Of a stretch of 42,946 bases of DNA, positions 1 to 42,946 are shown one piece after another. The stretch's first letter is position 1. Every line of letters begins with the position of its first letter. The position numbers and the translations under genes are program-made. The stretch is from Clostridia bacterium. GTDB taxonomy: Bacteria; Bacillota; Clostridia; Christensenellales; CAG-314. Where the stretch lies: contig JAVVRZ010000001.1 of assembly GCA_036654455.1 (NCBI GenBank), positions 407,332-450,277 of the forward strand. Reading direction: 5' to 3'. Below the pieces are notes generated by a model, which was given only the letters and a program-made list of their open reading frames with translations, was not told the origin of the DNA and made no database searches.

Positions 1-48
1 CCTCAACCAAAGAAAAATCGATATTAAAGCGTTAACAAAATTATATTG

Positions 49-87
49 AAAAAAAAATGTCGACTAAATTAAATTTAGTCGACATTA
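49..87 (-). terminator. Intrinsic terminator of the TetR gene
   Basis: A perfect 15-bp inverted repeat (56-70 and 72-86, single central base) is flanked on its left by an A-run at 49-57. Read on the minus strand this is a strong hairpin followed by a T-run, starting about 20 bases after the TetR stop codon. It is a textbook intrinsic terminator. Confidence 0.85.
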
Positions 88-105
88 ATTGTAAATATTA
101 AAATT

Positions 106-693
106 CTAGTCTAGGGCTTCAAAAAAATTAAACCTCTTGTCAATGTTAGAGAAAAAGAACCAAATAAGTTCCCTTAGCCCTTGTTTCTTTTCGGCTCGGT
201 GTTTGTCGCAATCTATTACTGTGCGAAGTCCAAATAAAAAGCTAGCCGACATATTATAATAAAAATCTCGTCCAAAATTAGTGGCGACTTGGGGATATAT
301 GCGTTGCATACTAAGCGAAAATTTCTTTGCCGTAACCTCTATTAAAGCCTCTATGTAACTGTCAAAATGTTCTTTAAGTCCGCTCTTTACTATTGCAAGC
401 TCTTGTCTATAAGCTAAGACATAGTCAAGCACTTTGTCGGGAAAAACCGCTAAGTCTTGCTCGCTGAGCGAAAAGTTAGTTTCAAATAGCACAACGCCGG
501 CTTCTATCAAATTATTAGTAACCGCCAAAAAAAGAGCTTCCTTATCAATAAAATATCTGTAAATATTGCCTAGCGATGTTTTCGCAAGTTCGGCAATGTT
601 ACGAATAGAGGCGTTTTTGTAGCCCTGCTCTAAAAATTCTTGTTTTGCCGAAGCAAGAATACGGTTTCTTACCTCTTCCTTTAAATACTGCAT
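106..693 (-). CDS. TetR/AcrR-family transcriptional regulator
   Basis: This encodes a protein of about 195 aa with an N-terminal TetR helix-turn-helix. The segment around IRNIAELAKTSLGNIYRYF matches the TetR DNA-binding signature, and a divergent ligand-binding helical domain follows. The open frame begins 45 bases further upstream, but the start at 693 (MQYLKEE) is preferred. AGGGAGG lies 8-14 bases before it, and TetR proteins usually begin just before this helix. The gene sits downstream of spo0A on the same strand with its own promoter (717-745) and a strong terminator. No adjacent efflux or enzyme target is visible, so ligand and regulon are unknown. Confidence 0.88.
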   Translation of the reverse strand: MQYLKEEVRNRILASAKQEFLEQGYKNASIRNIAELAKTSLGNIYRYFIDKEALFLAVTNNLIEAGVVLFETNFSLSEQDLAVFPDKVLDYVLAYRQELAIVKSGLKEHFDSYIEALIEVTAKKFSLSMQRIYPQVATNFGRDFYYNMSASFLFGLRTVIDCDKHRAEKKQGLRELIWFFFSNIDKRFNFFEALD

Positions 694-716
694 ATATACT
701 GCCTCCCTACTTGTAT

Positions 717-745
717 AGTTTAGCATAAAGAAATACAAATATCAA
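717..745 (-). promoter_or_regulatory. Predicted sigma-A promoter of the TetR gene
   Basis: On the minus strand, TTGATA (740-745) and TAAACT (717-722) are separated by 17 bases. Transcription would start near 710, just upstream of the AGGGAGG site, giving a very short leader. Confidence 0.6.
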
Positions 746-787
746 TAAATTATGTATTTATTAGTATATATTTATTTTATTATGTAA

Positions 788-1522
788 TCAATAGGCGCAT
801 TCGAGTAACATTTTGTCGGCAAGTAAGGCTATAAACTCGCCGTTAGTAGGTTTTTCGTTGCTTGAATATACCTTTACTCCAAAAAGACTATTGATATTCT
901 CAATTCTTCCCCTGTTCCAAGCTACTTCAATAGCGTGTCTTATGGCTCTTTCGACCTTTGACGAAGAAGTTTCAAATCTTGTAGCGATAGTTGGATAAAG
1001 CCCCTTAGTAATTGTATTAATAATAGAAGGGTTATCAACTGCGAGTTTAATGCCTTCTCGCAAAAATTGATAACCCTTAATGTGCGCAGGTATGCCTACC
1101 GATATAAATATATTGCTAAGTTTTTCGTCTAAGGTTTTGAATAAATCATTTTTCCCCATACTGCTTCTCGCCTTAGCTGACGGCCTTTTAATCGCATCGA
1201 TTAAGGCTTGTGTATTATAAGGCCTAAGCAGATATTGGCTTACCCCAAGCTCATACGCTTTAAGCACAAAGACTTCGCTTTTTAACTCGGTTAGAACTAA
1301 GCGTCTAGGCGCAGGCGTTAACTGACCTAATTGAGTAAGCAGAGTAAAGCCGTCCATACCCGGTATCATAATGTCCGTCACAACAACTTCGGCATTTGTC
1401 TGTTGTTGCAATTCGACTGCGTTTGCGCCATCATCTACATTATAAACGACTTCGATAAATTCGCTGTCTTTAAACTGATTGGCAATAGCGACGTTTCCCA
1501 CAAAACCAACTCTTGTTTTCAT
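788..1522 (-). CDS. spo0A: Spo0A-like sporulation response regulator with degenerate receiver
   Basis: This is a 244-aa protein. The C-terminal third (about 135-244) is unmistakably Spo0A, with VGIPAHIKGYQFLREGIK, ERAIRHAIEVAWNRGRIENI and KPTNGEFIALLADK, the sigma-interacting DNA-binding domain. The N-terminal receiver keeps the phospho-acceptor position (D50 in TDIMIPGMDG) and T78. The acidic pair that binds magnesium in ordinary Spo0A (ADDN) is replaced by G9-N10. The invariant lysine of the LKPF motif is R100 (LLRPYN). Phosphorylation by a classical relay is therefore doubtful. The gene has its own strong promoter and two upstream palindromes. Its presence suggests a sporulating lineage or a descendant that kept Spo0A for other developmental control. 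Confidence 0.95.
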   Translation of the reverse strand: MKTRVGFVGNVAIANQFKDSEFIEVVYNVDDGANAVELQQQTNAEVVVTDIMIPGMDGFTLLTQLGQLTPAPRRLVLTELKSEVFVLKAYELGVSQYLLRPYNTQALIDAIKRPSAKARSSMGKNDLFKTLDEKLSNIFISVGIPAHIKGYQFLREGIKLAVDNPSIINTITKGLYPTIATRFETSSSKVERAIRHAIEVAWNRGRIENINSLFGVKVYSSNEKPTNGEFIALLADKMLLECAY

Positions 1523-1575
1523 ATTAATCTCCCTATAATTGAATGTAATTAAAATTTAACACACTGAATGGCAGA

Positions 1576-1604
1576 ATTATAGCACTATTTTGTCGTTTTA
1601 TCAA
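1576..1604 (-). promoter_or_regulatory. Predicted spo0A promoter
   Basis: On the minus strand, TTGATA (1599-1604), a 17-base spacer and a perfect TATAAT (1576-1581) predict a start near 1569 and a leader of about 47 bases. The leader ends in the AGGGAGA ribosome site just before the spo0A start codon. Confidence 0.75.
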
Positions 1605-1609
1605 TGATT

Positions 1610-1622
1610 TTGTACAATAATA
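1610..1622. promoter_or_regulatory. Candidate operator, proximal TTGTACAA site upstream of spo0A
   Basis: TTGTACAATAATA repeats the core and one arm of the distal palindrome at 1645-1662. Its centre is about 44 bases upstream of the predicted spo0A start, immediately behind the -35 element. That is a typical place for an activator, or for a repressor that blocks polymerase. Confidence 0.5.
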
Positions 1623-1644
1623 TTTCAATAATGAAAAATAAAGT

Positions 1645-1662
1645 TATTATTGTACAATAATA
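1645..1662. promoter_or_regulatory. Candidate operator, distal 18-bp perfect palindrome
   Basis: TATTATTGTACAATAATA is a perfect 18-bp palindrome. Its centre is exactly 40 bp from the centre of the TTGTACAA site at 1610-1617, so both would lie on roughly the same DNA face. A weak AU-rich hairpin ending the glycogen operon is an alternative reading, but the repeat of the core argues for protein binding. Confidence 0.5.
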
Positions 1663-1743
1663 GCTTTATTTATATATAATAATCGTTATTAATGGTTATT
1701 TGTTACATTTTACATTGACTGGCTAATCAAATTTAAAATTTAA

Positions 1744-3564
1744 TTATTTAGCGATTAGTATTTTGAACGCATTAGCTTTGCAAGTTACTGTTTGACTAAC
1801 TTCTTGTTTGTCAAAATAGTCAACGTAGAGCTGGTCTAACGTAATTGTCGCCTCGGTAACACATACAATTACCAAAACTTTGCTTTCTTCTTGTTGTCTA
1901 ATGTATGCGATATAGCCTTGACCGACTGAGTAAAGCTTGTATATACCGCCAAAACTTGGTAATTTGCGAAGTTGCCCTAGCAAAACATAGAAAGACACAA
2001 GTTCTTTATCCTCGTTTCCCCAGGGAAAGCATCTACGACAAAAAGGGTCGCCATAACCCGACAGCCCGGCTTCGTCGCCATAATAAATTGACGGAAATCC
2101 AATTAAAGTATATTGAAGTACAGTAGCGAGTAACAACTTTTCTCTTGCTGAGAAATATCGCTCGCCTTCGAGTATTCTTTCGGCAACTTCTTGTTTGTTG
2201 CTTCCGCTAAAAACTTGGTCGTACAACGCCGTAATTGCTCTTGCGGTGTCGTGCGAAGAAATAAGACTCATTAAATTATTAAGCACAAAAGAAGGATAAT
2301 TGTTAATTAATTCGTCCATAAATTCGGCAAGTCCGTAGCTGTTGCCATTTCTAACGAAGTCAATTATGCAATCTTTAAGTTGATAGTTCATAACGCTGTC
2401 AAGTTGACCACCTTGAAAATATCTTCTGCGAACGCCATAAGAAATTTTGTTTGTAGCGTCCTCCCAAACTTCGCCGATAATAGCGCAATCGGGTTTAACG
2501 GCTTTTGCCCTAGACACAATTTTGTCAAGAAGGGCGTCGCCTATCTCGTCTACGACGTCAAGCCGATAGCCACTAGCCCCTAGTTTAAGCCACTTAGCTA
2601 CAATGCCATTATCGCCTGCAAAATACTCTTGTAAACTTGGGCTAGCTTCGTTGTGGGTAGGCAGTGTTTTAATGCCCCACCAACTGTCATACTCGGTGCG
2701 TTCTTTGTTGGTGAAATTAAACCAGTCGCAGTAAGGGGAGGTCGTAGATTGATAAGCCCCAACGGTAGCGTATTTTCCATCTTTATTAAAGTATTTGCTA
2801 CTGCTACCCGAATGGTTAAATACTCCGTCAAGTACGACTTTAATGCCTAGCCATTGCGCTTTTTGACACAAATCAATAAAATCTTGCTCGTCGCCAAAGG
2901 CGCTATCTATTGTTTCATAGTCTTCGGTATCGTATTTATGGTTAGAATACGCTGTAAAAATTGGCGACAAATATATTGTAGTTACGTTTAGAGAGCGTAA
3001 GTAATCAAGCTTGCTAATAACGCCTTTTAAATCGCCTCCGTAAAAGTCATTTGCAAATTTGCCGTTTACAGCAAGATAATTTGGGGTTGTTCCCCATTCT
3101 TTCGCTAGTTGGTCTTCACGCAACTTTACTTGACCGCTTTTACAAAACCTATCTACAAATATGTGATACATTACGCCGTTATTTAACCAGCTAGGAATAA
3201 TATAAGTATTAGAATATACAAGTTGTTGGTAGTAACTAGGATTACAATAGAATAGTACGGCATTTTTGTTGCCACCACAGCCAAGATAAGCTGTCGTGCC
3301 CTTTCTAGTGACTGTAAAACAGTACCAATATAGTCCTTTTTTAAGGTCGACCGTGCAAGAATAATAGTCTTGCCCGAGTGCGCTATTGACTTTGACTAAA
3401 TTATATTTTTGGTCGTTTTGACCGTCTAAATGAATTAGCAAAGACAAATAGACTACGCCTATTGAGCTATCGACTTTGACGCTAAATGTTAATTTACCAG
3501 CCTCGCAAGCTCCAACTGTGCTTTTATATTTACTATCTAAGGGATTATACTCAAAAAATTCCAT
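1744..3564 (-). CDS. Cytoplasmic GH13 neopullulanase/cyclomaltodextrinase-type amylase
   Basis: This 606-aa alpha-amylase-family hydrolase has an N-terminal beta domain (about 1-120, CBM34-like position), then the catalytic barrel. The GH13 regions are present: LDGVFNH (245-251), the nucleophile D336 in GYRLDVVDE, acid/base E365 in IGEVWED, and D439 in SSHDT. There is no signal peptide, so it acts on internal glucan or imported maltodextrins, cutting alpha-1,4 and probably some alpha-1,6 links. It is the last gene of the glycogen operon, 50 bases after glgP. Since no GlgX or isoamylase is present and the operon MalQ looks inactive, it may be the main enzyme clearing limit dextrins. Exact specificity is inferred. 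Confidence 0.88.
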   Translation of the reverse strand: MEFFEYNPLDSKYKSTVGACEAGKLTFSVKVDSSIGVVYLSLLIHLDGQNDQKYNLVKVNSALGQDYYSCTVDLKKGLYWYCFTVTRKGTTAYLGCGGNKNAVLFYCNPSYYQQLVYSNTYIIPSWLNNGVMYHIFVDRFCKSGQVKLREDQLAKEWGTTPNYLAVNGKFANDFYGGDLKGVISKLDYLRSLNVTTIYLSPIFTAYSNHKYDTEDYETIDSAFGDEQDFIDLCQKAQWLGIKVVLDGVFNHSGSSSKYFNKDGKYATVGAYQSTTSPYCDWFNFTNKERTEYDSWWGIKTLPTHNEASPSLQEYFAGDNGIVAKWLKLGASGYRLDVVDEIGDALLDKIVSRAKAVKPDCAIIGEVWEDATNKISYGVRRRYFQGGQLDSVMNYQLKDCIIDFVRNGNSYGLAEFMDELINNYPSFVLNNLMSLISSHDTARAITALYDQVFSGSNKQEVAERILEGERYFSAREKLLLATVLQYTLIGFPSIYYGDEAGLSGYGDPFCRRCFPWGNEDKELVSFYVLLGQLRKLPSFGGIYKLYSVGQGYIAYIRQQEESKVLVIVCVTEATITLDQLYVDYFDKQEVSQTVTCKANAFKILIAK

Positions 3565-3614
3565 TTTTATCGTTTTCTCCTATTAATATTTTGATTGTTA
3601 ATTGGTAATTAGTT

Positions 3615-6014
3615 TTAAATAGGCTTTAAATTCCAAACTTGTTTAGCGTATTGTTCTATGGCTCGGTCGGCGGAAAAAATACCCGAACAAGCTATGTTAT
3701 GCAAACACATTTTATTCCAGTTAGTCTTATCAAGGTAGGCTTTGTCAAGGCTTAGACAGGCTTTATTGTAAGAGTCGAAGTCCGCAAGGCACATATAAGG
3801 GTCGGGTAAATTGTCTTTAAGCAAATAATCTTTAATTACGCTAAAATCTTCTTTGTCAATACCACTACTAAGTAGGTCGATAGCTTGACGCAGTTGGTCG
3901 TTTACAAAGTAATATTCCATACTGTTGTAGCCTTCTTTCCATTTTTGACTAACTTCTTGGGCTGTCATACCAAAAATAAAAATATCTTTATTTCCCAGTT
4001 CTTGGGCAATCTCTACGTTTGCGCCGTCTAACGTTCCTAACGTAATAGCGCCGTTTAACATAAATTTCATATTGCCTGTTCCGCTAGCTTCTTTGCCGGC
4101 AAGAGAAATTTGCTGTGAAACTTCCGCCGAAGGCATAAGCTGTTCGGCAATAGTAACGCTATAATTTTCCAAAAAGACAACTCTAAGCATTTGGGAGATA
4201 CGCTTATCTTTTTCAATAAGTTTGCCTAACTTATATATTAATTTAATTATTTCTTTCGCCATATAGTAACTGCTCGCAGCCTTTGCTCCAAAAATAAATG
4301 TTTGCGGAGTAATTACCATATTAGCGTCATTTTTAAGTTGGCAGTAAAGGCTAACAATGCGAATAGCGTTAAGAAGTTGGCGTTTATACTCGTGCAAACG
4401 CTTAGCTTGAACGTCGAAACGAGAATTTGGGTCGACAATTATGCCGTGTTTGCTTAGAGAATTACAAAAATCAATTTTATTTGCAAGTTTAATTTCGGCA
4501 AGTCTATCTAGAACGGCGTTGTCGTTTGCAAACTTGTTAAATTGACTAAGTTTGCTAAAATCTGTAATATATTCTTGACCGATAGTGTCGTTTAAAAGGG
4601 CGGTTAACCGTGGATTAGCTTGACACAACCACCTACGGCACGCAATTCCATTTGTGATATTTATAAATTTGTCGGGATAGTATTCGGCAAAATCGGCGAA
4701 TAAGTCGCTCTTTAATATTTGGCTATGAAGAGCGGAAACGCCGTTAATGCTATGCGAGCCAACAACGGCAAGGTTAGCCATTCTAATTTGGTCGTAAGCT
4801 ATTACCGAAGTAGCCGAAACTTTCTTCCAATCATTGCTCTTTTGCCACATTTCTTGACTTTGACGTTTGTTAACTTCCTTAGCTATATCGTAAAGTCTTG
4901 GAAGCAAACGCTGAAACAAGTCCTCGCCCCATATTTCAAGCGCTTCACTTAAAATTGTATGATTTGTGTAAGAACACGTCGCCGTAGTTATTCCCCAGGC
5001 TTTTTCCCAGTCAAAACCTTGTTCGTCAAGCATAATACGCATTAATTCGAGTATAGCAAGCACGGGGTGCGTGTCGTTTAAATGAATAGCCGCAACTTTA
5101 TCAAAGTTAGACATATCTTTATAATATTTGAGGTGGTCGGCAACAATATCTTGCACTGCCGAACTTGTCAACAAATATTGCTGTTTAAGCCTTAAAGATT
5201 TGCCGGCTACGTTGTTATCGGCGGGATAAAGCACTTTGGTAATTATTTCGGCTTCGGCGTCTTCCTGCATAGCTTTAAGATATTCGCCTTGTGAAAAAGC
5301 TCGCATATCAAATCGTCTTTTGTTTCGAGAAGCCCAAAGCCTAAGCACCGAAACGGCTTGACTGTCGTAACCGCTTATCATTAAGTCGTAAGGGACGGCT
5401 TCAACTTCTTGATAGTCAACGTGAGTAAGAACCATTTTGTCGCTACGCCATTGTTCGCTTATTCTACCGCCAAAACGCACGGTTACCGCTTTGTCGGGAC
5501 GCTCGGTAAGCCAAACAGCTCCGCCCGGCAACCAGTTGTCGGGAAGTTCGGTTTGCCAGCCATCAATTAATTTTTGTTGAAAAATACCATACTCGTATCT
5601 TAGGCAATGACCGCACGCAGGATAACCCAAACTTGCAAGAGCGTCCATATAGCAAGACGCAAGACGACCGAGTCCGCCGTTGCCGAGTCCGGCATCGCTT
5701 TCTTGTTCGTAAAGATTGTTTAAATCAAAGCCTAAGTCACTTAAAACTTGACTAACTTCTTGCGTTAGACCAAGATTAAAAAGATTGTTTTTTAAGCTTC
5801 TACCCAATAAAAATTCCATTGACAAATAGTAAACTCTTTTTTGTCCGTTACTCTTAAAATTATGGTTAAAAATTTTGCGTTTTTGTAATAATATGTTCTT
5901 TATTACAAGCGCAAGAGCATTATACATTTGTTTGTCGTTGGCTTCGGCGGGGCTTACTCCACAGCTTGCCGATAAACTGCCTTCTATTAATTGTTGAATT
6001 TGTTGCTTAGTCAT
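3615..6014 (-). CDS. glgP: Glycogen/maltodextrin phosphorylase
   Basis: This is a 799-aa protein, full length for the GT35 family. It removes terminal glucose from alpha-1,4 glucan with phosphate, releasing glucose-1-phosphate. Visible signatures include LGNGGLGRLASCYMDALA near the N-terminus, the RFDVQAKRLHEYKRQ segment, and the pyridoxal-phosphate site EASGTGNMKFMLNGA with its lysine at K650. GAGGT lies seven bases before the ATG. It is the fourth gene of the operon, 26 bases after glgB. Nothing is missing, so this enzyme should be active and supplies the operon with its energy-saving step. Confidence 0.97.
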   Translation of the reverse strand: MTKQQIQQLIEGSLSASCGVSPAEANDKQMYNALALVIKNILLQKRKIFNHNFKSNGQKRVYYLSMEFLLGRSLKNNLFNLGLTQEVSQVLSDLGFDLNNLYEQESDAGLGNGGLGRLASCYMDALASLGYPACGHCLRYEYGIFQQKLIDGWQTELPDNWLPGGAVWLTERPDKAVTVRFGGRISEQWRSDKMVLTHVDYQEVEAVPYDLMISGYDSQAVSVLRLWASRNKRRFDMRAFSQGEYLKAMQEDAEAEIITKVLYPADNNVAGKSLRLKQQYLLTSSAVQDIVADHLKYYKDMSNFDKVAAIHLNDTHPVLAILELMRIMLDEQGFDWEKAWGITTATCSYTNHTILSEALEIWGEDLFQRLLPRLYDIAKEVNKRQSQEMWQKSNDWKKVSATSVIAYDQIRMANLAVVGSHSINGVSALHSQILKSDLFADFAEYYPDKFINITNGIACRRWLCQANPRLTALLNDTIGQEYITDFSKLSQFNKFANDNAVLDRLAEIKLANKIDFCNSLSKHGIIVDPNSRFDVQAKRLHEYKRQLLNAIRIVSLYCQLKNDANMVITPQTFIFGAKAASSYYMAKEIIKLIYKLGKLIEKDKRISQMLRVVFLENYSVTIAEQLMPSAEVSQQISLAGKEASGTGNMKFMLNGAITLGTLDGANVEIAQELGNKDIFIFGMTAQEVSQKWKEGYNSMEYYFVNDQLRQAIDLLSSGIDKEDFSVIKDYLLKDNLPDPYMCLADFDSYNKACLSLDKAYLDKTNWNKMCLHNIACSGIFSADRAIEQYAKQVWNLKPI

Positions 6015-6040
6015 TAATGTACCTCGTAATATATTTGGCG

Positions 6041-7804
6041 TTAGTCTAGTAAATAGTAATTTGCGCTAAGTGGCAATAAGTCTAATGTAATTTTGCCTTC
6101 GTTATCGGTAATAAAACTGCTCATTTGGTCGGTTGACATAATACAAGTAAATTTTGCCAAGCCATATTTAGTATATAACGTATAATTAGACCTAGTATCT
6201 TGTGAAAAATTAAATACGCAAAGCATAGTTTGGCTTGAACTTTTTCTCAAAAAGGCAAGCACGCCGTTATTGTCATTTGCTTGAATGGCAATAAATCCGT
6301 CAGGCGAATAGTCAAGCTCGAATAAACTCGGGTGGGACAAGTAAATATTGCCTAGACGAGCAAAATAATCTAGGTAATCTTTATGCGACGCATAGTCAAG
6401 TAGCAACCAGTCGACTTCTCTTGTAGGGTTCCACTCGATAAACTGCGCAAGTTCGTTGCCCATAAAATTAAGTTTTTTGCCAACTTGGGCAAATAACAAA
6501 GCCGAAAGCGTTTTTAATCCCCTAAACTTTTGCTGGTAATCGCCGGGTAATTTGCCTATTAAGGAACATTTACCGTGTACGACTTCGTCGTGTGAAAAAG
6601 GTAAAATATATTTTTCGCTTTGAGAATACATAAGCGGAAAAGTCAATTTGTTGTAAACTTCATAACGTTTGTCAAACGGAGCGCAAAAATACGATAAAGT
6701 ATCGTTCATCCAGCCCATATTCCATTTAAAATCAAAGCCTAATCCGCCTTGACAAGTACTGCCGGTAACTTTATTAAATGCGGTAGATTCTTCGGCGATT
6801 AAAATACAATTCGGGCAAGTAGCGCTAATTGTGTTAGATAATTTGCGTAAAAAATCAATAGCTTCTAAATTATAATTACCGCCATATATATTTTTATTCC
6901 ATTCGCCGTCGGCTCGGTCATAATCTAAATAAAGCATACTTGCGACTGCGTCAACTCTAAGTCCGTCAAAGTGAAACTCCCTAAGCCAATAAATTGCGCA
7001 GGAAATTAAAAAATCTACGACTTGGGGCTTGGCATAGTCAAAAATATTTGTTCCCCAACTCTTATGCTCCCTTCTTGTTTGGTCTTGACTCTCGTATAAG
7101 CAACTGCCGTCAAACTCAATCAAGCCAAATTCGTCTTTGCAAAAATGGGCAGGCACAAAGTCGAGAATAACGCCTATGTCGTTAGCGTGGAGAGTGTCGA
7201 CAAGATATTTTAAATCGTCGGGGTTGCCGTAACGTGAAGTAGGCGAAAAGAAACCCGTAACTTGGTACCCCCACGAATCGTCTAACGGATACTCCGCAAG
7301 CGGTAGAAATTCTACATAGTTAAAGGACATTTTTTTACAGTAATTGCAAATTAATGGCGCAAGTTCTCGATAATTATATTCTATTCCATTGTGTCTACGC
7401 CAACTGCCTAAGTGCATTTCGTAGATATTTACAGGCTTTTTATCTAAACAAGTCCTCTTATTAATATATCTAGCGTCGCAAAATTCGTACAAACTTTCAA
7501 AAACAATAGAATTTGTGCTACCTCTTGTTTGCGAATACTTTGCGTAAGGGTCTGCCTTATATTTAATGCCTTGATTAGTTTCTATTACAAATTTGTATTG
7601 GTCAAAGTCGGTAGCCTTAGTAATAACCGACCAAACTCCGTCACTGTCTTTTTTAAGGGGGCAATTCGCATAGTCCCAGTTATTAAACGTGCCAAAAAGA
7701 TATACTGCGTAAGCGTTTGGCGCATATACTCTAAAAACAAACCTATCTTTATCAAATCGGTTTGCGCCTAAGTAATTATAATCTTGAATATTTTTCACGT
7801 TCAT
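6041..7804 (-). CDS. glgB: 1,4-alpha-glucan branching enzyme
   Basis: This is a 587-aa GH13 branching enzyme. An N-terminal CBM48-like domain (about 20-105, VYLFGTFNNWD) precedes the barrel. Catalytic residues are D285 in DGLRVDAVASMLYLDY, the glutamate pair at 338-339 in IAEEST, and D406 in SHDEVVH. It is slightly shorter than E. coli GlgB because it lacks the extra N-terminal domain, which is common in Firmicutes. Its ATG overlaps the MalQ-like stop in an ATGA junction with no good ribosome site of its own, so translation is probably coupled. No glgC or glgA lies nearby, so the glucan chains it branches must be made elsewhere or acquired. Confidence 0.96.
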   Translation of the reverse strand: MNVKNIQDYNYLGANRFDKDRFVFRVYAPNAYAVYLFGTFNNWDYANCPLKKDSDGVWSVITKATDFDQYKFVIETNQGIKYKADPYAKYSQTRGSTNSIVFESLYEFCDARYINKRTCLDKKPVNIYEMHLGSWRRHNGIEYNYRELAPLICNYCKKMSFNYVEFLPLAEYPLDDSWGYQVTGFFSPTSRYGNPDDLKYLVDTLHANDIGVILDFVPAHFCKDEFGLIEFDGSCLYESQDQTRREHKSWGTNIFDYAKPQVVDFLISCAIYWLREFHFDGLRVDAVASMLYLDYDRADGEWNKNIYGGNYNLEAIDFLRKLSNTISATCPNCILIAEESTAFNKVTGSTCQGGLGFDFKWNMGWMNDTLSYFCAPFDKRYEVYNKLTFPLMYSQSEKYILPFSHDEVVHGKCSLIGKLPGDYQQKFRGLKTLSALLFAQVGKKLNFMGNELAQFIEWNPTREVDWLLLDYASHKDYLDYFARLGNIYLSHPSLFELDYSPDGFIAIQANDNNGVLAFLRKSSSQTMLCVFNFSQDTRSNYTLYTKYGLAKFTCIMSTDQMSSFITDNEGKITLDLLPLSANYYLLD

Positions 7805-9087
7805 CTATTGTATTTTGCAGTAAGGTCTGCAATCCTTTGCGCTTGAAGGCTAGATTGTTCTTTCGCCTGCGCCATATAATTGTCGTTTTTGTTTATAACG
7901 CCGTCAAGACAAGATAGGTCTTGCATATTTATAATAATTTCGTCCCAACTTGACGCAAATAAATCTTCAATTTGTGTCTTGACCTCGTTGATATGAGTTA
8001 AGTCGTCAAGACTTTTGTCAACCTCTAAGTAACAAACACAATTTGCATAACTGTTACGAGGAGAAATTATGTCTTTTTTAAATGTATTAGCCGTTGGAAT
8101 AGCTAAATGAGTTAACATTTTTTTATATGTTTTACCAATGTTTTGAGCTTCTACAATTATTTGATTTTTTAGTCCAATCAGTAACTTATCAATAGAAAAT
8201 CGCCTATTTGTAATAATTTTCTTAATTTTAGGGCGTTTAATATCTATCGCTACAACTTTTAACGTCATAGATAAGTCGTTAACTTTGATTATATCAAATA
8301 GCTGTTTAGCGTAGTCAAGCTTTTGACTTAAATATGTCGAGTTTGCTAACGCTTTATAGTTATAGGCAGGATAAATAGTGTTTTCGCATTTTGTTTTTGC
8401 CAAGTCTACCTTGTACTTAGGCAATTTATCACTGCCAAGCAAAAAAATATTTTGGTTAGCCCAAACATCGGCGCTTTCAAGCGGAACGCTTTGACTAATT
8501 TGCCCGATTAACTTAATATTTGCTTGCGTAGCTTTATTAAAAACTTGAACAAATTGCTCACGCAAAATGTATTGCTCAAATTTGTAGTATTCTATTTCTT
8601 CTTCGCAAAGTTTGTTATATTTAATTTTACCTTGCTCGGTAGCAAACTTGATGTCGTCGTCCCAATCTAGCCAAGATTTATTTGTCAGTAGCTTAACTGC
8701 GCAAAATAAAGCGTAATCGTCTAACCACTCTTTATTTAAATCGCAAAAGTCGTGATAGCTAGCTATGTTAGGTTGAGCAAAGTAATTTACATAAGCTTTG
8801 CTAAAAAGTTTGAGTTTAATTTCTCTTGCGTGGTCTATATCTAAGCAATTTTTCTTCTCGCAAACCAAATCTTGTTGGCAAAGTAACCCTTTCTCGACAA
8901 AATAATCAAGGTCAACTAACAAGCTGTCGATTGCAAAGGAAGATAAATATGTAATTGTTCCTATATCCCAATAACTTTGCTTAGCTACCGACAAAAATTT
9001 AATAAAACTTTCAGCCTCATAGCCCAAACTACCACAACCAAATTTGTCGGGCAAACTAGATATAGGCAAATAAAGTCCGCTTTTCAT
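7801..9087 (-). CDS. malQ: Degenerate 4-alpha-glucanotransferase (MalQ-like, probable pseudoenzyme)
   Basis: This is a 428-aa protein, about 70 residues shorter than usual MalQ. Kinship is clear from SSLPDKFGCGSLGYEAESFI (11-30), KQSYWDI, WLDDYALF (121-128) and SADVWAN (205-211). The active site is eroded. The substrate loop equivalent to GYGDSPYQS is deleted after residue 42. GDIPI has become GQISQ (195-199). The nucleophile region RIDHFRG reads KVNDLSM (268-274), placing N270 at the catalytic aspartate. The THDND motif is replaced around NCVCYLEVDKSL (349-360). Only the acid/base glutamate (E313) appears kept. The frame is intact and overlaps both neighbours by four bases, so this is not a decaying pseudogene. 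A glucan-binding or regulatory role is inferred. Confidence 0.8.
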   Translation of the reverse strand: MKSGLYLPISSLPDKFGCGSLGYEAESFIKFLSVAKQSYWDIGTITYLSSFAIDSLLVDLDYFVEKGLLCQQDLVCEKKNCLDIDHAREIKLKLFSKAYVNYFAQPNIASYHDFCDLNKEWLDDYALFCAVKLLTNKSWLDWDDDIKFATEQGKIKYNKLCEEEIEYYKFEQYILREQFVQVFNKATQANIKLIGQISQSVPLESADVWANQNIFLLGSDKLPKYKVDLAKTKCENTIYPAYNYKALANSTYLSQKLDYAKQLFDIIKVNDLSMTLKVVAIDIKRPKIKKIITNRRFSIDKLLIGLKNQIIVEAQNIGKTYKKMLTHLAIPTANTFKKDIISPRNSYANCVCYLEVDKSLDDLTHINEVKTQIEDLFASSWDEIIINMQDLSCLDGVINKNDNYMAQAKEQSSLQAQRIADLTAKYNR

Positions 9088-9770
9088 AGTAGAAAGCCTA
9101 GCGATAACGCAACAAGGAAAATACCTGCAAAATAACTGGCGCTATTGCAAATTAAAATGCTTTTTTTGCGCCATTTATAATTATATAATACTATAAAATA
9201 ATCGGATATCATAAATAATGTCATTCCTACGGCAAAAAGAGTGGCAAAAACACTCTGTCTATACGTAGCTATGCAAATGCTAAGTAATGCGCAAATAGAT
9301 ATTGTCATAAGGTAAGCTACGACTAACCAAGCGCTATTGCCAAAACTAATAAGTTTAAGCCTTTGAGCGACTATTATAAGTATAAATAAAACAAAACACC
9401 CTAGTAGCCCCCAGCTATATGTCGTAAACGGAACGCCAAAAATATTAATCATATAAACTAAGGTTGCAAGTAAGGCAATGTTGCCTACATAAAAAATAAT
9501 TCCGCCGTTGACTAGCCCTTCTTTTGTATTTGTAGTAACTAAAAAGATATCGCCTGCAAGCGTAAAGACAAGCCCAACCAACATTGCAATTTGAATAATC
9601 GGTCTAGTAAAGTTGAGGGCAGAGCCAACTACGGCTAAGGCGAAATAGAGAACGGCTAGGATAGTCTTAACAACTATTCTATTTGTACGATTTTGCCTAA
9701 CTTCAACAAAGAAATATATAAATAGTAGTACCGCATAGACTACTAAAAATAGTATTTGATATAATTGCAT
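9084..9770 (-). CDS. YhhN/TMEM86-family membrane protein (lysoplasmalogenase family)
   Basis: This is a 228-aa integral membrane protein with about eight hydrophobic helices. Two signatures of the YhhN/TMEM86 family are visible: a GDIFL motif in the third to fourth helix and SDYFI late in the protein. Characterised members hydrolyse the vinyl-ether bond of lysoplasmalogens, and many clostridia make plasmalogens. It is the first gene of the glycogen operon, with GGGGG before the ATG, and overlaps the MalQ-like gene by four bases. The link to glucan metabolism is unexplained. Family assignment is fairly sure; the reaction in this organism is inferred. Confidence 0.75.
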   Translation of the reverse strand: MQLYQILFLVVYAVLLFIYFFVEVRQNRTNRIVVKTILAVLYFALAVVGSALNFTRPIIQIAMLVGLVFTLAGDIFLVTTNTKEGLVNGGIIFYVGNIALLATLVYMINIFGVPFTTYSWGLLGCFVLFILIIVAQRLKLISFGNSAWLVVAYLMTISICALLSICIATYRQSVFATLFAVGMTLFMISDYFIVLYNYKWRKKSILICNSASYFAGIFLVALSLGFLL

Positions 9771-9864
9771 TTGTTCCCCCTACTTTGTTTACGCAAAATA
9801 ATTATATCATATTTTATAGTAACAATAAAGGTATTTACATAAAAAATCTGTCGCAAAATGTTGA

Positions 9865-9900
9865 TTAAAAAAATGGGACTACCTAAGTAGTCCCAAAAAA
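9865..9900 (-). terminator. Intrinsic terminator of the tdh-kbl operon
   Basis: GGGACTAC and GTAGTCCC (9875-9894, loop of four) are followed on the minus strand by a T-run, just after the kbl stop. An A/T-run on the other side could make it bidirectional, though no plus-strand gene ends here. Confidence 0.88.
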
Positions 9901-9914
9901 CAATAGTTTAAAAA

Positions 9915-11105
9915 TTAAAATGCTAATTCTTTTTTTACTTCAATAAAGGCTTCGACGCAGTTGTCAATGTCGGCTTTTGTATGAGAGGCTGACATTTGAG
10001 TACGTATTCTAGCTTTATTTTGAGGTACGACAGGATAGTAGAAACCTACTACGTAGATGCCCTTTTTAAGCATAGCTTCGGCAACGTTTGCTGCAAGCGT
10101 TGCGTCAAACAACATTACAGGCACAATCGGGTGTCCTTGTCCGGCAAGCGTAAAACCAGCGTCCGTCATTCTTTGACGGAAATAACTTGCGTTATCCATT
10201 ACACGTTTGCAAGAAGAAGTATCGTTTTTAAGAATTTTAAGAATTTCCAAAGTAGTAGCGGCTATTGAGGGAGCAAGCGTATTACTAAACAAATAAGGAC
10301 GACTTCTTTGACGCAAAAGGTCTATGATACCTTTTCTACCGCTTGTAAAGCCACCAGATGCCCCGCCAAGCGCCTTACCTAGCGTGCCGGTAATAATGTC
10401 TACCCTATTAGTTACGCCACAGTACTCGGGCGTTCCCCTGCCTGTTGCGCCTACAAAGCCCGTTGCGTGAGAGTCGTCTACCACTACAAGACAGTCGTAT
10501 TTATCGGCAAGAGCGCATATACCTGCAAGGTCGGCAATTATACCGTCCATTGAGAAAACACCGTCGGTTACAATAATCTTTTGTCTTGCGCCCTTATCAT
10601 TTGCCTCTTTGATACACTGTTCTAGGCTTGCCATATCGTTGTTTTTGTATCTTAAACGCATAGCTTTGCTTAGCCTTACGCCATCAATAATACTTGCGTG
10701 ATTGAGTTCGTCGCTAATTATAGCGTCCTCTGCCGTTGTGATTGTTTCAAATAAACCGCCGTTTGCATCAAAGCAAGAAGAATAAAGAATGGTGTCTTCG
10801 GTTGAAAGATAGTCGCTTAAACTAGCCTCTAATTCCTTGTGGACGCTTTGAGTGCCACAAATAAATCTTACGCTTGACATACCATAGCCGTATTTGTCAT
10901 AGCTAAGTTTTGCCGCCTTAATTACACGTTTGTCGTCGCAAAGTCCTAAATAATTGTTAGCGCAAAAATTAATAACGCCCCTACTTGCAGTAGTATCGAT
11001 AATGTTACTTTGCGGTGTGGTAATTATTCTCTCGGTCTTCCACAAGCCTTGCTCTTTGATACTGTCGTTAAGCGAGTCTACAATTTGTTTGCTGTTATTA
11101 TACAT
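9915..11105 (-). CDS. kbl: Glycine C-acetyltransferase (2-amino-3-ketobutyrate CoA ligase)
   Basis: This 396-aa fold-type I pyridoxal-phosphate enzyme cleaves 2-amino-3-oxobutyrate with CoA to glycine and acetyl-CoA. The length matches the family. The cofactor lysine is K244 in TGTLGKALGGASGG, and the DDSHATGF motif (210-217) carries the aspartate that holds the pyridine nitrogen. It follows tdh with a gap of three bases, forming the classical two-step threonine degradation pathway. The start is supported by a GGGGGAA site inside the end of tdh. The other alpha-oxoamine synthases (BioF, HemA) are excluded by the neighbour rather than by motif alone. Confidence 0.95.
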   Translation of the reverse strand: MYNNSKQIVDSLNDSIKEQGLWKTERIITTPQSNIIDTTASRGVINFCANNYLGLCDDKRVIKAAKLSYDKYGYGMSSVRFICGTQSVHKELEASLSDYLSTEDTILYSSCFDANGGLFETITTAEDAIISDELNHASIIDGVRLSKAMRLRYKNNDMASLEQCIKEANDKGARQKIIVTDGVFSMDGIIADLAGICALADKYDCLVVVDDSHATGFVGATGRGTPEYCGVTNRVDIITGTLGKALGGASGGFTSGRKGIIDLLRQRSRPYLFSNTLAPSIAATTLEILKILKNDTSSCKRVMDNASYFRQRMTDAGFTLAGQGHPIVPVMLFDATLAANVAEAMLKKGIYVVGFYYPVVPQNKARIRTQMSASHTKADIDNCVEAFIEVKKELAF

Positions 11106-11108
11106 TGA

Positions 11109-12158
11109 TTATTCCCCCTTACTCCAATTTAATATTACTTTGCCACATTCTGCCTTATCCATAAGTTCAAATCCTTGAAGATAATCAGTATAGTCAAAGT
11201 GATGAGTGATAATTTTGCTAATATCTAGTCCGCCTTGTAGCATAGATGTCATCTTGTGCCACGTTTCAAAAACTTTACGACCGTAAATACCCTTGATGTT
11301 AAGTTGCCCAAAGATTATACGCTCCCAGTCGACTTGGGTATTTTGACTTAAAATACCTAAACAAGCTATATTTCCGCCATTAATCATATTCTCTATCATT
11401 TCGGCAAAAGCGTATTTGTTGCCCGACATTTCATAACCTATGTCAAAGCCTTCTTTCATACCCAGTTCTTTTTGAAGTTGCTTTAATGATTTATTAGCCG
11501 TATTTACGGTAATTACGTTGGGAACGACTTTTTTAGCTAGTTCAAGTCTATAATCGTTGACGTCGGTAATTACTACTTTTCTCGCCCCGTTATGTAGACA
11601 AATTGCCGAAGCCATAATGCCGATTGAGCCTGCGCCTGTAATAAGCACGTCTTCGCCGACTACGTCATAAGTAAGCGCAGTGTGAGTAGCGTTGCCAAAC
11701 GGGTCAAAAATTGCGTACATATCTTCGGGTATTGATTTGTCGCACGCCCAAAGGTTAGCAAGAGGAATATTTGCATATTGCGCAAAAATACCTTGTCTGT
11801 TAACGCCAATGCCTAAGGTGTTATTACACATATCGAGTTGACCACGTCTACAATTACGACAAGTACCACAAGTAATATGACCTTCGGCGCTTACTAAATC
11901 GCCAACTTTGAAGTTTGTAGGTCTATCGCTCTTAATTTCTACAATTTCGCCTACAAATTCGTGTCCTATTACCATAGGAATAGGAACATTCTTCGCCGTC
12001 CATTCGTCATAACGGTAGATATGTAAATCCGTACCACAAATTGCTGTCTTTCTAATCTTAATTAAAGCCTCGTTTTGTTGTAAGAGAGGTATATCAACCC
12101 TTTCGAGTTCTAGCCCTTTGCTAGGATATCTCTTGACTAATGCGTCCATTTTTGGCAT
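11109..12158 (-). CDS. tdh: L-threonine 3-dehydrogenase
   Basis: This 349-aa zinc-dependent medium-chain dehydrogenase converts threonine to 2-amino-3-oxobutyrate with NAD+. The catalytic zinc cysteine C41 lies in AICGTDLHIY and the second ligand region is GHEFVGEI. The structural zinc site shows four cysteines in CGTCRNCRRGQLDMC. A Rossmann GAGSIG motif follows. The open frame extends 33 bases further upstream, but AAAGGAG lies nine bases before the ATG at 12158 and the protein then starts as family members do. It is the first gene of the tdh-kbl operon with a promoter at 12196-12224. A sorbitol dehydrogenase identity is possible in principle, but kbl next door settles it. Confidence 0.94.
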   Translation of the reverse strand: MPKMDALVKRYPSKGLELERVDIPLLQQNEALIKIRKTAICGTDLHIYRYDEWTAKNVPIPMVIGHEFVGEIVEIKSDRPTNFKVGDLVSAEGHITCGTCRNCRRGQLDMCNNTLGIGVNRQGIFAQYANIPLANLWACDKSIPEDMYAIFDPFGNATHTALTYDVVGEDVLITGAGSIGIMASAICLHNGARKVVITDVNDYRLELAKKVVPNVITVNTANKSLKQLQKELGMKEGFDIGYEMSGNKYAFAEMIENMINGGNIACLGILSQNTQVDWERIIFGQLNIKGIYGRKVFETWHKMTSMLQGGLDISKIITHHFDYTDYLQGFELMDKAECGKVILNWSKGE

Positions 12159-12195
12159 AAAAATTTGCTCCTTTGTTATATATTTTTTCACCCAT

Positions 12196-12224
12196 ATTCT
12201 AGCACACTTTGTAATAGTTTACAA
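12196..12224 (-). promoter_or_regulatory. Predicted tdh-kbl promoter
   Basis: On the minus strand, TTGTAA (12219-12224), a 17-base spacer and TAGAAT (12196-12201) predict a start near 12189, about 30 bases before the tdh start codon. Confidence 0.65.
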
Positions 12225-12357
12225 CTACGATTGAACATATTATTAAATATTTGCAAATATTTTTATTGAAGAAAATTATTAAATATATATAATTTTTTTG
12301 CGGCAAGCTATTTTAAATACAACTCAAATTATCTTTTTGCCAGTACTTTTTTGACAA

Positions 12358-12395
12358 TAAAAAAATTCTTCTATACTGTTAAGATATAGAAGAAT
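12358..12395 (-). terminator. Intrinsic terminator after ppa
   Basis: An 11-bp stem (12365-12375 with 12385-12395, loop of nine) is followed on the minus strand by a T-run of eight, 28 bases after the ppa stop codon. Confidence 0.88.
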
Positions 12396-12422
12396 ATTAA
12401 TTAAAATTGCATACAAACTAGA

Positions 12423-12962
12423 TTATTTATATTCGTCGCCAAAAATTTGTTGGTAACAATCAAATGACTTTTGTATTACTCTAATTGCTTCGTCTGCGCC
12501 CCTAACTTTATCTACGGCAGTTTCCATACCTTCAAGCGCCTTATAAACGGTAAAAAAGTGCCTTATTTCGTCAAAAGTATGACTGGGTAAGTCGCAAATA
12601 TCCTTATAGGTGTTGTACATTGGGTCTGAAAAAGGTATGGCGATAATTTTTTCATCTAGTCTAGAATTGTCCATCATACTAATTACGCCTATCGGGTAGC
12701 ATCTAACCATAACCATAGGTTCGATTGCCTCGCTAGAAAGTATAAGCACGTCTAGCGGATCGCCGTCGTCGGCATAAGTGCGAGGTATAAAACCATAGTT
12801 TGCCGGATAGTGAGTAGAGGTATACAGTATGCGGTCAAGAATAAGTAGTCCTGTTTCTTTGTCAAGCTCATATTTCTTTTTACTGCCTTTTTCTATCTCT
12901 ACAACGGCTATAAAGTCCGTAGTAGATATTCGTTTTTTGTTTATTCCGTGCCAGATATTCAT
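12423..12962 (-). CDS. ppa: Inorganic pyrophosphatase, family I
   Basis: This 179-aa cytoplasmic enzyme hydrolyses pyrophosphate and pulls biosynthetic reactions forward. The family I signature DDGDPLDVLI is intact and supplies the metal-binding aspartates. The YPANYGFIPRT stretch just before it is also typical. The length is normal. It is a single-gene unit with a consensus promoter and its own terminator. Many clostridia use family II enzymes instead, so a family I form is mildly informative about lineage. GGTGGGG lies a few bases before the ATG. Confidence 0.95.
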   Translation of the reverse strand: MNIWHGINKKRISTTDFIAVVEIEKGSKKKYELDKETGLLILDRILYTSTHYPANYGFIPRTYADDGDPLDVLILSSEAIEPMVMVRCYPIGVISMMDNSRLDEKIIAIPFSDPMYNTYKDICDLPSHTFDEIRHFFTVYKALEGMETAVDKVRGADEAIRVIQKSFDCYQQIFGDEYK

Positions 12963-12990
12963 TTTTTCCCCACCTTATAATTGATAATTA

Positions 12991-13019
12991 ATTATACTTA
13001 AAATGTATTGCCTTGTCAA
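12991..13019 (-). promoter_or_regulatory. Consensus promoter of ppa
   Basis: On the minus strand, a perfect TTGACA (13014-13019), a 17-base spacer and a perfect TATAAT (12991-12996) make this one of the two best housekeeping promoters in the window. High constitutive expression is expected. Confidence 0.85.
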
Positions 13020-13045
13020 TAAATATTTTATACGGCTAAGTGGTT

Positions 13046-13083
13046 AAAAAGAGCTGTAAAAATAATTTTCTACAACTCTTTTT
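13046..13083 (-). terminator. Intrinsic terminator after the aminotransferase
   Basis: An eight-pair stem (13051-13058 with 13071-13078, one G-U pair on the minus strand) is flanked by T-rich sequence on its minus-strand exit side. It lies about 35 bases beyond the aminotransferase stop. Confidence 0.75.
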
Positions 13084-13116
13084 ATAGTTAACTAATTAAC
13101 TTGATAAAACTAAGTT

Positions 13117-14316
13117 TTATTTAACTTCTGCCAAAAAATCTTTAATGCGGTCAAGCCCTTCGTTTATCTTTTCAATGTTTGTCGCATAGGAAAGCCTAAT
13201 AAAGTTTGGAGCTCCAAAACCCTCGCAAGGAATAACGGCAACCGAAACATTGTCGATAATCAAGCTTGCAAGTTTGTTAGCGCCATCTATTACTACGCCG
13301 TTATAGCTCTTGCCAAAGAAACTTGAAACGTCAACCATAATATAGAATGCGCCCTTAGCGTGAATAGCTTTAACGCCCTTAATTGTACTCAATTTCTCTA
13401 ACATACGATTGCGACGAGCTAAGAATGTCGAGCGCATTTCGTCTAAGAAACTTTCGTCGCTATTTAATGCGACTTGCGAAGCATATTGCGAAGGAGTGTT
13501 AGCGTTACTGCTCTCGTGGCTTTGTAGTCCGTCCATAAGTTTAGCTACCCTTGTTGTGGGAGCTGCCGCAAACCCGATACGCCAACCTGTCATAGCGTAG
13601 GCTTTGCTCATACCGTTGATAACTATTGTGCGGTCGTACATACCGTCTAAACTTGCGATAGATACGTGTTTGTTACCATCATATACTAACTTTTCATAAA
13701 TTTCGTCGGCTACTACCCAAATGTTGGGGTGTCTTCTTAGTACGGCTGCTATGCTTTCTAACTGTTCTCTTGAATACACTGCGCCTGTTGGGTTAGACGG
13801 CGAATTGAGAATAAGCGCCTTAGTCTTACTCGTAATGGCTTTTTCTAAGTCGCTTGGATTGACTATAAACTCATTTTCGGCAAGACAATTAACAACTACG
13901 CTTTTGCCTCCGCAAATGCCAACTAATTCGGGGTAAGTCAACCAGTAAGGCGCAAGAATAATTACTTCGTCGCCCTCGTCTACAAGCACTTGCAAAGCGT
14001 TAAATAACGATTGTTTAGCTCCGTTACTAACTACAATTTGAGTTTTGTCGTAAACTAAGTCATTATCTCTCTTAAATTTATCGCATACGGCTTGCCTCAA
14101 AACAGGAGTACCCGAACTTGCGGTGTACTTCGTCATACCTTTATCTAAGGCTTCTTTGCCGGCTTCTACTATATGCTTAGGAGTGTTAAAATCAGGTTCG
14201 CCCACGCCAAACGATATAACGTTAACTCCCTTTGCCTTTAACTCGTTGCTCTTTGCGGTAATAGCCAAAGTCAAACTCGGCGATACTGCAAGACATCTTT
14301 TGCTAAAATTTTCCAT
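13117..14316 (-). CDS. Class I aspartate-type aminotransferase
   Basis: This 399-aa pyridoxal-phosphate aminotransferase belongs to the I-gamma (aspartate/prephenate) group. Visible are NSPSNPTGAVYS (171-182), the VADEIYEKLVYD segment, and the cofactor lysine K238 in SKAYAMTGWRIGFA. It transfers amino groups between aspartate or related amino acids and 2-oxoglutarate. It lies 63 bases downstream of the carbamate kinase gene on the same strand, with a weak hairpin between them and no separate promoter found. Co-transcription with the ornithine carbamoyltransferase pair is likely, which would link it to nitrogen flow from arginine/citrulline use. Exact substrate choice cannot be read from sequence. 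Confidence 0.9.
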   Translation of the reverse strand: MENFSKRCLAVSPSLTLAITAKSNELKAKGVNVISFGVGEPDFNTPKHIVEAGKEALDKGMTKYTASSGTPVLRQAVCDKFKRDNDLVYDKTQIVVSNGAKQSLFNALQVLVDEGDEVIILAPYWLTYPELVGICGGKSVVVNCLAENEFIVNPSDLEKAITSKTKALILNSPSNPTGAVYSREQLESIAAVLRRHPNIWVVADEIYEKLVYDGNKHVSIASLDGMYDRTIVINGMSKAYAMTGWRIGFAAAPTTRVAKLMDGLQSHESSNANTPSQYASQVALNSDESFLDEMRSTFLARRNRMLEKLSTIKGVKAIHAKGAFYIMVDVSSFFGKSYNGVVIDGANKLASLIIDNVSVAVIPCEGFGAPNFIRLSYATNIEKINEGLDRIKDFLAEVK

Positions 14317-14345
14317 TTCTAACTCCTTTTTTGTTAAAAATACTT

Positions 14346-14364
14346 AAACTAAGTTGTTTAGTTT
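14346..14364 (-). terminator. Weak hairpin between carbamate kinase and aminotransferase genes
   Basis: A seven-pair AT-rich stem with a five-base loop is followed on the minus strand, after a short gap, by five Ts. It may be a leaky terminator that lowers aminotransferase expression relative to the arc genes. Confidence 0.4.
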
Positions 14365-14379
14365 CTAAAACGGTTGATA

Positions 14380-15306
14380 CTATTCTGTAATGACTGTTCC
14401 GCTCTTACCCGCAAGAGCAAGCGCTGTTTTTTCAAGATTGGCAATTACAGCTTGCTTATCGCTACCTTTTACAAATGATAAGGCGCTACTTACCTTAGGA
14501 AGCATACTTCCCTTGCCAAACTGCCCCTCAGCCATTAATTTTTCGGCTTGCGAAACGGTTAAAACGTCAAGGTCAACTTGATTAGGCTTGCCAAAGTTTA
14601 TACTTACCTTGTCAACTGCGGTAAGTATAACAAGCTTGTCGGCAGAAATAATCTTAGCAAGTAAAGCGCTTGCAAAGTCTTTGTCTATTACTGCTGGTAC
14701 GCCAACATATTTGCCGTCTTGTTCGATTACCGGAATACCGCCTCCGCCAACTGTAATTACTATGCAATTTGAGTTGATTAAAGTAGATATAACGTCTTTT
14801 TCAACTATATCGATTGGTAGTGGCGAAGCTACAACTCTACGAAAACCTTGCGCTCCAAAGTCCTTCATAATATAGCCGTTTTCCCTTTCGAGTATCTCAG
14901 CCTTTTGTTTGTCGACAAATGCGCCGATTGGTTTAGTTGGGTTAGTAAAGCCCGAGTCGTCTTTATTTACAATAACTTGGGTAACTACCGCTACTGCCGA
15001 ACGAACAATATTCCTTCTTTTAAGTTCGGTTTGTAGAGCGTTTTGTAAATGATAGCCTATATAACCTTGACTCATTGCCCCACATTCGGGAAAAGGCATT
15101 ATCGGCGTAGAGTTATCAACCTTATTAGCCGTTTCAAATACGCTATTTATCATACCTACTTGCGGACCGTTACCATGAGTGACAACTACGCTGTGTCCTT
15201 GTTCGATTAGGTCGACTATTGCCTTTGCGGTATTAATTACAAGTTCCTTTTGTTGAGTAGGAGTACTGCCAAGAGCATTACCCCCGAGCGCTACGACAAG
15301 TTTCAT
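14380..15306 (-). CDS. arcC: Carbamate kinase
   Basis: This 308-aa amino-acid-kinase-fold enzyme transfers phosphate from carbamoyl phosphate to ADP, yielding ATP, ammonia and CO2. The N-terminus [10 protein letters not shown] and the later THGNGPQVG motif are diagnostic of carbamate kinase. Length is normal. The start overlaps the ornithine carbamoyltransferase stop by four bases, so the two are translated together. This pair completes the energy-yielding half of arginine fermentation. The upstream arginine deiminase (arcA) is absent from the window, so citrulline may come from elsewhere in the genome or from outside the cell. Confidence 0.96.
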
Positions 15307-16325
15307 ACTCTTTTTCTGCCCCCGTCTATTGTAGCTACCATAATAGCTTTAATAGTGTGCATACGGTTTTCGGCTTCGTCAAATACTTTACTATTTTCAC
15401 AACGGAAAACTTCGTCGCTAACTTCCATTTCTTTTAGACCATATTTTTCAAATATATCTTTGCCAACTGAGGTTTCTAGGTCGTGGAAAGAAGGTAGACA
15501 ATGTAAGAAGATACAATTCTTGTTGCCAGTCTTCTTATACATATCCATAGTTACTCTATAAGGTTCAAGCAATTTAATACGTTGCTCGTATTGAGCTTCT
15601 TCGCCCATAGATACCCAAACGTCGGTATAAAGCACGTCTGCGCCAGCTACGCCTTCTTCGACATTGTCTGTTAAGGTAACGCTACCGCCGGTTTGTTTGC
15701 AAAGGTCTTTCATTTGATTTACTAAGTCTTGGCTAGGGAATAATTCCTTAGGAGCAAGTCCTACAAAGTGCATACCGAGTTTTGCGCAAATTATCATAAG
15801 GCTGTTGCCCATATTATTACGAGCGTCGCCTACGTATACTAATTTAACTTGATTTAGGGGTTTGTCAACAAATTCTCTTATTGTCATAACGTCGGCAAGA
15901 ACTTGTGTGGGGTGATATTGGTCGGTTAAACCATTCCAAACTGGTACGCCTGCGTGTTTGGCAAGAAGTTCAACTACTCTTTGCTCAAAACCACGATATT
16001 CGATACCGTCATAAAATCTACCAAGAACTTTTGCAGTATCTTCGAGAGATTCTTTTTTGCCCATTTGACTATTAGATAAGAAAGTTACGTTTGCGCCCTC
16101 GTCAAAGCAAGCTGTTTCAAATGCGCAACGAGTACGTGTGCTTGTCTTGTCAAATAACAAAACGATGTTTCTGTTTTCTAGACCTCTGCCTACTTTGCCC
16201 TGTTGTTTTTTGGTCTTTAATTCCTTAGCTAAGTCCAATAAATACATAATTTCTTCGGGAGTGTAATCCAAGAGTGTCAATAAACTTCTGCCTACAAGAT
16301 TAATTTTCATAGTGTGTTCGTACAA
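15303..16325 (-). CDS. arcB: Ornithine carbamoyltransferase, TTG start
   Basis: This 340-aa enzyme interconverts ornithine plus carbamoyl phosphate and citrulline. The carbamoyl-phosphate site STRTRCAFE, the [20 protein letters not shown] loop and the ornithine motif HCLPSFHD are present, so this is not one of the YgeW-type relatives. The start at 16325 is a TTG codon preceded by GGAGG at nine bases. The first ATG, 15 bases downstream, would leave a 24-base gap to that site, so TTG is preferred. It is first in an operon with carbamate kinase. Pairing with arcC suggests the catabolic direction. A promoter and an inverted repeat lie upstream. Confidence 0.94.
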
Positions 16326-16361
16326 AACGTACGACCTCCTTTATTATTTTCTTTCATTTCC

Positions 16362-16389
16362 ATTATAACATTAAGCCGACAAAAATCAA
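16362..16389 (-). promoter_or_regulatory. Predicted arcBC promoter
   Basis: On the minus strand, TTGATT (16384-16389), a 16-base spacer and a perfect TATAAT (16362-16367) predict a start near 16355, about 30 bases upstream of the TTG start codon. Confidence 0.65.
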
Positions 16390-16429
16390 GCAAAAAGCCG
16401 TCTGTTTTTTCCATTATTGTTAAAAGTTC

Positions 16430-16446
16430 TGTAACATTCTGTTACA
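16430..16446. promoter_or_regulatory. Candidate operator between divergent arcBC and peptidase genes
   Basis: TGTAACA-N3-TGTTACA is a perfect inverted repeat centred about 83 bases upstream of the arcBC start and about 102 upstream of the divergent peptidase start. Its shape and position suit a dimeric activator, for example of the Crp/Fnr class that often controls arginine fermentation genes. That assignment is inference only. Confidence 0.5.
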
Positions 16447-16504
16447 TATATAATATTTTATTTGTTAAATATTTTAAAAAAACTAATTTTATTTTGCTTA
16501 GGTA

Positions 16505-16533
16505 TTGCATTCTAGCTTAAACTATGACATAAT
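16505..16533 (+). promoter_or_regulatory. Predicted promoter of the M16C peptidase gene
   Basis: TTGCAT (16505-16510), a 17-base spacer and CATAAT (16528-16533) predict a start near 16540. AAAGGAGA follows shortly before the ATG at 16569. Confidence 0.65.
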
Positions 16534-16568
16534 ACAAAAGTATGAACATATTTTAAAGGAGATATTTT

Positions 16569-19460
16569 ATGACACAACTTTACGGTTTTAATCTAGACAA
16601 AAAGCAATACATTAAAGAAGTAAATTCTTATGGCTATTGTTATACTCACCAAAAGACAGGCTTAAAACTATTTTATTTGCAAAATGACGACACAAATAAG
16701 TCATTTAACATCAGTTTTGCTACGCCACCTGCAAATAGCACGGGCGTTGCCCACATAACTGAACACAGCGTGCTATGCGGTTCGACAAAATACCCCGTAA
16801 AAGAGCCATTCGTAGACCTTATTAAAGGTTCTCTCAACACATTCTTAAACGCTATGACCTATCCCGACAGCACGTATTACCCTTTTGCAAGTCAAAACGA
16901 GCAAGACTTTATGAACATAATGGGCATTTATCTTGACGCTGTATTTTGCCCTAATTCTGTCAAAAGAGAAGAAATATTCTTGCAAGAAGGCTGGCACTAT
17001 CACTTAGAGAACAAACAAGACGACCTAACAATTAACGGAGTAGTCTATAACGAAATGAAAGGTTCGTTCTCTTCGCCCGAAACATTAATATTTGAAGAAG
17101 TTCAAAAAGCTTTGTTTAACAACGCTTACGCAAATTGTTCGGGTGGCAACCCCGACTTTATCCCCGAATTATCTTATAAGGAATTTGTAGAATTTCACCA
17201 AAAATATTACCACCCCAGCAACGCTTCTATCTTTTTATATGGCGACTGCGATATAAATAAAGTTTTAGCCTTTATCGATAAAGAATATCTAAGTAAATTT
17301 GATAGACTAGACGTTGATTCTAAGATTATCCCCACCCCTGTTCCCAACAAATTTAAGACGGTAAATATCGCCTACCCGATTGGCGAACAAGATACGCTAG
17401 AAGACAAAACTTTTGTAAATATTAGCTATGTCGTAGAGCAAAACCCCGAAATAAATTTTGCTATGAGCGTTCTTGCTCAAATATTGTTTGGCACGGAGGC
17501 TTCTCCCGTTAAGCTTGCCCTTCTTAACAACAATTTATGCGGAGACGTTAGCGCAGACTTTGTAGATTCGCTACTTCAACCTGTGTTTACCATACAGGTT
17601 TCTAACACAAACCCCGATAAAGTTGAGCAAATTAAGCAAACTATATTCGATACTCTTTACAATTTATACAAAAACGGCATTGATAAAGAATTAGTCGAAG
17701 CTTGTTTAAACAAAGCCGAATTCGATTTAAGAGAAGCTAATCACGGCGGTTTGCCAAAAGGCGTAATTTATAGCATTGCTTGCTTATTTAGCAACCTTTA
17801 CGGCTTAGACGCATTCGCTCCCCTTTATTACGAAGACGTTATCGCTAAACTAAGAGCTGAAATTTCCAACAACTACTTCGAAAATTTACTAGAAGAAAAA
17901 CTTCTCAATAACGTTTTTGGCGCTATGGTTGTGCTTACGCCTCAAAAAGGCATTGGCGAACAAAAAGCTATTGACGACGCAAAAAAATTAGCCGAATACA
18001 AGGCGTCGCTTTCTAGTCAAGAGATTGACCAAATCGTAGCAAAAACTCAGGCTTTACAAGCGTATCAACAAGCCCCCGACACCAAGGAAGCTACAAATAC
18101 TATACCGGTGTTAAGTCTTAGCGACCTAGACAAAAAATCAAAATTCCTACCCGTTGAAACAAATTGCCAAAATAACGTAACAATAGTTTCTCACCAAACA
18201 TTTACTAATGGCATAGCTTATGTCAACTTAATGTTTGATACTTCTAGCGTCGCTCAGCAAGACCTTGCATATCTAGGTATACTAAGTAAAGTTTTAAGTA
18301 AATTAAACACCGCTAACCATACTTACGAACAAATATCTAAGCAGAGTTTAATTCATAGCGGAGGCATAGAGTTTAGCACAAACGCATATTCAAATAATGC
18401 TAACACTAAGACCTTCCACCCCTATTTAATAGCCGAATTTAAGGCTGTTGACGCAAAAATACAACAAACTATCGAACTTGTTAAAGATATATTATTAAAT
18501 ACCGACTTTACCGACAAGGCAAGACTATTACAAATTCTTAACGGCGAAGTAGCGTATAGCCAAATGTTTATGCTTCAAGCAGGACACTCGGTAGTAAGCT
18601 ATCGTGTAGGCTCGTATTTTAGCCCGATTATGAATTACTTTGAAAAGACTACAATGTACACTTACTTTGATCTAGTCAAATCAATAGTAGCCGACTACGA
18701 CAATAAGGCAGACGAGCTAGTCGCTAAACTAATTTCTCTTGCAAAGCAAATTATTACAAAACCTAACTTGTTTGTAGGCGTAACGGGAGCAAAAGAGCAA
18801 ATTGAAGCTCTAAACAAAGCTATTGACCAATTAACAACAGCTTTGCCTGCTAGCCAAATTACTGCGCAACCTCAACAATTTACGGTAGATTGCGCAAACG
18901 AAGCTTTCTTAACCCCTTCTAACGTGCAATACGTGGGTCAAGGTTACAACTTTATTGACTTAGGCTTTAAGTATAGCGGTCAACTTCTTGTAGCTAGCAC
19001 AATACTAAGAAGCGATTATTTATGGAATAACGTAAGAGTACTAGGCGGAGCTTATGGCGCAATGCTCAATATGGGTAGAAACGGCAACTTTGTCTTAGTT
19101 TCTTATCGTGACCCTAAGCTTGCAGAAACATATCAAGTCTATGAGAATATGCCTAAGTATTTGCAAGAAATTAACCTTACCGACAAAGAAATATTGAAGT
19201 ATATTATCGGCACTTTCCAAAGAATTGACGCCCCTCTAACGCCTCAACAAGCAGGACAAACTGCAATAACATATTACATCAATAAACTTACCGCAGACGA
19301 TATACAACAAACTCGCAACGAGATATTCGCTTGCACTAACAAAGATTTAGTAGCAGTAGCCGACTTAGTTAAGGCAGTACTGAGCAAACACGCAGTTGCA
19401 ACTCTTGGTAACGCTCAAAAAATACAAGAAAATAAAGATTTATTTAAAAAATTAATCTAA
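16569..19460 (+). CDS. M16C-family zinc metallopeptidase (presequence-protease type)
   Basis: This is a 963-aa protein with the size and layout of the PreP/Cym1 group: four homologous domains in one chain. The inverted zinc motif H62-ITE-H66 is present with the third ligand glutamate E162 in VVYNEMKG. The substrate-chamber region NTFLNAMTYPDSTYYPF follows the zinc site. It has no signal peptide, so it probably degrades peptides in the cytoplasm. It is a monocistronic unit read divergently from arcBC and ends at a strong terminator. Its job in fermenting cells may be recycling of imported or internal peptides into amino acids. That role is inferred. Confidence 0.93.
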   Translation: MTQLYGFNLDKKQYIKEVNSYGYCYTHQKTGLKLFYLQNDDTNKSFNISFATPPANSTGVAHITEHSVLCGSTKYPVKEPFVDLIKGSLNTFLNAMTYPDSTYYPFASQNEQDFMNIMGIYLDAVFCPNSVKREEIFLQEGWHYHLENKQDDLTINGVVYNEMKGSFSSPETLIFEEVQKALFNNAYANCSGGNPDFIPELSYKEFVEFHQKYYHPSNASIFLYGDCDINKVLAFIDKEYLSKFDRLDVDSKIIPTPVPNKFKTVNIAYPIGEQDTLEDKTFVNISYVVEQNPEINFAMSVLAQILFGTEASPVKLALLNNNLCGDVSADFVDSLLQPVFTIQVSNTNPDKVEQIKQTIFDTLYNLYKNGIDKELVEACLNKAEFDLREANHGGLPKGVIYSIACLFSNLYGLDAFAPLYYEDVIAKLRAEISNNYFENLLEEKLLNNVFGAMVVLTPQKGIGEQKAIDDAKKLAEYKASLSSQEIDQIVAKTQALQAYQQAPDTKEATNTIPVLSLSDLDKKSKFLPVETNCQNNVTIVSHQTFTNGIAYVNLMFDTSSVAQQDLAYLGILSKVLSKLNTANHTYEQISKQSLIHSGGIEFSTNAYSNNANTKTFHPYLIAEFKAVDAKIQQTIELVKDILLNTDFTDKARLLQILNGEVAYSQMFMLQAGHSVVSYRVGSYFSPIMNYFEKTTMYTYFDLVKSIVADYDNKADELVAKLISLAKQIITKPNLFVGVTGAKEQIEALNKAIDQLTTALPASQITAQPQQFTVDCANEAFLTPSNVQYVGQGYNFIDLGFKYSGQLLVASTILRSDYLWNNVRVLGGAYGAMLNMGRNGNFVLVSYRDPKLAETYQVYENMPKYLQEINLTDKEILKYIIGTFQRIDAPLTPQQAGQTAITYYINKLTADDIQQTRNEIFACTNKDLVAVADLVKAVLSKHAVATLGNAQKIQENKDLFKKLI

Positions 19461-19555
19461 ATTTAATTCTTGTGTTAACTTCTAGACTTAGACTATTTAA
19501 ATTTAAAGCAAAGTCTTAGTTTCAAGTTTCGCAAATATAGTTTATTTTTAACGCT

Positions 19556-19589
19556 AAAAATACCACCCTTTTTGGGGTGGTATTTTTTT
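19556..19589. terminator. Bidirectional intrinsic terminator between convergent genes
   Basis: An eight-pair GC-containing stem (19561-19568 with 19575-19582) is flanked by five As on the left and seven Ts on the right. It ends the peptidase transcript. In the other direction it can end the Mrp transcript coming from the right. Confidence 0.9.
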
Positions 19590-19649
19590 AACAAAGAAAT
19601 TTATATAAATTTACCTAAGCATTTTAGCTTTAATATTTATCAAAATATT

Positions 19650-20471
19650 TTAGTCTTTAAATTGTTTGATAATCTTTTCAACCGCATTTGTTAAGTAATC
19701 TAATTTGCAAGCTTCTATATCGCCTTTATCGCAAAAAGTAGCAAGATTTTGGTCTATTGGAATACTAGCTAGCAAGGGTATATTATTTTGCTCGGCTACT
19801 TTGTTAGTTTTATTTTGCCCAAAGACATATAATTTTTTGTTACAATCGGGACATAACACATAACTCATATTTTCAACAATGCCGATTACGGGTATCTTCA
19901 TCATTTCAGCCATTTTAACAGCTTTTTGCACAATTAAGGAAACTAATTCTTGCGGAGAAGTAACTACTATAATACCATCGACTTTAATTGATTGAAATAC
20001 CGTAAGCGGAACGTCGCCTGTGCCCGGTGGCATATCGATAAACATATAGTCTACGTCTTTCCAAATTATTTCACCCCAAAACTGTTTAACGAGATTAGCT
20101 ATAATTGGACCTCTCCAAATAATTGGTTGCGTTTCGTCGGGCAAAAGCAAGTTAGACGATACAATTTGTATGCCCTTGCGACTTAATTTAGGATACGCTC
20201 CGTTGTCGTCGCCGGACAAACTGCCCGAAACGCTAAACATCTTAGGAATAGACGGACCTGTGATATCTGCGTCAAGTATAGCTACCCTCTTGCCTTTGTC
20301 AAGCATACCTACTGCAAGTAAGGCTGTAACAAGAGATTTGCCCACCCCGCCTTTACCGCTAACTATGCCTATTACGTGTTTAACGCTAGACTGTGGGTGA
20401 AGTTTTTCTTCTAGGCTACGTTCTTGACAATCTTCTTTGCAACTAGAACAATCGTGATTACATTCGCTCAT
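19650..20471 (-). CDS. mrp: Mrp/NBP35-family Fe-S cluster carrier P-loop ATPase
   Basis: This 273-aa deviant Walker A ATPase has GKGGVGKS at 39-46 and a DADITGPSIP switch, and belongs to the ApbC/Mrp/Nbp35 family of iron-sulfur cluster scaffolds. Four N-terminal cysteines (C4, C8, C11, C15) resemble the Nbp35 ferredoxin-like motif, which bacterial Mrp often lacks. A CPDC pair near the C-terminus supplies the dimer-bridging cluster site. It stands alone with AAAGGAAG before the ATG. The many Fe-S proteins in the window (22952-25106, 34764-37768) are plausible clients, which is inference. Confidence 0.92.
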   Translation of the reverse strand: MSECNHDCSSCKEDCQERSLEEKLHPQSSVKHVIGIVSGKGGVGKSLVTALLAVGMLDKGKRVAILDADITGPSIPKMFSVSGSLSGDDNGAYPKLSRKGIQIVSSNLLLPDETQPIIWRGPIIANLVKQFWGEIIWKDVDYMFIDMPPGTGDVPLTVFQSIKVDGIIVVTSPQELVSLIVQKAVKMAEMMKIPVIGIVENMSYVLCPDCNKKLYVFGQNKTNKVAEQNNIPLLASIPIDQNLATFCDKGDIEACKLDYLTNAVEKIIKQFKD

Positions 20472-20565
20472 TTTTCTACTTCCTTTTATATTCTTTATTT
20501 ATATAATCTACTTTTTACTAATTTTTATCAATTCTATTTTTTTGTTTGGTTTTGTTTATTTTAAT

Positions 20566-20622
20566 TTGCTTAGTTTAGCTGTTTGACATTATAGCTAAAT
20601 AGTTTTTATCTAAACTAAGCAA
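20566..20622. repeat. Long inverted repeat abutting the YczE-type gene stop codon
   Basis: TTGCTTAGTTTAG at 20566-20578 is perfectly inverted at 20610-20622, with a 31-base spacer. The match extends further with one bulged base. The right arm ends exactly at the stop codon of the gene at 20623-21414. No T-run follows on either strand, so it is not a standard terminator. It could be a transcript-stabilising hairpin. Confidence 0.6.
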
Positions 20623-21414
20623 TTAAAAACAAATTTTTCGCAGTAGCGGTCTAAGCGGTCGTTGAAGTAGTTTAATTACTAAGCCAACCGTCAAAGCTAA
20701 TATTACCGTGCCTTCTCTAATGCCTACGACTTTTCCAAATACAATTAGCGATAAGATAATCGAGCTAATTACCATAAAGACATCAACTAATATTTTAAAA
20801 GTGGAAAAACTAAACTTCTTTTGCTTTTTGGTAATCGCAAGCGCAAGCCCTTCGACAGGTAGAGGCAATAAATCGACCTCGACATATAAAAATACGCCAA
20901 AAGCGATTAGTATTACGGCTATTGCTAACATACCTAATTGTCCAAAATATGTTGGAAAGCAAAAACCGCCTAGAACTAATTTCCACAAGTCGCAAGAATA
21001 TCCAAAAATTGTTGAAAATATTAATTGAAAAACATTATACCACGCAAATTTTTTGCCTAGAATGCACCACTGCAAAATCACCCAAACGGCATAAGTAAGC
21101 GTTATTGTAACGCTTAAAGGTATATTGGTTGCTAGATAAATTATATAGGGCAAGCTACTCGCCGCAGAAATACCTAAATTGCTATTGATTGCAAACGCTA
21201 CGCCCAAACCTATAAAAATTAGCCCGACAACGTAGATAATTACCCTAAGAACAAATTTTTTAGCGCTTTTTGCTTGCAAAACTTTATTTACATTTTGCTT
21301 GTCAAAAACTTCTTGTTCTGGGTTTAAATCTACTTGATTTTGACAACCTTTTGGAATATTATTGCCTAAATCTTGGTCTATTTCTTGTTCGTTATGCAAA
21401 TTTTTATTTGTCAT
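20623..21414 (-). CDS. YczE/YitT-like integral membrane protein with charged N-terminal tail
   Basis: This is a 263-aa protein. Residues 1-52 are hydrophilic and rich in N, Q, E and K. About five or six transmembrane helices follow. GLGVAFAINSNLGISAASSL near the first helix and the VDLLPLPVEGLALAI segment are typical of the YczE family (related to YitT), whose function is not well established; one member affects lipopeptide production. The tail is unusually long. It starts eight bases after the GNAT gene stop, so the two form an operon. No transport substrate can be proposed from the sequence. Confidence 0.75.
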   Translation of the reverse strand: MTNKNLHNEQEIDQDLGNNIPKGCQNQVDLNPEQEVFDKQNVNKVLQAKSAKKFVLRVIIYVVGLIFIGLGVAFAINSNLGISAASSLPYIIYLATNIPLSVTITLTYAVWVILQWCILGKKFAWYNVFQLIFSTIFGYSCDLWKLVLGGFCFPTYFGQLGMLAIAVILIAFGVFLYVEVDLLPLPVEGLALAITKKQKKFSFSTFKILVDVFMVISSIILSLIVFGKVVGIREGTVILALTVGLVIKLLQRPLRPLLRKICF

Positions 21415-21422
21415 TTTAACCT

Positions 21423-21905
21423 TTATTGTTGTTTTTGATAGGCTAATCGTTCTTGTCCGTCGGCAAGAAAAATTATTCCGCAGTAAGTAAAACCAAACTT
21501 AGCAAATAAGTTCTGCATCACCATGTTGTCTTTGTGAGTGTCTACTCTAATATTTTTAATTTTGTCAAAACAAAACTCTAAGCAGGCTTTTGCTACGCCT
21601 TTACTGGTTTGACTGCTTGCAAGTCTATGTATGACGCCGTATTTATCCTCATTGAGCCATTTGCCTATGATATAAGAGTAAGTAGAATCATTTGCGATTG
21701 TAAAGCAAAAGACTCCGCAAATTGTATTATTTTCAAGACAAACATATAAGTTAGCGTTTAAAATATCTTGCTTGATTATTTGCCTACTGGGATATACTTT
21801 TTTCCATTGATTAGGGTTGCCTACTTTGGCCATAAAGTCTTGCGCAGTAGAATAAATTGACATAATATCGTCAAGTTGAGAAATATTTGCGTATTCTATC
21901 TTCAA
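21423..21905 (-). CDS. GNAT-family N-acetyltransferase
   Basis: This is a 160-aa single-domain protein with the GNAT pattern: an N-terminal helix pair, the VCLENNTICGVFCF beta strands, an acetyl-CoA loop region, and the C-terminal LFAKFGFTYCGIIFL strand that closes most GNAT folds. The RxxGxG loop is poorly matched (QTSKGVAKACLEF). The segment DTHKDNMVMQNLFAKFGF is typical of the family. The acceptor substrate is unknown. It is first of a two-gene operon with the YczE-type membrane protein. Its promoter overlaps a short palindrome. Confidence 0.82.
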   Translation of the reverse strand: MKIEYANISQLDDIMSIYSTAQDFMAKVGNPNQWKKVYPSRQIIKQDILNANLYVCLENNTICGVFCFTIANDSTYSYIIGKWLNEDKYGVIHRLASSQTSKGVAKACLEFCFDKIKNIRVDTHKDNMVMQNLFAKFGFTYCGIIFLADGQERLAYQKQQ

Positions 21906-21927
21906 ATTAGTACCTCTTTCTAGCAGT

Positions 21928-21956
21928 AATATAGCACAATAATTTGCCTAAGGCAA
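21928..21956 (-). promoter_or_regulatory. Predicted promoter of the GNAT-YczE operon with palindromic -35
   Basis: On the minus strand, TTGCCT (21951-21956), a 17-base spacer and TATATT (21928-21933) form a promoter. The -35 lies inside the perfect 13-base palindrome at 21944-21956, TTGCCT and AGGCAA around one base. A repressor bound there would block polymerase. Confidence 0.5.
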
Positions 21957-21959
21957 CAA

Positions 21960-22727
21960 CTACTCAAACATTTTTTGATATCTAGATAAAAACATTTTTA
22001 AAAAATTAATGTTCTCTATTTCTTCAAATTTAATTGTTTTAAGCTGATTGCCCTCTATTTGTTTAATATCGGCAAGAGGAATAGCCGTAATTATTGGCGA
22101 ATGAGTAGAAATAATAAATTGACAGTTGTGATGCGTAGCGTATTCTTGTATAATATAGGCAAGATTATATTGATTTTGGTAAGATAATGCGCTTTCGGGT
22201 TCGTCAATTAGATATAGTCCGTTGTCACGCAAGCGAGAATTAAAGAAAGTTAAAAACCCTTCGCCGTGAGAAGAAGTGGACAATTCTCTTTTATACATAT
22301 TATTTAGCTGAAATAAAGTCGAAGCGTGCGGTTGGACGGCATAACTTTTGGCGGTGTCGCTTAAAGAGCTACTTTCTATTTCATTAATTTGTTCTTTGGC
22401 TTCCTTTTTCATTTGACAAACTTGTTTGATATAATCAATAAAGTCTTCGGCTGAAAAAAAGAATTTTGTCTTTGGAGTCGCTCTCCGTTCGATTACAAAA
22501 CAAGACGTTACTTTTGCTATATCTTCGTTTATGCTATAAGCCGACAAAGAAAAGCAACTGCTTCTTTGAGCGAGTATTTTAATTAAAGTAGACTTCCCTG
22601 CGCCGTTATCTCCGCAAAAAATGGTAACTGGGCTAGTAAAACTTATGCTTTTACAGTTGTTGACAAGCGGAATAAAAGGATAGTCCGTTTTAGTTAAATT
22701 GTTGTTGACAAGTTTATCAATAAACAT
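21960..22727 (-). CDS. Stand-alone AAA/ABC-type ATPase
   Basis: This 255-aa P-loop ATPase has Walker A GDNGAGKST, Walker B LYLIDEPESAL and an IISTHSPII switch, the arrangement of AAA_21/RecF-like ATPases. A helical insert (about 100-160) sits between the Walker motifs where SMC-type proteins carry coiled coil. There is no transmembrane partner, nuclease or toxin gene next to it, so it is neither a transporter nor an evident OLD- or Septu-type defence pair. It has a separate promoter and is divergent from the proline-oxidation operon. Its function is unknown. Confidence 0.8.
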   Translation of the reverse strand: MFIDKLVNNNLTKTDYPFIPLVNNCKSISFTSPVTIFCGDNGAGKSTLIKILAQRSSCFSLSAYSINEDIAKVTSCFVIERRATPKTKFFFSAEDFIDYIKQVCQMKKEAKEQINEIESSSLSDTAKSYAVQPHASTLFQLNNMYKRELSTSSHGEGFLTFFNSRLRDNGLYLIDEPESALSYQNQYNLAYIIQEYATHHNCQFIISTHSPIITAIPLADIKQIEGNQLKTIKFEEIENINFLKMFLSRYQKMFE

Positions 22728-22771
22728 TTTTGCTCCCGTTTATCGTTTATTTTGTTTATTTTAATAAGTAT

Positions 22772-22800
22772 ATTGTACCATAAAATTAATATCTTTTCAA
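22772..22800 (-). promoter_or_regulatory. Predicted promoter of the AAA ATPase gene
   Basis: On the minus strand, TTGAAA (22795-22800), a 17-base spacer and TACAAT (22772-22777) predict a start near 22765. GGGAG lies before the ATG. Confidence 0.6.
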
Positions 22801-22873
22801 ATGATATTTTATATTAACTAAATAGTAAAAACTTAAATAAATGAAAAAAAGCTAAGTATTTTTCCAAAACATC

Positions 22874-22926
22874 TTGATTTTATGTGACATTTTGCTATAC
22901 TTAAAACGTAGACAATATTATGTCTA
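22874..22926 (+). promoter_or_regulatory. Predicted promoter and +1 inverted repeat of the amino-acid dehydrogenase operon
   Basis: TTGATT (22874-22879), a 16-base spacer and TATACT (22896-22901) predict a start near 22908. Right there TAGACA-N6-TGTCTA (22909-22926) forms an inverted repeat across the first transcribed bases, a classical repressor position. A substrate-responsive repressor is a reasonable guess, but none is encoded next to it. Confidence 0.5.
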
Positions 22927-22951
22927 AATCTATAATAATTGGCGGTGTATT

Positions 22952-23254
22952 ATGCGTATTGAAGAACATCCTATATTGACTTTTCCAAAGGGGAAAATGG
23001 TCAAGTTTTATTTTTGTGGCAAAGAACTTTACGGCAAAGAGGGCGAGCCCATAGTTGCGGCTTTACACGACAATAATATCAAGGTGTTAGGCTATTCCAA
23101 CAAATCACGCCCTCGTGGACTGTACTGCGCAATAGGTAATTGCTCGTCTTGCCTTGCGACTGTAAACGGAGAACCTAATGTTCGCACCTGCGTAACTCCG
23201 CTACAAGAGAATATGCAAGTTGAGATACAACACGGCAAAGGAGTGATAAAATGA
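22952..23254 (+). CDS. [2Fe-2S] small subunit of a HcnA/LhpF-like dehydrogenase
   Basis: This 100-aa ferredoxin-like subunit of the Fer2_4 type has four cysteines at C59, C64, C67 and C80 in the order C-x4-C-x2-C-x12-C, which bind a plant-type [2Fe-2S] cluster. Such subunits accompany HcnB/HcnC-like flavoproteins in hydrogen cyanide synthase, opine and D-hydroxyproline dehydrogenases. It is first in a four-gene set and overlaps the next gene by four bases. Its ribosome site (GGCGGTG) is imperfect. It should pass electrons between the flavin sites of its partners. Confidence 0.9.
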   Translation: MRIEEHPILTFPKGKMVKFYFCGKELYGKEGEPIVAALHDNNIKVLGYSNKSRPRGLYCAIGNCSSCLATVNGEPNVRTCVTPLQENMQVEIQHGKGVIK

Positions 23255-24339
23255 TTAACACAGATTTAGCCATAATTGGCGGAGGCCCTGCTGGTATGCG
23301 AGCGAGCGTTCAAGCGGCAAAGATGGGCGCAAAAGTCATTTTAATTGACCGTAACGCTAACTTAGGCGGACAACTTATCAAACAAACGCACAAATTTTTC
23401 GGTTCAGAAAAACAATACGCCTCAAAAAGAGGCATTGATATTTGTAAAATTCTACTTCAAGAAGTTTTAGATAATCCAAACATCACCATTATGACAAATG
23501 CAACCGTACTTGGCGTATATGAAGACGGCGTAATAACTATCGAACAAAACAACAAATATAAAAAAGTCTTTCCAAAGGCTATTATAGTGGCTACCGGCGC
23601 AAGCGAGAAATTTTTACCATTTGCAAATAATGATTTGCCCGGTATTTATGGCGCAGGCGCAGTGCAAACGCTTATGAATGTTTATGGGGTTGCTCCCGGA
23701 AACAAAGTTGTGATGGTAGGCGCAGGCAATATAGGCTTAATTGTAAGCTACCAACTACTTCAAGCAGGCGTTTCGGTAGTAGCGGTCATTGACGCTGCCC
23801 CAAACATAGGCGGTTACCTTGTTCACGCTAGCAAGCTTGCAAGACTAGGCGTGCCTATTATGACTAGTACGACCATTAAAATGGCGCACGGCGTTGACTG
23901 TGTTGAAGGAGTTACCCTAGTCAAACTTGACGCTAATTGGCAAGAAATTCCTTCTAGCGAATTCTATCTTTCTTGCGATAATTTATGTATTTCGGTAGGT
24001 TTAAGTCCGCTATGCGAGTTACTCTATCAAGCAAATTGTAAAATGAGCTATGTTTCTACCTTAGGCGGATTTGTGCCTATGCGCAACGAATTAATGCAAA
24101 CTTCAATACCTAATATATTTATAGCCGGCGACGTTGCAGGCGTAGAAGAAGCTAGTTCGGCAATGGTTGAAGGTTCAATCGCAGGGCTTACGGCAAGCAA
24201 ATATTTAGGCTTTAATATGCCCGACTACGAAATGACTTTGCAAGATTATTTAAGTCAAATAGCTACGCTTAGAAACGGTCCAATAGGTAAAAAAATTACC
24301 CAAGCGCTTGAACAAGTTAAATTAGGAGGTAACGAATAA
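23251..24339 (+). CDS. FAD/NAD(P)-binding subunit of a HcnB/LhpE-like dehydrogenase
   Basis: This 362-aa pyridine-nucleotide-disulfide-type oxidoreductase has an N-terminal Rossmann motif (LAIIGGGPAGMRASVQAA) for FAD, a second one (VVMVGAGNIGLIVSYQLL) for a dinucleotide, and IPNIFIAGDVAGVEE for the flavin ribityl contact. Long HcnB proteins carry a C-terminal BFD-like Fe-S domain. Here that domain is missing and is found instead on the next gene, so this subunit is split. It is preceded and followed by overlapping genes (ATGA and TAATG), which shows tight coupling. It likely mediates electron exit to a carrier. Confidence 0.88.
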   Translation: MINTDLAIIGGGPAGMRASVQAAKMGAKVILIDRNANLGGQLIKQTHKFFGSEKQYASKRGIDICKILLQEVLDNPNITIMTNATVLGVYEDGVITIEQNNKYKKVFPKAIIVATGASEKFLPFANNDLPGIYGAGAVQTLMNVYGVAPGNKVVMVGAGNIGLIVSYQLLQAGVSVVAVIDAAPNIGGYLVHASKLARLGVPIMTSTTIKMAHGVDCVEGVTLVKLDANWQEIPSSEFYLSCDNLCISVGLSPLCELLYQANCKMSYVSTLGGFVPMRNELMQTSIPNIFIAGDVAGVEEASSAMVEGSIAGLTASKYLGFNMPDYEMTLQDYLSQIATLRNGPIGKKITQALEQVKLGGNE

Positions 24340-25106
24340 TGTTAGAAAAAACTGGTATCGCCGAACAAAATTTAATTGACCAAGTTATTCCTAGTCAAAT
24401 AAGGCTCTCAAAAGGCGCTGTGGCGGTCGTTGAATGTTTTCAATGTATTCCCTGCAACCCTTGTTACACTGCCTGCGTACGTGGAGCGATGAAGAAATTG
24501 ACCGATATAAACGATAGACCCCAAGTCAATACCGACATTTGTAACGGCTGTGGAATGTGCCTTACAAGTTGTCCGGGTCTTGCGATATTTATAGTTGACT
24601 GCTCTTATAGCGACAAAGAGTGCTTGATTAAACTTCCTTACGAGTTCCTTCCCCTACCAAAAGAAAACAGTTTTGTAACCGCAACCGACCGTAGCGGTAA
24701 ACCCGTTTGTCGAGCCAAAGTTGTAAAAGTTACACTTTCGGCTAGACAAGACCGAACCGCTATAATTAGTTTAGTTGCGCCGAAAGAATTTGCTAACGTA
24801 ATAAGATGTTTTAAAATCGAAGATATTTATTCCAATAACACAATCATTTGTAGATGCGAAGGGCTTACCTTAGGCGAATTAAGAGAGCTTATTCGCAAGG
24901 GGTACACTACTCTTGACGAGATAAAGCGTATTTCTAGGGCGGGTATGGGAGCTTGTCAAGGTAGAACGTGCAGGCAACTTATTATGAATGAAATTGCAAA
25001 AATTACCAATGTCAAACCGGCAGACCAACTTATGTCGACTTATAGACCGCCGGTAAAACCAATTAAATTAGGACTACTTGCAACGGAGGACGACGACAAT
25101 GAATAA
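24339..25106 (+). CDS. Ferredoxin plus BFD-like Fe-S subunit of the dehydrogenase
   Basis: This is a 255-aa protein. Residues about 32-100 hold two [4Fe-4S] motifs (CFQCIPCNPC and CNGCGMCLTSCP). Residues about 178-220 are a BFD-like domain with CRC and, 31 residues later, MGACQGRTC, which binds a [2Fe-2S] cluster. A short linker domain joins them. This fusion supplies the module lost from the preceding subunit and adds ferredoxin clusters. Dye-linked proline dehydrogenases of archaea use a comparable ferredoxin-like subunit. Low-potential clusters suggest electrons go to ferredoxin or a membrane complex rather than oxygen. Confidence 0.88.
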   Translation: MLEKTGIAEQNLIDQVIPSQIRLSKGAVAVVECFQCIPCNPCYTACVRGAMKKLTDINDRPQVNTDICNGCGMCLTSCPGLAIFIVDCSYSDKECLIKLPYEFLPLPKENSFVTATDRSGKPVCRAKVVKVTLSARQDRTAIISLVAPKEFANVIRCFKIEDIYSNNTIICRCEGLTLGELRELIRKGYTTLDEIKRISRAGMGACQGRTCRQLIMNEIAKITNVKPADQLMSTYRPPVKPIKLGLLATEDDDNE

Positions 25107-26247
25107 AAGCGCAAGCGTAGTAATTATAGGCGGAGGTATCTCAGGCGTATCAATCGCTTACGAACTAGCCAAACGAGGACAAAAAAACATAGTTCTACTT
25201 GAAAAAAATTTTTTAGCCAGCGGTTCGACGGGCAGGTGCGGAGCAGGTATTCGTATGCAATGGGGTACAAAAACTAATTGTTTGCTCAGTAAATTTGCAG
25301 TAGAAAAATATAAAACCGCAAATCAAGAACTTGACTATGAGTATGATATCGAATTTAAACAAGGCGGTTATTTGTTATCGGCTGCGACCGAAAAAGAAAT
25401 GTCGCAATTTAGAAAAAACGTCGAGCTTCAAAATAGTCTAGGCATTAATAGTAGAATGATTACGCCACAAGAGGCAAAAGAAATTATCCCCTACATTAAC
25501 ACCGATTATATGATAGGCGGAACATTTTGCCAAGAGGACGGACACTTAAACCCTTTCCACACCACGCAGGCTTATGCAAATGCCGCTACAAGGTTAGGCG
25601 TTACCATTGAGAAGTTTACCGAAGTTATGGGTATTGAGGTCAAAAACGGCAAAGTTTGTGGCGTAAATACCACAAAAGGCTATATCTCAACAGATACTGT
25701 CGTAGATTGTTGCGGTGGCTATTCGCAAAATATCGCAAGCCTTGTAGGCATTAAACTTCCTCTTTATACTCAACGACATCAAATACTTGTCACCGAACCC
25801 GTAGAAGAACTGCAAGGGCCTATGTTTATGGGCTTTGTTCACAACATATACATACAACAAACCCCAAATGGCAGTTTTATAATGGGACGAGGCGACGACA
25901 ACGAGCCTACTGACCTACGTATAACAAGTAGTTGGCAATTTCTTGAAGAAATGGCTAAAAATTGCATTAAATTATTGCCTTTGCTTAAAGAACTTACAGT
26001 AATTCGTCAATGGTCGGGGCTATATAATATGTCGCCCGACAAACAACCGATATATGGCAAAGCGCCCGAAGTAGAAGGTTTCTTTGTCGCTGCGGGTTTT
26101 TCCGGACACGGCTTTATGTTTGGACCTGTAACCGGCGTAGTTATGGCGGATATGATACTGCAACTACCGCCCGAAGTAGATATTTCGGCTATGCCTTACG
26201 ATAGATTTACTACGGGAGATTTATTTGTCGAACCAAGCGTAGTATAA
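25099..26247 (+). CDS. FAD-dependent amino-acid dehydrogenase catalytic subunit (DadA/HcnC-like)
   Basis: This 382-aa DAO-fold flavoprotein has the FAD motif VVIIGGGISGVSIAYELA at its start, the GSTGRCGAGIRMQWG loop and the C-terminal GFSGHGFMFGPVTG flavin contact. It resembles sarcosine oxidase beta, HcnC, and the catalytic subunits of proline and hydroxyproline dehydrogenases. The frame opens earlier with a TTG, but the ATG at 25099 is chosen because GGAGG lies ten bases before it. It overlaps the Fe-S subunit by eight bases. With pruA next, the best substrate guess is L-proline or a hydroxyproline isomer. Sarcosine or other secondary amines remain possible. Confidence 0.88.
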   Translation: MNKSASVVIIGGGISGVSIAYELAKRGQKNIVLLEKNFLASGSTGRCGAGIRMQWGTKTNCLLSKFAVEKYKTANQELDYEYDIEFKQGGYLLSAATEKEMSQFRKNVELQNSLGINSRMITPQEAKEIIPYINTDYMIGGTFCQEDGHLNPFHTTQAYANAATRLGVTIEKFTEVMGIEVKNGKVCGVNTTKGYISTDTVVDCCGGYSQNIASLVGIKLPLYTQRHQILVTEPVEELQGPMFMGFVHNIYIQQTPNGSFIMGRGDDNEPTDLRITSSWQFLEEMAKNCIKLLPLLKELTVIRQWSGLYNMSPDKQPIYGKAPEVEGFFVAAGFSGHGFMFGPVTGVVMADMILQLPPEVDISAMPYDRFTTGDLFVEPSVV

Positions 26248-26289
26248 ATAAATTCTTATAGTTAAACTGTTTAAATAGCTACGCTTATG

Positions 26290-26340
26290 TGTTATAACTA
26301 TATAGACCTAGTTATAGTTTTACCATAATTATAATAAATA
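26290..26340 (+). promoter_or_regulatory. Inverted repeat and AT-rich leader before pruA
   Basis: TATAACTA and TAGTTATA are inverted around an eight-base spacer at about 26294-26317, followed by four Ts. It can fold as a weak terminator or attenuator, or bind a dimeric regulator. A TATAAT-like sequence follows at about 26329-26335, but no convincing -35 is visible. AAAGGAG stands before the pruA start. Confidence 0.4.
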
Positions 26341-26364
26341 TTTTTATTTTTAAAGGAGATAATA

Positions 26365-27990
26365 ATGAACGGACATTTTTCAGTACCTATGCCAAGTAAC
26401 GAACCAACCTATTCTTACCTAGTCAATTCCCCCGAAAGGGCATCTTTAAAGGCCGAAATTGCTAGGCAACTTGCTACCGTAATTGATATTCCTATAATAA
26501 TCAATGGCAAAGAATATACAACAGAAAATGTTAAAACGGTTAGAATGCCCACTCGACATAGTCATATTCTTGCAAATTTGAATATCGCTACGCCCGAACT
26601 ACTTAAACTAGCTTGCAAAACTTCAATGGAAGCAAAAAAGGACTGGGCAAATATGGCGTGGGAACATAGAGCGAGTATCTTTTTAAAGGCTGCCGAGCTT
26701 ATTTCTCACAAATATAGAAATTTACTCAACGTTGCAACTATGCTAGGACAAGGAAAAACAGCTTATCAAGCCGAGATTGACAGTGCTTGCGAGCTAACCG
26801 ACTTTTTAAGATTTGACACTTATTTTGCCGACCAAATATATAAAAATCAACCCAACAATAACAATAATGTTTGGAACCGTATGGAATACCGCCCTCTTGA
26901 CGGTTTTGTATGCGCAATTAGTCCATTTAACTTTACCGCAATAGGTGGAAATTTACCGTGTAGCCCGGCAATTATGGGAAATACTGTGGTTTGGAAACCC
27001 GCTACGACTTCGGCGTTATCTAACTATTATGTAATGAAAATTTTAGAAGAAGCCGGAATGCCAGCAGGCGTAATAAACTTTTGTCCTTGCGTAGGCAAAG
27101 ACGCAAGCGAATTTATTCTGTCTAACCCAGATATGGCAGGCTTCCACTTTACAGGCTCTACCTCGACTTTCCAAAATATATGGAAATTAGTAGGCAATAA
27201 TATAGCAAATTATCGCTCGTATCCTCGTCTTGTTGGAGAAACAGGCGGTAAAGACTTTGTATTTGTACACCCTACGGCAAATGTTGATAATGTTGTAGCC
27301 GCCTTAGTTAGAGGTTCTTACGAATATCAAGGGCAAAAGTGTTCGGCAGCTAGCAGAGCCTACATACCTCAAAGTTTGTGGCAAGAAATAAAAGAGAAAC
27401 TACTTGGCGAGATTGCAAAACTAAAAATGGGCGACGTTACCGACTTCGACACGTTTTTAGCCGCAGTAATCGACAAACCTTCTTTTGATACCATTAAAGG
27501 TTACATCGACTACGCTAAACAAAGCAAAGACGCAACCGTTCTTTGTGGCGGTTATGACGACAAAATTGGTTGGTTTGTGTCCCCTACGCTAATTCAAGCC
27601 CACCGCCCGGACTTTAAAACTATGGTTGAAGAAATATTTGGACCGGTGCTTACGGTTTATATATATCCCGACGAGGAACTTAACCAAACATTAAAACTTT
27701 GTGATACTTCTTCAATGTACGCTTTAACAGGTTCAATATTTGCGCAAGACAGACTAGCGTTAATACAAATGGAGCAAGCGCTAAGCAATTCTGCCGGCAA
27801 CTTCTATATAAACGACAAACCTACCGGCGCAGTAGTTGGTCAACAGCCCTTTGGCGGAGCAAGGGGTAGCGGTACAAACGACAAAGCAGGCAGTATTCTA
27901 AACCTCTATCGTTGGACAAGCCCCCGCACGATTAAAGAAACATTTTTGCCTAGTAACGACATAACTTACCCCTATATGAACCAAAAATAA
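26365..27990 (+). CDS. pruA: L-glutamate gamma-semialdehyde (P5C) dehydrogenase
   Basis: This 541-aa aldehyde dehydrogenase oxidises glutamate semialdehyde, in equilibrium with pyrroline-5-carboxylate, to glutamate with NAD+. The length and N-terminal extension match the ALDH4A1/P5CDH group. The catalytic glutamate E292 is in ETGGKD and the nucleophile C326 is in GQKCSA. SPFNFTAIGGN forms the oxyanion region. It follows the flavoprotein complex by 117 bases on the same strand and ends at a strong terminator. It can also take 4-hydroxyglutamate semialdehyde, so it does not discriminate proline from hydroxyproline as the upstream substrate. Confidence 0.95.
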   Translation: MNGHFSVPMPSNEPTYSYLVNSPERASLKAEIARQLATVIDIPIIINGKEYTTENVKTVRMPTRHSHILANLNIATPELLKLACKTSMEAKKDWANMAWEHRASIFLKAAELISHKYRNLLNVATMLGQGKTAYQAEIDSACELTDFLRFDTYFADQIYKNQPNNNNNVWNRMEYRPLDGFVCAISPFNFTAIGGNLPCSPAIMGNTVVWKPATTSALSNYYVMKILEEAGMPAGVINFCPCVGKDASEFILSNPDMAGFHFTGSTSTFQNIWKLVGNNIANYRSYPRLVGETGGKDFVFVHPTANVDNVVAALVRGSYEYQGQKCSAASRAYIPQSLWQEIKEKLLGEIAKLKMGDVTDFDTFLAAVIDKPSFDTIKGYIDYAKQSKDATVLCGGYDDKIGWFVSPTLIQAHRPDFKTMVEEIFGPVLTVYIYPDEELNQTLKLCDTSSMYALTGSIFAQDRLALIQMEQALSNSAGNFYINDKPTGAVVGQQPFGGARGSGTNDKAGSILNLYRWTSPRTIKETFLPSNDITYPYMNQK

Positions 27991-28097
27991 ATATGTTTTG
28001 GTTAAAAAACAAGATATTATATTTTAAATAATATTTTTAACAATAACTAACTAAACAAGTTTGTGTTTCTAACAATGTAAAAACTTCTAAATAAAAC

Positions 28098-28127
28098 AAA
28101 GGGCGTCTTAAATTTAAGACGCCCTTT
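28098..28127. terminator. Bidirectional terminator, perfect 30-bp palindrome
   Basis: A fully symmetrical 30-base palindrome begins AAAGGGCGTC and ends GACGCCCTTT. It lies between the convergent pruA and GNAT genes and can end transcription from both sides. The inner eight bases would form the loop. Confidence 0.85.
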
Positions 28128-28152
28128 AATTAATTTAATATATTTTAATTGA

Positions 28153-28911
28153 TTACCGACGCATTACAAAGTGGTCAACGCCGTGAAAATTTCTCTCGCA
28201 CATTAAAGTAAAACCTAGATGTTCATAAATAGACATATTTACCTTAGTATGCGTTTCAAGTATTGACGAGCGGTCGCCTACAAGTTCGTAAAGCGTTTTT
28301 TGTAACAATTTTTTACCACGAGCCTTAGGGTCGATACATATATTTTTTAAATAAATATCTTGCGGTTTAATATACTTTTCAATCGCCTCTTGACAAAATT
28401 GCGAATATTCTGTGCCTAGTTTGCAAGCCTTGTTGCCTACTGTTAGGAAAAACGGAATAGAGAAAAAGGGGTTTGCTAGCAAACTTTTGTATCCTCTTGA
28501 AATGTCTTCGGGGCGTTTTACTGTCGTTACTAAGGAAAAATCAGCATTTGCATAAGTATAATCTAAGCCATCGTAGACTTCACAGCAAAAGGTGTAATAT
28601 ATTTTTTTGACAAAATTCTTGTCACGCTTAAATAAAAGCGAATATAGCGGATAATCTTTGAAATTTTCAGCTAAAATATATGCGCATTTTTTAAAATCTT
28701 TTTCTTGAATTTTTTGCAAAATGCGAGGTCTTTCAATTTGAATTTGGTCTATTCTGTTTACTTTGGATTGATTAATTTCAATTTCCTTTTCTTGATTAGC
28801 ATTTTGTGGCATTATAATTTTAGCGTTTTCGTCTTGTTTTGCGTTTTGACTTAAAATTATTTTGTTTGGTTGTGATTGGTTAATGTCCTTTTCGTTGAAT
28901 TTGTCTAGCAT
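28153..28911 (-). CDS. GNAT-family acetyltransferase with repeated N-terminal tail
   Basis: This is a 252-aa protein. Residues about 62-252 form a GNAT domain of the type seen in clostridial acetyltransferases: LKNICIDPKARGKKLLQKTL carries the strand plus acetyl-CoA loop, and NMSIYEHLGFTLMCERNF is the closing strand. The first 60 residues are hydrophilic. They include two copies of a decamer 14 residues apart, KIILSQNAKQ (17-26) and KIIMPQNANQ (31-40), and are probably disordered. The promoter lies over 100 bases upstream, leaving a structured leader. Substrate is unknown. Confidence 0.8.
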   Translation of the reverse strand: MLDKFNEKDINQSQPNKIILSQNAKQDENAKIIMPQNANQEKEIEINQSKVNRIDQIQIERPRILQKIQEKDFKKCAYILAENFKDYPLYSLLFKRDKNFVKKIYYTFCCEVYDGLDYTYANADFSLVTTVKRPEDISRGYKSLLANPFFSIPFFLTVGNKACKLGTEYSQFCQEAIEKYIKPQDIYLKNICIDPKARGKKLLQKTLYELVGDRSSILETHTKVNMSIYEHLGFTLMCERNFHGVDHFVMRR

Positions 28912-28930
28912 TTTAGTTTTTTCTCTCTTG

Positions 28931-29003
28931 GGTTATTTGAACCCGATATACATATATTTTCTACTAAGCATTGCGTTTTTGCCTTACTAATACATAAAAA
29001 CGC
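28931..29003 (-). promoter_or_regulatory. Structured 5' leader of the GNAT gene
   Basis: Between the promoter and start codon lie two hairpins on the minus strand: GCGTTTTT with AAAAACGC (28973-29003) and GGGTT with AACCC (28931-28945). The second lies just before the AAGAGAG ribosome site. A regulatory role is only suggested. Confidence 0.35.
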
Positions 29004-29026
29004 TCATATTTACTTAATATATTTGT

Positions 29027-29055
29027 ATTTTAACATAAAAAAATTTGACTGGCAA
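29027..29055 (-). promoter_or_regulatory. Predicted promoter of the GNAT gene
   Basis: On the minus strand, TTGCCA (29050-29055), a 17-base spacer and TAAAAT (29027-29032) predict a start near 29020 and a leader of about 110 bases. Confidence 0.55.
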
Positions 29056-29148
29056 GCAAAAAATAACCCCCTTGTAACCAAAAACGCTTTTAAGTAGAAG
29101 TTAAAAAATAAAAATAAATTACAATTTAAAAAAAGATATACTTAACAA

Positions 29149-29186
29149 AATATGTTCGAGTTACTTTATCGTAACTCGAACATATT
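29149..29186 (-). terminator. Hairpin terminator downstream of tRNA-Pro
   Basis: A perfect 16-bp stem (29149-29164 with 29171-29186, loop of six) starts three bases after the encoded CCA of tRNA-Pro. The minus-strand exit is T-rich but broken, so it probably serves as both terminator and 3' processing boundary. Confidence 0.7.
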
Positions 29187-29188
29187 TC

Positions 29189-29265
29189 TGGTCAGGGTGA
29201 CAAGAATTGAACTTGCGACCTCTTGAACCCCATTCAAGCGCGCTACCAAACTGCGCTACACCCTG
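29189..29265 (-). tRNA. tRNA-Pro (anticodon GGG), CCA encoded
   Basis: A 77-base cloverleaf on the minus strand. The acceptor stem pairs CAGGGTG with CACCCTG, followed by discriminator A and an encoded CCA. The anticodon stem CTTGA/TCAAG encloses the loop ATGGGGT, giving GGG, which reads proline CCC/CCU. The T-arm contains GTTCAATTC. No separate promoter is visible. It lies 29 bases after the M28 peptidase gene and is probably cut from that transcript. Confidence 0.93.
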
Positions 29266-29267
29266 TT

Positions 29268-29288
29268 AAACTGCCTTGTTGGCAGTTT
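29268..29288 (-). other. Hairpin between M28 gene and tRNA-Pro
   Basis: AAACTGCC and GGCAGTTT pair around a five-base loop, ending two bases before the mature 5' end of tRNA-Pro. It has no T-run on the minus strand, so a role in processing the mixed mRNA-tRNA transcript is more likely than termination. Confidence 0.45.
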
Positions 29289-29294
29289 GTAAAA

Positions 29295-30506
29295 TTATAA
29301 TTTGTAAATATCGTCGCTACTCTCAGGCTTAAATATACGATTATTCTTAATCTCGGTATCGCCTAAAATTGCGTTCTTCTTTAATTTGTTAATATATAGG
29401 TAACCTAAAATACCGCACACTATAAGAACAACAAAACATATTGCGCTAGCAAACCAAGGACTAAGCCAAAATTTGGCTACCATTTGCTCACGAGCTGTTA
29501 TTATATTAGCCTCAAATTGTATATTTGTCAAGATATTAACAACACAATTTGACACAATTTCTATTTTTTTGAGATAGTCATCGCCTAAGGCTTTAAGCCC
29601 GAATTCGAGAGTATCGTTTGGCGTGTGCATAACATTATTGCTAGTTACGCTACTTTCTTTGTAGCCTATTGCGGTATTATAATTGCCCGAAAAAATCGAA
29701 ACTGTTGGAATATTGACGCTTCTAAAACTAGAATTGTCCGAGCTTTGCGCCATTTGGAAATAAGGATAAGTTCCTAATCCGCTAAAACCGGTTATAATGC
29801 CTTTACTGATAGGCTTTGCATAGGTCTTTATACCGTAAGCGTTGTTGTTTGCAACGTCGACAAACATATTATTGTAATCGGTATTGATGTCTTCGGCATA
29901 AAAATACACGTTATCGCCCATTGAAATTGAGTCAATATTAACCATTAAGGCAATATTATCTCGTTGGGTAGTAGATAGATTAGCAACATATCTTAAAGAA
30001 CCTAGCATACCAAGTTCCTCAGCTCCAAACGCCACAAAAACTATGTTAAATTTGGTTGTAGAAGTTGCGATTGCCTTTGCAATAGAGAGCAAAGCAGTAA
30101 TTCCACTTGCATTGTCGCTAGCTCCGTTGCCTACGTTTACGTTATCATAATGAGCGCCAATTACAATTTGCTTTAAATTTGGGCTTGTTATCTTTGTTGA
30201 AGCTACTACATTATATGACGTAGCTATCAAACCGTCTTTTTGAAATTGAAATTCTTCTATTTTGCATTCTAGCCCATAGCTTAAAAATTTATCTCTTAGA
30301 TAAATGCTAGCGTTTTTTTCTCCTTCGCTACCAGCTACTCTTGAAGGACAAGCCTCTAAAAAGTCGTTTAATATATCAAAAGTTGGAAAACTAGTATAGT
30401 CCTTATTTTGTTGAATTTCATTCGGCTGAGCTAGGCAAAACGCATCTAATGGAACTAAACTTAAAGTAAGCGTAATCGCTAAAATAATCAATATAATCTT
30501 TTTCAT
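29295..30506 (-). CDS. Secreted, membrane-anchored M28 zinc aminopeptidase
   Basis: This protein is about 403 aa. A signal peptide (MKKIILIILAITLTLSLVPL) leads to an M28 domain with metal ligands in GAHYDNVNVG, GASDNASG and AFGAEELGMLGS. A C-terminal transmembrane helix (SAICFVVLIVCGILGYLYI) and a charged tail follow, so the enzyme sits outside the cell attached by its C-terminus. The frame opens seven codons earlier, but the ATG at 30506 begins the signal peptide and lies one base after the stop of the upstream gene. It is last in the comEA-comEC-holA series before tRNA-Pro. It would trim peptides at the cell surface. Confidence 0.88.
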   Translation of the reverse strand: MKKIILIILAITLTLSLVPLDAFCLAQPNEIQQNKDYTSFPTFDILNDFLEACPSRVAGSEGEKNASIYLRDKFLSYGLECKIEEFQFQKDGLIATSYNVVASTKITSPNLKQIVIGAHYDNVNVGNGASDNASGITALLSIAKAIATSTTKFNIVFVAFGAEELGMLGSLRYVANLSTTQRDNIALMVNIDSISMGDNVYFYAEDINTDYNNMFVDVANNNAYGIKTYAKPISKGIITGFSGLGTYPYFQMAQSSDNSSFRSVNIPTVSIFSGNYNTAIGYKESSVTSNNVMHTPNDTLEFGLKALGDDYLKKIEIVSNCVVNILTNIQFEANIITAREQMVAKFWLSPWFASAICFVVLIVCGILGYLYINKLKKNAILGDTEIKNNRIFKPESSDDIYKL

Positions 30507-30507
30507 A

Positions 30508-31038
30508 TTACGCCACCAAGGTCGCAACGCTTGTCACGCCAAAATACACAATAAATAAAATGAGCTCGCACTTAAAGAAATGAGGTTCGTTTAAGTTGTT
30601 AAGATACAATTTTTTAACAGTTTTGTAGAACAATATAGCGCAAATTAGCGTAGCTATTAATGGTATAAGCAGTTGACCCCAAATATGAATTATAGGTGTA
30701 ATATAATATAATAATTTTAAAACGCCCATAATTAAATGTCGCAAGACAAAAAATGCCGTGACAATTAAGGTAAATTCTGCTTTTGGTAGATAATAAAGTC
30801 TACAAAAGTTGATTATAACGCTTACCATTATCATAAGTATGCCTAGCATACATATACCGGTAACTACTGCGACTAATGGAACATACCATAAACTGGCGGT
30901 AAAATCTACAAAAATCATACTCATGTAGTCTACAATGCCACAAGTGTCATACCAAAAAGCAAATACATAGGTTACTACGAATGCAATTCTAATAAGCCAC
31001 GCCGAGAGAGCATATTTTTCTCTTAATTTTTCAATCAT
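30508..31038 (-). CDS. Membrane protein of unknown function, five helices
   Basis: This 176-aa protein has about five hydrophobic segments and a basic N-terminus. I do not recognise the family. It lies 13 bases after holA and its stop is one base from the M28 start, so it is translated together with the peptidase and could help anchor or fold it. Both ends of the gene are tightly packed, which argues that it is real and functional. Confidence 0.75.
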   Translation of the reverse strand: MIEKLREKYALSAWLIRIAFVVTYVFAFWYDTCGIVDYMSMIFVDFTASLWYVPLVAVVTGICMLGILMIMVSVIINFCRLYYLPKAEFTLIVTAFFVLRHLIMGVLKLLYYITPIIHIWGQLLIPLIATLICAILFYKTVKKLYLNNLNEPHFFKCELILFIVYFGVTSVATLVA

Positions 31039-31051
31039 TTTTGCTCCTTAT

Positions 31052-32035
31052 TTATAAGTTAAGTAACTGTAAAACCAAAATCTTAATGTGTTGTTCGTTT
31101 AAACGCATTGCGCCGACTTCACAATCTAATTTGTAGAATATATCTAACGCATGTTTAAGTTCTTTTGCCGTATATTTTTTTGCCGAACGCTTAGCAATTT
31201 CAATGGCGAATTTATTTACCGACATCATTTTTGCAATTTCAACTACGTCAAAGCGAGATATTGAGGCATAAAACATTCTTCGATAGGCGTTATACAACAT
31301 TCTATACAAGTCACGAGGCTTTTGCGTTGGCAACATAACTTCAAGTAACTGTAACGTTCGAGAAACATTTCTTTCGCATAAGCTATTTGATAGGTCGTAA
31401 ATTTGAAATTCTATCTCTTTATGCACAAAAGCGTCGACAACATCAATGCTAATATGTTTGTTGAAGGCAATCAATTTGTTTGCTTCGTTAGATATTCTTG
31501 ACATATCGCAAAGGCAATAGTTTGCCATTTGTTGTAAGGCGTTACGGTCAAAAGAAATATCGGCTAATTTAAACTTAGCTTCTAACCACTTTACAACTTC
31601 TTCGACGCTAAGCCTACTACAATCTACGCAAGGAAAATTGTAAGATTTGTAAAAGTCTTGCGCATCTTCGACAACAAATATAAGACAGCAATCGTTGTTG
31701 GGCTGAGAAATATAGTTATCTAGGCGTTTAAATTTAGTTAGACTAACCGATTTGCCCTTAGCTTGCTCGGCAGTCTTAATAGTTGGGTTAAAGTCTTTAA
31801 CAATTACGACTTTTTTAGCAGAAGCGAAGGGAAAAGTCATACAAGCTAAGACTACTTCGTCTATGTTGATGTCGTCACCACAAAAAGTTTGAACGTTCAT
31901 TTCGGGCAAATTAATTTCTAACGCCTGTTGAATGTAAGTCACTGCTGTTTCACGTAAGTATGCGTCCTTACCTTCGACTAATAGGACGGGATAAAAGTTG
32001 CTTTTTAATGAATTCTTTAAGTCGGCAAATTTCAA
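31052..32035 (-). CDS. holA: DNA polymerase III delta subunit
   Basis: This 327-aa clamp-loader subunit shows the HolA pattern. The N-terminal YPVLLVEGKDAYLRETAV corresponds to the usual start of delta, and a LIFVVEDAQDF strand follows. The C-terminal helical collar includes YRMLYNAYRRMFYASI, and LNEQHIKILVLQLLNL ends the protein. Delta opens the sliding clamp ring. It lies 24 bases after comEC. The comEA-comEC-holA order is common in Firmicutes and supports the identity of all three genes. Confidence 0.92.
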   Translation of the reverse strand: MKFADLKNSLKSNFYPVLLVEGKDAYLRETAVTYIQQALEINLPEMNVQTFCGDDINIDEVVLACMTFPFASAKKVVIVKDFNPTIKTAEQAKGKSVSLTKFKRLDNYISQPNNDCCLIFVVEDAQDFYKSYNFPCVDCSRLSVEEVVKWLEAKFKLADISFDRNALQQMANYCLCDMSRISNEANKLIAFNKHISIDVVDAFVHKEIEFQIYDLSNSLCERNVSRTLQLLEVMLPTQKPRDLYRMLYNAYRRMFYASISRFDVVEIAKMMSVNKFAIEIAKRSAKKYTAKELKHALDIFYKLDCEVGAMRLNEQHIKILVLQLLNL

Positions 32036-32059
32036 AATTATCCCTCCTTGTTTTTAACG

Positions 32060-34204
32060 CTACAATCTTATTTTTAGTTTACCATTATTTATGAAAATTG
32101 TAAAGTTACCAAACTGAAAAGTATCGAAAATATATTCTCCGCTATCAAAAGGATTAAAAATTGGTATATTTTGATAATATTTAGCTATTGTGTTAGCATC
32201 ATTTGAAGCAAATACTGCGTCGACGCTAGCAAGACGCTCGGGATAAAAGTCATAAGTGTCGGCGAGCAAAATTCGGGCCTTACAAACGGTAATCATTATT
32301 TGTCGAGCGTCGCCATAATATATCGCTCTAATTACATCGTTTGAATTTGTTTGTAAACAGGCTACTTGATTGAATTCTTTTAGAGTTTGGTCTACTTCAT
32401 AATTTAGGTTACCCGAAATTTTATAGATATTTGTAACTTTAAATTGTGATAAAATAGCGTGAATAGTACGGCTAGAAGCAACCGAGTAATTTTTAATATA
32501 GAGATTAAGATTGTTACACTTGTACCTATTACAATGTTTTTCGAGTATATCAATATCCTTAGTAGAAATAAAATCGCTTAAAACATAAATGTTATTTTCT
32601 TTTGTAGTTGCCACCACGCAATTTGCTTGTTCGCCATAAAAATAAACTGCGTCGACATTTTGTTTAGGCAAAGCGTCAAACACCGATAGACCTATTGTAA
32701 CTATACTTAAAACGCTTAAAATTATGGACTTTTGTCGTAAGGTAAAATTGAAATATCCTCTATATATCAAAAGAATTAACACAAAACAAATAACGCCCGA
32801 AGTCAAAGGCGGTAAAATAGCGTAAGAAAAGGGCAATTTTGTAGCCCACAAAGCTAAAAGCCTAATTAGTCTTATAAAAGTCTGCGGAATAAATAAGATG
32901 TACCCTATAAACGGCAAGGGCAATAGCCCAACAATTATTGTCCAATAGCCAAACGACAGTATAGGAATAATTAAAATATTAAGCAACACTCCTATAAAAG
33001 AAACCGTACCATAAAACCAAGTTAAAATAAAAAATGTTCCTAGCGTTGCGCCTACGCTGATTATAATCGTAGTTAAAACAAAATTTAATATTTTATTTAC
33101 ATTATACTTTTTAAGTATTCTTCTCGTACAATTTGAAAAAGTCGCAATACCAAACACCGCCCCTACCGACAATAAAAATCCGCAGTCAAAAATATAAAAT
33201 GGCTCTATTAACAATACGACAAAGCTAGCTATTGCAAGCGAAGTTAACATATCGGTTTGCCCGCCTAGTAATTGTACGGCAAGCATAACTACGCACATTA
33301 CGGTAGCTCGTGTAACCGAAGGGGTAAAACCAATTAGACAGCAATAGAGCAACAGCGGAATTATCGTTAAAAAGAAGCGTTTTACTTTACGAACATTTGC
33401 TTTTTGTAAAATAAAACTAATAATAGCCACCAAAAACCCTATATGAAGTCCCGAAACAGCTAGAATATGAGATATGCCACCTTGTCGAAACGCATCTTTA
33501 TCAGCTTGCTCCATTTGCGAAGTATCGCTAAGCACAAGCGGTAAAGCAATCGAGGCTTCTTCCTTGTCCATATATTTGTATAAAGAATCTTTAATATATC
33601 CTCTAATACTATCAATTACGCCTTTATTTGCAGGCATTGTCTTAGCTACGTATATTTTATTTGCCGTATATTTTACGCCTTGCTTATAATGATAGACGTC
33701 AATGCCATCTTTAAATATATTGATTGAAGAAACGTCGCCTACGCACTCAAATTTATATCCAATTTCAAATTCAACCGAATTTGCATAAGCGTGGCAAAAA
33801 GGATAAACATACAAACTAAGATTTCCGTCAAGTTTAAATTTGTCTCCTCCGTTATCAATTTCAACATCTTGCAAAACTAAATAATTATACTCTTGATTGC
33901 TGTCTTTTGTAATATAACCGCTGATTAATACTCTATCAAAATTCTCTTTTTTAGGAGCGACGACAAGATATCTAGCAAAATAGTTAGCAAAACCGCAAGA
34001 AATGGCAAGAACGCACAAGCTTACAAAAATTATAGCGTTCTTTTTCTTTAATATAGCAAAGACAACAAGAAAAATTAGAAGTAAAATTGCAGGAATTATG
34101 GCATAAACTCTACCATTTGTAAATAAATAACCGCAGTAGACGCCTAATGTAAATATTATAGCAAGAATTACCGTCGGGCGAAAATTTATAAATCTAGCTT
34201 TCAT
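32060..34204 (-). CDS. comEC: ComEC-like DNA uptake channel with degenerate C-terminal domain
   Basis: This 714-aa polytopic protein has N-terminal helices, an extracellular OB-like domain (about 85-190), and the Competence domain with GISHILAVSGLHIGFLVAII, its best-known motif. The C-terminal region from about 516 corresponds to the metallo-beta-lactamase-like nuclease. The DTG and SHxHxDH metal ligands are replaced by SDF (about 543) and KNYSVASS (about 571). The length is normal, and comEA overlaps the start by four bases. The membrane channel should be functional, but strand degradation is predicted to be lost or done by another enzyme. Confidence 0.9.
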   Translation of the reverse strand: MKARFINFRPTVILAIIFTLGVYCGYLFTNGRVYAIIPAILLLIFLVVFAILKKKNAIIFVSLCVLAISCGFANYFARYLVVAPKKENFDRVLISGYITKDSNQEYNYLVLQDVEIDNGGDKFKLDGNLSLYVYPFCHAYANSVEFEIGYKFECVGDVSSINIFKDGIDVYHYKQGVKYTANKIYVAKTMPANKGVIDSIRGYIKDSLYKYMDKEEASIALPLVLSDTSQMEQADKDAFRQGGISHILAVSGLHIGFLVAIISFILQKANVRKVKRFFLTIIPLLLYCCLIGFTPSVTRATVMCVVMLAVQLLGGQTDMLTSLAIASFVVLLIEPFYIFDCGFLLSVGAVFGIATFSNCTRRILKKYNVNKILNFVLTTIIISVGATLGTFFILTWFYGTVSFIGVLLNILIIPILSFGYWTIIVGLLPLPFIGYILFIPQTFIRLIRLLALWATKLPFSYAILPPLTSGVICFVLILLIYRGYFNFTLRQKSIILSVLSIVTIGLSVFDALPKQNVDAVYFYGEQANCVVATTKENNIYVLSDFISTKDIDILEKHCNRYKCNNLNLYIKNYSVASSRTIHAILSQFKVTNIYKISGNLNYEVDQTLKEFNQVACLQTNSNDVIRAIYYGDARQIMITVCKARILLADTYDFYPERLASVDAVFASNDANTIAKYYQNIPIFNPFDSGEYIFDTFQFGNFTIFINNGKLKIRL

Positions 34205-34725
34205 AAAGCGTCGCCTATGTAAAATCTACCTTTAAGATAAGAAAATTCGCCTAGCAACTCAATTAATTGCTGTTTATTATCAAATTTATTGTATCTAGCC
34301 AAATAGTCAAGTATTAGGTCGATAATTTGCCTATCAATTTTTTGTTCAACTGCGACTTTTTCAAAAGAACGACTATTGACGTTGATTACGAATACAATTT
34401 TTCCATAATAAAGATTGTTAAGGTATAAATTACGCTTTGAAGTATCTATTTCTTCAAAATAGTCATAGTTAGTAATAGCGTCTTTAAGAGGTTGCGCCTT
34501 TAAAAGAAGCTCTTGATAAGTCGTCCCTGCCGTAAATTCGTAGTAACCCTCATGTTCGACAGCTCCGCCAATATAAATAGTGTAAACTTCGCCCGAATCG
34601 TATCCAAAAGTATATTCAAATTGTTTGTATGTAAAGTTATCATAAGTAAAAAAGACAACAATAATATTTACAACAAGAATAGCCAAAAATACGCTAGCAT
34701 AAATAATTATGGACGTTTTTTTCAT
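34201..34725 (-). CDS. comEA: Divergent ComEA-like protein (SLBB + degenerate HhH)
   Basis: This is a 174-aa protein: a TM helix (about 6-27), then an SLBB-like segment (YTIYIGGAVEHEGYYEF, 48-64), then INVNSRSFEKV (114-124), which begins the helix-hairpin-helix region of ComEA. In ordinary ComEA the sequence continues with LPGIG hairpins that hold the DNA backbone. Here the equivalents are VEQKID and LLGEFS, with no GIG. It overlaps comEC by four bases and has a consensus promoter, so the operon context supports the name. DNA binding by the usual mode is doubtful. Confidence 0.75.
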   Translation of the reverse strand: MKKTSIIIYASVFLAILVVNIIVVFFTYDNFTYKQFEYTFGYDSGEVYTIYIGGAVEHEGYYEFTAGTTYQELLLKAQPLKDAITNYDYFEEIDTSKRNLYLNNLYYGKIVFVINVNSRSFEKVAVEQKIDRQIIDLILDYLARYNKFDNKQQLIELLGEFSYLKGRFYIGDAL

Positions 34726-34762
34726 AAGTAAAGTCGCCTATATTTAGGTTAAGTGAAAATAA

Positions 34763-34792
34763 ATTATATATTTTTTGTTACTACAATGTCAA
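34763..34792 (-). promoter_or_regulatory. Consensus promoter of the comEA-comEC-holA operon
   Basis: On the minus strand, a perfect TTGACA (34787-34792), an 18-base spacer and a perfect TATAAT (34763-34768) lie across the 3' end of the DUF1667 gene. The start would be near 34756. This separates the competence/holA unit from the flavoprotein operon in front of it. Confidence 0.75.
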
Positions 34793-35102
34793 TACCTAAT
34801 CCTAAACAGTTGCTCAAAACAACGTCGCCAATGCTTACGGGGTGGGTTAAAACAACATCTTTAAGCAAAGCTAAAATGTCAAATAGTTTATTTTTAGGCA
34901 CTTCGGCGCTACTCTTTACAGGCACAACTTGATTAGTATTTGTTTTAACAAGGCTTGTCAACATTCTTTTGGGCAATGAAAACTCTTGTTTTGCGTAAAT
35001 TTCACCACGCTTACAAGTATTTCCCGACACAATAAGTTCCTGACCTACTTTTTCAACCGTTATTTGACAGCCCAAAGGACAATTAATACAAGTAAGTTGC
35101 AT
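34764..35102 (-). CDS. DUF1667 Fe-S protein
   Basis: This is a 112-aa protein. The N-terminus has CINCPLGC and a fourth cysteine in NTCKRGEIYA, an arrangement like the [4Fe-4S] site at the start of molybdopterin oxidoreductases, although no molybdenum domain is present. DUF1667 proteins occur in Firmicutes directly after the two flavoprotein genes seen here and probably act as the third subunit. It lies three bases after the flavoprotein gene. Its probable task is electron transfer from the glycerol-3-phosphate dehydrogenase-like complex. Confidence 0.9.
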   Translation of the reverse strand: MQLTCINCPLGCQITVEKVGQELIVSGNTCKRGEIYAKQEFSLPKRMLTSLVKTNTNQVVPVKSSAEVPKNKLFDILALLKDVVLTHPVSIGDVVLSNCLGLGIDIVVTKNI

Positions 35103-35105
35103 AAA

Positions 35106-36347
35106 TTAAACCTCCAATTTAACTATTAGGTCGTTGGTAATTGCCGACTTGTCTAGTTCTACGCTGACCATTTCGCCGGGCGACATTACTAAGTAAGCTC
35201 TACTTAATATCTTTTGCTCGCCACAATAAATTACAAGTTTTGTTGATTTATAAGTCTTATCTACCCTTAAAAACAGTTTAACTTTGCCTTCGCCTTGACA
35301 AATTTGTTGAGGAAGGGCATATCTTACGCCATTTGCGACCGAAACGGCAAATTTTTGAGTAATAGGTAATTTATTTAAGGCATATAGCCCAGCGGATTTG
35401 CCTGCTAAAAGTCCTTCTGCGGAAACGTTATCGACAAGGTCGTGAACGTGTAGAGTATTGCCACAAGCAAAAACTCCGCTGATTGAAGTTTGACGATTGT
35501 CGTCTACAATCGCCCCGCTAGTTATGCGGTCAAATTGCATATTAGAGGAGGCTACAAGGTCATTTTCGGGAATAAGTCCAACTGAAAGTAACAAAGTATC
35601 ACATTCGACTATGCGTTTAGTAGATTCTATCACACGCATTTTGTCGTCAACCTCGGCAATTTCAACTGCCTCGACACGAGATTTGCCAATTATTCTTGTA
35701 ACCGTAGTAGAAAAATATAGCGGAATATCAAAGTCATTAAGACATTGTACAATATTACGCTTTAATCCGCTAGAATATGGCATAACTTCGCAAACCATCA
35801 ATACTTTTGCGCCTTCAAAAGTCATACGACGAGCCATAATTAAACCAATATCGCCCGAGCCTAATATGACAATTTTTTTGCCGACAAGATAGCCTTCGAT
35901 ATTACATAGTCGTTGCGCAAGCCCTGCGGTAAAAACTCCGCTAGGACGGTCGCCTGCTATATTAATAGCGCCTGCCGAACGCTCTCTACAACCCATAGCT
36001 AAAACAACGGCGTTACAAGTGATTTCAAGTATGCCTTTACTTGCAGAAACTACCGTAAGGCTCTTTTGCTGTCCGTCAAGACGCATATCAATTACAAAAG
36101 TTGACAACATTGTGTCAATATTAGCGTCGTTGACCAAATTTACAAATCTTTGCGCATATTCTGGACCGGTAAGCTCTTGCTTAAAATAATGTAGGCCAAA
36201 GCCATTATGAATACATTGATTAAGAATACCGCCAAGTCTTGCGTCACGTTCGATAATTAATACTTTTGCATTTTGTTCTTTGGCGGATAAAGCGCTAGCT
36301 AGCCCCGCCGGACCACCGCCAACGACTACGACATCATAATGTATCAT
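35106..36347 (-). CDS. NAD(P)/FAD-dependent oxidoreductase (GlpB-like partner)
   Basis: This 413-aa protein has VVVVGGGPAGLASALSA for FAD, VILGSGDIGLIMARRM-type second Rossmann motif and GVFACGNTLHVHDLVDNV near the ribityl site. A C-terminal domain of about 90 residues follows. It overlaps the GlpA-like gene by four bases and is followed by DUF1667. In clostridia this set replaces GlpB/GlpC of the anaerobic glycerol-3-phosphate dehydrogenase. The substrate is assigned by context only. Confidence 0.88.
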   Translation of the reverse strand: MIHYDVVVVGGGPAGLASALSAKEQNAKVLIIERDARLGGILNQCIHNGFGLHYFKQELTGPEYAQRFVNLVNDANIDTMLSTFVIDMRLDGQQKSLTVVSASKGILEITCNAVVLAMGCRERSAGAINIAGDRPSGVFTAGLAQRLCNIEGYLVGKKIVILGSGDIGLIMARRMTFEGAKVLMVCEVMPYSSGLKRNIVQCLNDFDIPLYFSTTVTRIIGKSRVEAVEIAEVDDKMRVIESTKRIVECDTLLLSVGLIPENDLVASSNMQFDRITSGAIVDDNRQTSISGVFACGNTLHVHDLVDNVSAEGLLAGKSAGLYALNKLPITQKFAVSVANGVRYALPQQICQGEGKVKLFLRVDKTYKSTKLVIYCGEQKILSRAYLVMSPGEMVSVELDKSAITNDLIVKLEV

Positions 36348-37768
36348 AATTCCTCCTTGATGTTTGCTAGGATAATTTCGCTACCCTTGCCAAGTTTGGT
36401 GACTTGCCGTAATGGAATTTTTCTCTCTCGGGCGATAATTTCCATAACACGTTGAGTACAAAAACCGCCTTGACAACGCCCCATACCAACACGCACTCGG
36501 CGTTTAAGGGCGTCAAGTGAACTCGGCTTTAAGGGCGAATTTAATGCGTCGACAATCTCGCCTTCGGTTATGCGTTCGCATCTGCATACCATCTTTGCAT
36601 AAAGCGGATTGCTTTCAATTAATTTAGAAAATTCTTCTTTGGTCATATCTCTTGTCAACGGCCTATGCAAACGAGGCAAAAAGGTCGGCTTTTTTGTCAT
36701 AACAATATTTGTCTTAGGCAACATCACTTCTGCAACGTGTAGCGCAATCGCAGGGGCAGAAGATAGCCCGGGCGAACAAATGCCTGCAAGCGTAATTAAA
36801 TTATCCTTTTGTTCAATTACAAAGTCACCGCCAAACGATGCCCTTACTCCCGCAAACACACGTATGCTCTTGCGAAAGTTAACATTCTTTAACATTTCGC
36901 TAACGCTTGCTTTAATATAATCAAGTCCGCTAGCTGAAACTGCGGTATCATCGCCGTCGCTAACGGCAATAGAAGTAGGTCCAAGTATAACGTTTCCGTC
37001 TGCCGTAGGCGACACAAGCACGCCTTTGCCACGTTGGTCGGGCAATGGAAAACAAGTATGCGTGTAGTTCTTACGCTCCACGCTATCTAATATAAAGTAG
37101 TCGCCACGAGTATATAAATAGTCAATTTTGCTACCGCCGGCAAGAGCGTTAATCTTGTCTGCGCCGTAGCCTGCGCAGTTGATTAAAACCTTGCAATCGT
37201 AGACGCCCTTATTTGTTGTCACTTTAAAGCCGTTGTTTGTGCGTGTAACGGCAGTAACCTCGCTTTCGAACATTACCTCAGCGCCATTTATTACAGCTTG
37301 TTCGGCAAGCGCAATCGTCATTTCGTAGGGCGAAACTATACAAGCGCTAGGGGCATAAAGTCCGTAGCAAATGCAATCGGCTATGTTTGGCTCTTTTAAA
37401 AGCAACTGCTGTCTATCAAGAATTTGTAGCCCCTCTACTCCGTTAAGCAGTCCCCTTGCAAGTAGAGTTTGTAGCCCCGACAGCCCGTCTTCTTTTGCAA
37501 GCACAAGCGAACCATTATTAATTAGAGGCACGCCAAGTTCTTCTGCAAGCGCCTTGTACATCTTATTGCCCAAAACGTTAAACTTCGCCTTTAATGAGTT
37601 GCAAACGGCGTCGTAGCCGGCGTGAACTATACCGCTATTTGCCTTAGAGCAACCGCACGCAACGTCTTCTTCCTTTTCGAGCATAAGCAATCTAAGATTA
37701 AACTTAGATAATTCTCTTAATACGGCAGAACCAACAATTCCTCCGCCGATTACAATGCAATCATACAT
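36344..37768 (-). CDS. GlpA/LhgO-like FAD dehydrogenase with C-terminal BFD domain
   Basis: This 474-aa DAO-family flavoprotein has the N-terminal FAD motif CIVIGGGIVGSAVLREL, GCSKANSGIVHAGYD and a C-terminal BFD-like [2Fe-2S] domain (CRCERITEGEIV, then MGRCQGGFC). The order of partners (this protein, flavoprotein, DUF1667) matches the clostridial anaerobic glycerol-3-phosphate dehydrogenase. 2-Hydroxyglutarate oxidase (LhgO) is the main alternative, since the two share COG-level similarity. A plsY gene 1 kb away also handles glycerol-3-phosphate. It is first of the operon with a promoter at 37802-37830; GGTGTG precedes the ATG. Confidence 0.85.
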   Translation of the reverse strand: MYDCIVIGGGIVGSAVLRELSKFNLRLLMLEKEEDVACGCSKANSGIVHAGYDAVCNSLKAKFNVLGNKMYKALAEELGVPLINNGSLVLAKEDGLSGLQTLLARGLLNGVEGLQILDRQQLLLKEPNIADCICYGLYAPSACIVSPYEMTIALAEQAVINGAEVMFESEVTAVTRTNNGFKVTTNKGVYDCKVLINCAGYGADKINALAGGSKIDYLYTRGDYFILDSVERKNYTHTCFPLPDQRGKGVLVSPTADGNVILGPTSIAVSDGDDTAVSASGLDYIKASVSEMLKNVNFRKSIRVFAGVRASFGGDFVIEQKDNLITLAGICSPGLSSAPAIALHVAEVMLPKTNIVMTKKPTFLPRLHRPLTRDMTKEEFSKLIESNPLYAKMVCRCERITEGEIVDALNSPLKPSSLDALKRRVRVGMGRCQGGFCTQRVMEIIARERKIPLRQVTKLGKGSEIILANIKEEL

Positions 37769-37801
37769 AAATTACACACCTTTAAATTATTTTTCGAAGT
37801 C

Positions 37802-37830
37802 ATTATAACAAATATTGACAATATAGTAAA
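37802..37830 (-). promoter_or_regulatory. Predicted promoter of the GlpA-like operon
   Basis: On the minus strand, TTTACT (37825-37830), a 17-base spacer and TATAAT (37802-37807) predict a start near 37795. It is separate from the ncRNA terminator at about 37932, so the operon and RNA are independent units. Confidence 0.65.
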
Positions 37831-37931
37831 GAAATATGGCAAGTGATTATTAAAGACTGATAAATATAACAATTATTATAAATTTTAATGCAAAACAAAA
37901 TTGAAACAATACAATTAACCAATATTTGGAC

Positions 37932-38145
37932 AAAAAAACAACCCGCCTTACCTGTCACTACGCATTAAATCAACCTGACATAATCAGGTGGGTAATCTGT
38001 CTTAGATTTCTGTCTTCCACTGGGTCGTTTGACCACGCTAACTCAAATATGAGCCGTCGAGGCGTGACATAATGTTAAGAACTCAATTTCCCTTATTTAC
38101 TTTGTGGTTGACGCAAAAAGCTTAGCCAACAGTTCAAGCGGGTCT
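37932..38145 (-). ncRNA. Independently transcribed structured ncRNA of about 214 nt
   Basis: This 440-base stretch has no protein gene, but it has a promoter (38152-38180) and ends in a T-run (37932-37938). The 5' and 3' ends pair: 38136-38143 with 37941-37949, eight pairs including one G-U. The pairing then extends from 38128-38132 to 37952-37956. Inside are at least four hairpins: 38034-38038 with 38062-38066, enclosing 38040-38045 with 38050-38055; 38023-38026 with 38031-38034 (competes with the first); 37994-37998 with 38004-38008; and 37973-37978 with 37984-37989. The multi-branched plan differs from the rod shape of 6S RNA. The raiA-motif RNA class and 6S RNA are both candidates I cannot confirm. 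No tmRNA, SRP or RNase P signature was seen. Confidence 0.75.
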
Positions 38146-38151
38146 ACAATT

Positions 38152-38180
38152 ATTATAGCACAAAATTTTTAATTTTACAA
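38152..38180 (-). promoter_or_regulatory. Promoter of the ncRNA
   Basis: On the minus strand, TTGTAA (38175-38180), a 17-base spacer and a perfect TATAAT (38152-38157) place the start at about 38145, directly before the first paired bases of the RNA. Confidence 0.8.
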
Positions 38181-38186
38181 TATTTT

Positions 38187-38215
38187 AATAAAAAAAGCTT
38201 AACCAAACGGTTAAG
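38187..38215 (-). terminator. Intrinsic terminator of the small membrane protein gene
   Basis: GCTTAACC and GGTTAAGC pair around a four-base loop, followed on the minus strand by seven Ts. The stop codon of the gene at 38211-38648 lies within the stem, so terminator and coding end overlap. Confidence 0.88.
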
Positions 38216-38648
38216 CCAAAGCGACAACGACATTATAAAGTTTAAGAAAATTTACAAGACCATAAATACCGTAAAACAAATTAAGACCAACGCACGCTAT
38301 ATATATCCAAAACACAACGCCATCTCGCTTGATATTGTATCCGTACCATTTAAAAGCCATTGAGGGCGAAATAAATATATCGCTAAAAAATTCCTTAACA
38401 CGATAAACAACGACTTTAAACGCCTCGTTGAAACCACCGCTAAACATAAATGCCAGTACAAACAGCGTACCTACTGCGCCGGCAAAACACATCGCTTGGT
38501 AGAAATTAAGCTCTACGCTAACTTGTGGTTGACAAGCGAGAAATAGGCCGTATAGTATAAAAAATAATACGATTGGTATGCCACAGGCAACGGCTACAAT
38601 TATAAGCACGCCCTTATAGGGCTGTTTTTTCTGTTGATCTTCGTCCAT
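38211..38648 (-). CDS. Small membrane protein of unknown function, probably leaderless mRNA
   Basis: This 145-aa protein has a charged N-terminus (MDEDQQKKQPYK) and about three hydrophobic helices at 13-34, 48-69 and 112-138. I do not recognise the family. The start codon has no ribosome site: the base after TATAAT-GTACAA is the A of ATG, so the transcript should begin at or next to the start codon. No other in-frame ATG precedes residue 51, and a terminator overlaps the stop, so this is a compact single-gene unit between the ncRNA and plsY. Confidence 0.72.
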   Translation of the reverse strand: MDEDQQKKQPYKGVLIIVAVACGIPIVLFFILYGLFLACQPQVSVELNFYQAMCFAGAVGTLFVLAFMFSGGFNEAFKVVVYRVKEFFSDIFISPSMAFKWYGYNIKRDGVVFWIYIACVGLNLFYGIYGLVNFLKLYNVVVALA

Positions 38649-38654
38649 TTGTAC

Positions 38655-38683
38655 ATTATAGCTGTATTATCAAATTTTTGCAA
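38655..38683 (-). promoter_or_regulatory. Promoter giving a leaderless transcript
   Basis: On the minus strand, TTGCAA (38678-38683), a 17-base spacer and a perfect TATAAT (38655-38660) lie so close that only six bases separate the -10 from the ATG at 38648. Confidence 0.7.
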
Positions 38684-38728
38684 GATATTAACATAGTATT
38701 TCACCAAAAATTAACAATATAGTATATA

Positions 38729-39427
38729 CTATTCCTCTTTGGCATTCTCTTTGGGCTTAATTATTAAACAACGCAAATTAGAATTGTTCTCTTTGCCCTC
38801 AATCAATCTCATTATATTCTGTCTGTGCTTAATAACTATTATTATCCACACTAACGCAACCGCTGTTATGCTAGCGATTGCTACGCTAGAAGTAATTAAT
38901 TCGTTGGAAATTACAATACAAATGGTGTAAATTAGTTGCCCGGTCAAATGCAATAGCGAAAATACGCTTATTTTGTCACAAATTAAGATAATTATTACCC
39001 CTACGACAAGTGCGCAAATCGTAAACCAAAAGTGAATTATCAAAAAGAACCCTAAGCTTGTAGCTACGCCTTTGCCACCCTTAAATTTAAGAAAAACCGG
39101 AAAAATATGTCCGCAAACTGCGCAAAATAACATAAAGTAACTTGCAAATACAGCAAGTTCAAAACTGCCAAACAAAGCCTCTATTAAGTATTTGCCCACA
39201 ACGGCGGCGACTATGCCCTTAGTCATATCGCAAATAAAAGTAAGGGCGCCTAGTTTGTAGCCAAAAGAACGCACAACGTTAGTCGTGCCGGGGTTACCGC
39301 TACCGCACGCCCGAATGTCTTGCCTAGCAAATCGCTTTGTAAAAATAATTGCGTAATTAATATTAGATAGCAAGTATATGGCTATGCCAATTAACGCTAG
39401 TTGCCACCAATAATCAAGTATTATCAT
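38729..39427 (-). CDS. plsY: Acyl-phosphate:glycerol-3-phosphate acyltransferase
   Basis: This 232-aa membrane enzyme makes lysophosphatidic acid from acyl-phosphate and glycerol-3-phosphate, the first step of phospholipid synthesis. PlsY motifs are intact: GSGNPGTTNVVR in the first loop, KFKGGKGVATSLG in the middle and KHRQNIMRLIEGKE near the end. The frame opens 12 codons earlier, but AGAGG stands eight bases before the ATG at 39427 and the first helix then starts normally. A charged C-terminal tail (about 25 residues) is slightly longer than usual. It has its own promoter at 39454-39482. Confidence 0.95.
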   Translation of the reverse strand: MIILDYWWQLALIGIAIYLLSNINYAIIFTKRFARQDIRACGSGNPGTTNVVRSFGYKLGALTFICDMTKGIVAAVVGKYLIEALFGSFELAVFASYFMLFCAVCGHIFPVFLKFKGGKGVATSLGFFLIIHFWFTICALVVGVIIILICDKISVFSLLHLTGQLIYTICIVISNELITSSVAIASITAVALVWIIIVIKHRQNIMRLIEGKENNSNLRCLIIKPKENAKEE

Positions 39428-39453
39428 ATTTAAAACCTCTATTAATGAGAAAT

Positions 39454-39482
39454 ATAATACCATAATTGACCTAAATATGCAA
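39454..39482 (-). promoter_or_regulatory. Predicted plsY promoter
   Basis: On the minus strand, TTGCAT (39477-39482), a 17-base spacer and TATTAT (39454-39459) predict a start near 39447 and a 20-base leader holding the ribosome site. Confidence 0.6.
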
Positions 39483-39559
39483 ATTATGCAGTAATCAAAT
39501 AAAAAAAATCAATAATAAAAAAAATATAGAAAACTTTTCGCTTAATTTTTCATTATTAG

Positions 39560-39573
39560 TTTCTTATAAGAAA
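39560..39573. repeat. Short perfect palindrome in the plsY/tRNA-Glu intergenic region
   Basis: TTTCTTATAAGAAA is a 14-base palindrome in a very AT-rich stretch. It may bind a regulator, but given the base composition chance is a real explanation. Confidence 0.3.
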
Positions 39574-39632
39574 AATAGCCTATTATCTTATTAATCTATC
39601 TAAAAAAAATATTTCAAGATATTGTCAAAGAC

Positions 39633-39661
39633 TTGCGCAAAAACTCAACTTATGATATAGT
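39633..39661 (+). promoter_or_regulatory. Predicted promoter of tRNA-Glu
   Basis: TTGCGC (39633-39638), a 17-base spacer and TATAGT (39656-39661) predict a start near 39668, fifteen bases before the mature tRNA. Confidence 0.5.
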
Positions 39662-39682
39662 ACAAAAGCGTAAATGCTTTAC

Positions 39683-39757
39683 GCCTCCATGGTCAAGTGG
39701 CTAAGACGTTGCCCTCTCACGGCAGAATCAGGGGTTCGAGTCCCCTTGGGGGTACCA
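39683..39757 (+). tRNA. tRNA-Glu (anticodon CTC), CCA encoded
   Basis: A 75-base cloverleaf. The acceptor stem pairs GCCTCCA with TGGGGGT, then A and an encoded CCA. The anticodon stem encloses CTCTCAC, giving CTC, which reads glutamate GAG. The T-arm contains GGTTCGAGTCC. It is a single-gene unit with its own promoter and terminator. Confidence 0.93.
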
Positions 39758-39760
39758 ACA

Positions 39761-39796
39761 AAGAACACACGAATAATTTATTCGTGTGTTCTTTTT
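39761..39796 (+). terminator. Terminator of tRNA-Glu
   Basis: A stem of about 14 pairs (GAACACACGAATAA with its complement) is followed by five Ts, beginning four bases after the encoded CCA. Confidence 0.9.
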
Positions 39797-39914
39797 CTCT
39801 TGTTAAACAATTATCTCAACGCTATTGGTCTTAGCTTGCGGGCTAATAGGCAAATATTAATTGTATCGCCTAAATCGTATTATAGCGTTAACTTCTAGCG
39901 ATTAAGTTATCTTG

Positions 39915-41615
39915 CTATACTGAATATGGCAATGTATAGAAACCGCTAGCGTAAGAGATAAGGTCTCCTAATACATTATATCCGTAAACCGTAATCCAAA
40001 CTTCTAGATTAAAGGTTGTTGTGACTTTTGCGCCCTGGATTAATCTATATTCGCCACAGCCATCGAAATAATACGCTTTTGCATTATCGGCGTTATTTAA
40101 CGTAACAAGACCGAATGTTGAACCAAGCGGTAAACCTTCCTTTAATGTGTCGGTAGTTAAATATTGATTGCCAAGGCTAGCGTCTAATTTTTCATACATC
40201 TTTAATTTCTTAAAGCCGGTATTAAATTCATAATTTAACGCAAATAGAGAAGCGTTAATATTCTCATTGAAAATCATTACCGGATAAGCTCCCTTATACT
40301 CATTATCCTTAGAATTAAAGCTATGAGTAGTGACTGACAAACTAACGCTATAACTTACGATATCTTTGTTTGTGTGCATAAACTTAATCTCACTATTAAA
40401 TGGTAAGTTTGATAGAGTGTTGTTATAAGCCGTTTGGGCGTCTGCGTCTAATAAGCTTGCTACATCTGTAAGTTTATTGCCTGTAAAATCAACTTTTGCG
40501 CCTACTGCGTCAAGATTTGCTTGCTTAATAGTAGGCTCAATATTGCCGTCGCTAGATGTTGGAGTTTTTCCAAAGTTAACTCCGTCTCCGGAAAATTGTA
40601 CTCTATGTGCGATCGCCCAAATACCATTTATCGCAATCATGTTAGTTTTGATTGCTTGTATATTATTCCATAATCTTACCGTTGGCTGACCATTAGTAGT
40701 TGTTAGAGTTATTTTACACTCACTTGCATACCCAATTAGATTGCTTGCATACTGCCCAATAGAATGGACAGTAACGTAGGAATTTACATTTGTAAAAGTA
40801 CAATTTGTCGCTATCGCCTGTCCTTGTGGACGAGCGGTATAACATATAAATACGCCGTAGTATGTGTCACGCGTTAGTACTTCTCCGTATACGTTAAGGT
40901 CTATAAACTTAGATTCTGCTTTTTTCGCCACAACAGGATAAAGAGCGCCGTTAGTTCTTACAAGCGAAGCATTTCCGCCTAAAAATACGCTACCATTACG
41001 TATAGCGATTATTTCTGCGCAATTAACCAAATATGTCTTAATACCGCTTATTGCAAATCCGCCTAAGTCGATATCAGCATTCTTGACCCAACCAATGCTT
41101 TTGTTACCGCCATCGGCATTAAAATCGATATTATTTGTAAGCTTATAATATGTTTTTGTAGCTCCGTCTGCTTTTGCGTCTTCTGTTTTAGATATTTTTT
41201 GCCATTGTTCGGTAGTAGAAATAAGGTAAGGATTATTTTCCGTACCATCGCCATCGGTAAAATCAGCGGTTAAGCTAGCGACTACAAGATATTCGTAATT
41301 TAACTTAAATTGCGGGGCTGTTTTGTAATAGATAGTTGCAATTCTTTTGCCAACAGTAGTTAAATTGAAGTTATCTACGACAATATTTGCGTCGTTGCAC
41401 TTAATGGGATGTTCCGTACCATTTTCCGTTGTAATCTTCAATTCAATAGCTGTAAGGGCGGTTGTTCTGTCTGCTTCATTTGCGCTTTTTTGATATTTAA
41501 TACTTGGGGCGCTAACAAATTCAATCTTTTTAATGTCTTGTAATGTGGCGCAAGCAAATAGTCCGCACCCTATGACTAAACAAAGCGTAATCGCCAGTAA
41601 TTTTTTTAGTTTCAT
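39915..41615 (-). CDS. Predicted surface lipoprotein with Ig-like and GLUG-type segments
   Basis: This is a 566-aa protein. A lipoprotein signal peptide ends in GLFAC with the lipid-bearing cysteine at C22. Residues about 30-110 look like a bacterial Ig-like domain. GDGTENNPYLISTTEQWQKI (about 142-161) is the opening typical of GLUG/pectin-lyase-like surface repeats, and the strand-rich region after it fits that fold. A further beta-rich region fills the C-terminal half. AAGGAGAG lies before the ATG and the gene follows its upstream neighbour by 22 bases. Roles in adhesion or glycan binding are guesses. Confidence 0.8.
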   Translation of the reverse strand: MKLKKLLAITLCLVIGCGLFACATLQDIKKIEFVSAPSIKYQKSANEADRTTALTAIELKITTENGTEHPIKCNDANIVVDNFNLTTVGKRIATIYYKTAPQFKLNYEYLVVASLTADFTDGDGTENNPYLISTTEQWQKISKTEDAKADGATKTYYKLTNNIDFNADGGNKSIGWVKNADIDLGGFAISGIKTYLVNCAEIIAIRNGSVFLGGNASLVRTNGALYPVVAKKAESKFIDLNVYGEVLTRDTYYGVFICYTARPQGQAIATNCTFTNVNSYVTVHSIGQYASNLIGYASECKITLTTTNGQPTVRLWNNIQAIKTNMIAINGIWAIAHRVQFSGDGVNFGKTPTSSDGNIEPTIKQANLDAVGAKVDFTGNKLTDVASLLDADAQTAYNNTLSNLPFNSEIKFMHTNKDIVSYSVSLSVTTHSFNSKDNEYKGAYPVMIFNENINASLFALNYEFNTGFKKLKMYEKLDASLGNQYLTTDTLKEGLPLGSTFGLVTLNNADNAKAYYFDGCGEYRLIQGAKVTTTFNLEVWITVYGYNVLGDLISYASGFYTLPYSV

Positions 41616-41637
41616 AATGTTTACTCTCCTTATTTTT

Positions 41638-42946
41638 TTATATTATTTTTTGATATATCAAGTCGCCATTATAGCGAATTTTTATAGTGTAACCCGTGTA
41701 GTCAGCAACCTCTGTATTCGTAAATAAATATGTAGTATGGTTTACACAAGTCAACGTGGTAGAACCTGTTTTTTCTAACGTTACGACATATTTACTAAGG
41801 TCATTTAAATTGGTTAGATATTGCGTATAATAAGGCAAACGTATCTTAACTATATTTGCGCCTTTTGAGATAGATACTGCGGTAAAATAGCCGATTTTAT
41901 CTAAATGCCCTATTAACAAATTACGAGAGTCGTAAATTTTGCCAACATAAACTATGCAGTCGGTGACAAACGTTCTGTCAAAAGTAACCGAACTTGCAAT
42001 GCTTGGCATACCCGCTGTTTCTAAGCAAGGCAATATTTCGGCATAATTTTTCCCGTCGGTTGGCGCTTTTACAGTAGTCCCCCACGAATAAGACTTTGCC
42101 ACGTTGACTTGTATATTATTAAGCTTCTCTGCCGATTGATTGATTGCCCCCTGCTCATACAACACATCGCTATTGTTAACAAATACGTTAGCGCCTATTA
42201 GGGTTGAAAAAGCGCCAACACAAACGATTTTTACGCTATCGGGAAGTTTTATGGTTGAAAGAGTAGTCGAGTTGCCAACAGTGCTATACAAGCTTACGCT
42301 TTCATATTTGGCGCTTGGTATAATTGTAACGCCTAAGTCAAATACGATATTGCTCGCCATTCTCAATTCATTTCCTCTTTGGGTAATTGTATTGTTAGAT
42401 TGCGAAATATATATGATTGGGTTTGTAGTAGGGTCAAACTTATCTAAGTGAGCTTTTACGCTTTGATTAAGTTTGTTTGCCGTAGTTTGCTCTGCAACGC
42501 CTGCTATAATAGTAGCAAAAGACGTACTTATATGGTCTGCATAACTTCTTATTTGCTTAATTGCATTAGAAATGACGTTGTCGCCAAAGTCAAAATATAA
42601 GTAGTTTTTGTCAGTAGACAAAGCCGAAACATCGTTAGCGTAAATCGACGTTGTCTCCGCATAAGCTTGATTAGGCGTGTAATCATAGGCTAATTTAACG
42701 CTACCCTCTATTGCGGTCTTAGTGTTAGCTAGCTTAACTTCGCTACGAACGGTATCATACCAAATAGAGTTACCCGACGAACTAGCTGTTGGGGTTAAAC
42801 CGCTTGCAACAATAACGTTGTACGCAGTGTGATAATCTATTGACTTTAAGCCTGTCTCTAATTTATAAATACCTAATTGATCGTTCATATTTGTAACGTT
42901 GGTTGTGTCGTTGCTAACCCTAGCTCGCTCTATTATTCCGCCAAAC
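41638..42946 (-). CDS. Large extracellular protein, partial (start beyond the right edge)
   Basis: The frame has an internal ATG at 42888, but it stays open to the window edge: the upstream residues read FGGIIERARVSNDTTNVTN with no stop. The true start lies outside, so more than 435 aa are visible. Much of it is T/S/N-rich and beta-like. A region around 190-240 from the internal Met (TTLSTIKLPDSVKIVCVGAF) resembles a BspA/LRR_5-type leucine-rich repeat. The C-terminus carries a small Ig-like region, and no anchor was seen. It is translated just before the lipoprotein and probably forms a cell-surface or secreted pair with it. Confidence 0.7.
   Translation of the reverse strand, partial: FGGIIERARVSNDTTNVTNMNDQLGIYKLETGLKSIDYHTAYNVIVASGLTPTASSSGNSIWYDTVRSEVKLANTKTAIEGSVKLAYDYTPNQAYAETTSIYANDVSALSTDKNYLYFDFGDNVISNAIKQIRSYADHISTSFATIIAGVAEQTTANKLNQSVKAHLDKFDPTTNPIIYISQSNNTITQRGNELRMASNIVFDLGVTIIPSAKYESVSLYSTVGNSTTLSTIKLPDSVKIVCVGAFSTLIGANVFVNNSDVLYEQGAINQSAEKLNNIQVNVAKSYSWGTTVKAPTDGKNYAEILPCLETAGMPSIASSVTFDRTFVTDCIVYVGKIYDSRNLLIGHLDKIGYFTAVSISKGANIVKIRLPYYTQYLTNLNDLSKYVVTLEKTGSTTLTCVNHTTYLFTNTEVADYTGYTIKIRYNGDLIYQKII

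Follow-up and report, generated by a model that had tools for sequence, protein, structure and literature searches.

A divergent 6S RNA from an uncultured Clostridia bacterium with a score below the Rfam gathering cut-off

Among small RNAs, 6S RNA is widespread; it mimics an open promoter and blocks RNA polymerase. The closest well-described relative considered here is 6S-1 RNA (bsrA) of Bacillus subtilis, for which the architecture and mechanism were taken from PMC8876501 and in which synthesis of the short product RNA (pRNA) starts at C40 (PMC8876501). We analyzed a 42,946-nt stretch of genomic DNA from an uncultured Clostridia bacterium (the window), which carries a real, divergent 6S RNA (Rfam RF00013) on its minus strand, from about position 38145 to 37932. 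We assign a probability of about 0.97 to the reading that the locus is the organism's only 6S RNA gene, with its own promoter and an RNA of ~214 nt that is organized into closing stem, central bubble and apical arm. Our analysis establishes the gene and, by covariation, its fold; it also shows that the RNA is orthologous to accepted 6S RNAs and that an RpoD-type sigma factor is present in the genome. The RNA adds a lineage member to a known family, with an apical tip that varies slightly.

At default (gathering) thresholds, an Rfam search of the whole window returned two tRNAs only, and permissive settings were therefore needed. Under these settings, RF00013 matched the RNA region (431 nt searched) with 31.7 bits and E = 7.9e-5, which falls short of the curated gathering score of 46.4 bits and yet spans the full model (positions 1-187 of 187, window 37939-38144); besides 6S, no Rfam family was significant in this region. 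Across the whole genome (assembly of 1.37 Mb, 95% complete) the match has E = 6e-5 and is the sole match to 6S. The RNA shares with RF00013 (6S/SsrS) the full-length alignment, the closing stem, central bubble and apical arm, a similar length, and the occurrence as one copy per genome with orthologues above the cut-off. It differs in its score and in about 30 extra nucleotides at the apical tip, which form two small hairpins. The RNA looked unclassified because the version of this gut-Clostridia lineage scores under the usual database cut-off. A preliminary description of the locus had left the class of this structured RNA open and suggested that it could be a divergent member of the raiA-motif or 6S families or something undescribed. 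The full-length match, together with sister-genera orthologues that pass the 6S cut-off, speaks for 6S and leaves an undescribed class unsupported; the apparent orphan is thereby explained, and its identity as 6S RNA is not surprising.

Matches to RF00013 were present in 47 of 61 genomes (60 related genomes and this one), and 26 of them exceeded the cut-off. Low scores are typical of the lineage, since just 9 of 37 same-family genomes (this genome included) passed. Searches by blastn with the window sequence gave hits in genomes G005, G010, G015, G007 and G001, with E-values of 4e-14 to 1e-7. These coincided with above-cut-off RF00013 matches in the same-family relatives G010 (56.3 bits), G015 (52.6 bits) and G001 (51.7 bits) and with a match somewhat below the cut-off in G007 (39.2 bits). 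A covariance model of the lineage (R1), built from 14 relatives with this genome excluded, matched the window RNA end to end (37928-38151) with 121.7 bits and E = 4.1e-33; its next match across the whole genome had only E = 0.55. By RF00013, blastn and R1, the gene is an orthologue of accepted 6S RNAs, and it is unique in the genome. R1 also found 6S candidates in G006, G014, G016 and G017, all four missed by RF00013 and none part of the training set, and in further families of the order (G037, G038, G040, G049, G050) its hits fell on the RF00013 coordinates. Of 23 family genomes searched with R1, 20 yielded a 6S RNA; some of the 23 had contributed to its training. The Rfam cut-off for 6S hence misses many members in this family of gut Clostridia, a finding that is of use in annotation.

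The RNA gene lies in a region of ~440 nt (37769-38210) without open reading frames of at least 80 aa, as had been noted before; the frames that do occur are short, no longer than 51 aa, and resemble chance ones. The features of the locus are collected in Table 1. The 5' end was placed from the -10 box and the 3' end from the T-run. The upstream site, previously described as a strong promoter, is promoter-like in its consensus matches, its 17-nt spacer and a TG preceding the -10 box; the T-run also stood. As judged from sequence, the stretch from promoter-like site to T-run would form a separate transcription unit close to the ~200 nt expected for 6S RNA. On the same strand it is flanked upstream by a terminator-like hairpin (38217-38196) and downstream by the promoter-like site of the next gene (37830-37802).

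Table 1. Positions of the 6S RNA gene and its elements in the window
Feature	Position	Strand	Evidence
6S RNA gene, about 214 nt	37932..38145	-	RF00013 and R1 matches; covariation in 15 sequences
Promoter-like site, -35 TTGTAA (38180-38175) and -10 TATAAT (38157-38152)	38152..38180	-	10/12 consensus matches
T-run past the closing stem, probable 3' end	37932..37938	-	most relatives have a T-rich run after the stem
Closing stem P1, 5' arm, GACCCGCUU	38136..38144	-	predicted fold; helix 1, 98% of cells paired
Closing stem P1, 3' arm, AGGCGGGUU	37940..37948	-	predicted fold and covariation
P2, 5' strand beside the bubble, UCAACC; predicted pRNA template	38106..38111	-	Rfam consensus pairing and A2
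P2, 3' strand, GGUUGA	37970..37975	-	Rfam consensus pairing and A2
Central bubble, 5' side, ACAAAGUAAAUAA	38093..38105	-	conserved CAAC(C/U)AC motif in A2
3'-central-bubble hairpin, ACCUG/CAGGU	37973..37989	-	each position paired in 13 to 15 of 15 sequences
Apical (internal) arm, starting at GGG (38092-38090) paired to CCC (37992-37990)	37990..38092	-	helices 4 to 7
Apical hairpin H1, GGCUC...GAGUU	38040..38055	-	helix 8, 90% of cells paired
Apical hairpin H2, GGUC AAAC GACC, the other hairpin of the apical junction in this lineage	38023..38034	-	stem-length test

Folding energy by itself would be weak evidence for a structured RNA. The minus strand is predicted to fold with -60.8 kcal/mol as compared to -52.6 +/- 4.3 kcal/mol for shuffled sequences (z = -1.9; 8 of 200 shuffles as good), and the plus strand reaches z = -1.05. 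Because the single sequence only modestly beats its shuffles, comparative support was needed. It came from an alignment of 15 sequences (A2), in which 93.4% of cells are paired across 43 pairs in eight helices. Sliding the partner columns by 1-3 positions left 33-51% of cells paired, a control that is somewhat favourable since the A2 structure was partly derived from the same 15 sequences. Two-sided changes occur at 20 of the 43 pairs and in 64 cells (19.9 in shuffles), with none of 500 shuffles reaching any of the covariation measures; in helix 5 alone, eight of nine pairs show them. Covariation supports the arrangement of closing stem, bubble and apical arm. For P2, whose five UCAAC pairs are invariant in all 15 sequences, and for the likewise invariant GGG/CCC helix, covariation speaks neither for nor against pairing. 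The stand-alone, structured minus-strand RNA of the preliminary description is confirmed, decisively, by relatives that carry the same RNA with strong covariation, and its end-to-end pairing corresponds to the nine pairs of the closing stem in the predicted fold. The multi-branched shape given there applies only to the apical tip with its two small hairpins; overall, the RNA has the closing stem, bubble and apical arm of 6S RNA.

The motifs that flank the bubble, GUCAAC(C/U)AC, GGG, CCCACC and GGUUGA, are nearly invariant in A2. The first of these sits at the site where 6S-1 RNA templates its pRNA, which as a sign of pRNA templating is only suggestive. As housekeeping partner, a single RpoD-type sigma factor passes its cut-off in the genome (TIGR02393 match, 401 bits, G000:C1:58573-59283). 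From membership in the 6S family, the most likely mechanism is that the RNA would mimic an open promoter, hold sigma-A RNA polymerase by its active site when nucleotides are scarce and dampen transcription when growth slows. On return of NTPs, the polymerase would start a short pRNA opposite C38104 (5'-GUGGUUGACGC...), with the 5' side of the bubble and the adjoining P2 strand as template; such pRNAs are predicted to begin with 5'-GUGGUUGAC. We infer this start, a G at about nt 42, by analogy with C40 of B. subtilis 6S-1 (PMC8876501). Like 6S-1 RNA, the window RNA has a 3'-central-bubble hairpin. Here, however, the hairpin shares GGU with the P2 strand and so competes with P2, which resembles the release mechanism of E. 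coli. Synthesis of the pRNA might unwind P2 and free the GGU for the hairpin in the 3' bubble, whereupon the RNA would be released.

The alternative that the RNA belongs to the raiA motif or another described large RNA class is suggested by its similar length, its intergenic setting in a Clostridia genome and its closing stem. It has next to no chance of being correct, as a permissive search to E = 10 brought up neither raiA nor any other large bacterial RNA family but 6S, and it was ruled out by the 6S match and by orthologues above the 6S cut-off. The score under the Rfam cut-off and an apical branch unlike that of most of the order could also be explained by an undescribed RNA that converged on the 6S shape or evolved away from it, such as a 6S descendant that has lost the block on RNA polymerase. 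We consider this very improbable: within the lineage, conservation is highest at the motifs flanking the bubble, as would be expected if RNA polymerase still selects them, and the genome has no other 6S RNA.

The genomic setting bears on a further proposal, that the RNA is a 5' leader acting in cis on the downstream FAD oxidoreductase gene, which resembles glycerol-3-phosphate dehydrogenase. This gene lies on the same strand, and an FAD oxidoreductase also follows the 6S RNA in G001 and G007. However, the T-run and a separate promoter-like site lie between RNA and gene, in G015 and G024 the RNA adjoins other genes and no FAD oxidoreductase follows, and the RNA matches a trans-acting family. 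A leader role was rejected on these grounds and is even less probable than a converged or derived RNA. In the window, the downstream neighbours are a run of FAD-dependent oxidoreductases and DUF1667 (34764-37768, minus strand) that is operon-like, comprises an FAD oxidoreductase with a BFD-like [2Fe-2S] domain, a pyridine nucleotide-disulphide oxidoreductase and DUF1667, and looks like an anaerobic glycerol-3-phosphate dehydrogenase-type set. Upstream lie a gene for a 145-aa protein without Pfam match (38211-38648, minus strand) and a glycerol-3-phosphate acyltransferase gene; a similar-looking 141-aa protein is encoded at the corresponding position upstream of the 6S RNA in G007 (L031 996-1421). 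Two neighbouring minus-strand ORFs of 566 and 416 aa at 39915-42888 are both without Pfam match.

The 6S RNA of this lineage departs from B. subtilis 6S-1 also at its apical tip, which comprises 38 bases in the window RNA as compared to eight in the Rfam consensus. The two hairpins found there are a lineage variation and are kept in family relatives with changing sequence, whereas sequences from most other families of the order, inspected by eye, have one apical hairpin (G054 apparently two). H2 misaligns in an RNAalifold analysis of the apical segment alone and was for this reason tested by stem length. Summed over 27 relatives, stem length was 105 as compared to 82 +/- 4 in shuffles, none of 2000 of which reached it, a supportive result only, given that some segment boundaries are rough and the sequences related. 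It is tempting, if rather unlikely, to propose a lineage-specific form of 6S RNA in which a conserved two-hairpin junction caps the apical arm (the '-35'-like side) and might change the contacts to the sigma factor or serve to bind a further partner.

G054, a member of the same order, has two RF00013 matches above the cut-off (L007, L078), which are probably 6S paralogues. No relatives in named genomes came up in a protein scan. In a DNA motif scan, the named carriers of the lineage motif were nearly all uncultured Clostridia; rabbit ('Lapin'), goat, sheep and roe deer samples were the source of several of them. One record titled 'Corallococcus sp.' (L102, JAMPAB010000018.1) carries the Clostridia-type 6S motif and is either mislabelled or derives from a Clostridia genus that bears the name Corallococcus.
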